In this document: piece by piece, positions 1 through 50,685 of the stretch
How the letters are laid out: the number at the start of each line of letters is the position of its first letter
How positions within the stretch are numbered: position 1 is the stretch's first letter
IMG/VR virus record: IMGVR_UViG_3300029319_000048
Location: 8,028-58,712 of that record
Source of the DNA: a virus
Direction: 5' to 3' (one strand)
DNA: 50,685 bases
Notes under the pieces: generated by a model
Database searches by the model: none
What the model saw: the letters and a program-made list of their open reading frames with translations, nothing else
Told to the model about the DNA's origin: nothing
Program-made: the position numbers and the translations under genes

Positions 1-1
1 A

Positions 2-115
2 AGAAAAAAACTAGGAAAAGAAAAGTATAATTGGAAAACACAACAGAAAGAACTACAAAAAAAAATCAACGAATTATATTATGAAATACATAAAAGAATA
101 CAAAAAAGAAAATAA
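2..115 (+). CDS. C-terminal end of an unidentified protein (partial)
   Basis: An open frame runs in from the left edge and stops at 113-115, giving 37 residues of a very Lys/Gln-rich tail (ends HKRIQKRK). The other two plus frames hit stops early, so this is the best candidate for the gene preceding the 81-398 gene, which it overlaps by 35 bp. The rest lies outside the window and no family can be assigned. The overlap is longer than usual here, so it may be spurious. Confidence 0.4.
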   Translation, partial: RKKLGKEKYNWKTQQKELQKKINELYYEIHKRIQKRK

Positions 116-398
116 AACCTTTCTTTATGATTATGATTTATTAATGTTTCAATACAAAAAGTTTTTAGCAATGTCTAATGAAGAATTTATTGACAATATA
201 TTAGACGCAGTACATTTTGCATGTTATGTTTCTTATGTAAAAAAACTCGACACAGAAGAAACTTTGTCAGATACAGGTATCATACACGAGCTCGTTCATT
301 TAACAAAAGAAAACACAAGGCCATACCAAGATATCAATAAGACAAGGAAAAAATTTAACAAATTGTTGAAAGTCTCAAAAAAAATACCTAACTTGTAA
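81..398 (+). CDS. Hypothetical protein, 105 aa
   Basis: I do not recognise this protein. It has a Lys-rich N-terminus, a mixed helical middle (FIDNILDAVHFACYVSYVKK) and a Lys-rich C-terminus, with no clear transmembrane segment or catalytic motif. The ATG at 81 is the first in frame. It lies 15 bp upstream of the MazG-like gene on the same strand and is probably co-transcribed with it. Codon use (AGA, AAA, TTA) matches the neighbouring phage genes. Confidence 0.7.
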   Translation: MKYIKEYKKENKTFLYDYDLLMFQYKKFLAMSNEEFIDNILDAVHFACYVSYVKKLDTEETLSDTGIIHELVHLTKENTRPYQDINKTRKKFNKLLKVSKKIPNL

Positions 399-413
399 CA
401 ATATCGTATGTAA

Positions 414-794
414 ATGATTCAACCAATAAAGCTTCTAACCGAATTTAACAAGGCGTTTTCCGTGCCTGTTAATAGGAAGCCGACTCTCATTTCCAACGAA
501 GAATTCAAATTAAAAATAAATCTAATCAAAGAGGAATTGAATGAGTATGAAAATGCTTGTTCAGAGGAAGATATTACAGAGGTTTGTGACGCAATAGTGG
601 ATTTAGCCTATGTAATGTACGGAATGGTTGTTCAACATGGTTTGTCAGATGTTTTTGACGACATGTTTGAAGAAGTTCACAAATCTAATATGAGTAAATT
701 AGAAAACGGTAGAGTATTAACCAGAAGTGACGGAAAAATTATGAAAGGTTCAGAATACTTTACACCAGACTTAAATCAATTTATAAATGGATGA
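414..794 (+). CDS. MazG-like / phosphoribosyl-ATP pyrophosphohydrolase-fold NTP pyrophosphohydrolase
   Basis: Helical NTP pyrophosphohydrolase of the all-alpha MazG/PRA-PH superfamily, 126 aa. Visible signature: EExxE at residues 40-44 (EELNE) and ExxD at 56-59 (EVCD), the Mg-binding acidic set. The C-terminal block typical of phage members follows: EVHKSNMSKL, a DGK...KG turn and YFTPDL. Family members hydrolyse (d)NTPs to monophosphates. In phages they are thought to clean nucleotide pools or alter alarmone or nucleotide signalling; the substrate here is unknown. The last 8 bases overlap the next gene, which indicates an operon. Confidence 0.85.
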   Translation: MIQPIKLLTEFNKAFSVPVNRKPTLISNEEFKLKINLIKEELNEYENACSEEDITEVCDAIVDLAYVMYGMVVQHGLSDVFDDMFEEVHKSNMSKLENGRVLTRSDGKIMKGSEYFTPDLNQFING

Positions 795-1017
795 AATAGA
801 AATATTTATTGAAAAGGTTTTAGGTTATAAAACTTGGAGCAATAGAAAGAAAATAGATTCTTTTTTAGAATACGATTGTAATATGTACACAAACTTGGGA
901 ATTGATTCAACAAAAACAGAAGTAATCAATACCAAACGTAAATCAAAAAAACTTTACAAAGCTATTCAGAAGATTGACGCAGAACAAGGAAAAAAGCTTT
1001 TGTATTATATGGATTAG
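787..1017 (+). CDS. Hypothetical protein, 76 aa
   Basis: A small, Lys-rich, probably helical protein (MDEIEIFIEKVLGYKTW...). No family recognised. Its ATG lies inside the end of the MazG-like gene (8-bp overlap), and the next small gene begins 3 bp after its stop. This tight spacing supports a real, translationally coupled gene. Confidence 0.7.
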   Translation: MDEIEIFIEKVLGYKTWSNRKKIDSFLEYDCNMYTNLGIDSTKTEVINTKRKSKKLYKAIQKIDAEQGKKLLYYMD

Positions 1018-1020
1018 AAT

Positions 1021-1191
1021 ATGGCAATACAAACTCGAGAGCAGTATATAGTTCGTGTTTTCAATAAGATGCACGGCAAGCTTGACTCTGCTTTTGAGGA
1101 TGCTTTCGATGGAGATTTTGATAATTGTAAGAATACTATCAATTCTTTGATTTACGAATTGAAAGACTTCAAAAAATCTATGGAAGCATGA
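1021..1191 (+). CDS. Small acidic hypothetical protein, 56 aa
   Basis: Translation from ATG 1021 gives MAIQTREQYIVRVFNKMHGK, then an acidic segment (DSAFEDAFDGDFDNC) and a helical end with SLIYELKDFKKSMEA. It fills the gap between two same-strand genes exactly: it starts 3 bp after one stop, and its TGA overlaps the next start as ATGA. That is strong support for a coding gene despite the length. Function unknown. Confidence 0.7.
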   Translation: MAIQTREQYIVRVFNKMHGKLDSAFEDAFDGDFDNCKNTINSLIYELKDFKKSMEA

Positions 1192-2288
1192 TGAAAAAAA
1201 GAGTAAGAATCACGCCACAGGAGGCAAGAGCACTCGGTATAACGCCAAAAAAGACAGAAGAAGGAAGGAACACATTCAGGACTTACTTAAATTCTGATCA
1301 ACTTTCAAAGCTTAAAGAAATAAAACACAAAGGAGTTGTTGCTTTTTGTGAGGAAAGAGGCATTGACTTTAATAGTGTAAAAGAATATTGGGATAAGACA
1401 AAAGAATACTCTATACGAGTTAGACCTGAAATCTTATCGTATTCAGATATTTGTGCAGACATAGTTAAGGAAATGGACGCACACTCTCCTAATTATAAAA
1501 CAATTAAGAGAAAACGCAATAAAGCACCTCATCTGCTCGTTTTAGACCCTGCAGATATACATGTTGGTAAATTAGCTTCTGCTTTTGAAACAGGAGAAGA
1601 TTACAATACAGAAATAGCAGTTCAAAGAGTAAGAGAAGGTGTTGAAGGGATATTAAACAAATGTTATGGGTTTGATTTAGAAAAAATAGTATTAGTGATA
1701 GGAAACGATATTTTACATATAGATACACCAAAAAGACTGACAACATCAGGAACACCACAAGATACCGATGGTATGTGGTATGAAAACTTTATGAAAGCAA
1801 AGACATTGTATGTTGAAATCATTGAAAAATTAATGAATATTGCTGATGTGCATGTAATGTACAACCCATCAAATCATGACTATACAAATGGTTTCTTCTT
1901 GGCTGATGTTATACAGTCTTGGTTTAGAAAAACTCAAAATGTAACATTTGATTGTTCAATAACACATAGAAAATATTATCAATATGGTGGTAATTTGATT
2001 GGCACAACGCATGGTGATGGCGCGCGTGTCGCTGATTTGCCTTTACTAATGGCAGTTGAAGCTAAAGATATGTGGGCAAAATGTAAGCATAGATATGTTT
2101 ATACACACCATGTACACCATAAAAACGCAAAAGATTATACAGGCGTTACAGTAGAAAGCTTAAGAAGCCCTAGTTCTGCTGACTCCTGGCATCATAGAAA
2201 TGGATATCAGCACAACCCAAAAGCAATAGAAGGGTTTGTTCATCATCCAGAACATGGTCAAATAGCAAGATTAACACATATATTCTAA
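1188..2288 (+). CDS. Calcineurin-like metallophosphoesterase
   Basis: A 366-residue phosphoesterase. After a basic N-terminal part (residues 1-112, which looks like a nucleic-acid-binding or HTH-like extension), the metal-binding motifs appear in order: DxH at 123-125 (DPADIH), GND at 172-174, SNHD at 228-231, H275 in THGD and HxH at 308-310 (HHVH). This is the full calcineurin-like set, so an active dinuclear metal phosphodiesterase or nuclease is likely. Family members act on DNA, cyclic nucleotides or other phosphodiesters; the substrate cannot be told from sequence. The gene starts ATGATG; the first ATG overlaps the preceding stop. Both ends overlap neighbours, so it is an operon member. 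Confidence 0.88.
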   Translation: MMKKRVRITPQEARALGITPKKTEEGRNTFRTYLNSDQLSKLKEIKHKGVVAFCEERGIDFNSVKEYWDKTKEYSIRVRPEILSYSDICADIVKEMDAHSPNYKTIKRKRNKAPHLLVLDPADIHVGKLASAFETGEDYNTEIAVQRVREGVEGILNKCYGFDLEKIVLVIGNDILHIDTPKRLTTSGTPQDTDGMWYENFMKAKTLYVEIIEKLMNIADVHVMYNPSNHDYTNGFFLADVIQSWFRKTQNVTFDCSITHRKYYQYGGNLIGTTHGDGARVADLPLLMAVEAKDMWAKCKHRYVYTHHVHHKNAKDYTGVTVESLRSPSSADSWHHRNGYQHNPKAIEGFVHHPEHGQIARLTHIF

Positions 2289-2461
2289 TGGAAGATTGGA
2301 CACAAATATCGTTTAGCCTACTCGCGCCTCATGAAGCAATGCTTATTGGTTATGAAATGATTGCACCAAATGAAAATCAATACTGGTATACATTTGCGTT
2401 GCATTTGTTTTTCGTAACTCTTAGGTATGAATGGGGTTATGGAGATAGCCCATATCAATAA
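2288..2461 (+). CDS. Small hypothetical protein, 57 aa
   Basis: ATG 2288 overlaps the stop of the phosphoesterase gene (TAATG). The product begins MEDWTQISFSLLAPHEAMLI and contains an aromatic, moderately hydrophobic stretch (YWYTFALHLFFV), possibly a membrane-associated helix, and ends GYGDSPYQ. Family not recognised. It is followed by an untranslated hairpin region with a promoter-like box and a terminator, so it closes this operon. Confidence 0.6.
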   Translation: MEDWTQISFSLLAPHEAMLIGYEMIAPNENQYWYTFALHLFFVTLRYEWGYGDSPYQ

Positions 2462-2468
2462 AATTTTG

Positions 2469-2476
2469 TATATTTG
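2469..2476 (+). promoter_or_regulatory. Candidate Bacteroidota-type promoter (-7 box TATATTTG)
   Basis: TATATTTG fits the TAnnTTTG -7 element of Bacteroidota primary-sigma promoters and lies within TTTTGTATATTTGT (2464-2477). The same 14-mer recurs upstream of 13461 and of 48018 on the minus strand. A start near 2482 is expected, giving a leader or RNA of about 97 nt before the terminator at 2551-2578. No good -33 TTG is visible. Confidence 0.5.
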
Positions 2477-2481
2477 TACAG

Positions 2482-2578
2482 AGTTTTTAAATTGTGGAGT
2501 CCTAAAATCTATATATTAGTCGTATACACTCCATAATGTTTTCATCATGAAAACCCCTGCAATCGTGGGGGTTTTTTT
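2482..2578 (+). ncRNA. Candidate small RNA or attenuating leader
   Basis: Between a TAnnTTTG box and a rho-independent terminator lie three hairpins and no ORF. H1: ATTGTGGAGT (2491-2500) pairs with ACTCCATAAT (2528-2537), 10 bp with one G-U. H2: GTTTTCA (2538-2544) and TGAAAAC (2548-2554), 7 bp with a 3-nt loop. H3 is the terminator stem starting at 2551. H2 and H3 share bases 2551-2554, so they exclude each other, as in attenuators. It may be a stand-alone RNA or a leader controlling 2593-3060. Confidence 0.45.
2551..2578 (+). terminator. Rho-independent terminator
   Basis: Stem AAACCCC (2551-2557) pairs with GGGGTTT (2568-2574) around a short loop, followed by a run of T (2572-2578). It lies after the 57-aa gene and the candidate leader, 15 bp before the next ATG, so it can end transcription or act as an attenuator. 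Confidence 0.75.
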
Positions 2579-2592
2579 GTTATTTTTACTTA

Positions 2593-3060
2593 ATGCAACC
2601 AGAGAATAAATTTTATTGTAGTAGAGAGCCACATGATTCAGAGGTTTTAATCATAAAAAATTTGTTATTAAAAATAGATTTGAAAGAATATCTACAAGAT
2701 AACTTCATATATATTCTAATGAAAGATACTGGTGACTTTGAAATATTGTCTTTCGAGAATGACTTTGTATTCCTAGCATCCAAAGAGCTTAAGGTAACAA
2801 ATAAAATGGCTATAGAGTATTTGATTGAGAAGGTAGAGATAGATCAAGCAGTAAACAAAGTGTTATATGAGAATAACATAGGAAAATACAAAAAATTCAA
2901 AGCTGTAAAAGACGAAAAGCTGACGAGAAAGGGCGTCAAGAAAGTAATGTCTAACTTCTCTGTCTACGCTTCGGACTTACCAGAAGCCACAAAAACACTG
3001 CAAGATATAGGTTATTTTAAGTATCTTTACTTGTACGATGTATCGAAGAAAGAAGAATAG
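2593..3060 (+). CDS. Hypothetical protein, 155 aa
   Basis: Family not recognised. It is mixed alpha/beta with a Lys-rich centre (YKKFKAVKDEKLTRKGVKK) and no signal peptide or obvious catalytic motif. It is the first gene after the terminator/leader and overlaps the downstream nuclease gene by 23 bp, so the two are likely translated together. The ATG at 2593 is the first in-frame start after the terminator. Confidence 0.7.
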   Translation: MQPENKFYCSREPHDSEVLIIKNLLLKIDLKEYLQDNFIYILMKDTGDFEILSFENDFVFLASKELKVTNKMAIEYLIEKVEIDQAVNKVLYENNIGKYKKFKAVKDEKLTRKGVKKVMSNFSVYASDLPEATKTLQDIGYFKYLYLYDVSKKEE

Positions 3061-3493
3061 ACAAATCACACGGCACAAAAAAACAAAGATAGACGGCATA
3101 GAGTTTCAATCTAAGCTTGAATCACATATGTATCTGCTTTTGAAGTCAGAAAAAATACCAAATGCGTATGAAGGGCAAAAGTTCACAATCATTGACGGCT
3201 TCGACATAAACTTTTCATCTTACGAAAAAACTCCTAAAAAAAAGTTTTTACATGACAAAGGACATAAAAAAATACTACCAATAACATACACACCTGATTT
3301 TGTAGACACAAACGTACCCCCAAGATATATAATTGAATGTAAAGGGAATCCCAATGAAAGATTTCCAATGGTTTGGAAGCTTTTTAAGAGGTATTTAAAG
3401 AACAATAATATAACTGCCGACCTATTTGTTCCAAGAAATCAAAAAGATTGCTTAGAGGTTATAAAAATAATCAAAGAAAAATATTTTAATTAG
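3038..3493 (+). CDS. DUF1064-type PD-(D/E)XK endonuclease (resolvase-like)
   Basis: A 151-residue phage nuclease-fold protein. After a basic N-terminus comes KIDGIEFQSKLE, with the conserved Glu at 28, then YTPDF with Asp at 87 and ECK at 100-102. Together these make the E...PD...ExK core of the restriction-endonuclease fold, and the overall pattern matches the phage DUF1064 family. Such proteins are thought to cut branched DNA or act in replication or packaging; that role is inferred here. The gene converges on the giant minus-strand gene, and the two coding ends overlap by 8 bp, leaving no room for a separate terminator. Confidence 0.8.
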   Translation: MYRRKKNRQITRHKKTKIDGIEFQSKLESHMYLLLKSEKIPNAYEGQKFTIIDGFDINFSSYEKTPKKKFLHDKGHKKILPITYTPDFVDTNVPPRYIIECKGNPNERFPMVWKLFKRYLKNNNITADLFVPRNQKDCLEVIKIIKEKYFN

Positions 3494-6400
3494 GCTCGTT
3501 CAGAGGTTCCTTACTACGTTTCTCTTTTTGCTCCTCTAAAGTTTCCCAATACCTTGAGAAATTTGTTTTCATTTCTGGGTCTGGTCTGGATTGAGATTCT
3601 CCACTTGCTTGTGATGTTGTTGTGTTAAGGTATTTTTCTAATTGTCTATACATTTTTTCTGCAATTCTATCTATTTCAGCGTTAGGAGCACCAGGTATCA
3701 AGTTTAAACTCGATGCCATTCTCATAATAAATATAGTAGCTATTGCTTGGTCAATTTTTTCGTTTATAGCTGGGCTACCAGTGCCTACATATTGAGTCTG
3801 AGTTGCTCCACCAGGAACTCTTTTTGATATCTGATTTTTCTCCATCAAATTAAGTGCATTCTTGATTTTAGTCCACTGATCACCTACTATACCTAGCAAA
3901 CCTAAATTTTCTTCCAATACCTTTCTAACTCCACCAAAATCGAATTCACCTTCTGCATTATATAAATCTTCAGACGCAAACTCTAAAAATATTTTAGAAT
4001 CTTTTTCTATAATACCATATTCTTGCGCTGTGTGATTTATCATACCAAAAGCAAAATCGTAAGCCACAGGTGGGAAAACGGTTGGGTTTAGCGTTTCAAT
4101 AACATCACCAAACACACCCCTTATTATATTGTTATTTTTTGGACTAGCATCAGACTTATTCTGGTAAGTATTCATATAGGTTTGAAGCAACTCTAAATTT
4201 GGAGCAAAGTCTTCACCTATGTAATGGTCTTGGTAAAGTCTATAGTAAGCATTCAACCCCTCTATAGTATTTATTTCCTCAACAGTCATGTCCTTGAATC
4301 TCTCATCAAGTTTATTCATGAATGCCCTGTCATCTATTGGAAGAAGCGTTTCAAATAATACACCAGTCAACCCTCCTTTTCTTTCTATTTCTTCTTCATC
4401 AAAACCTAAAAGAACTGATGCTAAATTCCCATACAATACAGCACCTAATCCTGTTTTGGTTGCCTGGAAGGTTGCTATTTCAGCCCCAATACCAAGCATC
4501 GTTCTGTAAGCAGCGTCTCTTTGGTCTTGTGGTAAACTTTCATCCATATATATAGAATATTGAGTCCAGAACTGTGTTTTGGCGTTTATCTGGAACTTTG
4601 CAAACGGATACAAGGTTTGTAAAGCCATTTGCGTACCTGTGTTATTATCCTTATATAAGGGTGCTTCAGTCATGTCACTACTAGGTCTCATAATTTCTTT
4701 TACAATGCCGTCTGCGTAGTTAATAGCACCTATGTCAGGATTTTCATTTTCTTTAGCCCACCATTCTTTTCTTGCTTTGGTTCCTGCTGGGTATTTAGAA
4801 CCATTTCTAATTTTGAAATCTAAATAATGACCTAAGAAAGAAGCATTAGCTGCTACCTTATCTGTTCTTGCCAAGAAAAAATTCAATGATAATTCAGCGT
4901 TACTTTGAATGACATTCATAAGCTCATCAAATGTATACTTACTAGGAACAACTCCGTATTTACCAAAGAAACCAGCATCTAAATTAAACTTTGTCTCATA
5001 GTAAGATATATCTAGTCTTTGGTCTTGACTTAGTGGTAACTCTGCCCTAATAGAATTTCTTAGTGATACTTGTGATTGGTTAAATATATTAGACATGTCA
5101 CCTATACCAAGTATATCTCTCATACCTTGTGTAATCCAACCACCTCTTTTGCTAGAGTTGGTTAACCCTGCTAAACCTACTGAAAAGTACATCATTTTTT
5201 TGGTAAAAAACTGCCTAGCTTCTGGAGACTCTGCTCTCAGATAACTATTATTCATAGCACTATAATACTGCTGAGTCGGCTGAGTCAAAGAACCAAGACT
5301 TACAGCACTCGCACCAGTAAACAATGTGTTCACAGTTTTTGCAAAATTCTTTTTGAACTCTGCAAACGCACCTTCACCATCTGACCATTCTTTCCATAAG
5401 TTCTGGTCTCCAAAATCTGTGTATGGATTTCTACCTTGATTAACTTGATAATTAAAGTCATTTTTCATTTGGTCTGCAAAGAAAAACTTAAACAAATCAT
5501 AATCTTGTTGGTCTTCAAATAGACTCGCAAATTCTGGATTATTGAATAAATAAACTAAAGTTTCCATGTCCTGTCTACCAGTTGCATCTATCTTACTACC
5601 CTTCAAAGAAAGAACTGAGTTTCTCAAGAAACCACCAAACTGTAATCTAAATCCTGTTCCTTCATAACTATCTGGTGTGGTTGCAAACTGTAAAGCACCT
5701 GCTGTGTTTATTGGAACACCTTTATAAAACCCTTGACTTGCAGGGTCTCCATACATATCATATTTTCTTGTTGGTGTCATCCATGTATCAGGGCCATAAG
5801 AATCTGTTAAGAATAATGGTAAATAGTTATCGAAGTTCGTCCATTCTCCTCCAAAACCATAAACTCTATTTTTTGCGTCTTGCTCTCCGTCTTTGAAATG
5901 ACCCTGCAATCTTGTAATAATCTCAAGATTATAACTTTCAGCAAACTGAGTTACGTCTTCAAAGCTTTTCGCATCAAAGAACCTAAGTTTGTTGGTTGCA
6001 TTCAGCAGTAACTCATATCTTCTTTTAGCTTCAGTTTTGGAGTATCTAGACTCACCACTCAAGAATGCTCCGTCTGCTTCTCTCCTTCTTAAATCTAGTT
6101 CTTCTTTTACAACTTTTTGATATCTCTGGAACTCAGTTGTCGAAACTCCATCAAGATTTATCCTTGCCAATCCTGCAAGTAAACTCATTTCGTAATCATC
6201 TTCTATAGTAGCACTTTTGTAATCTGTTTTATTTAAAAAGAATTTACCTTTGTTTTTTTCACTCACATAATAGTTAAATAAATCATTATATATATCATTA
6301 GATTGTTTTGTTGCTACTGATATTTTTCTATTGATTTCTTCATATAAGTTCGTCCAAGGTGAGGCAATATTTCTATCTCTTATTAAAAGTTGTTTTAATA

Positions 6401-9400
6401 TATCTTTTGTTGCTACAGCCTGCTCTTTGAAACCAAGTGGCTTTGCATAAAACTTTAACATAGCTCTCCTGAACATCTTACCCCAATTCAATGGGTTAAA
6501 TCGCGCTCCTCCTGTTACTTTTTCTCCAAAGGGTTGTTGACTTTCTTGTTGAATTTGAGATGATATCTGCATTGCTATATCATAAGAATTTAGTAACGCT
6601 TCTATTCTTTGAAACTCAAAATCTTTAAATGTAAGATTCTTTATATCTGCATCTTGTAAAGTTTCAAAAAGCCTCATGATAACTTTACCATTGTGGAAAT
6701 GTCCGAAGTCTTTTCTGTCAAGGTTTAAATCTCTTTTCTTTCCTCTAAATCTATTGAGGTCAAAAGATTCAATAAATTCATTTGTTTCAGCAGCAGTATA
6801 TGAGTTTATTCTGTTGAGTATTCCAAGGAGCTTTTCTTGTAAAGCTTCATTCTCTGTTTTTGGGCCTTGCTCGACTGGTGCTGTTGTCTGCTCACCTTCT
6901 TGTGTGTTTTCTAAATCTACACCTTCTGGTTTTATTACAAGTTTATTCAGTTTTTCAAGCTCTTGGTCTAAATTTTTTCGTAAATCAAACTTTGCTAAGA
7001 ATTTTTTATCAATAGGTTTAGTTTCTATTTCACTAACATCAATATTTCCATATGTACGAGCAATATTTCCAACATCAACTGAAGGTATTTCATACGTGTT
7101 TAAATAATCTTCTTTTATTTTGAAGTCTAAAACATATAATTCTTTTGCTCTTTCTTCTAGTTTCTCATAAAAATCTTCTTCTGTTAAGTTAGGATTTTCG
7201 TCTAGTTCTTGTTCAAAATTCATCTCATTGAAAGCCATAGAAATATAATCTTCTTTAGCTTCCCTAGATAAAAACTCAAATGCACTTGCATCTCCTATGT
7301 TAGAAACGATATCTGCCAGCTCCTCTTTTATGGCTTTTATTTTATTCAATGCTAGTATTCTAGCATCAGAACCTTTACTAGTTGCTTGTAGTGTAGCTTC
7401 ATTTGTCTCTAGGTCAGTCAGAAGATTAAGGAATCTAACTTTGTCTCCCTTTGACATTTTTGATACTAATTGTTTTCTTGACTTTTGAATACCTTCAATC
7501 ACATTTTTGGATTGCTGTATTAGTTCGGAAAAACTTTTATAACTCGGTAATTCTTTTATGTCTTCCATTTTCGTTCCTTTCTTGAGTTCCGATTGTACAA
7601 ACTCATCAAGGCTTTTACTAAGAGACAACATTTTTTCTGCCTCACCATAATAATTAGATGTGGTTATGTTTCCTTCAATAAACAAGTCTGCCATTGCTAA
7701 TGTTTTCTTGTTTTTACCATAACTAACAGCAACACTCATCCCCATTGAAGAAAAAACAGTGTGGTAAGACGTGTCTTGTAGCAACTTACCTAACTCAGCT
7801 TGATCGAATTCCCTTTGACCTGTCCAAGCCTCTACCATATAAGTCCATGCAGCAATATTATTTTCTTCTGCTAGTTCATATGTTGCTGCTTTTACAGGCC
7901 CTCCTAAAAATTTACTGAATTGATTATTAACGCTTTTGTCAAAGTTTCTTTGTAAATTTTCTGCTATCTCTTTTATTTTTTCTTGGGTCATGGTTTTTGG
8001 GTCTATGTTTTTCATAGATTTTTTCCATATACCTGCTTGTCTCAAATAGTTGTATGTGAATAAAGCAGTGAAACCTGTCTCAATACCTGCATTCACTCCT
8101 GCTATCGCCCTTATTGCCCAATCTGATGTTTCTAAATTGTTTAGTTCTATTTCTGTAAGAGCTACACCTGATGCTTTTGCTTCTTCAAGCATATTTCTTC
8201 TATCGTGGTAACTATATAAAGTTTCTCCATAAGAGTTAACACCTATTGTGCTTAAACCAAAATAAGGGTTTATAAACATAGCTCCTAAATACACCATACT
8301 AGTTGAGAACTGTTGATTTGCTAACCACATAAACTCTCCAATAGTATTAGCATCACTAATTCTTGTAGTCCATAACGGTAAATACTCCTCTCTTAATTCT
8401 TCTACATATTTCTTATCAAAAGGCCCTGGAGAAAAAGAAGTTGTCATAGGGGGTCCTCCTGGAACAGCCAAAGGATACAGCATTGGTTTATTTAACATAA
8501 ACTCAATCAATGCTTCATTCATACCAGTAGCTCTTAAAGCATCTCTACTTATTTCTTTCATACTACCACCCATGTCTAAGATTGTAAAATACACATTTTG
8601 TAATCCATCTTCAATCCACTCATACGCGTCATCAAAATATCTTTGTGTTGCTTCAAAAGCGTTTTCTCCATCACTACTGTCATAAGGTAAGCCCATTATA
8701 CCAGAAAAATCTCCATTGTTTCTATCTACAAGTTCTTTTGCTGCTATAACCATTGGAGCTAAAACACCGTAATCTTGTGGGTTTCCTATACTAATTTTTA
8801 ACTGTCCAGAACGCGCTTGGTTACGCAGACTGGGATCAGTCATAATGTTAAAAAGCTGCTCGTAATTTGCAGGCGCACCGTTGATAGTTATCGCCTCTGT
8901 CGGCATATGACTAAATATATCAAATCCATTTTGATTTGCTAATGATGCAAAAATATAAGCCTGTGGCCCATCTAAAGGTATGTCTTTAAAAGCACCATTC
9001 ATTTTTAAACCAATTCCTGCTGTTTTAGAAGCATTGGTTTTAAGAACTCTTAATCTTTCTACATAATTACTCATGCTTTTTGTAAGTATTTCTCTTACTG
9101 TTCTTTTATTGCCATACCTATCTATGATTGTATCGTTTAGATTGTCGGATTGACCTAAAACATTATATAAAGCATCAGCGTCATTTACACCAAACTGATT
9201 GTCATAATTTATCTTTTGTAATATTCCATCTTTATCTAACTTTATATTAGGGTCTTGTAATCTTATCTCCACACCAGGCGTTTCAGAGTCTTGCCTCAAT
9301 TCATTCATCATTTCAATAATTATATTATTGGCTGCATTGTAGTCATATATCAAGCCTCCATTTTTATCTTTATAAGCTTTGTAGAAATCAAATCTATCAA

Positions 9401-10778
9401 TGTCAATACCGATTTCTTTTGCAATGTTCACAATCATATTGTTAGATGCAAAACCTAAATCTTGAAGATTTGCAAGTCTGTTGAAAATATATTCTTGTTT
9501 ATTTTCTGCTAAAGCATATCCATCAGCAAAAAACTTTGCAGGATTTGCAGTTTTGGTAGCCGTATCAAACTCTGTTAAAAAATTTTCGAATGCCTGTGCG
9601 TAAACTTGGGGACGAATAATTGTTTGTAAAACACCAGGAGTGTCAGTTATTTCAGGTGTACCTACCATTTCAAGTAATGTTTCTTTGTCTATTCCGAAAA
9701 CATCTCCACCATACAATTTAGTTTCCATAACTAAATTTCCTGCAGTATCAAATATTTGTAGTGCATGATTTTGTCTTTCAATACCAGGCACATTAGACTG
9801 AACAACAGGTTTTGCCGTATAACCAAACCCTTCAAATTTCATGTTAAAAACCTCTGCTGCATCAGGTGCTTCCATCAGCATAAAATTAACATCAAGGCTT
9901 CTTGCCATGTTAACAAATGTAGAGTTTTCATTATAACTAAAATCATAAAAAGGGTCAACTGTAAGTAGGTGATTTGCCCTCATTTGCCTAAACGCTAATT
10001 GATATGTTTTGTCTTTTGCAAATAACTCCACATTATCATCAGATATTCCTAAAATCTTGTTTGATTTATATAACCTATCAAGTTCTCTTTTGTATTTTTC
10101 TTGTAGACCTGCTGAACTATAAGATAAAGACGTCCTTGTGGTAGCACCACCATCTAACTCATCTAGGCTTTTTTCACCATTTATAACAGCCTCAATATCC
10201 TCATCTGTGTAATCATAATTATATAAAATCCTGTTTGATTCTAAAATACCCTTATAATGTTGTTTATAAATTTCTTTTTTGTATGCTTCTATATCCTCCT
10301 CAGACATATCTTCAGGCATCATTATTTCTTGACCATCTAACACTTCAGGGCCTGACATAGTAGCTGGGATGTTTAAATCCTTAAAATTATCAAGTGTTAA
10401 ATTTTTAGCTAGGTATAAAGAGTTTATTCTATCTGCCTCTGCTTGTTCTGCTTCTGTATCTCTAAAACTATTGTAAAGTTTATCTTTTTCATCATCAGAT
10501 AAAATAGGGAGGTTATTTGTATACTTGTATTCATCTATCTTATCACTGAAAAACGAATAATTCTTTGACATTAAAGAATACTGATTTGGACTTATAGGTA
10601 TTGAAGTACCTCCCAAACCAGCCCAATATTGTTTTACTTTAGATTCACTAATTATTGGTTTTAATAATGATTTTGTGGGGGGGTCTTCTTGTTGATTGTT
10701 TTCTTCAACAGGAGGGTCGTTTGGTAAAGTTACCGAACTATTTTCATTGATATCAGTATTATTTAAAACTTCTGCCAT
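3486..10778 (-). CDS. Giant virion/ejection (cargo) protein, 2430 aa
   Basis: The largest gene of the window and last in the late region, directly downstream of two probable internal virion proteins. In short-tailed phages this position usually holds giant proteins packed inside the head or tail and ejected with the DNA. The N-terminus is Pro/Glu/Asn-rich (about residues 1-45); the rest is largely helical, with long charged stretches (about 1080-1400) and Gly/aromatic/hydrophobic patches that could be membrane-active. I see no lysozyme/transglycosylase signature and no DxDGD RNA-polymerase signature. Some stretches in the C-terminal half resemble the 'large polyvalent protein' domains of phages and integrative elements, but only loosely. 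The tail is rich in Q, S and P. The role is inferred from size and context. Confidence 0.6.
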   Translation of the reverse strand: MAEVLNNTDINENSSVTLPNDPPVEENNQQEDPPTKSLLKPIISESKVKQYWAGLGGTSIPISPNQYSLMSKNYSFFSDKIDEYKYTNNLPILSDDEKDKLYNSFRDTEAEQAEADRINSLYLAKNLTLDNFKDLNIPATMSGPEVLDGQEIMMPEDMSEEDIEAYKKEIYKQHYKGILESNRILYNYDYTDEDIEAVINGEKSLDELDGGATTRTSLSYSSAGLQEKYKRELDRLYKSNKILGISDDNVELFAKDKTYQLAFRQMRANHLLTVDPFYDFSYNENSTFVNMARSLDVNFMLMEAPDAAEVFNMKFEGFGYTAKPVVQSNVPGIERQNHALQIFDTAGNLVMETKLYGGDVFGIDKETLLEMVGTPEITDTPGVLQTIIRPQVYAQAFENFLTEFDTATKTANPAKFFADGYALAENKQEYIFNRLANLQDLGFASNNMIVNIAKEIGIDIDRFDFYKAYKDKNGGLIYDYNAANNIIIEMMNELRQDSETPGVEIRLQDPNIKLDKDGILQKINYDNQFGVNDADALYNVLGQSDNLNDTIIDRYGNKRTVREILTKSMSNYVERLRVLKTNASKTAGIGLKMNGAFKDIPLDGPQAYIFASLANQNGFDIFSHMPTEAITINGAPANYEQLFNIMTDPSLRNQARSGQLKISIGNPQDYGVLAPMVIAAKELVDRNNGDFSGIMGLPYDSSDGENAFEATQRYFDDAYEWIEDGLQNVYFTILDMGGSMKEISRDALRATGMNEALIEFMLNKPMLYPLAVPGGPPMTTSFSPGPFDKKYVEELREEYLPLWTTRISDANTIGEFMWLANQQFSTSMVYLGAMFINPYFGLSTIGVNSYGETLYSYHDRRNMLEEAKASGVALTEIELNNLETSDWAIRAIAGVNAGIETGFTALFTYNYLRQAGIWKKSMKNIDPKTMTQEKIKEIAENLQRNFDKSVNNQFSKFLGGPVKAATYELAEENNIAAWTYMVEAWTGQREFDQAELGKLLQDTSYHTVFSSMGMSVAVSYGKNKKTLAMADLFIEGNITTSNYYGEAEKMLSLSKSLDEFVQSELKKGTKMEDIKELPSYKSFSELIQQSKNVIEGIQKSRKQLVSKMSKGDKVRFLNLLTDLETNEATLQATSKGSDARILALNKIKAIKEELADIVSNIGDASAFEFLSREAKEDYISMAFNEMNFEQELDENPNLTEEDFYEKLEERAKELYVLDFKIKEDYLNTYEIPSVDVGNIARTYGNIDVSEIETKPIDKKFLAKFDLRKNLDQELEKLNKLVIKPEGVDLENTQEGEQTTAPVEQGPKTENEALQEKLLGILNRINSYTAAETNEFIESFDLNRFRGKKRDLNLDRKDFGHFHNGKVIMRLFETLQDADIKNLTFKDFEFQRIEALLNSYDIAMQISSQIQQESQQPFGEKVTGGARFNPLNWGKMFRRAMLKFYAKPLGFKEQAVATKDILKQLLIRDRNIASPWTNLYEEINRKISVATKQSNDIYNDLFNYYVSEKNKGKFFLNKTDYKSATIEDDYEMSLLAGLARINLDGVSTTEFQRYQKVVKEELDLRRREADGAFLSGESRYSKTEAKRRYELLLNATNKLRFFDAKSFEDVTQFAESYNLEIITRLQGHFKDGEQDAKNRVYGFGGEWTNFDNYLPLFLTDSYGPDTWMTPTRKYDMYGDPASQGFYKGVPINTAGALQFATTPDSYEGTGFRLQFGGFLRNSVLSLKGSKIDATGRQDMETLVYLFNNPEFASLFEDQQDYDLFKFFFADQMKNDFNYQVNQGRNPYTDFGDQNLWKEWSDGEGAFAEFKKNFAKTVNTLFTGASAVSLGSLTQPTQQYYSAMNNSYLRAESPEARQFFTKKMMYFSVGLAGLTNSSKRGGWITQGMRDILGIGDMSNIFNQSQVSLRNSIRAELPLSQDQRLDISYYETKFNLDAGFFGKYGVVPSKYTFDELMNVIQSNAELSLNFFLARTDKVAANASFLGHYLDFKIRNGSKYPAGTKARKEWWAKENENPDIGAINYADGIVKEIMRPSSDMTEAPLYKDNNTGTQMALQTLYPFAKFQINAKTQFWTQYSIYMDESLPQDQRDAAYRTMLGIGAEIATFQATKTGLGAVLYGNLASVLLGFDEEEIERKGGLTGVLFETLLPIDDRAFMNKLDERFKDMTVEEINTIEGLNAYYRLYQDHYIGEDFAPNLELLQTYMNTYQNKSDASPKNNNIIRGVFGDVIETLNPTVFPPVAYDFAFGMINHTAQEYGIIEKDSKIFLEFASEDLYNAEGEFDFGGVRKVLEENLGLLGIVGDQWTKIKNALNLMEKNQISKRVPGGATQTQYVGTGSPAINEKIDQAIATIFIMRMASSLNLIPGAPNAEIDRIAEKMYRQLEKYLNTTTSQASGESQSRPDPEMKTNFSRYWETLEEQKEKRSKEPLNEPN

Positions 10779-10788
10779 TATATTTAAT

Positions 10789-12717
10789 TTAAGATATCGT
10801 CTTTAGAATGAGGGCTATAGCAGCAGGATATCCACCCATTCTTCTCAAGTTACCAGTAGTCATACCTGAGTAATAGTCTAACGGAGTTTTACCACCCATG
10901 TTTGATATTGTTGTGTCATCTGCTGCCCTTCTAAATGCATCAAAGTTTGCATATAATAAATCATAAATTGCTTTTGAATCTTGAGCATCAGCGTATCCCA
11001 TAGCTGGTATTATTTTAGCTTTATTAGTTTTTCTTTGACTACCAGTAGTACCTCCAGTAGTCGTTTCAACTCCAACATTAACATCGCCTTGGAATACAAT
11101 AGTGTATTTATCATCACTAGTTCTTATGAAACCTATGCCTGTAATAGTTTCAAACTCATTTCCGTTTAAACTTGTCAATTCAAGACCTTTGGGGTTAGAA
11201 GAAGTTCCACCTGTTAAAAATACATCACTAAACCCAGTTGATTGATTGGAGAATAAATCTGCCTCGTCAAGGGTTATGCCAGAACCATCAAGCCCTGTAA
11301 ACGCGTTAAATCTAGTCATATTTGAATTACTTTGTATTAATGTTGTTGAATCTACTCCCATTTGGTAATTTGCAAACAATGTGTTTATATCGTTTAAGTT
11401 TGTTTGGTAGTTTGTGGGAGCTCCTAGGTCAATGCCATAAAATTTTTGTGAAGCCCTTTCGTATTCAGCTAGTGTAAAGATGTTATTTTTTATTTCTGTT
11501 GTAACACCAGCAGCAGGGTTAAATGCGTTGTAGCTATCGAATGGGTCAGCTATACTATTGGAACTAACACTTCTTCCACTCGGTGTTCTACCAAATCTAG
11601 TAGAATAATCAACACCTAATGCTAAAAATGCTTGTTGCGTCAAATAAGCTCTTGCTAGCCTTCTTTGATCATCTGTAAGTTGTATATTTCCTTTTAAATC
11701 AGTATTAAATTGGAAAATGTCTGCTTGATTAGTAGAGTTGAATTGTAATTCTACTAAATTTCCACTTGAATCAAACTCATTAAATTTATATGTTCCATCT
11801 GGGTTCCTAAATCTTGCATCTACTTGTGCTGGTGTTTTTACTATAAAACCATTTTGCCAAGAAGCTCTTACTCCTAAAGAATCATGTAAAACACCTGCAA
11901 GCTCTAAATCAGTATATCCATCTATTTCTACAGTAATTCCGTCCCTAACTAAATCATCATTTATTGGGTTTTGCACGTATGTGTTAATAGTACCACCCTG
12001 GAAGGGTGCAGAGCTACTAAGTCCTGGAGCAACTCTTTCGTTGATAATTGTTTTTATATCTTTAGCATACTGTACGTTGTCAAAAGCAACAATACCCTGT
12101 GAATTTGGGTCTATTCCTTCCGATAAAGGTCTGGCAATGGTGTCAGTAACTACACCGTTGACGGCTTTTCCTGTTGTATTATTAGGGTCTGGATATGTGT
12201 ATGTTCTTACAAATTCTAATCCTTGAGGCCCCATACCTAATGTTATTACAGACGTACCATCTATAGCGTTATAATTTCCAAAATAACTTGTTTGAAATTG
12301 TTCTAAATCAAATTGACTTATTTCTCCACGTTTTACCTGTTCTTTAAGTTCTTCATGTTTTTGTGCTATAAGTTCTGTAGAGTTTACAAGCAGGTTTGCT
12401 TGGTTTATCATATCATTTGTAATTCTTGTAGCATCTGTTTTTGTAATGAATCCGTTTCTATTGTTTCTATGTGCCTTTGCTATTTCAAGTCTCAACAAAT
12501 TTGCACCTTCATTATACATCTTATCTGCATCTTGTAGACCAGTAAGAGATATTTTTTCAATTTGTTCTGCTAAATTTTCAGATTCTGCTTGTCTTTCAGC
12601 ACTAACCTGATTCCTAATTTGGTCTATTCGCGCTTGACCTTGAAGGTAAAGTTGAGATAAATCCTTACCTACTGTGTTTTCTATTGGTTTGTATAATGCT
12701 GGTGTTCCGTTTGCCAT
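10789..12717 (-). CDS. Probable internal virion protein, 642 aa
   Basis: The N-terminal third is helical and charged (MANGTPALYKPIENTVGKDL..., then many Gln/Glu/Ala/Asn). The remainder is rich in Gly, Thr, Asn and Asp with beta character. No enzyme motif is seen. It lies 10 bp upstream of the giant gene and 6 bp downstream of the 245-aa gene in one late transcription unit, which suggests these three form the internal core or ejected apparatus, as in T7-like and crAss-like virions. The specific role is inferred. Confidence 0.6.
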   Translation of the reverse strand: MANGTPALYKPIENTVGKDLSQLYLQGQARIDQIRNQVSAERQAESENLAEQIEKISLTGLQDADKMYNEGANLLRLEIAKAHRNNRNGFITKTDATRITNDMINQANLLVNSTELIAQKHEELKEQVKRGEISQFDLEQFQTSYFGNYNAIDGTSVITLGMGPQGLEFVRTYTYPDPNNTTGKAVNGVVTDTIARPLSEGIDPNSQGIVAFDNVQYAKDIKTIINERVAPGLSSSAPFQGGTINTYVQNPINDDLVRDGITVEIDGYTDLELAGVLHDSLGVRASWQNGFIVKTPAQVDARFRNPDGTYKFNEFDSSGNLVELQFNSTNQADIFQFNTDLKGNIQLTDDQRRLARAYLTQQAFLALGVDYSTRFGRTPSGRSVSSNSIADPFDSYNAFNPAAGVTTEIKNNIFTLAEYERASQKFYGIDLGAPTNYQTNLNDINTLFANYQMGVDSTTLIQSNSNMTRFNAFTGLDGSGITLDEADLFSNQSTGFSDVFLTGGTSSNPKGLELTSLNGNEFETITGIGFIRTSDDKYTIVFQGDVNVGVETTTGGTTGSQRKTNKAKIIPAMGYADAQDSKAIYDLLYANFDAFRRAADDTTISNMGGKTPLDYYSGMTTGNLRRMGGYPAAIALILKTIS

Positions 12718-12723
12718 AATATT

Positions 12724-13461
12724 TTAATTAAAAAGATTGGCTATAGGGCCTTGCTTTCCAAATAACCCTGTAGTTCCGAATATCGGACTTTTACTCCCAA
12801 ATAAACCACCTCCTGCTCCTCTAATTTGGCTTCTCATACCTCTTATAGATGAGTCCATAAAGTTTTGTGTAAGAGGTTGGCCTGTCAGCCTCGTCATTCT
12901 TTTACCAAGTCTTTGTTTTGTCATAGCACCTGGGTCAAATCCTTGTTTTGCTTGTTTTGCAGCCTGATCCATACCTGCAGTCATTGCTATTTGTGCTGCA
13001 TTGCTTAAGGCATCTGTTTGCATTTGTTCTCCTGCTTGTATTTGAGAAATTGCTTCAGCCCTTCTATTTTGGTTTCTAGTTTCTAATTGCTGTTGAATAC
13101 GAACATCATCTTGACCTCTCAACACATCAGCTTCATAATTTTTATCAATCATTGCTTGTATTCCAGACAACTCAAACTCGTTTATTTTTTCTTGACCTGT
13201 ATTTAATAAAGCCATTGCTGATGATGCATCCATTCCTTGTGCAACATCTGCAATACTACCTAATCTTGTTGCTGATTGGCCGAACATTCTTCTTTCTGCT
13301 TCTAGGCTAGGTTTTACATTTTGGAATGCATTTGTTAATTGAACTTCCTCTATGTCAGCTAAAGCTCTACGTCCTGCTCTAGCCATTTTACCCCCACCTA
13401 AAAAACCTTTGATAGCAGAAGCTCCTCCCATGAGCATACCTACTGTAGTTAATAAGGGCAT
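12724..13461 (-). CDS. Probable internal virion / ejection protein, 245 aa
   Basis: The N-terminus is Gly-rich and hydrophobic (MPLLTTVGMLMGGASAIKGF), followed by a long Ala/Gln/Arg-rich helical region with heptad character (about residues 30-170) and a Gly/Phe-rich, basic C-terminus. This build (glycine-zipper start plus long helix) is typical of small internal virion proteins of podoviruses. It is the first gene after a TAnnTTTG box at 13485-13492, so it likely heads the transcript for the three internal proteins. Confidence 0.6.
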   Translation of the reverse strand: MPLLTTVGMLMGGASAIKGFLGGGKMARAGRRALADIEEVQLTNAFQNVKPSLEAERRMFGQSATRLGSIADVAQGMDASSAMALLNTGQEKINEFELSGIQAMIDKNYEADVLRGQDDVRIQQQLETRNQNRRAEAISQIQAGEQMQTDALSNAAQIAMTAGMDQAAKQAKQGFDPGAMTKQRLGKRMTRLTGQPLTQNFMDSSIRGMRSQIRGAGGGLFGSKSPIFGTTGLFGKQGPIANLFN

Positions 13462-13484
13462 AATTTATAATTTTTTACGTTAAA

Positions 13485-13492
13485 CAAATATA
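13485..13492 (-). promoter_or_regulatory. Candidate late promoter for the internal-protein operon
   Basis: The minus strand reads TATATTTG, inside the 14-mer TTTTGTATATTTGT shared with the sites at 2464 and 48047. The expected start is about 13479, leaving an 18-nt leader before the ATG of 12724-13461. The box abuts the stop codon of the preceding gene at 13498. Confidence 0.6.
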
Positions 13493-13497
13493 CAAAA

Positions 13498-14298
13498 TTA
13501 CATGAAGCTTTGTACTGACTCCGTTCCAACAGAAAACAACTCCACTCCTCCTCGTGAATCGTTCTCTATTCTTACTTGTGCAAAATAACCTCTAATACCC
13601 CTAGATTCAGGAGAAGGGTCTCTTGCAACAAACATATAATTACCGACAGAGGGTAAAAATGTTTGAGGTATATTTTCTTCGTTTGGTGTTTCTACAATAT
13701 GTATTACATCTCTAGTATTGCCATAATCTGGATGAGCTGTAACATCATTTACAATTCCAACCAATCTAGTTTGTCCTGAATTGAAATACAAATAATCGTT
13801 CTGTGAACCACCAATAGATGTAGGAACATCTTCTGAAAATCTGAATTCTGTTTCTGATGGACTTGCATCATCTATAATCTCTTGTAAATTACCAATACCA
13901 ATAATCCTTAACTCATTGAAATCCAGTCTACTTCCTAATTGTCTTATATAACCATATTTGAATCCTTCTTTATCAATAAACATTTCTTTTTCAATCTCTC
14001 CACTTTCCATATTGGTAGTGATGGTTAAATCCCACTCTGTGCTATTGGTTTCTAATGATATGTTTTTAAATATCTTGTTTGTAGAAGGTTCTTGATTTAC
14101 ATTGAATGTTAAATCACAAGGGTCTGATGAGCCGTAAAATCTTCCTCTAACTGATGTAGCGTCATGTTCATACAACTCTCCACCAGAAAAAGTATAAAAT
14201 TTTGTTCCAAGTCTTGTCATCCACTCTGGTGTATAAGAATGAAAAGATGTCCAACCTTTATTTCCTTCATCAAATGTAACTGTTTTTCTATCTGCCAT
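13498..14298 (-). CDS. Separate C-terminal module of a crAss-type muzzle/tail-stabilisation protein
   Basis: This 266-residue, beta-rich protein starts MADRKTVTFDEGNKGWTSFH, followed by an ..LGTKFYTFSGGELYEHD.. and NVNQEPSTNKIFKNISLE pattern. As I recall, crAss-like muzzle (tail-stabilisation) proteins carry this block at their own C-terminus, just after a YDPR.N.YVLT segment. Here that segment is in the upstream gene (ends at residue 1168 of 14310-19706), so the domain appears to be expressed as a separate subunit. The gene begins 11 bp after the upstream stop. It probably forms part of the distal tail; this rests on recalled similarity. Confidence 0.6.
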   Translation of the reverse strand: MADRKTVTFDEGNKGWTSFHSYTPEWMTRLGTKFYTFSGGELYEHDATSVRGRFYGSSDPCDLTFNVNQEPSTNKIFKNISLETNSTEWDLTITTNMESGEIEKEMFIDKEGFKYGYIRQLGSRLDFNELRIIGIGNLQEIIDDASPSETEFRFSEDVPTSIGGSQNDYLYFNSGQTRLVGIVNDVTAHPDYGNTRDVIHIVETPNEENIPQTFLPSVGNYMFVARDPSPESRGIRGYFAQVRIENDSRGGVELFSVGTESVQSFM

Positions 14299-14309
14299 AA
14301 TAATTTTTT

Positions 14310-17300
14310 TTAATCGTCATCTAATATTTTTGGCCAACCTAAAGAACCAGAGTCATCAAAACCTAAATTCTTTAATTCATTTGTCACGTGGTATAAGTAA
14401 TAATATTCCCACTTATCAAATCTATCAGTAGTGCCTGGCTTATATGGAGCTTGTGAATCAGCTAAAGTTCCACCTGATTGAATTGTAGCGTCTTCAATGT
14501 CATAAGTAAACCCTAAATAATTTGTAGCACCTGATGCTAAATCACTCAAGCCATTTGTTCCACTAAAATTACCAGTGCCATTTTCTACAGCCTCTACATA
14601 GCTTTTAAAAGCAGCCGAACCATCTACCTGAAACAACACTCCTCTATAAAAATTATTATTAGATGAGTTCAATGTGTTTATTCTACTTCTTAAAGATGCT
14701 ATATCTGCAGAATGGAATCCTTGAATAGCACCAGTGTATGAAGTTGCATGGTATTTAGCTTGAGTAGTTGTACCCCCTTCTGCTTCATCTTGGAAAACTA
14801 AAATTACAACATTTGTTGCATCACTTGGGAAGTCATTATGTCCATTTGCTACAAAGTCATTTACATCACTATCAGATAAAGCAGCCCAAGTTCTTTCGCT
14901 ACTCCATATCGTACTTACATCTGAATAAACTATTGTAACATGGTCATCATAAGCATCACTTCCGTTTGTAGAGGAGTCGGTGTTTCCGTCAGACTCTTTA
15001 TTGCCTGTTGCATATAAATCCTGTAAAACAGATTTTAAGGAATTAGCACGCATTTCGTTCAAAGCAAGTAATGTGTTGTTCATAGAACCTGATGCGTCAA
15101 AATATATGTAGATGTAAGTATCTTGAGTAATACCAAGAGCTTCTGTTGCTATTGTTGCTACTGCCCCACAAGTTCCATCTCTTGATATTCTATATTGAAA
15201 AGTGTCAGTCAAAGCGTTTCCTGCTGTGTGAGTATAAGAAATTGATGTTGCTGGACTTCCACTAACTACAGTTGCTGTTCCATTTATTGGTTGTGTTATG
15301 ATTTCCAGAGTATATGGACTAGGAACTGTGTCGTTAGCAACTACATTAATAACAGATGTTCCACCATTTGATATACCTGTTACAGAATCATCCACTAATA
15401 CTGGTAGTTGGTCTCTATAATCAAAAACTAAATATAAATTTTCACTTGTATTACTCCTGTTAAATGTAAAAGATAACTCATTTTCTTCTTCTGTATTGTT
15501 TTCGGTTTGAGTAATAGTTCCAGAAAAGTTAGCATTCGTTAGTATATCTGAAGCAGTTGGATTTACAGCAGATGTTACCCAATAACCCATATCATTACAT
15601 TGATTGAAGTCTGCTGAGTGTATTGCTTTTATTCTGAAAGAAGACATTGTTACAGTGTCTCCATTCAACGGTATATTTATAGAGCCCATATTGCCTTCAT
15701 ATGTTTCAAATCTTGACTCTCCGTCAGCTTCAAAAGTATCTAAAACACCGTTATACGCGCCATTAGTAGACCCCTTGTACCTATTTACTATTGTTTGGTT
15801 TTGTTTTAATGGATCATTTACAACCAATACTGTAACTTTCATTGTTTCTGGTACAGGACATTCGTTTTCAATTTCCACTAGAGCATTGAATTCTGCTTCA
15901 TTAGCAGTGTTATCTGGACATGAAACACTAATAATAGCAGTTGGGTCTTGTGTTGGACTACCTGAAAAAGTTACTGTTCCTGAACCTGAAAGATTTGTGT
16001 GGTTAGTTACAGAGCCATTATAATCTACATCAATATTTATAGAACCACCAGACACTATGTTATAGTTTATCGTATAAGTTCCTGATAAATCACTTAATTC
16101 AAACACATACTGAAAAGGAGCAAACCCTTTTCGTAAGTTTTTTACAAAACTTGTGTTACATCCTAATAATGGGTTGGCTAATGGTTTTTCTGATTGTCCT
16201 GGAGTTAAAACATATTGATTATGTCTTGGGTCATATCCACCTATGTTGTAATGGTTTCTAAAGCCATATAAAATAGTTTTAAAGTAGCTTTTCATACCTA
16301 GTGATGATATAGGGTCTATACCACTTTGACTTAGTCTTAAAACTGCTCCCCTGTTAGGGTCTGCAAAATAAACACTGTTTTCATACGAAGCAAAACTTTC
16401 TGGTGACTTCCCTATACCATATTCACCAGTAAAAGGAACATCCTGACCTAAAACTTCTTCTATTCTAGTCAAACTACCTGTTCCATCTGGAGCATTTATT
16501 ATACCTTTACCAAATAATACTTTAGATACTCTATCTTCCTGAAAAACAAGCAAGTCGTCTTCCCTTGAGTGTATTTTTTGCACAGAACCATATTTCATAT
16601 CCATAAACTTCGTAATACCTCTGCTGGTATTAAACTCATTCAAACTGTTGTATGCGTTGTTTTCATTGAAAGAGCCACTATATATGAGTTTGTTTACAGT
16701 TTCTAAAGACCTATAACCCTCCAATAATGATATGTTTGGTCTTGTATCAACATCAATGAAAGGAGCAAACCTATCATCTCTAACTGAAATACTTTCTATA
16801 CCATTTCCAAAAACAAAACAATTCCCAAAATCTAAATCAACTATTGCATCTTGTGATGAGGTTTGATTCTGGACGTTTCCTTCATGAAGTCCACTTTTAA
16901 TTTCAAAAGTTTGTTCTGTTTCATAAAAAACTTCATTATTTAATTCATCTGGGTCAGTTTCAAATGCAAGGTTTCCTGATATTAATATAATATTAAGCTT
17001 ACATGTCATTCTTCCTCTTTCTGCCCAACTAATACCTTCACTCGCGTGAATTCTCATAAAAAACCTATCGTTTGCAGGAACAGCAGTTCCTTCTTTCACT
17101 ATACTCCACTTGAATACCTCACCATCTCTGTTTGTGGTTGTTGGTTTTACTGTATACTCATTGTATGCACTTGCGCCAGAGCCAACAACATTTTTCTCGA
17201 AAATTGTTTCTGCATCTGCCCATTTATCAAAAGCATTTACAGAATCATCAGACTCATAAGTGTTTTGAACTGTAAATTTTTTCTTGAATCTAAATATAGG

Positions 17301-19706
17301 TTCTCCATCATATTCGTCATATAACCAATCAAATTCTATTCTTGAACCTGGTGTAAGAGCTAAATCAAAATAACCATCTGTGCTACCTGGTGTTTCGGTA
17401 TAGCTGGGGTTTAAAACTTGCAGAAACCCTTCTGGTGGTATTCCACCTGAGCCACCTAAAAAAGAGAATAATCCACTACCAAAGTTGTGACTTGGTAAGA
17501 AATTGTTTAGAGAGCCACTATTAGCAAAACCTTTGTAGTGAGAGTCTTCATACTGCATAAAATTATTTGGATCAAAATCTAAAGCAAATCCATCAGGTTT
17601 TATCTTCATAAATGTTCCAGGTTTTTCTATAATAGGTTCTCCTCCTGGAGTCTCATTGCCTTCAATCCAACCCTCCTCTTTATCTGAAACATCTTGCGCT
17701 GTTTTATTTACTATCTCTAATACTTTTACTTTAATCAAATCTCTTATAGGGCCGTCTGTATCAGATTTCACAATCATCATAGAACCAGGCTCAACTTTTC
17801 CAATATTGTTTCCCTCCATTGAAATCCACCTAAAAGTACCATCTTCATAAAATAATGTACCAAAAATATTGTAATATACCTCTTTGTTTGTTTTCACAAA
17901 AAACTTATATCTGGTTGCCCAATATGGTGGCTTGTTTCTTATTGTAATTCTTGCTCTGTTTAAAAACTCAGATGCTGATACTGGAACAAATATTTCGCTT
18001 GCCCCTGATGTTACATCTTCTTTAGGTAATAAAACAGATGTGTATCTTCCAAATTCATCAAGATAGACTATACCAAACTCAAAACTTCTATTTGTTTTCA
18101 AAGATAGATTTGAACTTTCTTTACTAAAAAAAGCTTGTGGGTTTCTCCACGTAAACTGTTCTACATCTACTCTGGTTTGATTATCAGTGCTGTCTAATGG
18201 AGTTGTGTCAATAGTATGTGTAATTGCAGGAGCTTTGAGAGTAAATGTTGTTGAGGTTGTTTGAATCAACTCAAAACTTCCATATACCGATGACACTACA
18301 TCTGGATGAGTATCTGTTGTAACTTGTGCAGCAAAATTAGTTTGTAAGTTTTCTAAAAAAGCTTGGAAATCTTCTGATGCAGTAAATTCTTGTAAGGTTG
18401 GATATCCTTCTGTTAAAACTATACCTGCATTAAAGGAAGCTTGACCTTCTTGATAAGGTGTGACGCCATCCTCTAATAGTTCTTCTTCTGACTCTAAATC
18501 AATTAACATCAAAAGCTCGTTATCCTCCTCCAACACTATGTCTCCTACTGTAACTGTAAGTTCAGTGCTATCTCCACTATCATTTATAGAGACCGATAAA
18601 GTATCTCCACTCAAATCTGTAGAAACTAATTCTGCATGATAGTCTAATTTGATTGGTAATTCATCTGACTCATTTTCTAATAAATCATATTGTGAAGTAG
18701 TGTTTCCAAACACAATTCTATCTTTAATAAAATCTTGTGTTTTAGCAGTAAGAGGCACATCATCAAAAACCCTAAATACTTCATCTTCAGGTAAAGCTTT
18801 GAATATTTTTTTATTTAAAAATTGATATGTTTTTAACTGGTCATCACCAAAGTCACTCTCATTTTTATTAATACTATCAATAACATAAATTGTGTTTTCT
18901 TTAGCAAGTTTAAAACAAATATCAATATCTGTAACGCGTTTATCTCCTGTGTTGTATTGTATGTTGTATCCATTGTAAATACCAACCATACCTTTATTTT
19001 CCATCGTAGAAAAATCTAATTCAAAAAGACCAGGAAAAAACTTATAATTTGTAAATGCAGATAAAGCTGAATATTGACCATCTAAATACTTATATCTGTA
19101 CGCAAAAGCAAAAAACTGCTCCTTAATTGCGTTTTCTTTTAGTGTTGCACTAAAGAATGGTGTGATTTTTGGTGCTTTGAAAGGTGGCTTTCTATATAAA
19201 GAAATGTCATCTTCTTCAAACCCATTCTCCCCAAATTCAGCAGCCCTGTCAACATTCACTAGTTTTGGTGAATTACATCCATCTGTAAACAACAATAAAG
19301 ATTCTTTTTTTGGAATATTAAATATTACATTCCCTTCTATTTTACAATCCTTATCAAAGTTTAATACATTTTTAGCCTCTGCTCTTGTGTCTTTTAATAT
19401 TAATCTCTGAATTTGATTAGCCACATCGAATTCAAAAACAAAAGAATGTCCAAGGCTATTTACTACAAACCAATAAATTCTTTCATTTGATTCATCTGGA
19501 ACTGCTCCGATAACTTGTGGGCTATTACTAATATTAGTGTGAGATAATTGAACATTACCTTCTTCGTTTACAACAACCCCGGCAGAACCATCTGCTGTGT
19601 TTACAACACGAATATTTAGGGCGTCAATATATTCACCTTCAGGAACAAGTCTTTCATCGAAATCCTTGTTCATCTTTCCTACAGAAAAAACATTTTTTAA
19701 TTTCAT
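14310..19706 (-). CDS. Muzzle/tail-nozzle protein with cadherin-like and von Willebrand A domains, 1798 aa
   Basis: The N-terminus (MKLKNVFSVGKMNKDFDERLVPEGEYIDALNIR, residues 1-33) and the segment IGGYDPRHNQYVLT, ending at about residue 1168, resemble the muzzle/stabilisation protein that closes the tail of crAss-like phages. Beyond 1168 the protein is different. About 1200-1300 is Ig-like. About 1437-1525 is a cadherin-like/Big_9-type unit (LVDDSVTGISNGGTSVINVV, then ITQPINGTATV and DTFQYRIS). From 1528 comes a von Willebrand A-type domain with the MIDAS metal motif DASGS at 1537-1541 and a later hydrophobic-QDE strand. vWA MIDAS domains bind protein or glycan ligands through a divalent metal, so a receptor-binding role at the tail tip is a reasonable inference. 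It lies 2 bp downstream of the connector gene. Confidence 0.72.
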   Translation of the reverse strand: MKLKNVFSVGKMNKDFDERLVPEGEYIDALNIRVVNTADGSAGVVVNEEGNVQLSHTNISNSPQVIGAVPDESNERIYWFVVNSLGHSFVFEFDVANQIQRLILKDTRAEAKNVLNFDKDCKIEGNVIFNIPKKESLLLFTDGCNSPKLVNVDRAAEFGENGFEEDDISLYRKPPFKAPKITPFFSATLKENAIKEQFFAFAYRYKYLDGQYSALSAFTNYKFFPGLFELDFSTMENKGMVGIYNGYNIQYNTGDKRVTDIDICFKLAKENTIYVIDSINKNESDFGDDQLKTYQFLNKKIFKALPEDEVFRVFDDVPLTAKTQDFIKDRIVFGNTTSQYDLLENESDELPIKLDYHAELVSTDLSGDTLSVSINDSGDSTELTVTVGDIVLEEDNELLMLIDLESEEELLEDGVTPYQEGQASFNAGIVLTEGYPTLQEFTASEDFQAFLENLQTNFAAQVTTDTHPDVVSSVYGSFELIQTTSTTFTLKAPAITHTIDTTPLDSTDNQTRVDVEQFTWRNPQAFFSKESSNLSLKTNRSFEFGIVYLDEFGRYTSVLLPKEDVTSGASEIFVPVSASEFLNRARITIRNKPPYWATRYKFFVKTNKEVYYNIFGTLFYEDGTFRWISMEGNNIGKVEPGSMMIVKSDTDGPIRDLIKVKVLEIVNKTAQDVSDKEEGWIEGNETPGGEPIIEKPGTFMKIKPDGFALDFDPNNFMQYEDSHYKGFANSGSLNNFLPSHNFGSGLFSFLGGSGGIPPEGFLQVLNPSYTETPGSTDGYFDLALTPGSRIEFDWLYDEYDGEPIFRFKKKFTVQNTYESDDSVNAFDKWADAETIFEKNVVGSGASAYNEYTVKPTTTNRDGEVFKWSIVKEGTAVPANDRFFMRIHASEGISWAERGRMTCKLNIILISGNLAFETDPDELNNEVFYETEQTFEIKSGLHEGNVQNQTSSQDAIVDLDFGNCFVFGNGIESISVRDDRFAPFIDVDTRPNISLLEGYRSLETVNKLIYSGSFNENNAYNSLNEFNTSRGITKFMDMKYGSVQKIHSREDDLLVFQEDRVSKVLFGKGIINAPDGTGSLTRIEEVLGQDVPFTGEYGIGKSPESFASYENSVYFADPNRGAVLRLSQSGIDPISSLGMKSYFKTILYGFRNHYNIGGYDPRHNQYVLTPGQSEKPLANPLLGCNTSFVKNLRKGFAPFQYVFELSDLSGTYTINYNIVSGGSINIDVDYNGSVTNHTNLSGSGTVTFSGSPTQDPTAIISVSCPDNTANEAEFNALVEIENECPVPETMKVTVLVVNDPLKQNQTIVNRYKGSTNGAYNGVLDTFEADGESRFETYEGNMGSINIPLNGDTVTMSSFRIKAIHSADFNQCNDMGYWVTSAVNPTASDILTNANFSGTITQTENNTEEENELSFTFNRSNTSENLYLVFDYRDQLPVLVDDSVTGISNGGTSVINVVANDTVPSPYTLEIITQPINGTATVVSGSPATSISYTHTAGNALTDTFQYRISRDGTCGAVATIATEALGITQDTYIYIYFDASGSMNNTLLALNEMRANSLKSVLQDLYATGNKESDGNTDSSTNGSDAYDDHVTIVYSDVSTIWSSERTWAALSDSDVNDFVANGHNDFPSDATNVVILVFQDEAEGGTTTQAKYHATSYTGAIQGFHSADIASLRSRINTLNSSNNNFYRGVLFQVDGSAAFKSYVEAVENGTGNFSGTNGLSDLASGATNYLGFTYDIEDATIQSGGTLADSQAPYKPGTTDRFDKWEYYYLYHVTNELKNLGFDDSGSLGWPKILDDD

Positions 19707-19707
19707 G

Positions 19708-20595
19708 CTATTTTATCCACTTGTTTCTACCTTTCAAGAGCTGTGTTAACTCGCCTAGTTTTATAGAATTAAGTCTGATTTTTGCATTTCGTAAAGATGC
19801 TGATGCTTGTTTTTGTGCTCTCCTTACAATAAACTCTTGAACGCCAAACTTGTTTTTTAATATTGTTGCAGATAAATAATCATACATAAATGTTTCTGCA
19901 AGCTTGTGAAGTTTGATTTCGTTATCAGCATAAGAATATAATCCATCTGACACGTATTCTATAATAACATTTTTTGTTTTTAAGTTTGAACTGAATAATA
20001 TAAACCCTTGGTTTTTGTCTAACAAATAACTTCCATTCGCACTAGCACTGCCTGTCTCCATTCCAAATCTTTTGCCGACAAGCTGTTTACTAGGTATGTG
20101 TGTGTCGCCATCTGTGTTCTCTTTCCAGTTTGTTTCTACAACTGGCGTCCCTGTAAGTGCGTTTCCATCTGAATCAAACAATATGTTTTTTTGTGGAGTA
20201 CCATCTTGTAAGTATGATGTAGGTGTAGCAGAATTAAAATTTTGATTTATAGGAAAGGTTTCTCCTTTATCACCTACAAATGAAACTTTAACAACACTAA
20301 CAAAATCATGTGGTAGTGGCACTTTAAGAGTATCAGGAACCTCAAGTTCAAACCCTTGTATCTCCCTCAGAGCATCATAATGAAGCTCCTGGATTCCTCT
20401 TTTTGCGTGAAATATAAGCTCATTTCTTTCAACTTTATTGATTACTTTATCATCTCCTACATAAGACAATAAAAAATTATTAATAATATCTTCCAGTAAT
20501 ACATATTGATATGTTCCCCAATTATCATAGTTTGGGTTATCACCACTATTATTGTAATACTCTTGTTGTGTAATATGTTGTCCTATCGTTGGCAT
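19708..20595 (-). CDS. Head-tail connector / tail tubular (gp4-like) protein
   Basis: A 295-aa protein. The segment LEDIINNFLLSYVGDDKVINKV followed by ..FHAKRGIQELHYDALREIQGFELEVP (about residues 33-90) is the helical signature I associate with crAss-like tail tubular or adaptor proteins. A beta region (FVSVVKVSFVGDKGE) and a basic, helical C-terminus follow. Such proteins form a dodecameric ring beneath the portal. It lies between the ring protein and the muzzle, 1-2 bp from each, consistent with joint assembly. Confidence 0.65.
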   Translation of the reverse strand: MPTIGQHITQQEYYNNSGDNPNYDNWGTYQYVLLEDIINNFLLSYVGDDKVINKVERNELIFHAKRGIQELHYDALREIQGFELEVPDTLKVPLPHDFVSVVKVSFVGDKGETFPINQNFNSATPTSYLQDGTPQKNILFDSDGNALTGTPVVETNWKENTDGDTHIPSKQLVGKRFGMETGSASANGSYLLDKNQGFILFSSNLKTKNVIIEYVSDGLYSYADNEIKLHKLAETFMYDYLSATILKNKFGVQEFIVRRAQKQASASLRNAKIRLNSIKLGELTQLLKGRNKWIK

Positions 20596-20597
20596 AA

Positions 20598-21362
20598 TTA
20601 TGTATTATCTATTTCTAAGTTTGCTTTCTTTTCTGCATCCATAGCGTTCACAACTTCTGCTTCTCTAATCGCTAATCCTGCATGTTTACATATTCTAACA
20701 ACTAAATCAACCTCATCTTCTTCTGATATCTCAAAGTTTGTTGTCAGGTTTGCGTTGTACACTGGGTCTCCACCAACCGTACTATAACCCCAAACAGGGT
20801 CTAGTGGTTTTCTTATATAATTCATAATTAAAGGTAACTCTGTTCCTTGTGGTGTTGTACCAGTATAAAAGATTGACAATGGCCTAGCGTATATGTTGGA
20901 ATCTTCTCTATAAAAGATAGGAAACCTTACAGAAGGTTGAGAAAGATTACTAGCCATAATCATATCAAAACTTATCTTATCTACCTCCTGAAACAATCTA
21001 CCGTTATAAGATAAATTGATTAATTTGTAATAATTAGAAGGAAAATTAAAATAATCTTCTACTCCTCCAGGATTTGTTTCAGCAGGATCACTATTGGTAG
21101 CATCAACATCTGTATAAGTCAGAGTAGTTGATGTCATAAATATCCTTATTTTATTTTTTAGTTGTTCTGCCATATCTCCAAAACCTAGACTTCTTTTTCT
21201 TAAATTTTGAAGTTGATTTTGTCTAGCAAATTCACTAAAATATCCCTCAAATATTTCAAGCTGCGCTAGTTTTGCAAAAGAATTAAATTCAAGGGGTGAT
21301 ATGTATCCTCTATTATCTTTATTTAGTAAAAAGAATACTGTATTTCTTACGCTGTTAATCAT
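20598..21362 (-). CDS. Tail ring / connector protein, 254 aa
   Basis: The N-terminus MINSVRNTVFFLLNKDNRGY followed by ISPLEFNSFAKLAQLEIFEGYFSE is a hallmark I recall from ring proteins of crAss-like and related Bacteroidota phages. A beta-rich middle with FNFPSNYYKLINLSYNG and LPLIMNYIRKPLDP follows, then a helical C-terminus (ISEEDEVDLVVRICKHAGLAI). It probably forms one of the tail rings below the portal. It is the first gene of a transcription unit: a terminator and a TAnnTTTG box lie just upstream. Confidence 0.65.
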   Translation of the reverse strand: MINSVRNTVFFLLNKDNRGYISPLEFNSFAKLAQLEIFEGYFSEFARQNQLQNLRKRSLGFGDMAEQLKNKIRIFMTSTTLTYTDVDATNSDPAETNPGGVEDYFNFPSNYYKLINLSYNGRLFQEVDKISFDMIMASNLSQPSVRFPIFYREDSNIYARPLSIFYTGTTPQGTELPLIMNYIRKPLDPVWGYSTVGGDPVYNANLTTNFEISEEDEVDLVVRICKHAGLAIREAEVVNAMDAEKKANLEIDNT

Positions 21363-21376
21363 GTGTATCTTTTTTA

Positions 21377-21384
21377 CAAAAGTA
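21377..21384 (-). promoter_or_regulatory. Candidate promoter for the tail-ring/muzzle operon
   Basis: The minus strand reads TACTTTTG (TAnnTTTG), directly after a rho-independent terminator and only 14 bp upstream of the ATG at 21362. A start near 21371 would give a leader of about 9 nt. The terminator-then-promoter order marks a clean boundary between capsid and tail units. Confidence 0.6.
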
Positions 21385-21386
21385 AT

Positions 21387-21415
21387 AAAAAAAGGGGCTC
21401 AATAAATGAGACCCC
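21387..21415 (-). terminator. Rho-independent terminator between capsid and tail genes
   Basis: Read on the minus strand: GGGG, a one-base bulge, CTCA, a 5-nt loop, TGAGCCCC, then seven T. It ends the transcript of the 258-aa gene (21465-22241). It lies in a 102-bp gap, one of the widest in the otherwise gap-free late region. Confidence 0.85.
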
Positions 21416-21464
21416 TCTTAGCCCTTCACGGTGATTAGTGCAATTTAATCAAATTATTTATATT

Positions 21465-22241
21465 TTATAATTTATTTGTAATATTTTGCATTACATCAAG
21501 ACCTTCATCTGTTTTGAAAAACATTGCTAAAGCAGAATAAACATTTTCGCCATAAGGAGCAACTGCAACCTTAGTCTTTTTATCATCTGCCCAAACCACT
21601 GTTCTGCCATCATCCTTAATATGCAGGATATTTTCTTCTACTGCTCTTACTGCAAGATTTCTTAATTTAAGATTTTCATCGTCCAGTAAGTCTAGAAACT
21701 CTTTAGGATTATTCCTTGCATATATAATCATATCTCGTCTTAATTCTGATGATGTAAGGTTAGATACATTACTTTTTAAAATAACTCTCCCAACAGCCTC
21801 TAAATCAGTTATATCGAGTTCTTTTGCAGCAACCTGTGCATCTAAAGAACTAGTAAGGTCTTCAACCTGCTTACCAGCATCTTTTTCTGCATCAAACTCA
21901 TAATATGTTCTACCCAATTCAGGATGAATCAATAGGAACTTTGCTAGGTTTATATTGTAATCACTAACTATAAGTTTGCCGTTTTCAAAAACAACAGGTT
22001 CAACAGTAGCTAAACCATCTTGTTCATCTACAAAAGGACTTGTTTGATTGGTTGCCCATCTCAAAGCTCTGTTCATAGAACCATCAAAGTATGTTAAAGG
22101 TTTTGTGCTTGAGTGTTTTACTGACAACATATACCTAAGAGGTGTTCTGTTTTTAGTAAGTATAAATATTCTTGTTTTAGTTTCCATGTTTGGAAACAAG
22201 GATGCATACCCTTTTTGTGTAGTATTTTTAACTTTTGCCAT
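21465..22241 (-). CDS. Hypothetical capsid-associated protein, 258 aa
   Basis: It begins MAKVKNTTQKGYASLFPNME; the body has TPLRYMLSVKHSSTKPLTYF, ALRWATNQTSPFVDEQDG and a helical C-terminal half (DMIIYARNNPKEFLDLLDDE). I recall similar uncharacterised proteins next to capsid genes in marine phages but know no function. It lies between two strong terminators downstream of the major capsid gene, so it should be expressed mainly by read-through from the capsid transcript, at a lower level. A minor head or decoration role is possible. Confidence 0.6.
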   Translation of the reverse strand: MAKVKNTTQKGYASLFPNMETKTRIFILTKNRTPLRYMLSVKHSSTKPLTYFDGSMNRALRWATNQTSPFVDEQDGLATVEPVVFENGKLIVSDYNINLAKFLLIHPELGRTYYEFDAEKDAGKQVEDLTSSLDAQVAAKELDITDLEAVGRVILKSNVSNLTSSELRRDMIIYARNNPKEFLDLLDDENLKLRNLAVRAVEENILHIKDDGRTVVWADDKKTKVAVAPYGENVYSALAMFFKTDEGLDVMQNITNKL

Positions 22242-22264
22242 TTTATTAATATTTAATTTAATTT

Positions 22265-22302
22265 AAAAAAAGAGATTAGGGAGCCGAAGCTCCCTTACCT
22301 CT
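22265..22302 (-). terminator. Strong rho-independent terminator after the major capsid gene
   Basis: The minus strand carries GGGAGC-TTCG-GCTCCC, a perfect 6-bp stem capped by the very stable UUCG tetraloop, extended by an imperfect outer stem to about 12 bp in total, then seven T. It begins 10 bp past the capsid stop codon, as expected for a very highly expressed gene. Confidence 0.92.
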
Positions 22303-22311
22303 AATATAGTA

Positions 22312-23703
22312 TTACTGCATTAAAATGAAGTTGTTAGCTCCCATAACGCATAATGCTCTTTCTGATAAGAAGTGTACTGACATTGAGTCAACATCACTAG
22401 ACATTCCAGAACCGATACCAGCAGAACCTGTTACCCAAGACTTATATTTTCTGTCTTCAGTTGCAGATTGTCTGTATCTGACGTGTAAGAAAGGTCTTTG
22501 AGCATTTTGCCCAAGAACTTGGTCATACACTGTCATTGTACCAGCAGGAACGACAATACCATCAACACCACCGAGTTTACCTCTTGTTGTAGCATCGTTT
22601 AGGTATTTCCAGTCACTCTTATAGAAATCATATCCAATTCTAAATCCAGTGAATCCAAGATTTAAAGCCATATCCTCATCATTGTCGAAAAGACCATAAG
22701 AAGATGTAGAAGCTCCTGAATTGTTTTGAGCAGCTAATACTTTGTCAATATCAAAGCCTGTTGCTCTATTTACAAACAATACATTTTCTTGAATTGCTCC
22801 TTCTTTATCTAAAACTTTAGCAATATCTTCTAAATCAGCTCTAGAGTCGATTGTTCCAGAAGAAACATTACCATCATTTTCTACTTCGAAGAAAAGACCT
22901 TTTGTTCCTTTGAATCCTGCAGTTGCAGCAGCAGAACCTGACGCAGCAGGTACTCCTTCAACCATAGATAATTCTAGGTAGTCCTCAAATCTTAGTCTAC
23001 TTTCATGCTCTGATTTCAAGTACCATAGATATCCTGAAGCTCCATTCTCTGTAGTTACTTCAACCCATCCAATGTGAGCCATTTCAGAACCTGATACTTC
23101 ATATTTTTCTTTGATAATAATAGGGTTGTTTTCTTTAGCGACAAAGTCAGCATCATAAGAACCTGACATTCCACCAGTACCCTTTTTAAATTCAGAACCA
23201 TATACAAATAGAGATACAGCATCACTTGCTGAGAAACCTCCAACTGCTACTAAGTCTGCTAAATCTAAACAAACAACATCAACAGAGTCTGCACCAGACG
23301 CATCAGATACGATAGCGTGTAATGTAGGGCCTGTTCCGTCAGTTTTCTTAATAATAACCGTTTGGTTATTTCTTAGCTGATGACCAGTAATAGCAATAGA
23401 GTTACCATCAGTGATAGTACCTTCTGCTTGTACGTGTAATCTTCCTTGCTCACTCCACTTAATTAAGTCAGAAGTACAAGGTATTTCAGCACTTACCATT
23501 CTTAAGAAAGAAGCTACGGAACGATTTCCGTATTTTTCAAATTCTTTCTCATATAAATCTGGCAAGTATTGCTGTGCAAATGTGTAATCACTACTGCCTA
23601 AATAAGATGTGTTTGATAACGCCTTACCTGGAGCAGGAGTGAGCGATGTGGAGCCACTTATATTCGAAGCTGAACCCCCATCAAAATTAATAGATTGTGC
23701 CAT
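22312..23703 (-). CDS. Major capsid protein
   Basis: A 463-aa protein directly downstream of the scaffold gene and followed by the strongest terminator in the window. The N-terminus is small-residue-rich (MAQSINFDGGSASNISGSTS); then YLPDLYEKEFEKYGNRSVAS, a hydrophobic/beta body and a C-terminus ending ALCVMGANNFILMQ. The length, the position between scaffold and connector genes and the small-residue, acidic composition fit an HK97-fold major capsid protein. No single motif proves the fold. Expression is probably driven from the box upstream of the scaffold gene and limited by the terminator. Confidence 0.8.
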   Translation of the reverse strand: MAQSINFDGGSASNISGSTSLTPAPGKALSNTSYLGSSDYTFAQQYLPDLYEKEFEKYGNRSVASFLRMVSAEIPCTSDLIKWSEQGRLHVQAEGTITDGNSIAITGHQLRNNQTVIIKKTDGTGPTLHAIVSDASGADSVDVVCLDLADLVAVGGFSASDAVSLFVYGSEFKKGTGGMSGSYDADFVAKENNPIIIKEKYEVSGSEMAHIGWVEVTTENGASGYLWYLKSEHESRLRFEDYLELSMVEGVPAASGSAAATAGFKGTKGLFFEVENDGNVSSGTIDSRADLEDIAKVLDKEGAIQENVLFVNRATGFDIDKVLAAQNNSGASTSSYGLFDNDEDMALNLGFTGFRIGYDFYKSDWKYLNDATTRGKLGGVDGIVVPAGTMTVYDQVLGQNAQRPFLHVRYRQSATEDRKYKSWVTGSAGIGSGMSSDVDSMSVHFLSERALCVMGANNFILMQ

Positions 23704-23731
23704 TTTTAATAATTTTTAAAATTTTTAAACT

Positions 23732-24913
23732 TTACTTTTTACTTTTTATTCTCAATCCACGACTAAAATCTTGTGTGTCTTGCAACACCCTAAACTTAGG
23801 CCCTGGAGTTGATGTGTCTACATTGGTTCGGACATTCATGCTTATGTTTTTACCATCTCTCACTACATTATTAACTGCATCGGCTTTACCTTGTTCGTAA
23901 AAGAACTTGGCATAAGCTTCTGGGTTCATAGCCATAGAAAGAGCAGTATGATACTCTTTAGCATTTGTTAGATTACCTTTATCGTCTAAGTATTTTTTTA
24001 TAAAATTACCTAGATCGGATTGTGCAGTAACTGTTTCTTCAATATTTTTTGGCTTGTAATGCAATTTCTTGTCGCCAACATTGAACTCAAAACCTTTGAA
24101 TTCATCATTAAAATACTTTCTAGTATTTTCTGAAAAAACTCTGCGTTGGTTATCTTCCAATTCCTTAACCTTTGCTTCCTCATCATTGTATTGCTTATAA
24201 AATTCTAAAGCTTTCTGATAATCCTCAGGAACATTCTCGGCACTTGACTCAAGAGGAGTATGATATCTTTCCTGCATATTACTGAAGTATTCTTTAGCCT
24301 TCTGCAATTCTTGCTTCATAGCTAGAGCTTTGCTACGAGCTGACCTTTCTTCTTCTCCCTCTGCTGGTATAAACTTATCTTCCATGAAGAAAGCAATATC
24401 ATCATCAGAATATTCTGGATTAGTTTGAGCAAGATAGGTTCCTACCAAATCAAAATCATCCATTTCAGAAAAGTCTTGTTGAGCCAAAAGAAAATCATTC
24501 AAACCTCTGCCAGTTTCTTCTCTAAACTGTAGATATTTAGCGACATCTTCTGGTAGCTCTACTTGTTGTTCATTATTTTTAAGAACGTCTTTTAATTGAC
24601 TTTCGTCAATATTATAAGTGGACGATAAATAGTCCTTTATAATTTTTTGTTTATCAGAAAGTTCTCCACCCTTTTCACTTATTGATTCAGGAGCTTTACC
24701 TTCTGGTTTATCCTCAGTTTCCTCTTTCGGCTTTTCTTCTTTTGCTTCAGGTTCCTGAGTTGATTCTTTTACTTCTGCCTCGTCTTTTTTTTCGTCTTTG
24801 ACTTCTTCAGACTTAGCAGCTTCTTTTTTTTCCTCATGTTCCTTCTGAATTTCTTCAGGAGTTTTTGTAAGGTCTACTTTAAAGTCAACTGACTCTTGAT
24901 TTTTATCACTCAT
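23732..24913 (-). CDS. Scaffold protein
   Basis: A 393-aa protein with an extremely charged, Glu/Lys-rich, disordered N-terminus (about residues 1-90), a helical centre with coiled-coil character (AMKQELQKAKEYFSNMQERY; DNQRRVFSENTRKYF) and a basic end (RGLRIKSKK). That build and the position right between portal and major capsid genes are typical of phage scaffolds, which template procapsid assembly and then leave or are degraded. It is the first gene after a TAnnTTTG box at 24937. Confidence 0.78.
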   Translation of the reverse strand: MSDKNQESVDFKVDLTKTPEEIQKEHEEKKEAAKSEEVKDEKKDEAEVKESTQEPEAKEEKPKEETEDKPEGKAPESISEKGGELSDKQKIIKDYLSSTYNIDESQLKDVLKNNEQQVELPEDVAKYLQFREETGRGLNDFLLAQQDFSEMDDFDLVGTYLAQTNPEYSDDDIAFFMEDKFIPAEGEEERSARSKALAMKQELQKAKEYFSNMQERYHTPLESSAENVPEDYQKALEFYKQYNDEEAKVKELEDNQRRVFSENTRKYFNDEFKGFEFNVGDKKLHYKPKNIEETVTAQSDLGNFIKKYLDDKGNLTNAKEYHTALSMAMNPEAYAKFFYEQGKADAVNNVVRDGKNISMNVRTNVDTSTPGPKFRVLQDTQDFSRGLRIKSKK

Positions 24914-24936
24914 AATACATTAGATTTAATTTTATA

Positions 24937-24944
24937 CAAATTTA
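24937..24944 (-). promoter_or_regulatory. Candidate promoter for scaffold and capsid genes
   Basis: The minus strand reads TAAATTTG (TAnnTTTG) in the 41-bp gap between the portal and scaffold genes. The expected start is about 24931, leaving an 18-nt leader before ATG 24913. Confidence 0.6.
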
Positions 24945-24954
24945 TACAAAAAAG

Positions 24955-27597
24955 TTATACGTTTTGTCCACCCTGCATTCGTTGCATTAATGCTTGCATC
25001 ATTCCTTCTCCACCCTGTTGTGGTGCTTCAGGTGGTGCTCCTTGCGCCATAGGTGGTGCTTGTGGAGGCCCTTGTGGTGGCATCTGTGGAGGCATTTGTG
25101 GTTGTGGTTGTGGTGGTTGAGTCATAGGTGTGCCTTTAGATGCGCCTCCCATAAATTGACCTAAGCCTCCAATTATTCCTCCACCTGCTGATTTAGCGCG
25201 TTCTAGTGGTGAACCTTCTGGTTTCACAAAACTTTTAGGAGGTAATCCTTGTTTCCTTTGCGCTATCAACTCACTTTGTTGGGTTGCCTGTAATTCTGTT
25301 CTTTTATCTTTTCTATCTTCTTTTGTAGATTCTCTACTACTTAAATTTTTAGACTCCATTTGTTTGAGTTCCATCTCAAATTGGTATTTCATTTTTAGCA
25401 TCTCTGCTTCCATTTGTTGAGTCGCTTGTAGTTTTTGCATATCTAAATCTGCTTTTAACTGTAGAATTTGAGCCTCTCCTTGTGTTTTGGCTTGTTCTTG
25501 TTGAATCTTACCTTGAGATGCTGCTTGTGCAGATTGTTGATTTGCTTGAGATTGAAGCTGAATATTTTCTTTTTGTTTTGCTCTATCAAGCTTTTCTTTT
25601 TTCTGTTTTCTTATTTTAAGAAGTTGATTTGCTAAAGTTAAGTTTTTAACTTCTCTAACATCAATAGCATCTGCTAAATCAATAAGTTTTGCCTGTAAAG
25701 CCATTTGAACATTTTGTTCTAGTTTTGCTTTTTCTTCTTCATCTGGTTCCAAATCAACGAAAATACCAAACTCGTGTAAATGCATAAACTCCATACTCTT
25801 TAAGACATCCATGTTGTTCTTACCAACCATCCTTGCAAACTGCTCTGCAAAATCTGAATACATTAGTATATCAGTTATTCTACAGGAAATTGCTTCGCAA
25901 AGTCTTTTAGATATATGCAAACCAGATGTCATTACATGTTTTGTAGCAGTATTAGAATTTAATGCAGCTAATTTTTGTACACCTACTAATGCATTTGATT
26001 CTGGCATACTTCCATCTCTAGCTTCATTTATTCCTGTCACAGCTCTAATCATATTAAGTTGATAATTATACATAGATATCAAACTGTTAATTTTTGCATT
26101 AGAACCACTACTAGTTAACTCTTGTATAGGAACTCTTGCATTATTAAAGTCACCATCTTCTGTATAACTTCTACCAATTACACTTCCTGTTTGAAAATAC
26201 ATTGATAAAGCTTCTGAAGGATTGTAAGAAGCCCCATTACCTAAATCAACACTATTCAAACCATCTGCGTCTATAAACACACCATCTGGTATCATTTTTG
26301 ATACAACTTGTTGCAATTTTAAATGCACTAGTTGAATTTGGTCTGCGAATGGTATCATTCTTTTGACTAATGAGTCAATATGGCCTTTATCCATTTTGAT
26401 TGCAGAAACTATATATGGTGGGATTGTTTTTTGGAAAGCAGACTGAGGCCTAACCATGTTTTCCATCATCTGCCATTTAATCAATCTATCTGTTCCTAAT
26501 ACTAAAACTCCTTCATACCATACATCTATTCTTCTTGCAACCTTTTCAAACCTTGCTTTCTCTGTAGTAGGAGGGTTGAATTTACTATCTTTTTTTAATG
26601 CTTTTTCTCCACCATTTACTGTTTTCTTTACTTTGTAAATAATTTCCTTATCTGTCTTATAACAAAAATATAAAAGTGATACATTTGACTTATCTAGCCC
26701 TGATTGAGATTGTAGGTTTATGGTACTTTTATATCCATCAAATCTACCTGCTATTTTAGATATCTCTTTTATTTCTTCTTGTGTAAGGTTTGGGTTTATC
26801 TTTTTTATTTCATTGACATGAACAGACTTAACCTCTCCAAAATAATAACAGTCCCTAAATGCTGGATCATTTGTTTGAGAGTAAACTAAATTTATAGGGT
26901 CAACATATTCTACTTTAACACCATCATGTGCATCAAATGCATGTTTGACTGCCGATATACCAAGGACAACATTATCCTCATCTACCCTTCTTTTTAATTC
27001 CTCAAAATTATTAATTTCTAATATCGTATCTATTGCAACTTCCTGTGCAACTTCTACTCCTTGCTTATACCTCAAACGCATATATAAGTCAAGTTCTTCG
27101 TTTGAATCTGGTAAGTTTGCTTCTTCAAAATTGAAAGCATCTACACCAGTATTTTGTTTTATTATATCAAGAGCAGGTTTTGCAGCCATATCAGCCCTAA
27201 TTTCTTCCTTGAATTCTTCTCTTTGTTGGCTTGATAAAGCATCTACTGCCTCTACATTAACATCAATAAGTCTATTAGTGATTCCGTTTACTACAATATC
27301 TACAAACTTTGGGACTATAGGAACTGGTGTCCAATCTAAATTAAGATAAGACAAGTCTCCATTTACAGCAAGTTCGTTTTTATATTTTTCTATTGGTTGT
27401 TTTCCTCTCGCATACAGTCTACGTGTTAAGTATTCTGCACGAACATCTCCATATAAAGAACTTCCGTATTCTCTAGAAAACCATTCTGTCTCAATAGCTT
27501 GACCGACTTTCAGACCATACTGATAAGTGGATTTTTCTTCATCTGGAACAAATTGATTGGGGAAACCACTTCCTCCACTATATTTTGCTCTATTCAT
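24955..27597 (-). CDS. Portal protein with long Gln/Pro-rich C-terminal tail, 880 aa
   Basis: It follows the large terminase gene by 4 bp, the usual terminase-portal order. Residues about 1-640 form the portal body, with stretches such as QYGLKVGQAIETEWFSREYG, ISAVKHAFDAHDGVKVEYVD and MDKGHIDSLVKRMIPFADQI. Residues about 660-790 form a long Gln/Lys/Ala-rich coiled coil, and the last about 90 residues are a Pro/Gln/Gly/Met-rich disordered tail (repeats of PPQ and PQMPPQ). This long extra tail is, as I recall, characteristic of crAss-like portals. The portal forms the dodecameric DNA gateway of the capsid. Confidence 0.82.
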   Translation of the reverse strand: MNRAKYSGGSGFPNQFVPDEEKSTYQYGLKVGQAIETEWFSREYGSSLYGDVRAEYLTRRLYARGKQPIEKYKNELAVNGDLSYLNLDWTPVPIVPKFVDIVVNGITNRLIDVNVEAVDALSSQQREEFKEEIRADMAAKPALDIIKQNTGVDAFNFEEANLPDSNEELDLYMRLRYKQGVEVAQEVAIDTILEINNFEELKRRVDEDNVVLGISAVKHAFDAHDGVKVEYVDPINLVYSQTNDPAFRDCYYFGEVKSVHVNEIKKINPNLTQEEIKEISKIAGRFDGYKSTINLQSQSGLDKSNVSLLYFCYKTDKEIIYKVKKTVNGGEKALKKDSKFNPPTTEKARFEKVARRIDVWYEGVLVLGTDRLIKWQMMENMVRPQSAFQKTIPPYIVSAIKMDKGHIDSLVKRMIPFADQIQLVHLKLQQVVSKMIPDGVFIDADGLNSVDLGNGASYNPSEALSMYFQTGSVIGRSYTEDGDFNNARVPIQELTSSGSNAKINSLISMYNYQLNMIRAVTGINEARDGSMPESNALVGVQKLAALNSNTATKHVMTSGLHISKRLCEAISCRITDILMYSDFAEQFARMVGKNNMDVLKSMEFMHLHEFGIFVDLEPDEEEKAKLEQNVQMALQAKLIDLADAIDVREVKNLTLANQLLKIRKQKKEKLDRAKQKENIQLQSQANQQSAQAASQGKIQQEQAKTQGEAQILQLKADLDMQKLQATQQMEAEMLKMKYQFEMELKQMESKNLSSRESTKEDRKDKRTELQATQQSELIAQRKQGLPPKSFVKPEGSPLERAKSAGGGIIGGLGQFMGGASKGTPMTQPPQPQPQMPPQMPPQGPPQAPPMAQGAPPEAPQQGGEGMMQALMQRMQGGQNV

Positions 27598-27601
27598 AGT
27601 G

Positions 27602-29836
27602 TTATGATATAATTTTGCTTACAACACCCTTGTTGTTGTACCTTGCAAAGTTAAGATTTATTTGATTATCTTTTCTAACGACTCTTTTTGCTTTTGAATA
27701 ATTTGCCATCAAAGCAAATCCTGTGCTTACAGAGGCATCAAACCTGGTTCTATTACTAATATCATAGTTTGCCCAGTCTAACAAAGTCCTGTTAAAATAC
27801 ATATTTCCACAAGAGCCGTAATCAATATTTTCATCATCAGTCAAAACACCCACATGGTTTTGTATATAAGCTTCAATGTGTTCTGCATGTGCTGATATAA
27901 CTGATGGTGATGATGGAATTCCACCTAATTCTTTTTCTGCTTTTGATAAAGTATTTCTTTGTTTATCTGGTCTGTTCAAAGAAAAACCTCTGTATCCTCT
28001 TTCTTTCAAATAATATAATAATCTAGGCTTGTTGTTTTCCACTAATATAGGCATTCCATAAAAGTGTAATGCCATTAAAACATCTTCATAAAATATCTCT
28101 GCCGTTGGTGGTCTTGATATATATTCTAAAAAGAAATGATTTACTGGTGCTTTTTCCATATGAAACTTTGTCATTCCATGCAAAGCACCTTTAGAACCAC
28201 CTCCACCTACAGTTCCAGATATATCATATGAGTCACAACCAAAACTCCCCATATCTGCATTTCCAGGAAACTTATTATTACCTCTACTTATAACATTATT
28301 TGTTATTTGTTTATCTGGTGTCCATGTTGTATAAAACCTACCATTATTATCTGGAGCCCATATCACCTCTGAATCTTTTACACCATTCTTCCAAAAGAAA
28401 GAACCTCTAGTAATAGATGATTTGATAGCAAAAGAATCATTGTAATCTATCTGTTCATATATTTTAGTTAAATTAAATATTGTATTTTTTGATTCATCTC
28501 TAAAAGCGTGTGACTCTGTTCTTGGGAACTGTCTATAATATTCATTCAATGCATCAGCATCTTTCTTTAAACTATCTACTTCATTCTCCCAATAACTAAT
28601 AACACCTTGAGTTATATATTCTCCATCAATACCTTTAACGGATTGTTCTGGATTGTATAATACTGGATGACCGTGTATATCTATAAAACCCTCCATATTC
28701 CATTCCATAGGAATAAATAAATTGTACAACCCACTTTTTGTTTGTCCGTTTGAGTTTCTTTCACTAGGGTCAGAATCATAAAATAATTTTTTAAAGTTCT
28801 CACCTCCTTTATCTAAAGCATTTGAAGTAGAGCCCATCATGCATTTACCAATAACCCTACTACCTAACCTTAAACATGTTTTTGTAACACGCCAGTTGTT
28901 AAGTATATTATCAGGCTTTTCCCACTTACCACTTTCATCATGAACCAATAACCTCAACTTTTCTCCATCATAAGAATTATCTCCTGTATTTTTCCAATCT
29001 ATAGTCGTATCTAGTCCCTGGAGGTCATTTGTAACACGTGTGTTACTAATAGATTTTCTAGTTAATCTAGATGCTGGAACTCGGTATGCTAACTCTGATT
29101 TTGGTCTATCCATACCATCTTGTATTGGTTTAAAGAAAAAAGGATAGTTTACCGATATGGGAACAACTTTATCTGTAAACATTTTTTTTGCATCCATACC
29201 TGACTTACTTAAAATACCAAATCGACTATCTGAAGATATAGTTGCTAGGTTTACTGACTCTCCTGAAGACATAAAAGAAAAACCTGAACGTCTATTTTTT
29301 AAATAACACATTCCATAAGACCTTTCATCTGCCTTACAAGCTTCCCAGTATATATAAAATATTCTGTTTGATTCTCTAAACTCTGGTTTGCCTACATCAA
29401 TCTTTGTCCATTGTAGATACATATAATGTGATCCTGTAATATAAGTAGGTACACCATTGTTGTAAAACCAGAACCCTTTTTCTCTTTTTTCAAACTCTGC
29501 CTCTATATAAGGCAACCATCTTTCTTTGAAGTCTTTGCCTAATTCATTCCAAACAAATATTGTGTGTATAGACTTAAGCTGCTTTGGGTAATCTTCCGAC
29601 ACCCAGTATTGTTCACTACGCTGTGTCGCCCTCTTGAAAATTCGTGTCGGCATTTTTGGTAAAGCAATCTTTAAATTATTAATCATTACCACATCACCGA
29701 TAGTTTTATCTTTTGATATTACCACAACATCATACTCCTTATTATATCCATAATCCCAGATTTTTTTCTTTTTTTCTTTTTCTGGAATTACATCATGGAG
29801 TGTAACTATAATATTATTTAGACCTTCTTTCTGCAA
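27602..29836 (-). CDS. terL: Terminase large subunit
   Basis: A 744-aa DNA-packaging ATPase and nuclease. A Walker A-like motif is at residues 180-187 (KNRRSGFS), and Walker B with the catalytic Glu at 294-301 (LRLLVHDE) is followed by SGKW. A Ser/Thr motif region (GKCMMGSTSNALDKGG) comes next. The C-terminal part has Asp-containing segments (GSFGCDSYDIS) of the RNase H-like nuclease domain that cuts the concatemer. The unusual N-terminal part (FWFYNNGVPTYITGSHYMYL) is, as I recall, shared with terminases of crAss-like phages. The start overlaps the upstream 92-aa gene by 23 bp. Confidence 0.9.
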   Translation of the reverse strand: MQKEGLNNIIVTLHDVIPEKEKKKKIWDYGYNKEYDVVVISKDKTIGDVVMINNLKIALPKMPTRIFKRATQRSEQYWVSEDYPKQLKSIHTIFVWNELGKDFKERWLPYIEAEFEKREKGFWFYNNGVPTYITGSHYMYLQWTKIDVGKPEFRESNRIFYIYWEACKADERSYGMCYLKNRRSGFSFMSSGESVNLATISSDSRFGILSKSGMDAKKMFTDKVVPISVNYPFFFKPIQDGMDRPKSELAYRVPASRLTRKSISNTRVTNDLQGLDTTIDWKNTGDNSYDGEKLRLLVHDESGKWEKPDNILNNWRVTKTCLRLGSRVIGKCMMGSTSNALDKGGENFKKLFYDSDPSERNSNGQTKSGLYNLFIPMEWNMEGFIDIHGHPVLYNPEQSVKGIDGEYITQGVISYWENEVDSLKKDADALNEYYRQFPRTESHAFRDESKNTIFNLTKIYEQIDYNDSFAIKSSITRGSFFWKNGVKDSEVIWAPDNNGRFYTTWTPDKQITNNVISRGNNKFPGNADMGSFGCDSYDISGTVGGGGSKGALHGMTKFHMEKAPVNHFFLEYISRPPTAEIFYEDVLMALHFYGMPILVENNKPRLLYYLKERGYRGFSLNRPDKQRNTLSKAEKELGGIPSSPSVISAHAEHIEAYIQNHVGVLTDDENIDYGSCGNMYFNRTLLDWANYDISNRTRFDASVSTGFALMANYSKAKRVVRKDNQINLNFARYNNKGVVSKIIS

Positions 29837-30092
29837 AACCTCCTGTTAATTTTTTCTTTTCATCTGGATTTTCTAACATATTCTTTTCTGATTCAATTCT
29901 ATTTAGAATTTCAAATGCATCAAATATTGCTAATTTCTTTGTGGCTGCTGCGTTCTTTAATCTGTCTGCTGCAAGCTCATCTTCAGGGTCAGGTTTTATA
30001 ATTTCTTCTTCAGCTACTTTAATTAGTTGTTTCACTGCAACATGACCTGCTTTGATGATATCTTCTTTAATTTTATTTACTTTGCTCATCAC
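29814..30092 (-). CDS. Candidate small terminase subunit, 92 aa
   Basis: A small, highly charged, helical protein (KIKEDIIKAGHVAVKQLIKV; AADRLKNAAATKKLAIFDAF) lying immediately upstream of, and overlapping, the large terminase gene. Position and helical build suggest the small terminase subunit, which recognises viral DNA, but no HTH motif is clear and it is shorter than most. I give moderate-to-low weight to this role. Confidence 0.45.
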   Translation of the reverse strand: MMSKVNKIKEDIIKAGHVAVKQLIKVAEEEIIKPDPEDELAADRLKNAAATKKLAIFDAFEILNRIESEKNMLENPDEKKKLTGGFAERRSK

Positions 30093-30100
30093 TTATAAAG

Positions 30101-30664
30101 TTAATTTAAAATAGTACATATATCTCTGGTTCTCATCCTATAAAGTTTTTGATTGTTTATATCAAACTCATATTCACTGTCTTTTCTAAAATTCACCTTA
30201 CTCCCATTTTGTACACCCTTTGTACACAACTTTTTGTTTGTATAAATTACTATACCAGTATTATCTTCATAACCTTCTTCATGAAGGTATTTGTTTTCTA
30301 TATCTATAGGTTTGATAAAACAATAATCGTCAACTGACAACCATTCTTTTCCATTATGGTATAAATAAAATTGTGATGGTTCGATTATATATAAATCACC
30401 TTTAAAATAATTTGGTGACTTTCTTGGCCTACCTTTCATATCATAATATATTCTAAAAACATTATGATGAACCACCAGGGTATCTCCTGGCTTTATTTCG
30501 CCTTTGTAATATGAGGGAGTTTGAACAACCTCAGCAAACCTATTTACATGCATATGATTTGCAACTGTGCTGTTCACAATCATTGGCTGACCTGCGATTG
30601 TTATTTCATTTCTGTAAAAATCTCCCTTTGATTTTATAATAAAATAAAAAGGGGACTTCATCAA
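30101..30664 (-). CDS. Conserved phage protein with possible GroES-like beta-barrel, 187 aa
   Basis: A beta-rich protein. Residues about 55-70 (KGEIKPGDTLVVHHNVFRIY) and the C-terminus (GVQNGSKVNFRKDSEYEFDI, then KLYRMRTRDICTIL) resemble the first strands and the final strands of Cpn10 co-chaperonins, where GroES has '..GD.V.F......ki....yliM...DILA.i'. An insert of about 90 residues separates the two halves. It lies upstream of the terminase genes in the packaging unit. A GroES-like fold is inferred; the function is unknown. Confidence 0.5.
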   Translation of the reverse strand: MMKSPFYFIIKSKGDFYRNEITIAGQPMIVNSTVANHMHVNRFAEVVQTPSYYKGEIKPGDTLVVHHNVFRIYYDMKGRPRKSPNYFKGDLYIIEPSQFYLYHNGKEWLSVDDYCFIKPIDIENKYLHEEGYEDNTGIVIYTNKKLCTKGVQNGSKVNFRKDSEYEFDINNQKLYRMRTRDICTILN

Positions 30665-30888
30665 AAATCTATATTAAACTCAATAGAAACAGGCATGTTT
30701 TTATTGAATTGTTTCCAAAGCTTTACTTCATCAAGTTTTTGAATATAGATAAGATATGAGTCTGACTTAACATCATACTCTATTAAATGAATTGTATAGC
30801 TATTGTTTAGTACAGGTTGCCCTATAAGATAATGCATCGAGCTACCTTTGTAGTCTGAGCCTATTGATATTTTACGAATTAGATTCAT
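30661..30888 (-). CDS. Hypothetical protein, 75 aa
   Basis: A small beta-rich protein (MNLIRKISIGSDYKGSSMHY; NNSYTIHLIEYDVKSDSYLIYI). Its stop overlaps the next start (ATGA) and its own start lies within the previous gene (17-bp overlap), so translational coupling in the packaging operon is likely. Family unknown to me. Confidence 0.65.
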   Translation of the reverse strand: MNLIRKISIGSDYKGSSMHYLIGQPVLNNSYTIHLIEYDVKSDSYLIYIQKLDEVKLWKQFNKNMPVSIEFNIDF

Positions 30889-31132
30889 TTGCGTCCAGTT
30901 CTAGTTTTCCTGTATCCAGATTTAAAGAACCTTTGCCGTGTTTTTCTTCTAGGTCTTTCATGATAGTCCTCATTTCTTGACCTTTACCTAATAAGTTTGC
31001 TGTAAGCTCAAACTTTTGTGCTTCAAGCATACCAATATTAAGTTGAGCTTGTTGTTGCTCTTTTCTCAATTCTCTTAATTTGTCTACGATTTTTTCGTCA
31101 ACGGATATTGACTTTTGTTTTTCTTTTGCCAT
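30872..31132 (-). CDS. Small coiled-coil protein, 86 aa
   Basis: Predominantly helical with heptad spacing (DKLRELRKEQQQAQLNIGML, then EAQKFELTANLLGKG) and an acidic end. No cysteine, signal or membrane segment. It heads the packaging operon, 26 bp downstream of a TAnnTTTG box. The function is unknown; an oligomeric scaffold or terminase partner is only a guess from its position. Confidence 0.65.
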   Translation of the reverse strand: MAKEKQKSISVDEKIVDKLRELRKEQQQAQLNIGMLEAQKFELTANLLGKGQEMRTIMKDLEEKHGKGSLNLDTGKLELDANESNS

Positions 31133-31157
31133 TATATTAAAGTTAAATTATAAAATA

Positions 31158-31165
31158 CAAATATA
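31158..31165 (-). promoter_or_regulatory. Candidate promoter for the packaging operon
   Basis: The minus strand reads TATATTTG (TAnnTTTG) in the 38-bp gap between the tail-fibre gene (stop at 31171) and the 86-aa gene. The expected start is about 31152, giving a leader of about 20 nt. Confidence 0.6.
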
Positions 31166-31170
31166 GTAAA

Positions 31171-34100
31171 TTATTGGTTGCTTTCTAAAGCTGCAACCTT
31201 TGCTTCCAGTTCTTTTATTGCTTTTAACAATACCGGCACTAATTTAGAATAGTCTGCTTGTTGGTAATCAGGAGTTTCATCCTCTGCTATTGCGTCTTTT
31301 TCTCCATTCACTGCGTTTGGCACAACCTCAGCAAGTTCATGAGCAAAGCATCCATAATCTCTATTATCAATATTTTTCCATTTGAAGTCATAAACAGGTA
31401 TTTGTTTGACTAAATCTAAAGCATTGAAATCTTTTGCATCTGTTTTAAGCCTATAATCAGAAGTCGTATTGTATGTAGTTCCTGAATTATTTGTAGCAAT
31501 AGACCCTCTAATACTAGATGTAGAAGAAAACCTTTGAAATACTATTTGATATCTACTATTTGTAGAGTGGAAATTGTTTTGTATTCTAACAACTGGGTTT
31601 GATAAACTTGTTGCTGGTTGGTATCTTGTGTCTTGTATATTGAAAAATGGTTTTGATCCACCTGAGTCTCCCCATAAATCTATATAACCTATTTGATTAT
31701 TTGTATTACCACCTATTTTAATAGAATCAATCCCACTTGAAGGACTTCCATTGGCTTGTAAAAATGCATACTGAGCACACTTGAAAATCATTTTTTCCCC
31801 AGATGTTTGATTTGTAGAAATATACTCTATGGAACCAGTATATCTATTATAGCCATACTGCATATTACTTGCTCTACCAAATCTTATATTTGTTGATATA
31901 TTTCCTGTAGCCGTACTATCTGTTACAATATCTGCTACTAAACCAACTGTTCCACTAGTTGTTCCATTATTGTTACTATTTTTGAAAACAATATGACCTT
32001 CTGTTGAATTTGAAAAAGCGTAATTAAAATTACCTACCAATGAAATTCTACTTCCACCATTTGTAAGATTGTCTGCACCTGTTATGTAAGTAGTTGGGGT
32101 TGTACCACCTAAAGCACCCCAGGTTAAAAGTTTTGCGTTATCCAGGTCTAGATTGTTTGTAACCTCTACGTCTCCACCATAAGTAATATCTACAATCTTA
32201 TTGCTATTAGTATACCACTCTAAACCACCACCTGTGCCCTTGATATAATTAGATGTTCCTGTGTTAAAGTATAAATTACCTCCACATAAAATATTATTAC
32301 TTACATGCAATTTTTGTTGAGGGGTGGTTGTTCCAATACCCACATTGTCTCCATTAGTACCATTTAATATTAAATCACCGTCAGCTTGTATTTGTATTTC
32401 TGCTCCACCTGTCGCTGCTCTTGATATATAAAATGGAGCATTACCAGAAGAACCTTGAAAGTGCATGTTCACTGTATCTGTCTTAGCAGAACCTATAGCC
32501 TCTATTCTAATACCTGATGAATTATTTCCAGCGTCTTGTATATGTAAGTCTGCTGTTGGAGAAGTAGTACCAATACCCACTCTTTTGGTTACTGATAGAT
32601 TGTCTTTAATATAAACTTGCGATTCTGTGCCTACATCACCGTCACCAGATATCTTTAAAGCTTCATACTGTGAACCAGCTTTTTGTACTATAAAATGTAA
32701 ATCTGTATTTAAGTTTGCAAATGTAGTGTCTACTGCTTCTAACCCTGGCCCAAAACTTGATATAAGACCAATCTTCATTACATTTTGATTTCCATTTAAA
32801 AATGCACCAGCAGATGGTTTTTTTAAATATATAAATGGGTCTTCACCTGAAAAAATAAATTCACCTGGAGAGTGTAATTCTACACTATCACTTTCTAAAA
32901 CCAACTTAGAATAATCATAATAATCAATCTCAGGACTAGTTCTGTTATAAAACACAGTAGCACCATCATTAATTAATGCATTACTACCAATATCTAAATC
33001 TTGTGTTGCTGTGTGATTCCCTAGATTGTCTCCTGAACTACCACCAATAGCACTTAAAAATTGTGCAGCATTTAAGTATGATAATGATTCGTCTGCATTT
33101 ACTCTTATATAAGACGCAACACTTACATCCCCTAGTTGTGCAAAGTTAGAACCAACTGTTGTAAACTTACCATCAACATATCCTTTTGACGCTGCATCAG
33201 TTGAGGCACTAACTGTATCAATACCCTGTATTCTACCATTACCACTAAAGACAATACTGTCTACTAAAGTAATTCCACTTCCCTGAACATCTAAATCTCC
33301 AGTGACAGTTACACTTTCTGCAAAAGTTGCATTTTGAGATGTATCTATAGTTAAGGCTATAGTGTCATTTGTAACTAATTTAACTGGATCACTGCTTTCT
33401 GAACCTATAAATAATCCGTCACCTGTACCTGCACCTGTAAAATCTTGAGTTGTTATTTTATAATCATCTCCATTACCGTTATTTCTAAATACAATCTGCT
33501 GGTCATCATCATCTGTACTATCTTTTAAAACAATTTTAGGAGACCCTGCTATTATATGTAAATCACCAGTCATAGCACTACTAGAGCCTCCAGTTTCTAA
33601 AACATATCTAGCGTCTGCATCTGTTTGTGTTATGTAAGAACTTAAATCTTGGTCACCAGTGTTTGCAGAAGCAAGCGCAGCTATATCAACTCCATCAACC
33701 GTACCACTTACAGTTATATTTCCTTCAACATTTACACCATCACATATTACATTACCATCGAAATAACCGTTTCTCCATTGATAACTACTAGAGCCTAAAT
33801 CATAAGTATCATCTTTACCAGGCCTAAGGTGTCCATGTAAATAACCATCTTTATATCTTTCCAAAAAGTTAACACCTCTCGTAGTATCAGTACCAGTGTT
33901 ATTAAGGTTATTATCTCCAGCCCTATAGTTAGCCATATACAGAGAGTGTATTCTAAAGTAATTACCATTAACAGAACCACCTAATGTATATTTTAATCTA
34001 GTAGTTGCTGCACCTGTACCAGAATTACTACCAACTTGTCTTAATATAACTTGGTCTGTATTATTAGTTATCTCACATAGTGTCTGCCAAGCACCACCTC

Positions 34101-34989
34101 TATAAGCTTCTATTTTTACATATGTTGCTGTAAAACTATTTGAACCAAATACAATACCAGCCCATAATGAATATGTAGCTTCATTAGTCCATTCTAATTC
34201 TACTACACCTGGTGTATCTGTACCATGAGTATATACACCATCAGAACCATTGTCTGAATACCAACTACCTGCTGTACTTGAGTGTGAATCAAAAGCGTTT
34301 GCCCAACCACCATCAGTGCTTGAAACCTCATTACTATAAGTATAGCTACCTGAACTACCACTTCGTGTTTTATAAAATCCACTTGTTGTTATTGTAGCAT
34401 TACTCCATTTATTAAATCCAGCTAAGTCATTTATAATATGTGGTATGTGAACCATGTTAGCTTCAGATGCAGGATTTAAAAATCCACCATAAACAACAGT
34501 ACCACTATTACCAGTGCTAATACCATCGTATTGCATATTCATGTCATCACCAACTAATATTCTGTTAGTGTTAATATCTAATCTTTCAGTACCTCCTGTT
34601 ACAACTCTCCAAACATCAGCAGCTTCAAACTGCATGTATGTATCAGTATCACCACTATGTATTATTTTATTTGGTATAGTTAATTCGCCAGTTAATGTAC
34701 CACCTGTTAATGGTAAATAAGAAGAAAGTTGACTTTCAAGAGCAACCTTGTTGCCATCTACTTGAAGCTCTGAAGCTCCAGAAAAATTCATTTTCTTGTC
34801 TGTAGTATCATCTATTGCGAAAAGGTGGACGTTGTTTGTTCCTTGAAATACAACGCCTTCGCCTGGGTCATTTATGTAAAGGGCATTAACTCCACTTATA
34901 TTGAAGTTGCTTCCTGAAATGCCATGGGTTAGTGTTAATCCTTCGATTCCCCCTTCAGCATCTATTTTCTGTTTGAATTGAATAGACAT
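31171..34989 (-). CDS. Tail fibre with C-terminal S74 intramolecular chaperone, 1272 aa
   Basis: A long beta-rich fibre. Near residues 200-350 is a lectin or discoidin-like region (WYSDNGSDGVYTHGTDTPGV; then VELEWTNEATYSLWAGIVFG) that could bind sugars. The middle has repeated 'GNxTVSGTV', 'VTVTGDLDVQG' and 'VGIGTT.P' units typical of trimeric fibre shafts. The C-terminus from about 1165 is a Peptidase S74 chaperone: the self-cleavage Ser-Lys pair is visible in SDYRLK (S1177, K1182), followed by FKWKNIDNRDYGCFAHELAE and a closing coiled coil. S74 domains trimerise the fibre and then cut themselves off. This is probably a main host-recognition protein. Confidence 0.85.
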   Translation of the reverse strand: MSIQFKQKIDAEGGIEGLTLTHGISGSNFNISGVNALYINDPGEGVVFQGTNNVHLFAIDDTTDKKMNFSGASELQVDGNKVALESQLSSYLPLTGGTLTGELTIPNKIIHSGDTDTYMQFEAADVWRVVTGGTERLDINTNRILVGDDMNMQYDGISTGNSGTVVYGGFLNPASEANMVHIPHIINDLAGFNKWSNATITTSGFYKTRSGSSGSYTYSNEVSSTDGGWANAFDSHSSTAGSWYSDNGSDGVYTHGTDTPGVVELEWTNEATYSLWAGIVFGSNSFTATYVKIEAYRGGAWQTLCEITNNTDQVILRQVGSNSGTGAATTRLKYTLGGSVNGNYFRIHSLYMANYRAGDNNLNNTGTDTTRGVNFLERYKDGYLHGHLRPGKDDTYDLGSSSYQWRNGYFDGNVICDGVNVEGNITVSGTVDGVDIAALASANTGDQDLSSYITQTDADARYVLETGGSSSAMTGDLHIIAGSPKIVLKDSTDDDDQQIVFRNNGNGDDYKITTQDFTGAGTGDGLFIGSESSDPVKLVTNDTIALTIDTSQNATFAESVTVTGDLDVQGSGITLVDSIVFSGNGRIQGIDTVSASTDAASKGYVDGKFTTVGSNFAQLGDVSVASYIRVNADESLSYLNAAQFLSAIGGSSGDNLGNHTATQDLDIGSNALINDGATVFYNRTSPEIDYYDYSKLVLESDSVELHSPGEFIFSGEDPFIYLKKPSAGAFLNGNQNVMKIGLISSFGPGLEAVDTTFANLNTDLHFIVQKAGSQYEALKISGDGDVGTESQVYIKDNLSVTKRVGIGTTSPTADLHIQDAGNNSSGIRIEAIGSAKTDTVNMHFQGSSGNAPFYISRAATGGAEIQIQADGDLILNGTNGDNVGIGTTTPQQKLHVSNNILCGGNLYFNTGTSNYIKGTGGGLEWYTNSNKIVDITYGGDVEVTNNLDLDNAKLLTWGALGGTTPTTYITGADNLTNGGSRISLVGNFNYAFSNSTEGHIVFKNSNNNGTTSGTVGLVADIVTDSTATGNISTNIRFGRASNMQYGYNRYTGSIEYISTNQTSGEKMIFKCAQYAFLQANGSPSSGIDSIKIGGNTNNQIGYIDLWGDSGGSKPFFNIQDTRYQPATSLSNPVVRIQNNFHSTNSRYQIVFQRFSSTSSIRGSIATNNSGTTYNTTSDYRLKTDAKDFNALDLVKQIPVYDFKWKNIDNRDYGCFAHELAEVVPNAVNGEKDAIAEDETPDYQQADYSKLVPVLLKAIKELEAKVAALESNQ

Positions 34990-35009
34990 AGGGTTTTATT
35001 TTATTTTAT

Positions 35010-36650
35010 TTAATCAAGTCTGTTTATCAGCACTTTATAATCTCCTTCACCTGGAGCACTTGCAAACGATATTTTTACTGTAGTATCAGAAGGTCTTGTT
35101 ACATCACAAAATACTGTATCATATGTTGCTGGACTTGCACTTATATCTAATACTTGAACCAATACGTTGTAAGAGCCTAAATCATGTGTAACTGTATAAT
35201 CTCCAGTTCCAGAAGCTAATGCCACTGAACTTTCAGCACCACTATCTAAATCTACAATAAAGCTTTTATTCGTATAATGTGCTTCATTTGATGCTGGTGT
35301 AACAGACCTATTAGTAGCAGTTGCAGTTTTTGCTTCTGCGTTGGTAGCGTGTCTTGTAACACCTTTTTGACCTGTTGATGCACTTTGTATTATACTTGTT
35401 GATACTGATGTGGTATGCCCTAAAGTATCTACACTAATTGCTGAAATAAATGTGATACCTCCCTCATCTTCCGATATAGCAGTATGAGATGGGTGTACAT
35501 AGTTGTTATATTCTGTACTAATTGGTATGTTGTAGAAATTACTTCCGTCATTTGTGAAAGTCCATCTAGCTGCACTTTCATCCCATGTTAAACTTACATT
35601 TGTAGAACTTCCTCTTTCTACCTCCAGTCCTGCATCTTGTGTGCCTGCTGGTGTGCCTGATGCATTAGAGTTTAATAAAATAACACTATCCTCTAAATCT
35701 ATTCTTTCTGTAGCCGTGCTAATAACAGTTCCTGTAACCGTAAGGTCTCCACCTATAGTTGCATTTCCATCAACATTAAGGTTGGAGTCTGTGTGTACTG
35801 CACCTGCTGAAGATACAGTAAATTTAGCTCCGTTTACATCAATACCTCCATCAAGGTTTGCTGTTCCACTTACTGTTAATTCTTTTGTAATAGATGCATC
35901 ATTTGAAACACTTAAATCTCTATTAACTGTTAAGTCTTGCCCAATAGTAATATGGTCAGTTGAATCACCAATAGTTGCTGCATTACTAGCAAATCCTGAT
36001 GCTAAAGCAGTTTTAAGGAAAGGAACAAATTCAGTTGTGTCTATTTCAGAAGGGTCTCCTGCAGAGCCTTGACCTATTCTACCGATAATTGTATTGTCGG
36101 CAATGTGCTGGTATTTAGCATGAGTTACTGCAGTATCGGCAATCGTAGTTGTTATAGATGTTGTTCCTGAACCTGTAACATCACCAGAAAGTGTAATACT
36201 TTCATTTCCATCTATATAATTAAAACTTGTAACAAAAGTATGTATTTGGTCTGCTGTTGCTAATCCTGTTCCTCCATCTGCAATGGCTGCAGTTTTTGCT
36301 TGAATAGCATCACCATCTAACTCTATTGTGGTATCATCCACATTAACTGCAAGTGTTACACTAAATGCTCCTGATGTAGCAGACTCACTACCACCTGAAG
36401 CAACAAGACCATCACCTGCATTAACTGTTACTCCAGTAATGTCTCCTGTGCCATCTAATTTTACCCACTGACTTCCGTTTACAGAACCACCATTATGAAA
36501 GTAAATGGCATTATCTGCTTTATTGTAAATCACCCTACCTTCGTAAGTGCTTCCTGTGAGATTAGGGTTAGTGCTTTCTACTAAATGTAGTTTAGCATTT
36601 TGAAGCTCTAGGTTTTCTAGAGATATATTATTTAAAAACTTAATAGCCAT
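35010..36650 (-). CDS. Tail fibre protein, 546 aa
   Basis: The N-terminus MAIKFLNNISLENLELQNAK, followed by a GRVIYNKADNAIYFHNGGSV unit, is a common start of phage fibres. The middle carries repeated beta-helical units (LTVNRDLSVSNDASITKELT; GGDLTVTGTVISTATERIDL). The C-terminal about 75 residues (GDYTVTHDLGSYNVLVQVLD ... VKISFASAPGEGDYKVLI) form the fibre-tip beta domain that is also seen, diverged, at the end of the 235-aa protein. It lies 20 bp upstream of the S74 fibre in one transcription unit. Confidence 0.78.
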   Translation of the reverse strand: MAIKFLNNISLENLELQNAKLHLVESTNPNLTGSTYEGRVIYNKADNAIYFHNGGSVNGSQWVKLDGTGDITGVTVNAGDGLVASGGSESATSGAFSVTLAVNVDDTTIELDGDAIQAKTAAIADGGTGLATADQIHTFVTSFNYIDGNESITLSGDVTGSGTTSITTTIADTAVTHAKYQHIADNTIIGRIGQGSAGDPSEIDTTEFVPFLKTALASGFASNAATIGDSTDHITIGQDLTVNRDLSVSNDASITKELTVSGTANLDGGIDVNGAKFTVSSAGAVHTDSNLNVDGNATIGGDLTVTGTVISTATERIDLEDSVILLNSNASGTPAGTQDAGLEVERGSSTNVSLTWDESAARWTFTNDGSNFYNIPISTEYNNYVHPSHTAISEDEGGITFISAISVDTLGHTTSVSTSIIQSASTGQKGVTRHATNAEAKTATATNRSVTPASNEAHYTNKSFIVDLDSGAESSVALASGTGDYTVTHDLGSYNVLVQVLDISASPATYDTVFCDVTRPSDTTVKISFASAPGEGDYKVLINRLD

Positions 36651-36664
36651 TTCTCATACTTTTT

Positions 36665-37372
36665 TTAGTTAAATATTGCTTTACCACTAACATTAGAGGC
36701 AAAATAAATCTTTATATTATTTAGGTCGATATATTCTATCTCCCCATAAATCTTTTCGTCAAAAGTGTTTGTTATTGAAACACTTGGTTTTTTATTCAAT
36801 CCGTGATTTATAGTCCAAGTGCTACTCCCCACTGCTTGGTTGTGGACATGATTCTTGTCTGATAAATCAGAAGCATCAAATAACAACAAAGATAATAAAT
36901 AATCCTGTTCATCTTCTAGACCACCATTACCTCCCACGTATTCTAATGTAACATCATATTGTGTTAAATTTTTATTGTCTACTGCAGAGCTTTTCCATTT
37001 GAATACACCGAACTTTGATGCGTCTCCAGCCTTTTGAATTAAGACTTGAGAATCTACTATAGATGAGTATAAATTACTAATATCTACACCTGATAAAGTT
37101 TTCTCATGTATAACGATAGATGTTATTGTGTTGAACGCAACATTAATACCTTGGTCTGTGGTAAATTTGATATAACCTTCTATTGTTTCACTACCTGGTC
37201 TTGTATATCTAAACCTAGAGCCTACGGTTTCTATTGATGAGCTTTTGTTCATAAGCTCAAAAACATCTTTTATTTTGAAGTTTTTGGTTCTAGCTCCAGT
37301 TGCATCTGTACCAAGTACCTTGTCGTTTTTGGTTACATCAGTATCTAAAGGGTATGTGCTTATTCTTGCCAT
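36665..37372 (-). CDS. Virion fibre/adaptor protein, 'MAxISTY' family, 235 aa
   Basis: The N-terminus MARISTYPLDTDVTKNDKVL-GTD-TKNF is paralogous to the start of the 179-aa protein at 41452-41991 (MAKISTYSIDATIDPADKLI-GTD-TKNF). This shared block probably docks onto the same virion component. The C-terminus (STWTINHGLNKKPSVSITNT, then EIEYIDLNNIKIYFASNVSG) is the classic fibre-tip beta domain. First gene of the tail-fibre unit, with a TAnnTTTG box 18 bp upstream. Confidence 0.75.
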   Translation of the reverse strand: MARISTYPLDTDVTKNDKVLGTDATGARTKNFKIKDVFELMNKSSSIETVGSRFRYTRPGSETIEGYIKFTTDQGINVAFNTITSIVIHEKTLSGVDISNLYSSIVDSQVLIQKAGDASKFGVFKWKSSAVDNKNLTQYDVTLEYVGGNGGLEDEQDYLLSLLLFDASDLSDKNHVHNQAVGSSTWTINHGLNKKPSVSITNTFDEKIYGEIEYIDLNNIKIYFASNVSGKAIFN

Positions 37373-37389
37373 GAAAAATCTTTGTATTG

Positions 37390-37397
37390 CAAAGATA
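37390..37397 (-). promoter_or_regulatory. Candidate promoter for the tail-fibre operon
   Basis: The minus strand reads TATCTTTG (TAnnTTTG) in the 43-bp gap after the 44-aa gene. The expected start is about 37384, 12 nt before the ATG at 37372. Confidence 0.6.
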
Positions 37398-37415
37398 ATA
37401 TTTTAATCAAAGTGA

Positions 37416-37550
37416 TTATCTGCCCTGACCCCTATATGCCTTCAGGTAATTTACAGAAGACTTCATTTTTGAAGACTTGGTTTTTGCGTGAATACCTGGT
37501 CTTTTTTTCTTGTGAGACTTGACGTAAGGCTTATATATGATTTTAGGCAT
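37416..37550 (-). CDS. Small basic phage protein, 44 aa
   Basis: ATG 37550 gives MPKIIYKPYVKSHKKKRPGI, then HAKTKSSKMKSSVNYLKAYR and GQGR. I recall the pattern 'RPG.HAKTKSSK.K.S.NY.K.YRGQGR' from small proteins of many marine Bacteroidota phages, of unknown function. It is very Lys/Arg-rich, so nucleic-acid or virion binding is plausible. It overlaps the holin gene stop by 8 bp and is the last gene of the lysis unit. Confidence 0.7.
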   Translation of the reverse strand: MPKIIYKPYVKSHKKKRPGIHAKTKSSKMKSSVNYLKAYRGQGR

Positions 37551-38010
37551 TTTTTCCTTTGATAAGACTTGTTGCTTTTTCAGTCGTCCTTCCTCCGAAA
37601 TAGGCTAGAACAACGGCCATCATCACTTTTTCAAAAGTGTCGTTCCATGTTACTCCTATATTAAAAGGAACTGCTTCTACACTATCTAGTATTCCAGCTA
37701 AAGAAAAAATAGTAATACACCATACTAAAACTAGTGGTCTTACATTTTTACTCAACCATGAATCACTATTGGCATCTGCTTGCCATCTATTTGTTATAGC
37801 TTCAATCTCTTTGTTTTGTTGATCATATATAAGTTGTTGAAGCTTAATTTTATCTTCTGTAGAAACATCTGATTGAGTGATTGCTGCTATAGCGTCTTTT
37901 GGGTTTGTTACACCCTCAAGAACCTTGCCTAGAGTAGGGTTTATAACCCCTGCAGCTCCTAAAAGCAGTTTTCCTACGGTAGTGTCTTTGAATTTTTTTT
38001 TATCGCTCAT
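37543..38010 (-). CDS. Holin (GTA_holin_3TM-like)
   Basis: A 155-aa protein with features of the 3-TM holin family: a Gly-rich hydrophobic N-terminal helix (LLLGAAGVINPTLGKVLEGV), the NPKDAIAAITQSD segment, NRWQADANSDSWLSKNVRPL, then two hydrophobic segments (LVLVWCITIFSLAGIL and VMMAVVLAYFGGRTTEKA). Holins time lysis by making holes in the inner membrane. It overlaps the endolysin gene by 4 bp (ATGA), forming a clear lysis pair. Confidence 0.85.
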   Translation of the reverse strand: MSDKKKFKDTTVGKLLLGAAGVINPTLGKVLEGVTNPKDAIAAITQSDVSTEDKIKLQQLIYDQQNKEIEAITNRWQADANSDSWLSKNVRPLVLVWCITIFSLAGILDSVEAVPFNIGVTWNDTFEKVMMAVVLAYFGGRTTEKATSLIKGKNA

Positions 38011-38504
38011 ATCACACTGTATTTTGTTTTTCCTTTTGACTTATAAGCTTTCAAACACCTGTTTCTATTTTCTTGTTTATCAACATAAGAGACATGAATC
38101 CAATTTGGGTTTCCGTCAGGATACTCTGTTCCAAACTCCCATATTAATTGGTCAAAATCTAAATTCTCTTTTATCCAGTAAAACATCTCAGCATTTGTTT
38201 TATGACCAAAGGTATCATCAAGGTCTAAAGCTTGTCCTTTGCAATGCTGACTTGTTTGAACTCTTTTTCCGTCTTTAATCCTATATGCTCCACCAATAGC
38301 TTCATTCAATTCAGGCGACCTAAAAAAACTATTAATTTTAATAGGGCCTCCTACCCACTCTCTTAGTGGTTGAAAAATCATTTCGGCTATCGTGTACATA
38401 TTGGCTAATTGCTCATCATTTGGTTTATTCTCAATACCTTTTCTTTGTGCCGTACGAGAATAAATACCTTCATTGTACGAAATGTTTTTTGATATTCTTT
38501 CCAT
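38007..38504 (-). CDS. Peptidase M15-family endolysin
   Basis: A 165-aa zinc peptidase of the M15_3 type that cuts peptidoglycan cross-links. Zinc ligands are visible: H87 and D94 in SQHCKGQALDLD and H137 in NWIHVSY. An acidic stretch (FDQLIWEFG) precedes the last His. The N-terminal helical part and SFFRSPELNEAIGG are typical of the family. There is no signal peptide, so release through the downstream holin is expected. First ATG chosen; no earlier in-frame start fits. Confidence 0.9.
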   Translation of the reverse strand: MERISKNISYNEGIYSRTAQRKGIENKPNDEQLANMYTIAEMIFQPLREWVGGPIKINSFFRSPELNEAIGGAYRIKDGKRVQTSQHCKGQALDLDDTFGHKTNAEMFYWIKENLDFDQLIWEFGTEYPDGNPNWIHVSYVDKQENRNRCLKAYKSKGKTKYSVI

Positions 38505-38516
38505 TATTTTCCTTTT

Positions 38517-38558
38517 TTAGCATCCTTGGCAAAAAGGACAGTTAAAATTACAATCCAT
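38517..38558 (-). CDS. Possible 13-residue Cys-rich micropeptide
   Basis: In the 73-bp gap between the 77-aa gene and the endolysin, ATG 38558 opens MDCNFNCPFCQGC and stops at 38517. Four cysteines in 13 residues (C-x3-C-x2-C-x2-C) could bind a metal. With only 14 codons it may be chance; it is listed because it fills the gap in the operon direction. Confidence 0.25.
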   Translation of the reverse strand: MDCNFNCPFCQGC

Positions 38559-38577
38559 AATCTTTGTTTTTATTGGT

Positions 38578-38811
38578 TTATTTGGAAGACTTTCTTCCTT
38601 TTCTTTTTTTGCCTTTTATAGCATCGTCAATGTCGCCTATTTGGTTTCCAACCTCTTTGATAGCAACAGCAACATCTGCTAACTCTTGAGAAGTTAACTT
38701 GTATCTTCTTTTTATTTCTTTTACAGTTGCAATCGCTTTTTCATCAACTGTTGTTTTACTCCATAATAGAGTCCATACGTCTTTCCAGTATTGTTTTGTT
38801 AATTTCCACAT
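38578..38811 (-). CDS. Hypothetical protein, 77 aa
   Basis: It starts MWKLTKQYWKDVWTLLWSKT, an amphipathic Trp-rich helix that could lie on a membrane, followed by a helical region (LTSQELADVAVAIKEVGNQI) and a strongly basic end (GKKRKGRKSSK). It lies 2 bp after the outer-membrane-like gene and upstream of the endolysin. A lysis accessory role is possible but unproven. Confidence 0.65.
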   Translation of the reverse strand: MWKLTKQYWKDVWTLLWSKTTVDEKAIATVKEIKRRYKLTSQELADVAVAIKEVGNQIGDIDDAIKGKKRKGRKSSK

Positions 38812-38813
38812 AA

Positions 38814-40076
38814 TTATAATCTAAAATTAATTCCTACAGACGACTGATAGATTTCAGAATCCCAAAACTTAGTATACTCTCCTTCAAGAAATACACCTAA
38901 TGTTTTTGTTATTTTCCATCCAACAATCAATCCACCTTGATAATCATCCCATTGTTCTGGCGTTGAGTCTTTTCTCAACCCACCCTTACCCCAGTTATTT
39001 CTATTGAGATAATTAAAATCAGAATCTCCTTCGATATACTTGTGATAAGGTAAAATCCAGTTTGCATATGCATGCACCCAGAAGTTTTTCTTGTAGTGAT
39101 AAAAATCAAAACCAACTACAGGAGCTACTTCTGCAAAACCATCTAGCAAACTCCATTGTTCTTGATTATATCTATTCATTAAATTTCCAAAAACTCTATC
39201 CCTGAAATCTCTGTCACCATAAGCAACTATTTCTCCTTCAGGGTTTCTCCATATCCAATCATAAAATACTTCGCCTGTATCTTCATTAGTATATGAAGTA
39301 AACTCGTCTGTATATCCATACTCATAACCCAGGCTATACCATGGGTTTGCTGGATATTCTATTTCTTCTCCTGTTGTAGGGTTTGTCCAAACCTCTATTT
39401 CATTAAGCCAAATTTCAATCGGATTATATCCATAGGGTTTTTCGTGAGTCCTTAAGATAGCACCAGCCGAAAGACTAAACTTTTTCCCTATTGGTAATCT
39501 AGCTCTAACTTCAGCAGATTGATATTGGAAATCAACCATACCTTGCTTTCTTGCTTCAACTTTTACAATGTGGTATTTACCTGTGTGTCTAATAAAAAAC
39601 CTAGAGTTTGTAAACTCCTCACTTCTTTGTCTTTCTTTTTCATAATGAAACAAGTATTCGAAACCTTTTACTGCTGCTGTTGGTGCAGAAAGACCAACCA
39701 TGTTTTCTGTTCCGTTTATATAATTAGGTCTAATCTCATAATCAAACCTTGCGAGTTTTCTGACACCCCCACCGATTCTGTAATCAAAAGGATGATAAAT
39801 AGTTTCATCAATTACTTGTGGAATATCATATAAGTCATCTGGGTTAGTTCTGATAAAATAATCAGGATATTTTGTTTGATATGCATTGTCTACCTCACCT
39901 GCCACATAAACTGTTGCATACTTAAAGAAGTCTTTGTATATGTTATTAAAAAATTTTTTTGCTTTATACTTTTTTACAACTTCGTTTTCTTGTTTTTTAT
40001 TGAAATCAATCACTTGGGCTTCCAAACAAAACGTAGGTAAAAAGAGTATAAAAATAAGTAGGATTAGTTTTTTCAT
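38814..40076 (-). CDS. Secreted outer-membrane beta-barrel-like protein, 420 aa
   Basis: The N-terminus MKKLILLIFILFLPTFCLEA is a Sec signal peptide, probably cut after about residue 21 (EAQ). The mature part is rich in aromatic residues and alternating strands (YHIVKVEARKQGMVDFQYQS; FWVHAYANWILPYHKYIEGD) and ends SVGINFRL, like the last strand of an outer-membrane barrel. It lies in the lysis cassette between the secreted thioredoxin-like protein and the endolysin gene. Possible roles are outer-membrane disruption at lysis, blocking superinfection, or a captured host barrel; none is proven. Confidence 0.65.
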   Translation of the reverse strand: MKKLILLIFILFLPTFCLEAQVIDFNKKQENEVVKKYKAKKFFNNIYKDFFKYATVYVAGEVDNAYQTKYPDYFIRTNPDDLYDIPQVIDETIYHPFDYRIGGGVRKLARFDYEIRPNYINGTENMVGLSAPTAAVKGFEYLFHYEKERQRSEEFTNSRFFIRHTGKYHIVKVEARKQGMVDFQYQSAEVRARLPIGKKFSLSAGAILRTHEKPYGYNPIEIWLNEIEVWTNPTTGEEIEYPANPWYSLGYEYGYTDEFTSYTNEDTGEVFYDWIWRNPEGEIVAYGDRDFRDRVFGNLMNRYNQEQWSLLDGFAEVAPVVGFDFYHYKKNFWVHAYANWILPYHKYIEGDSDFNYLNRNNWGKGGLRKDSTPEQWDDYQGGLIVGWKITKTLGVFLEGEYTKFWDSEIYQSSVGINFRL

Positions 40077-40077
40077 G

Positions 40078-40422
40078 TTAAAATTTGCTTTCTATAATTT
40101 CTTCTATTTCTTCTTCAATTAATTGTATTGTATTTTCTGGTAATTTCAAAGATATCCCACTTTCTATTCTTATTATTTCCTCTCCATTATGATATAAGAT
40201 TATTGTTGGAAGGTATTTAATATTTTCCTTCTCAAACACATCTTTCTTTTCATTAATTAAAAAAGTGTAGATATTGTAATCATTGAATTTTTTTAGGGAT
40301 ATTTCTGATGCTTTTGTAAACGGTGCACTAAACTGTACTACTGATATTTCATCTTTAAAAGATTGTGCAACCAACGTATTAGATAGGAATAAGAATACGA
40401 TAATATTAATGATAGGCTTCAT
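40078..40422 (-). CDS. Secreted thioredoxin-fold protein lacking the CxxC, 114 aa
   Basis: Signal peptide at residues 1-20 (MKPIINIIVFLFLSNTLVAQ). The body follows a thioredoxin outline: strand ISVVQFSAPF, helix (ASEISLKKFNDYN), strand IYTFLIN, then KYLPTIILYHNGEEI with the conserved cis-Pro at 72. Where thioredoxin has WCxxC, this protein reads SAPFTKAS, and it contains no cysteine at all. It cannot be a disulphide oxidoreductase; a binding or chaperone role in the periplasm is more likely. Its stop lies just before the barrel gene. Confidence 0.65.
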   Translation of the reverse strand: MKPIINIIVFLFLSNTLVAQSFKDEISVVQFSAPFTKASEISLKKFNDYNIYTFLINEKKDVFEKENIKYLPTIILYHNGEEIIRIESGISLKLPENTIQLIEEEIEEIIESKF

Positions 40423-40724
40423 CTCTGCTTGCTAATTTCGTAGAGCCTTTCGTCCATCTTTTGTAATTGGTCTTTTATTTCACTTACATCTTCTTTGACA
40501 GAGTTTACATCTAGCTCTATCTTTTCTACCGTACTTCTTACTAATTCATCTTTATATTGAAACTCGATTGAGCTTACTTCTGGTTTTGGCAACTCTTTTG
40601 CTTCCTCTATTTGTGCTTGAAGCGTAAAATATGTTCCTGCAAGCATTACTGCTCCTCCAATCAACATACCTATTGTTTTTAAATCTAATTGAACATTGGT
40701 GTCTTCACTTATCTTTGTTGCCAT
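40419..40724 (-). CDS. Single-TM coiled-coil protein (spanin-like)
   Basis: ATG 40724 gives MATKISEDTNVQLDLKTIGM, a hydrophobic segment at about residues 18-35 (TIGMLIGGAVMLAGTYFTLQ), then a periplasmic-type helical region with heptads (VEKIELDVNSVKEDVSEIKD; QLQKMDERLYEISKQR). An inner-membrane helix followed by a coiled coil in a lysis cassette resembles an i-spanin. The ATG at 40724 follows the previous stop by 1 bp; the longer frame would need a GTG at 40745 overlapping that gene, so the ATG is preferred. Confidence 0.65.
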   Translation of the reverse strand: MATKISEDTNVQLDLKTIGMLIGGAVMLAGTYFTLQAQIEEAKELPKPEVSSIEFQYKDELVRSTVEKIELDVNSVKEDVSEIKDQLQKMDERLYEISKQR

Positions 40725-40725
40725 T

Positions 40726-40971
40726 TTATTTCTTTTTTCCTCCACCTCGAGCTCTATTTGATTTTTGCCTTTCTAAAACAAGCCTTCCACCTCGATGTGA
40801 ACAATCCATTTTATCTCCTTTACGAGATTTTTTATTTTTCCTGTTAAATAGATTACATTCAATTCTTTTTCGCACAGCTTCTTTTTTCTTCTGCGCTTTA
40901 GCACTTGTCTTTCTGTGCTTTTTTCTTGCCTCAGGGTTATTCCTGTAATATATTGCTGTTCTGCTTAACAT
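40726..40971 (-). CDS. Small basic conserved phage protein, 81 aa
   Basis: Translation begins MLSRTAIYYRNNPEARKKHR, then KRIECNLFNRKNKKSRKG, MDCSHRGGRL and SNRARGGGKKK. The pattern YY..NPEAR.K...KR.E.N..NRK...D.SH..G....S.NR is one I recall in many marine and crAss-like phages, with no known function. It is extremely Lys/Arg-rich. It lies 8 bp after the 50-aa gene in the unit starting at 41132. Confidence 0.7.
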   Translation of the reverse strand: MLSRTAIYYRNNPEARKKHRKTSAKAQKKKEAVRKRIECNLFNRKNKKSRKGDKMDCSHRGGRLVLERQKSNRARGGGKKK

Positions 40972-40979
40972 TGCTTCCT

Positions 40980-41132
40980 TTATTTATAAGGAAACATCCT
41001 GTTAAGTGAATCTCTACGCTCATCACAGCCACACGGTTTTCCCATTTTTTTAGAGATAGTTTCAACAACTTTTTTAACTCCAGTTGCTGTTGTTACTTTC
41101 TCTATAGTATCTCCTAGCCCTCTGCTTTTCAT
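40980..41132 (-). CDS. Small conserved phage protein, 50 aa
   Basis: ATG 41132 gives MKSRGLGDTIEKVTTATGVK, then KVVETISKKM, a CGC motif (GKPCGCDERRDSLNRMFPYK) and stop. Proteins reading 'GLGDT.EK.T.ATG.KK.V......CGC..R...LN..FPY' are, as I recall, common small proteins in Bacteroidota phages, of unknown function. The CGC turn could bind metal. First gene after the box at 41140; the leader would be almost absent. Confidence 0.75.
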   Translation of the reverse strand: MKSRGLGDTIEKVTTATGVKKVVETISKKMGKPCGCDERRDSLNRMFPYK

Positions 41133-41139
41133 ATAGTTA

Positions 41140-41147
41140 CAAATTTA
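41140..41147 (-). promoter_or_regulatory. Candidate promoter for the lysis operon
   Basis: The minus strand reads TAAATTTG (TAnnTTTG) in the 29-bp gap between the 96-aa gene (stop 41162) and ATG 41132. The expected start is close to 41134, so the first transcript would be nearly leaderless. Confidence 0.5.
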
Positions 41148-41161
41148 ATAAAAATATCATA

Positions 41162-41452
41162 TTAATATTTACCCCTTCTGGAGCTTGGTGATGACTTTTT
41201 GGAGCCACCTTTTCCAGCCCATAAATGCTTACATGCCCAATATCTGGCAGTTAATTTGTTTGTTGCTGAGGAACACTTGTGTCTAGCTTTGAATGATTTT
41301 CTTGCTGCAGCAGAATAATTATGTCCATATCCTTTTGCACCAAAATGAATTAACTTTTCTTGTCCGTTTGCACAAGCTTTAACCATCTTCTTCTTGCCAG
41401 CTCTATCACTAGCTCGAACAACATTACACTTCATTTTTGCTTTATCTGCCAT
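41162..41452 (-). CDS. Basic four-Cys conserved phage/giant-virus-type protein, 96 aa
   Basis: It starts MADKAKMKCNVVRASDRAGK, then KKMVKACANGQEKLIHFGAK, AARKSFKARHKC and KLTARYWACKHLW, ending in a Ser/Arg/Lys tail. I recall this layout (KACENGKEK.I.FG...RRKSF.ARH.C...K.TARYWSCK.W) in small proteins of tailed phages and giant DNA viruses. Four Cys (9, 28, 60, 73) may bind zinc. Very basic, so a DNA-binding virion role is plausible. It overlaps the 179-aa gene by 1 bp. Confidence 0.75.
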   Translation of the reverse strand: MADKAKMKCNVVRASDRAGKKKMVKACANGQEKLIHFGAKGYGHNYSAAARKSFKARHKCSSATNKLTARYWACKHLWAGKGGSKKSSPSSRRGKY

Positions 41453-41991
41453 TACGATACGTCAGTTATTTGATATGATATATATAATATGATTTTTGTT
41501 ACGGATGTTCCTGTTTCAGTTACAGAACCATCAGTTGTAAGCTCTATTGCATCAATAGCTGCATCAGTACCACTATTCTGATACTCGTGATAAAAAAGCT
41601 CAGATGCATTTCCACTTGTATTGCTATCACTAATTACAATTAACGTAGTTGATGCTGTTTTATACTTGATTTGAAGTTCATCACCAAAAGCAAGATTATT
41701 TGTTGCTGTTTGGCCTACAACCTTAACAATTACACTACTTGGTATAATTATGTGGTTATCTATTTGGTCGAACAGGATAACTCTTGTTGTGTCCAGGGCT
41801 TTTAATTGCTCATTAGTAATTTCTATCTTTTTTTGTAAAACCACACCACCTTTACCGATAAAACTCTGAAGATTAGCAATAGAAAAGTTTTTTGTCTTTC
41901 CATTGTCTGCTCCTTGAGTTCCATCTGTTCCTATCAGCTTATCTGCTGGATCAATAGTTGCGTCTATTGAGTATGTACTAATTTTTGCCAT
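41452..41991 (-). CDS. Virion adaptor protein, 'MAxISTY' family, 179 aa
   Basis: The first about 40 residues (MAKISTYSIDATIDPADKLI-GTD..TKNF) match the start of the 235-aa fibre protein at 36665-37372, suggesting a shared docking module. The rest is a beta-rich domain (RVILFDQIDNHIIIPSSVIV; ASTTLIVISDSNTSGNASEL), without the fibre-tip motif of its paralogue. Probably a minor virion component. Confidence 0.68.
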   Translation of the reverse strand: MAKISTYSIDATIDPADKLIGTDGTQGADNGKTKNFSIANLQSFIGKGGVVLQKKIEITNEQLKALDTTRVILFDQIDNHIIIPSSVIVKVVGQTATNNLAFGDELQIKYKTASTTLIVISDSNTSGNASELFYHEYQNSGTDAAIDAIELTTDGSVTETGTSVTKIILYISYQITDVS

Positions 41992-41994
41992 AAC

Positions 41995-42249
41995 TTACCT
42001 TTTTGTATATTTTTTTGTTACTTTTCCAGCTTTTGTATTAGCAACTACTGTTTTACCTTTTGCTCCTGCTCTTTTTTTCTTTCTTGCAGTTTTTGCTCTC
42101 TCTGCTTTTGTCATAGAGATAGCCTTCTTATAAGGTAAACACCTGTCTGGGTTTTTCTTATTTTTACTAGTACCACATTCTCCTTTTATAGAGCCATCTG
42201 TACCAATACGAACCCAGCGTTCATCACGCCACTTCTTCAACTCGCCCAT
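41995..42249 (-). CDS. Basic conserved protein of phages and giant viruses, 84 aa (DUF6321-like)
   Basis: MGELKKWRDERWVRIGTDGS, then IKGECGTSKNKKNPDRCLPY and a Lys/Arg-rich tail (TKAERAKTARKKKRAGAKGK). The 'WVRI...G.I.G.CGTSK..KNPDRCLP..KA..MTK.ERA..A.KKK' layout recalls a small family of phages and nucleocytoplasmic giant viruses (I believe DUF6321, from memory). Function unknown. It lies 3 bp from the next gene and overlaps the poly-Lys gene at its start. Confidence 0.7.
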   Translation of the reverse strand: MGELKKWRDERWVRIGTDGSIKGECGTSKNKKNPDRCLPYKKAISMTKAERAKTARKKKRAGAKGKTVVANTKAGKVTKKYTKR

Positions 42250-42332
42250 TAGTATTTTTTCTTTTTACTAGCTGGTTTTTTCTTTTTTTTCTTTTTTTTG
42301 GCTTTAGATTTTGCCTTACTGCCATGATACAT
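42249..42332 (-). CDS. Poly-lysine micropeptide, 27 aa
   Basis: ATG 42332 encodes MYHGSKAKSKA, then eight Lys in a row, then PASKKKKY; 15 of 27 residues are Lys. Its stop overlaps the next ATG (TAATG), so it is translationally coupled. 'MYHG..KKK' micropeptides recur, as I recall, in marine phage genomes. It could be a protamine-like DNA-condensing peptide; function is inferred. Confidence 0.55.
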   Translation of the reverse strand: MYHGSKAKSKAKKKKKKKKPASKKKKY

Positions 42333-42356
42333 AACACATTCATTTTAAAATTAAAC

Positions 42357-42479
42357 TTATCCTTTACGGTTTTTTCTTAGTTTCTTAAAGTCAGCACCAG
42401 TAATCTGGTCAAACGGAGGTGCAAGTTTTGCAATCTTCATTTGTGCTGGCGATAATTTCTTTTTCTTTTTCTTTTTCAT
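42357..42479 (-). CDS. Small basic phage protein, 40 aa
   Basis: ATG 42479 encodes M, seven Lys, then LSPAQMKIAKLAPPFDQITG and ADFKKLRKNRKG. The 'KLSPAQ.KIA..APP...IT.ADF..LR' pattern is one I recall from small proteins of marine Bacteroidota phages. It begins 2 bp after the preceding gene's stop. Function unknown; probably virion- or DNA-associated. Confidence 0.7.
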   Translation of the reverse strand: MKKKKKKKLSPAQMKIAKLAPPFDQITGADFKKLRKNRKG

Positions 42480-42481
42480 AA

Positions 42482-42631
42482 TTATTTGCTATGAACTTTT
42501 TTTACTTCAAAGTTAAACGATTGACTCGCCCCTTTGTGTGGTTTATATCCACCTTTTGGGTCTTTCATTAATTTTGGCATACCCTTACCTGATTTCATCC
42601 AGTGATAGCCTTTTGGTGCTTTTACTTTCAT
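42482..42631 (-). CDS. Small basic phage protein, 49 aa
   Basis: ATG 42631 encodes MKVKAPKGYHWMKSGKGMPK, then LMKDPKGGYKPHKGASQSFN and FEVKKVHSK. The pattern 'KAPKGYHWMKSGK..LMK....Y.PHKGAS....F.V.K.H' recurs, as I recall, in small phage proteins. It overlaps the 143-aa gene's stop by 4 bp (ATGA). Function unknown. Confidence 0.72.
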   Translation of the reverse strand: MKVKAPKGYHWMKSGKGMPKLMKDPKGGYKPHKGASQSFNFEVKKVHSK

Positions 42632-43059
42632 AATCCAAATCTTTTACTTTTTCTTTCTTGTCTTCTTACGTTTCTATTGTATTTTTTTTCAAACCTTCTC
42701 ATTTTTCTTGCAGCAGCCTTTTCACTTATAACTCTGCTTCGTGCACTTGAACCAAAGATACCACCTTCTCTTGAAACATTATAAACATACTGACCTTCAT
42801 CATTTTTAGTGATGCCTTTGTAAACAGACTTACTTTTACCCTTTTCGCCTTTTTCAAAATTAGTGCTTTTTAAAAATGCACCAGTCCCTGAAAAATCCAA
42901 CATATCATCAGTCAAATCTCTATGTAGACTAAACTTGGTGAATTTACTTGAGTAACGTCCTTTTCTCCCTCTTTCTCTATTTTTTTCATGAAGATACGAC
43001 CTTCCTTGAATATGCGTTGGGCCAAATTCTTCTTGTCCGTTTTTTTTCTTATTAGGCAT
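42628..43059 (-). CDS. Basic hypothetical protein, 143 aa
   Basis: Lys/Arg-rich throughout (MPNKKKNGQEEFGPTHIQGR; EKNRERGRKGRYSSKFTKFS; KMRRFEKKYNRNVRRQERKS). A central less-charged part (LTDDMLDFSGTGAFLKSTNF) may fold. No family recognised. It is coupled to both neighbours (ATGA with the 49-aa gene; TAATG with the 56-aa gene). Confidence 0.65.
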   Translation of the reverse strand: MPNKKKNGQEEFGPTHIQGRSYLHEKNRERGRKGRYSSKFTKFSLHRDLTDDMLDFSGTGAFLKSTNFEKGEKGKSKSVYKGITKNDEGQYVYNVSREGGIFGSSARSRVISEKAAARKMRRFEKKYNRNVRRQERKSKRFGL

Positions 43060-43229
43060 TATTTCTTTTTCTTTTTTGCACCCTTTGCATAATTAGGGTC
43101 TTTACAATATTTACTTGCTGCCATATTTGCATAAGCTGAAGGGTATGTGTCAAAAGTTCTTTTTGCCCAGGCTATACCTGCTGCACATATTTTGTTACCC
43201 TTTTTTCTTTTTTTTAGTTTACTTGCCAT
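43059..43229 (-). CDS. Small two-Cys basic protein, 56 aa
   Basis: ATG 43229 encodes MASKLKKRKKGNKICAAGIA, then WAKRTFDTYPSAYANMAASK, YCKDPNYAKGAKKKKK. The core 'GNKIC.AGIAWAK.TFD.YPSAYAN.AASKYCKDPNYAK' is, as I recall, a conserved short motif of phage and giant-virus proteins. Function unknown. It fits exactly between two genes (2-bp gap upstream, TAATG overlap downstream). Confidence 0.75.
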   Translation of the reverse strand: MASKLKKRKKGNKICAAGIAWAKRTFDTYPSAYANMAASKYCKDPNYAKGAKKKKK

Positions 43230-43231
43230 AA

Positions 43232-44170
43232 TTACATATTAAAGTTTCCAGGATTTCTTCCTTGTTTTAACATATATTGAAAAGCAGGTGATTTTTTAGC
43301 CTTTTTTACTTTTCTAGGATTGTACGCGTTATAAGCATTTGCAAAGGTTTTTATTTTGTCTAATGATAAATTTCTTGCTGATGTAAGATTACTCATGTAT
43401 TGAGATGGTACTCCTGAACCTTGACCACCTATAGTTTTTAACTCTCCTACTTTTTTAGATGATTTATCAAACTCTTTGTAGCTTGCATATACTGGGTTTG
43501 TATGTGTTGGTCTACCTTTTGCGTCAAAAGGTCGTGTTCCTGCCTCTCCTTTAAATCCAGAAAAACCTTTTCCTGCTTTTAAGAATGCTTTTGTTTTGAC
43601 TTTGACTGCTCTACCACCAACTCTTTTAGAAACATTCTCCATTTTCTTATCATACTTCGTAACGCTTCTTTCGTATTGTTTTTTAAGTCTGTTTAGTTTA
43701 CCTGGCTTAATACTTCCTGGTGAAAAAGCTGACGAAAACAATGCACTGTAATAGTTCATCATTTTCTTATCTCTCTTACCACCTAATCTTTTATCTATCT
43801 TCCCAAGTCTTTTTGCACCTTTGTCAATTATTTTTTCTGACTTTACTTGTCCTTTAACTGCTTTTTTGAATCCTTTACCATATTTTCTCAAACCTTTAGC
43901 AAAACTACTTGCGTGTGCTTCATTCATTACACCTATACTGTTTCTTTCTCTCATACCCTCTCCTGTTCTTAGATTCATAGGTGTATTTCTATATGTTACA
44001 CTTCTCTTGTAATAAGAAGGTCTTCTAGTGCTGCTTGTACCAGTTGTATTTGATGTGTATGTTTTGTCGTCAGCCGAATAAGGCAAGTGCCCTATTCCAA
44101 GGTGTGCATAGTTTCTTTCAACAAAACTTTTTCTAATCCCTGTATTTGGGAACTTAAATCCGTTAGCCAT
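43232..44170 (-). CDS. Lys-rich virion-type hypothetical protein, 312 aa
   Basis: MANGFKFPNTGIRKSFVERN, followed by a long Lys/Gly/Ser-rich middle (SFAKGLRKYGKGFKKAVKGQ; KRLGKIDKRLGGKRDKKMMN) and a basic end. There is hardly any acidic or hydrophobic core, so it is likely extended or nucleic-acid-bound. It is the first gene of the basic-protein unit, preceded by a TAnnTTTG box. No family recognised. Confidence 0.65.
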   Translation of the reverse strand: MANGFKFPNTGIRKSFVERNYAHLGIGHLPYSADDKTYTSNTTGTSSTRRPSYYKRSVTYRNTPMNLRTGEGMRERNSIGVMNEAHASSFAKGLRKYGKGFKKAVKGQVKSEKIIDKGAKRLGKIDKRLGGKRDKKMMNYYSALFSSAFSPGSIKPGKLNRLKKQYERSVTKYDKKMENVSKRVGGRAVKVKTKAFLKAGKGFSGFKGEAGTRPFDAKGRPTHTNPVYASYKEFDKSSKKVGELKTIGGQGSGVPSQYMSNLTSARNLSLDKIKTFANAYNAYNPRKVKKAKKSPAFQYMLKQGRNPGNFNM

Positions 44171-44189
44171 AACTAAAATTTTTTTGTGT

Positions 44190-44197
44190 TACTTTTG
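44190..44197 (+). promoter_or_regulatory. Candidate promoter for the winged-helix gene
   Basis: TACTTTTG (TAnnTTTG) lies within TTACTTTTGTAA, in the 51-bp gap between divergent genes. The expected start is about 44203, leaving about 19 nt before the TTG at 44222. It sits 3 bp from the opposite-strand box at 44201-44208. Confidence 0.55.
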
Positions 44198-44200
44198 TAA

Positions 44201-44208
44201 CAAAGATA
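44201..44208 (-). promoter_or_regulatory. Candidate promoter for the basic-protein operon
   Basis: The minus strand reads TATCTTTG (TAnnTTTG). The expected start is about 44195, with a leader of about 25 nt to ATG 44170. Polymerases at this and the facing box would overlap, so the two directions should compete. Confidence 0.6.
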
Positions 44209-44221
44209 AATAAAAATACCA

Positions 44222-44701
44222 TTGAATATTTTGACTGAAAACCCAATAAAATTAAATAAAAGAAGGTCTATTAGAACACAACCAAGAGAAAGAAAATTTA
44301 ACTTTTTGAAATATTGGAGGATTGTTAGATATTACATCAGGCGTAAATACAAGATATCTCTTTCAGAACATGATATGCTTCTCTATCTTTATGATTTACC
44401 ATATTTCAAAAGAGAAGATTTTAATTATTACAGCAACTCTATGTCTTGGGATAAGAAAAGGTTTTACAAAATGATGCAAAAAGGCCTGATAAAAGAGTGG
44501 AGGGGTGGAGGTGTAAAGTTTGGTAGAAGTAAAATTTATGAGTTGACACACCTTGCTAAGACAATTTGCTCTACTACTTACAAAAAACTTGTGAAAGAAG
44601 AACTTATTTCTGAAGACCCAAGGTCAAATCCTATATTCAAAAAAGAAACCTATACAGATAAAGTTTATAAATCTATTATTGAAAAAATGAATTCTAGGTG
44701 A
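44222..44701 (+). CDS. Winged-helix (MarR-like) DNA-binding protein, 159 aa
   Basis: After a basic N-terminus (NKRRSIRTQPRERKFNFLKY) comes a pattern typical of a winged helix: helix SLSEHDMLLYLYDL, recognition-type helix (SMSWDKKRFYKMMQKGLIKE), a wing (WRGGGVKFGRSKIYELT) and a further helix (LAKTICSTTYKKLVKEELI). I recall similar proteins in Bacteroidota phages. The frame opens after a stop at 44207 and has no early ATG; TTG 44222 is the best start. Alone on the plus strand and facing the late operon promoter, it may regulate it. Confidence 0.68.
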   Translation: MNILTENPIKLNKRRSIRTQPRERKFNFLKYWRIVRYYIRRKYKISLSEHDMLLYLYDLPYFKREDFNYYSNSMSWDKKRFYKMMQKGLIKEWRGGGVKFGRSKIYELTHLAKTICSTTYKKLVKEELISEDPRSNPIFKKETYTDKVYKSIIEKMNSR

Positions 44702-45440
44702 ATTCTTCATATTTTGCAACTGCATTTTTTAAAACTTTATAATCTCTAATTGAAGTGAGTTTCTTGAGCTCTCTCATTTTTAGTTTACTGCCACCTTCAG
44801 TTAGTATATCTATAGCTTCTATTGCTTTTGATATTTGATTGTTTTGTTTTATGATGTCGTTCAACAATACCACCTCTTGTTTAATATCATCTGTAAAATA
44901 CCATCTAATCATGTATCTTGTTGCGTCTGCAATCTTTGCCACTTTTGTTATAGTAATTTTTTGATTATCATCAAACATTTCTTTGATAATAGAGGCTAAG
45001 TGTTCTTTAGTTGGCCTTTTCTTTGTGCCAATCAATTCTCCAACAATTTTCATTTTTGTCTTTCTATCTAATCTTTTAGATGGATTAAATATTATTTTTC
45101 TGTATCTAGAACAATATGGAGTCTTTTTTTCTTCGCACACTTCATAAACCATTTCTTCAACCCTTTTATCACCATAGGTTCTTATGATATGACCATTGCT
45201 TCTATCTGATAAATGCAGAAATAGCATTACCATCAAGTCTTCATCAAAATTTGGATTTAGATAAATAAACTTTTCTGCAATGTATCTTAACTCATTAAAG
45301 GAATTTATTTTTCTGGTAGTTCGGTATAGCGTATAATATCTTACCCCTTTTGGGAAATACAGGTAGTCTTTTCCAGAAAACCTGAAATAAGACTCCATAA
45401 TGATTCTGTGCCTATTGTAATCAAATAACGGTATTAACAT
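44694..45440 (-). CDS. Hypothetical protein, possible HTH, 248 aa
   Basis: A basic, helical protein. A segment near residues 155-195 (QKITITKVAKIADATRYMIR, then WYFTDDIKQEVVLL) could form a helix-turn-helix. The long start (ATG 45440) overlaps the co-chaperonin gene by 20 bp; ATG at 45398 (MESYFRFSG) would avoid this and is an alternative. Last gene of the chaperonin operon; it converges with the winged-helix gene, overlapping it by 8 bp. Confidence 0.62.
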   Translation of the reverse strand: MLIPLFDYNRHRIIMESYFRFSGKDYLYFPKGVRYYTLYRTTRKINSFNELRYIAEKFIYLNPNFDEDLMVMLFLHLSDRSNGHIIRTYGDKRVEEMVYEVCEEKKTPYCSRYRKIIFNPSKRLDRKTKMKIVGELIGTKKRPTKEHLASIIKEMFDDNQKITITKVAKIADATRYMIRWYFTDDIKQEVVLLNDIIKQNNQISKAIEAIDILTEGGSKLKMRELKKLTSIRDYKVLKNAVAKYEEFT

Positions 45441-45699
45441 CCTTCATTGTTACAACTACATCCTGCTCTCTTATGGCTTTGTATTTTTTACCTTTTACTC
45501 GTAATTCTGATCCTGATATTTTATCAAAGTACACAAATTCTCCAGGCTTTACCTCCTTCACTTCATCGCCTACTGTTATAACCTCACCAATTATATATCT
45601 TATATTGAGGTCAGATTTTTCAGTAATGATAAGTCCTAAATCGTTTTTTTGTACAACTTCTTCATCTTTTATGATGATGAACTTACCGACTGCTTTCAT
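45421..45699 (-). CDS. GroES-like co-chaperonin (Cpn10)
   Basis: A 92-aa protein with the Cpn10 layout. It starts MKAVGKFIIIKDEEVVQKND, with a mobile loop near LGLIITEKSDLN that binds GroEL, then GEVITVGDEVKEVKPGEFVY, a Lys/Gly region and the final strands YKAIREQDVVVTM, as in GroES '..yliM.e.DilA'. It should cap the phage-encoded GroEL encoded 442 bp upstream in the same operon, or host GroEL. Similar in size to T4 gp31 and E. coli GroES. Confidence 0.85.
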   Translation of the reverse strand: MKAVGKFIIIKDEEVVQKNDLGLIITEKSDLNIRYIIGEVITVGDEVKEVKPGEFVYFDKISGSELRVKGKKYKAIREQDVVVTMKDVNTVI

Positions 45700-45842
45700 A
45701 CAACTTCTTTTTCTATCAGCTCTGTTTTGATAATTTTATATCCCTTTGCTTTCAGAAACTTAATTGCTTCCTTTTCTCTCTTTTCATTTTCTCTAAAATG
45801 ATGAAAGATTTGGTTTTCAAATGCATTTGGTGTATCTGCCAT
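45696..45842 (-). CDS. Small hypothetical protein, 48 aa
   Basis: ATG 45842 gives MADTPNAFENQIFHHFRENE, then KREKEAIKFLKAKGYKIIKT and ELIEKEVV. Charged and helical; overlaps the GroES-like gene by 4 bp (ATGA), which supports a real gene. No family recognised. Confidence 0.65.
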   Translation of the reverse strand: MADTPNAFENQIFHHFRENEKREKEAIKFLKAKGYKIIKTELIEKEVV

Positions 45843-45843
45843 A

Positions 45844-45951
45844 TTATTTGTTATTTAGTTCTTCTTCTGTTGGTGCTGTTATCATTTCATATATCACCCA
45901 GGGCCACAGCACAATTATAAACCCTATGATGATTTTAATTAGTATCGACAT
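45844..45951 (-). CDS. Single-TM micropeptide, 35 aa
   Basis: ATG 45951 gives MSILIKIIIGFIIVLWPWVI, then YEMITAPTEEELNNK. Residues 3-20 form one hydrophobic helix, so this is a small membrane protein with a short acidic tail. It overlaps the 68-aa gene by 17 bp and ends 1 bp before the next ATG. Function unknown; a membrane or lysis-modulating role is possible. Confidence 0.55.
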   Translation of the reverse strand: MSILIKIIIGFIIVLWPWVIYEMITAPTEEELNNK

Positions 45952-46141
45952 TACTCCTTCTTTTATAATCATATCTTGGTCTTGAATCATGGTAACTATC
46001 TTGTTTTTTATCAATAGTGAACTTAGTTAAGATATTTCCCTCTAAATCAAGAACGGTATATCCTTGTCGAACCAACAAGTTCAAAGCTTTTAGTTGTTCG
46101 TCAACCCTATTGTTAATGCCATATGATTCAAAATAATCCAT
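45935..46141 (-). CDS. Hypothetical protein, 68 aa
   Basis: MDYFESYGINNRVDEQLKAL, then NLLVRQGYTVLDLEGNILTK and a basic, disordered end (RPRYDYKRRSNVDTN). Its start overlaps the last base of the GroEL gene. No family recognised; probably co-expressed with the chaperonins. Confidence 0.65.
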   Translation of the reverse strand: MDYFESYGINNRVDEQLKALNLLVRQGYTVLDLEGNILTKFTIDKKQDSYHDSRPRYDYKRRSNVDTN

Positions 46142-47739
46142 TAGTTTTTATTGTTTTCGTCTTTTTTAATTCTTTTGTTAGATATTACGCATGATGTGGT
46201 AAGAATGATTCCTGCAACTGAAGCTGCGTTTAATACTGCATTCTTTGTTACCTTGAAAGGGTCAATGATTCCCATTTTAAACATATTACCATATTTCTTT
46301 CTTTTTACATCATATCCATAATCCTTTGGTTTTTTGTATATACTTTCAAAAATTTCTTCTGCATCCTCACCTGAATTACTTACAATATTCTTAAAAACAC
46401 AACTTAATGCCCTGTACACTGCAAAATAGCCATCCAAATAAGAAAGTGAGTGGCTTCGATGAGGTTTTTTGTAAAATTTTCCAGCAACTTGTGTGAGTGC
46501 AATACCTCCACCAGCAACTACACCTTCTTCAAGTGCTGCTTTTGTTGCGTGGATGGAGTCATCAACTCTATCTTTCTTCTCTTTCAACTCAACTTCTGAG
46601 TTTCCTGCTAATTTTATTGTGGCAACCCCACCAGCAAGCTTGGATAACCTGTCTTGTAAGTGCCATTTATCAGCTTTATTCTTTTTTAGCTTGATTTCAT
46701 TGGTTAACCACTCTATTGTTTCTTGTTTTTTGGTGTTTTCCACGTTATCAAACACTAAAATTGTCTCATTTATGTCTGAAATCATGGTTTTACACGTGCC
46801 GAGGTAAGATTTATCTATATTTTGTGATGAATCACCAGACATTTCTGAAATTATACGCCCTCCAGTCATCATTGCCAAGTCTTCAAGCAGTTCAAACCTC
46901 TTAATTCCTATACCTTCTGGTGAAATAAAGTTCGCAGTCAGGTTTTTTTTGTTAATATTCTGTGTGATGAACAATTTTACTCTGTCATCAAGCTCTGAAA
47001 TGATTAAAAGTGGCCTTTTTTCCTTGATTGAAGCTTCAAAAGCGAAATGTAATCTTTCATGCATGTCAATTTTAGTGTCACTAATAAAAATTAGAGGGTT
47101 TTGAAACTCAACTGTTCTTTTTCTGACGTTATTTATAGAAAAAGGCGTCCCATATCCTTTTTTGATTCTGGTTCCATTAGTTATTTCTGTGTAATCTTCA
47201 CTGGTTGTGGAGTCATCCATAGTTACTACTCCGTCTTTTCCAACCTTCAAATATGCGTCAGCAATCATACCACCTAGATAGGTGTCACCATTTGCCGATA
47301 TTGTTGCTACTTGGACGAGGTTTTGGTCATTGACTTCTTTTTTTAGTTTTTCCAAACTTTGCACCACATCTTTTGCAGCTTGTTCTATTCCTTCTTTTGC
47401 TTGTGTAACATTTTCAAACTCTATTTCGAAGCATTTATCAATGATCGCCTTTGCCAAAACACACGATGTAGTTGTACCATCACCTGCCTCTGACGCTGTT
47501 TTTTGTGAAGCTTGCCTTAAAATACTGACACCTAGATTCTGGACAGGGTCTGAAAGTATTACACTATTTGCTACGGTCACTCCATCTTTTGTTATATGTG
47601 GGTTTCCGAACTGGTCTTCAATTATAACTGTTTTTCCAGAAGCACCTAGAGTTGAGGACACGGCTTCTGCGAGGATGTCTATACCTTTTTTAAGTTCAGA
47701 CCTCCCCTCATCAGAGAAAGTTATGTTCTTTTCAATCAT
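46141..47739 (-). CDS. Phage chaperonin GroEL (Cpn60)
   Basis: A 532-residue Cpn60, slightly shorter than E. coli GroEL (548), without the usual GGM-rich tail. ATP-site residues are present: D52 (ITKDGVTVA) and GDGTTT at 86-91, including D87. In the intermediate region, RVDDSIHATKAALEEGVVAG matches the conserved hydrolysis and GG block. The apical domain (about 190-370) is divergent, so client or co-chaperonin binding may differ from the host's. It probably folds capsid or tail proteins, as known for phage GroEL homologues. First large gene of the operon; a palindrome and phased repeats lie upstream. Confidence 0.92.
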   Translation of the reverse strand: MIEKNITFSDEGRSELKKGIDILAEAVSSTLGASGKTVIIEDQFGNPHITKDGVTVANSVILSDPVQNLGVSILRQASQKTASEAGDGTTTSCVLAKAIIDKCFEIEFENVTQAKEGIEQAAKDVVQSLEKLKKEVNDQNLVQVATISANGDTYLGGMIADAYLKVGKDGVVTMDDSTTSEDYTEITNGTRIKKGYGTPFSINNVRKRTVEFQNPLIFISDTKIDMHERLHFAFEASIKEKRPLLIISELDDRVKLFITQNINKKNLTANFISPEGIGIKRFELLEDLAMMTGGRIISEMSGDSSQNIDKSYLGTCKTMISDINETILVFDNVENTKKQETIEWLTNEIKLKKNKADKWHLQDRLSKLAGGVATIKLAGNSEVELKEKKDRVDDSIHATKAALEEGVVAGGGIALTQVAGKFYKKPHRSHSLSYLDGYFAVYRALSCVFKNIVSNSGEDAEEIFESIYKKPKDYGYDVKRKKYGNMFKMGIIDPFKVTKNAVLNAASVAGIILTTSCVISNKRIKKDENNKN

Positions 47740-47779
47740 AAAAATCTATTATATTCTATTCTTTTTATTTCTTTTTATA

Positions 47780-47795
47780 TAGTTTATATAAACTA
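47780..47795. promoter_or_regulatory. 16-bp perfect palindrome upstream of GroEL
   Basis: TAGTTTATATAAACTA reads the same on both strands. It lies 41 bp upstream of the GroEL start codon, between it and the small ORF at 47860-48018. A perfect palindrome of this length suits a dimeric repressor's operator, perhaps for control of chaperonin expression. AT-rich context makes chance more likely than usual. Confidence 0.4.
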
Positions 47796-47859
47796 AATAT
47801 ATTTATGTTTGTCGTTTTTTCACCATATGATTCAATATACTTATAAATACACGCATAAC

Positions 47860-48018
47860 TTACTGACAATCAGGGTTTTCTGTTTGTCCCTTGTTTGTCG
47901 TTTGTTTGTCGCAGTATTTATCTAGTTTCTGCTGCAACAACTGTATACGTAATTTGTTCGCCCCTGAGATTTTCATCTGAACAATTTCTTGCATCAGGCG
48001 AGAATATAATTTGGACAT
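47860..48018 (-). CDS. Small hypothetical protein, 52 aa
   Basis: ATG 48018 gives MSKLYSRLMQEIVQMKISGA, then NKLRIQLLQQKLDKYCDKQT and TNKGQTENPDCQ. The first 37 residues form an amphipathic, coiled-coil-like helix. The ORF follows a TAnnTTTG box by 30 bp and lies 120 bp upstream of GroEL. A second frame from 48043 is also open (41 codons) but would be leaderless and looks less protein-like. The region may instead be leader DNA. Confidence 0.5.
   Translation of the reverse strand: MSKLYSRLMQEIVQMKISGANKLRIQLLQQKLDKYCDKQTTNKGQTENPDCQ
47882..47910. repeat. Phased GTTTGTC direct repeats
   Basis: GTTTGTC occurs at 47882-47888, 47893-47899 and 47904-47910: exact copies with an 11-bp period, so they face the same side of the helix. 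A fourth copy is at 47807-47813. They overlap the 3' end of the 52-aa ORF and lie upstream of GroEL. Such spacing suits cooperative binding of an activator, repressor or replication initiator. Confidence 0.5.
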
Positions 48019-48047
48019 AGTGATCTATTTTATCGTCAAACATACCA

Positions 48048-48055
48048 CAAATATA
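48048..48055 (-). promoter_or_regulatory. Candidate promoter for the chaperonin operon
   Basis: The minus strand reads TATATTTG within TTTTGTATATTTGT (48047-48060), identical over 14 bases to the sites at 2464 and 13484. The expected start is about 48042, giving a leader of about 25 nt to ATG 48018. The nearest minus-strand gene lies downstream, and upstream (48.06-48.9 kb) is non-coding. Confidence 0.6.
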
Positions 48056-48162
48056 CAAAATATTTTAATGTGGCATATTCTGGTAAATAAATGCACACTA
48101 TATATACTAGTTCAAGGTGTTAACCATTTTAGGCCACGCATGTTATAAGTGTTGAGGTAACA

Positions 48163-48170
48163 TACGTTTG
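48163..48170 (+). promoter_or_regulatory. Possible plus-strand promoter into the structured region
   Basis: TACGTTTG (TAnnTTTG) is the only such box on the plus strand between 48060 and 48926. No ORF follows closely; what follows is the hairpin-rich, higher-GC region. If active, it would make a long untranslated RNA. A single 6-of-8 match can occur by chance. Confidence 0.3.
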
Positions 48171-48700
48171 CTACCTACTACGTGTATCTGTAAACTTACT
48201 TTTTTTACCCCACCCCCCTTATACCAGCCATCGTCTGCGCTAGACTTTTTGCCTTTTTATACTTGTTGTGGCCATTTCTATTCTACGTTGGAATCGGTCT
48301 CGAGGTAAACCTCTCGGAATCTATGTATTTTTTTCTCTTGCGTTCACAATCATTCGATACCCCACCCCTATCCTTTATCATTACCTAAACATATCATACC
48401 CCTTGTCCCTCGCGTCTTCCAAGAATATGGTCAAGGTGCCAAGCATTGCAACTACGTTGCGTGGTGGTTCCTCACCACACTTCCATATGGAACGCAACCT
48501 CACAACGCAATGTCCTTTGTGTTCGTCAACACAAGTTTTGCTGGCCACATTCGCTTCGCTCATTTGCAAAACACGGTGTCATTGCTTCTCGCCTCGCGCA
48601 GATGTATTCACTTCGTTCATTTCTGCGAGGGAACCTCTGCTCGTCTCGGTGTATTGTTGCTATTTATAATATCGAGTTTACCTTTACTTCCATCCTTGCT
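48171..48700. ncRNA. Candidate large structured RNA (non-coding, higher GC)
   Basis: This stretch has no credible gene but dense complementarity. CATTGC (48444-48449) pairs with GCAATG (48507-48512). Inside it GTTGCG (48456-48461) pairs with CGCAAC (48493-48498), enclosing hairpins TGGTG/CACCA (48462-48477) and TTCC/GGAA (48481-48492): a compact three-way junction. Then come hairpin TTGTGTT/AACACAA (48517-48534) and, directly adjoining, stem GTTTTGC/GCAAAAC (48535-48541 with 48566-48572). CGCAGA/TCTGCG follow near 48597-48627. Long range, TGTGGCCA (48267-48274) complements TGGCCACA (48542-48549). Large phage RNAs such as GOLLD and ROOL often lie near tRNAs, as here; I cannot assign it to either. 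Strand undecided. Confidence 0.45.
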
Positions 48701-48734
48701 AATTGATACCACTAGCACACTTTTGAATTAGTTG

Positions 48735-48931
48735 TTCATAAATATATTTATTTAACTCCGAAAAGTATCATATAGTTACGGATATGCCAAGGACTTCACA
48801 ATCATCCAGTAGGTGATTGCTCGCGAGTATAGTCGAAATTTTTATGCTAAAATTTTCGCCTCTATCCTTGTCTTTATCCCTAACGATATGATTATCGAGG
48901 CCTAAATTAAATAAATATATATTATTATGAA
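48735..48931. repeat. AT-rich inverted arms around a hairpin-dense leader
   Basis: The sequence at 48735-48755 (from TTCATAAATATA to ATTTAA) is nearly the reverse complement of 48907-48931 (from TTAAATAAATATAT to ATTATGAA); the right arm runs over the start codon at 48927. Between the arms are smaller inverted repeats: AATCA-CC/GG-TGATT near 48800-48819, palindrome CTCGCGAG near 48820-48827, CGAAA/TTTTCG arms near 48833-48857 and CGATA-TGAT-TATCG near 48883-48896. This may be the 5' leader of the next gene or an origin-like element. Confidence 0.4.
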
Positions 48932-49577
48932 AAATCTAATTGATTACAAAAGCGTGCCAGTTACGGCATCAGTTATTAAAACGGTAAACTCTAAATCAGT
49001 TTATCTTTACAACATTGAATCTCTTGACGGTAATACTGTCTACAAACCTAAATTCATTCCACAAGTTTGGACTCGTAAGTCAGACGGTAAGCGTATGGTT
49101 ATCTCTGCTACTCAAGTTGAAGACAAGTTTGTTGAGTTTCCACTTTCAATGAAAACTCCAGCAATGTTGATTCCTAAATACAATGGTATACACGGTTGTA
49201 TTGATTCAAGGCTTGTCAATGGTAAATCACAATCATTTTATCAGATGACTGATAGATACAGAATTGAAATACCAATCTGGATGTTCTTACCTAACAAAGA
49301 CAAGAAGAACAAGCCAATTCCAAAAACTGGTTTCCAAGTTATGTTACGTTCTTTGAAAACAAATCAAGACGTCAAACAAGTTGACTTATTTCCTAATGAT
49401 GACAGTCAGTATTCAGTTGCTGAAGACATCGCTTACAAGTCACAAGTTGCAAAAGCATTTGACTATCGTCCTGACGCTAGTTCATTTGCTACTGACTTCA
49501 GTCTTGAATCACACAATGAATCACTACGTCAATGGAATGAGGAACATTCCGACTATGTTGGATTCGGTTCTTACTAG
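48927..49577 (+). CDS. Hypothetical protein, 216 aa
   Basis: I do not recognise this protein. It is beta-rich (IKTVNSKSVYLYNIESLDGN; YRIEIPIWMFLPNKDKKNKP) with an acidic C-terminus ending EEHSDYVGFGSY. No signal peptide or transmembrane helix. Arginine is mostly CGT and Lys often AAG, unlike the AGA/AAA bias of the structural genes, which suggests high expression or a different origin. It starts at ATG 48927 after a long hairpin-rich leader and is followed by a strong terminator, so it is a single-gene unit. Confidence 0.75.
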   Translation: MKNLIDYKSVPVTASVIKTVNSKSVYLYNIESLDGNTVYKPKFIPQVWTRKSDGKRMVISATQVEDKFVEFPLSMKTPAMLIPKYNGIHGCIDSRLVNGKSQSFYQMTDRYRIEIPIWMFLPNKDKKNKPIPKTGFQVMLRSLKTNQDVKQVDLFPNDDSQYSVAEDIAYKSQVAKAFDYRPDASSFATDFSLESHNESLRQWNEEHSDYVGFGSY

Positions 49578-49594
49578 TATTCTTTGAGAAAATC

Positions 49595-49616
49595 AAGGGG
49601 CTATCGCCCCTTTTTT
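49595..49616 (+). terminator. Rho-independent terminator after the 216-aa gene
   Basis: AAGGGGC (49595-49601), loop TATC, GCCCCTT (49606-49612), with T at 49611-49616. A perfect 7-bp GC-rich stem, 17 bp after the stop codon. Confidence 0.92.
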
Positions 49617-49651
49617 CTTTGATATCACAATCATTTATTGAACGGTATCGG

Positions 49652-49690
49652 CTCTAGTTATCCTGAACAACGTGACAAACTAGAGTTTTT
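49652..49690 (+). other. 8-bp hairpin followed by a short T tract
   Basis: CTCTAGTT (49652-49659) pairs perfectly with AACTAGAG (49678-49685) around an 18-nt loop, then five T. With the terminators on either side, this suggests a small RNA or a back-up terminator between two genes. Confidence 0.45.
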
Positions 49691-49693
49691 CTC

Positions 49694-49716
49694 GCAACTT
49701 CGTTGCAGTTTTTTTT
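49694..49716 (+). terminator. Second rho-independent terminator
   Basis: GCAAC (49694-49698), loop TTC, GTTGC (49702-49706), then eight T (49709-49716). The same GCAAC/GTTGC stem, with loop TAC, recurs at 48448-48460 in the structured region. Confidence 0.7.
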
Positions 49717-49778
49717 ATGAATTTTATATTCTGTTATATATTATTCAAAATTTTATTGTTTAACTTAAATCTAATATT

Positions 49779-50093
49779 GTGGCAAAATCTATCCCAACTT
49801 TAGAAAGTCCTGTGACTGTTTCATTCAACGTAAAAATGGAGACAGACAAGGCAATCATTGCTGAAAACATTCAGTTAAATGGTCAAGATTACATATCATC
49901 TACAAATTTACCAAAGATGTATACTGTAATACACAACACCGACAAAAATGGTGTAACAACTGCCGATGTAGAATCGTGGGTTCTAAAACAACGTGCAGAA
50001 GAATTGTATAATCCTAACAAACAAGACGTTGCCAAAGAACTTCTTGCTGTAAGATACAGTCAAGACGAGGTCGAGGCAATGCCGTGGGATTAA
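49779..50093 (+). CDS. Hypothetical protein, 104 aa
   Basis: Starts at GTG 49779 (MAKSIPTLESPVTVSFNVKM); no ATG fits nearby in frame. Beta-strand-like first half (SFNVKMETDKAIIAENIQLN), helical acidic end (DVAKELLAVRYSQDEVEAMP). No family recognised. Like the 216-aa gene it uses CGT arginine codons. About 60 bp of AT-rich DNA separates it from the terminator at 49694-49716. Confidence 0.65.
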   Translation: MAKSIPTLESPVTVSFNVKMETDKAIIAENIQLNGQDYISSTNLPKMYTVIHNTDKNGVTTADVESWVLKQRAEELYNPNKQDVAKELLAVRYSQDEVEAMPWD

Positions 50094-50107
50094 CATAACA
50101 CTCAAGT

Positions 50108-50151
50108 GTGTGGTGGTGTATCTCTTTACGCTCATATGAACATCACCACAC
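50108..50151 (+). promoter_or_regulatory. Long hairpin in the leader of the 61-aa gene
   Basis: GTGTGGTGGTGT (50108-50119) pairs with ACATCACCACAC (50140-50151), 12 bp with one G-U and a 20-nt loop. It ends 19 bp before ATG 50171, so it could terminate transcription from 50093 or control translation. The arms resemble the GTGGTGG...CACCACAC hairpin at 48461-48480. Confidence 0.55.
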
Positions 50152-50170
50152 CTTGTTTAAATTTATAATT

Positions 50171-50356
50171 ATGAATATATCTACTCACATAATAAAACAT
50201 ATGGTTGATTCTCTTATGACAGTAAAAGATAAACCAGTAGAATGTTTGGAAATGATTGACCATTTCAGAGACGAGGCTTGTAGAATTCAATGCTTCCTTG
50301 ACGAACAAGAAGAATATTTCCTAAACAAACCCTTAAAATTCACTCCTCCGGAGTAG
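50171..50356 (+). CDS. Hypothetical protein, 61 aa
   Basis: ATG 50171 gives MNISTHIIKHMVDSLMTVKD, then a helical acidic part (ECLEMIDHFRDEACRIQCFL) and end NKPLKFTPPE. A longer frame from GTG 50108 would run through the hairpin arm and is rejected. Family unknown. Small, helical, with two Cys. Confidence 0.65.
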   Translation: MNISTHIIKHMVDSLMTVKDKPVECLEMIDHFRDEACRIQCFLDEQEEYFLNKPLKFTPPE

Positions 50357-50531
50357 GCTTTTGTGATTTTATTTATTTGATATACGAGTTGATACGCAGT
50401 CGTATCGTAATTGCTAGCACTTTGACGCTACTTCTCGTTTTATTTTAGACGTAATGCAAATTATAACAAATGCATTCGTAAGTGTTATTCGCTCCAGGGA
50501 TTCCCATTGGACGGTTTAACAGCGTCTACAT
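50357..50531. other. Intergenic stretch before the tRNA
   Basis: No credible gene on either strand. Visible pieces: GATACG-CAGT-CGTATC, a 6-bp hairpin (50391-50406); and AATGCA/TGCATT arms (50453-50458 and 50471-50476). No TAnnTTTG box is seen. It may be the leader of the tRNA transcript. Confidence 0.5.
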
Positions 50532-50602
50532 GGCCCTTTCGTCTAGTGGTAGGACGTCACCCTTTCACGGTGGTAACGCAGGTTCGATTCCTGCAGGGGC
50601 TA
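50532..50602 (+). tRNA. tRNA-Glu (anticodon UUC)
   Basis: Cloverleaf: acceptor GGCCCTT pairs with AGGGGCT (G1-U72 wobble), discriminator A50602. D arm GTC...GAC, anticodon stem TCACC/GGTGG with loop CTTTCAC (anticodon TTC), and T arm GCAGG-TTCGATT-CCTGC. No CCA is encoded. It resembles Bacteroidota tRNA-Glu (GGCCC..TTCGTCTA). A weak ATTGTT/AACAAT hairpin follows at 50605-50623. It probably supplements host Glu decoding; phage tRNA genes can also be integration sites, but no integrase is in the window. Confidence 0.95.
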
Positions 50603-50640
50603 CTATTGTTTTTTACTAACAATTTGTTTATATTTATTAT

Positions 50641-50685
50641 ATGAAAATACTTACGAAAACTCAAACTGGTTCGTCAACCAGAACG
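50641..50685 (+). CDS. Start of an unidentified gene (partial)
   Basis: ATG 50641 opens MKILTKTQTGSSTRT and runs off the right edge, in frame to the end. It is preceded by an AT-rich spacer after the tRNA. Too short to assign; the open frame could be chance. Confidence 0.4.
   Translation, partial: MKILTKTQTGSSTRT

Follow-up and report, generated by a model that had tools for sequence, protein, structure and literature searches.

Can the muzzle at the tail end of a phage carry a metal-dependent binding domain? The question is raised by a gene for a muzzle protein in the stretch of DNA from a marine crAss-like phage that is analyzed here (50,685 nucleotides, positions 8,028 to 58,712 of record IMGVR_UViG_3300029319_000048; referred to as the window), which makes up most of a 58.7-kb virus record. 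A sequence-only reading of the window had described the product of this gene as a tail muzzle protein that ends in a von Willebrand A (vWA) domain with an intact MIDAS. vWA domains are metal-binding and familiar from cell-adhesion proteins. Our analysis supports a muzzle with a vWA-like end and adds two features that were missing from this reading, namely, the split of the muzzle gene and the exchangeability of the modules at its end.

Muzzle identity, gene split, and site of the insertion

The assignment as a tail muzzle protein was borne out. Residues 2 to 184 of the 14310-19706 product match the Pfam family crAss_MUZ (3.8e-13), and the product of the adjacent gene matches crAss_MUZ_C (Table 1), so that the families of both ends of a crAss-type muzzle are found, one after the other. 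The latter protein also matches residues 1209 to 1287 of gp44 of phiCrAss001 in PDB 7qok (E = 2.3e-4), and its gene starts 11 bases past the stop of the first-subunit gene. With matches to crAss_MUZ_C and gp44 on the adjoining gene, the muzzle of the window is therefore split into two genes. Nearly the whole large subunit (residues 3 to 1512) matches PHROG 14478, a virion structural protein (3.9e-274), and residues 2 to 1508 are 35% identical to gp114 of Cellulophaga phage phi18:3. Both gp114 and gp115 of phi18:3 are annotated as structural from MS/MS, and by this homology, the muzzle protein of the window is expected to be present in the virion. Two PHROG virion structural proteins (phrog_13977 and phrog_14543) precede the muzzle, and the MUZ_C gene and then large genes come after it. 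This gene order is common to the window, phi18:3, and another contig (L037); it places the muzzle between tail genes that appear to be ring-like on one side and cargo-like on the other. In the phage collection, the annotated sequences closest to the window belong to Cellulophaga, Flavobacterium, Tenacibaculum, and Maribacter phages, and therefore, the host is likely a marine or aquatic member of the Flavobacteriia. The window also encodes a phage chaperonin of the GroEL/TCP-1 family (46141-47739, minus strand; Pfam Cpn60_TCP1, 6.8e-61).

Table 1. Positions of the muzzle subunits, their parts, and the separate fiber or spike in the window
Feature	Position	Strand	Basis or remark
Muzzle protein, first (large) subunit, 1798 aa	14310..19706	-	ORF, Pfam, PHROG, phi18:3 homology
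Muzzle core, residues 1-1170	16197..19706	-	Alignment with unsplit muzzles, including phiCrAss001 gp44
Beta-rich linker region, residues 1171-1433	15408..16196	-	First part of propeller-hairpin insertion
Big_9 (cadherin-like bacterial Ig) stalk domain, residues about 1435-1513	15168..15404	-	Pfam PF17963
vWA-like domain, residues 1522-1798	14313..15143	-	AlphaFold, fold searches, alignments
MIDAS motif 1, DASGSM, residues 1537-1542	15081..15098	-	End of first strand
MIDAS Thr1606 (ERT)	14889..14891	-	First residue of helix 85-90 of domain model
MIDAS Asp1640 in FQDE, residues 1638-1641	14784..14795	-	End of fourth canonical strand
Muzzle, second (C-terminal) subunit, 266 aa	13498..14298	-	Pfam crAss_MUZ_C 1e-10
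Probable tail fiber or spike, endosialidase-type chaperone	31171..34989	-	Pfam Peptidase_S74 7.7e-11; separate from muzzle

By homology to gp44, the core of the large subunit comprises the ring-joining, propeller, IG, and crass regions (domain plan as in PMC10172136). In an alignment with the unsplit muzzles (gp44 of phiCrAss001, phi38:1, elemoA, and Gundel_1), all that follows residue ~1170 in the first gene is placed between two neighboring strands (gp44 about 1166 to 1200). The insertion should thus interrupt one blade of the propeller, at a hairpin, and the second gene should take this blade up again. The linker with which it begins probably consists of two domains; in the alignment, it is lacking in gp44, phi38:1, elemoA, and Gundel and is found in phi18:3 and L037. 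In the published structure of phiCrAss001, the tip is occupied by the crass domain, and variation in length is described for the crass and IG2 regions but not for the hairpin that takes up the insertion (PMC10172136). The unit next to the linker, which had been called cadherin-like, proved to be a Big_9 domain with a match that exceeds the Pfam cut-off (E = 2.8e-8). Big_9 was matched in all 14 relatives scanned, and Cadherin_4 was additionally matched in 3 of them.

The muzzle of the window can thus be compared with two kinds of known muzzles. The N-terminal domain, the propeller region, and the C-terminal domain of phiCrAss001 gp44 (PDB 7qok/7qol/8ckb) match the window in sequence and order, but gp44 is a single chain of 1371 aa without the insertion, whereas the chain of the window is split and has about 630 residues, including Ig and vWA domains, before the split. 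The muzzles of Cellulophaga phages phi18:3, phi46:3, phi13:2, and phi19:3 share with the window the split gene, the Big_9-like stalk, and the 35% identity over residues 2 to 1508; unlike the window, they end in another domain of ~100 residues (seen for phi18:3), not in a vWA domain.

Predicted fold and MIDAS residues of the C-terminal domain

AlphaFold, run with relatives, gave a model of residues 1434 to 1798 with a pLDDT of 87.2, and for the last 277 residues alone, pLDDT and pTM reached 90.6 and 0.91. The model of the domain begins with a strand, the DxSxS motif, a long helix, a short strand, and the Thr as the first residue of a helix, and continues with a strand, the Asp, a helix, a strand, a helix, a strand, and a helix. 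This predicted order is that of vWA domains, and the MIDAS residues occupy the expected ends of strands and helices: DASGSM sits right after strand 9-15 of the domain model, and Asp1640 ends strand 111-118. The alternating strands and helices that the sequence-only reading had expected after DASGS are hence present in the model as a confident beta/alpha core, DASGS lies exactly at residues 1537 to 1541, and the acidic QDE strand claimed there corresponds to FQDE at a strand end. Of the structure prediction and the fold search that had been proposed, the former has the Rossmann-like alternating core, and the top matches of the latter are mostly to vWA and integrin I-like domains, each of them weak.

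Indeed, searches of Pfam, NCBIfam, and PDB sequences with the domain gave no vWA match, and no curated vWA model or solved vWA structure was hit at a significant level. When the domain alone was searched against PDB folds, the best E-value was 0.043, with a TM-score of about 0.3; the titles of at least 8 of the top 13 entries point to vWA or integrin I-like proteins (factor B, integrins beta1, beta3, and beta8, RGLG1, and ANTXR2), and the weak matches also included unrelated alpha/beta folds. The predicted MIDAS placement is the same as that of integrin beta I-like, factor B, RGLG1, and ANTXR2 domains, although the E-values are not significant and the domain of the window has long, phage-specific loops. 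A search with the Ig and vWA domains joined was uninformative, with large enzymes (TM-score of about 0.2) and phage Ig domains at the top. Against viral models, with a query that included the Ig domain, a 55%-identical protein was found (E = 1.3e-44), followed at lower rank by proteins of other viruses named "VWFA domain-containing"; the automatic UniProt name "VWFA domain-containing protein" is thus already on a protein of another virus. Profile comparison (hhalign, local mode) with nine bacterial vWA domains gave an E-value of 0.003, located on the DxSxS strand, compared to 0.57 with response regulators. Since neither a curated model nor a PDB structure was matched significantly, the assignment of the fold rests on the prediction together with the motif pattern, and for the same reason, we call the domain vWA-like and divergent. 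With this qualification, we conclude that the C-terminal domain is a divergent vWA domain.

The MIDAS is made up of DxSxS, a Thr, and an Asp. A DxSxS motif by itself was rejected as evidence; the protein has two (at 1537 and 1784), and shuffled sequences have a mean of 0.93. What goes beyond chance is the conservation of DxSxS, not its occurrence. In 24 distinct full-length relatives with a mean pairwise identity of about 57%, D1537, G1540, S1541, M1542, D1640, and E1641 are invariant, residue 1539 is Ser in 23 and Thr in 1 (L085), and residue 1606 is Thr in 22, Ser in L085, and Ala in L039, which gives 24/24, 23/24, 24/24, 22/24, and 24/24 for the five MIDAS positions. Both exchanges in L085 (Thr1539 and Ser1606) retain the hydroxyl group. 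The MIDAS-type motif noticed earlier is therefore real in the sense that it is backed by conservation across the 24 relatives, and the claim of a vWA domain holds for the conserved residues and the predicted fold but not for a significant match in family libraries or the PDB.

Exchange of modules at the propeller hairpin

IMG/VR was scanned with the conserved propeller segment, and 231 muzzle ORFs were examined, 187 of them distinct. A tree was built in which 140 muzzles could be classified: 31 have the vWA type of the window, 1 has another vWA type, 84 are split and end in something else, and the remaining 24 are not split. Not one of the 24 unsplit muzzles has the vWA type of the window. The vWA domain was rightly placed on a muzzle, but it is not peculiar to the phage of the window, since about 30 distinct muzzles carry this type.

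The slot is empty in some relatives; in others, it is filled by thrombospondin type 1 repeats, BACON, Ig domains, or a second vWA type. The thrombospondin type 1 domain is best known from animal matrix proteins; ten such repeats fill the slot of one muzzle (L097:6529-9972; E = 4.7e-121) and four that of another (L246:6520-8481). In Pfam searches, the He_PIG Ig domain was above and BACON below the cut-off. The closest view of an exchange comes from L029 (IMG/VR 3300010368_000090) and L162 (IMG/VR 3300025626_000100), whose muzzles are >90% identical over most of their length, including most of the insertion. L029 ends in the vWA type of the window, and L162 ends in a different vWA (CSGGMDVAFIMDYTGSM), which is matched by Pfam VWA below the cut-off (0.0017). 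Both types occur in L039. Two muzzles (L095 and L096) have retained the Big_9 stalk with a different end domain, and L092 has neither the stalk nor the vWA domain. The smallest well-supported set of the tree that holds the window has 31 rows, 28 with and 3 without the vWA domain. Six changes of the vWA label are needed on the tree, four of which are forced by well-supported branches, and therefore, the domain has been gained or lost repeatedly. Taken together, the sequences show the vWA domain as an exchangeable module, one among several that occur at a slot in the propeller hairpin.

In phage ctfjg026, an extra small gene lies between the two muzzle genes (L041:10644-11195); it is annotated as a putative glycosidase and has no Pfam match. 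The slot is therefore able to hold a separate gene as well.

The vWA type of the window is also found outside muzzles. An unrelated, non-crAss virus contig of 94 kb (L036) encodes a 376-aa protein with this domain, and a neighboring paralog carries a beta-propeller in place of the vWA domain, the N-terminal domain and GGVVVGG repeats being common to both (7479-10211 for the pair). A protein of this family with a Big_2 and a vWA domain is encoded in a Chitinophagaceae MAG (L046:75-1199), where its gene lies at the end of a contig and is flanked by cellular genes; this protein may be a prophage remnant or a cellular adhesin and is a possible source of the vWA domain. Both occurrences fit a mobile binding head. 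Two further bacterial MAGs (L044 and L045) contain muzzle genes of the window type, either as phage sequence that was binned with bacteria or as prophages.

Possible function of the vWA head

In our model, the vWA head would project from the surface of the muzzle on the Big_9 stalk, in several copies per muzzle if the latter is hexameric as in phiCrAss001. Via a bound Mg2+ or similar ion, it would hold a ligand with acidic or hydroxyl groups on the surface of a Bacteroidota cell, and this grip would help to keep the tail end in place or to align it until the muzzle opens. Metal binding, exposure on the virion, the position at the tail tip, the ligand, and the adhesive role are what we infer for the vWA domain; in the phiCrAss001 paper, contact of the distal crass domain with the cell is likewise only proposed (PMC10172136). 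Exchange of the domain for unrelated, often adhesive modules argues for a binding partner outside the muzzle and against a part in keeping the muzzle together, and favors a metal-dependent binding head over a structural role. The head is therefore probably best seen as an exchangeable device for gripping the host, and the explanation as a whole, a divergent MIDAS vWA domain on a Big_9 stalk in the slot of a split muzzle that holds the host surface in a metal-dependent way, is one that we consider fairly probable.

A typical hypervariable receptor binder is not what the sequences suggest. Hypervariability of the vWA domain relative to the muzzle core was tested in the main clade and not found (57% versus 57% mean identity, r = 0.77), which counts against such a binder; a vWA domain that is as conserved as the core fits a conserved ligand. 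The probable fiber or spike with the S74 chaperone may be the main receptor binder. As this protein is separate from the muzzle, the vWA head may provide an additional contact, dependent on metal, by which the muzzle is held or oriented.

The correlation with the core could also be read differently. The metal site may bind an acidic residue of a neighboring subunit, for example, the split-off C-terminal one, and serve a structural or regulatory purpose as a gate or assembly clamp. vWA domains often are intramolecular or inter-subunit clamps, and such a role would agree with the co-evolution of domain and core, the lack of hypervariability, and the confinement of the vWA domain to split muzzles. 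However, 84 of the 140 classified muzzles are split without it and carry many unrelated modules, L095, L096, and L092 do without it although related muzzles have it, and in L162 it has been exchanged. From the split muzzles without the domain and the exchange in L162, it follows that muzzle assembly cannot generally depend on it, and we regard a clamp as unlikely.

Binding could, on the other hand, be external and yet not directed at the host: the head might attach the phage to polysaccharide outside cells, to vesicles, or to particles of the marine habitat and raise encounter rates instead of recognizing a receptor. TSP1, BACON, and Ig domains bind matrix or glycans rather than a single receptor, so the other modules of the slot are of a suitable kind, and host specificity could come from the separate S74 fiber. 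Attachment near the tail end more naturally suits the side that faces the host, and we think that capture of such material is quite unlikely to be the function. A different Rossmann-like domain, for example, a degenerate enzyme or a sugar-binding fold, might have a fortuitous DxSGS, and the lack of a family-library name and the weak, partly unrelated alpha/beta matches in the PDB would be in line with this. Yet residues are conserved at every canonical MIDAS position, their order and their places at the predicted ends of strands and helices are as expected, vWA proteins are enriched among the top fold-search matches, and a second, more typical vWA domain takes the place of the first in L162; a non-vWA fold therefore seems very improbable to us.

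A metal-dependent head on a muzzle would have a precedent in a cellular predator. The adhesin Bd0875 of Bdellovibrio, a predator on Gram-negative prey, has a surface vWA domain with a DxSxS MIDAS, and normal invasion of the prey depends on this motif (PMC11003981). Unlike the muzzle, Bd0875 is a cellular lipoprotein; its sequence does not match the vWA domain of the window, and the second vWA type in L162 matches it only weakly (0.0029, far below the cut-off). Tailed viruses encode CobT-type vWA domains with a MIDAS (PMC8651126), but viral CobT is a subunit of the enzyme cobaltochelatase and not a virion protein. A search of the open-license literature for phage tails or muzzles with a vWA or thrombospondin domain gave nothing relevant apart from CobT, and a published vWA domain on a phage muzzle was not found there. 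The parts are of known kinds, and the combination of vWA domain and muzzle, the slot, and the swaps appear to be new.

In a wider view, the propeller hairpin of split crAss-like muzzles may serve generally as a site at which adhesion heads dock and are exchanged, which would give these phages, in part of the nozzle itself, an integrin-like, metal-dependent grip on the host besides their fibers; we see about equal reason to accept and to doubt a proposal of this breadth. If it is true, the toolkit of the slot, with two vWA/MIDAS types, TSP1 repeats, BACON, and Ig domains, resembles that of animal cell adhesion. If the conserved MIDAS in the exchangeable head is adhesive, chelation or the change of a single residue should affect adsorption. 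The slot accompanies the splitting of the muzzle gene in many marine relatives and is a place to look for host-range modules across hundreds of metagenomic phages.
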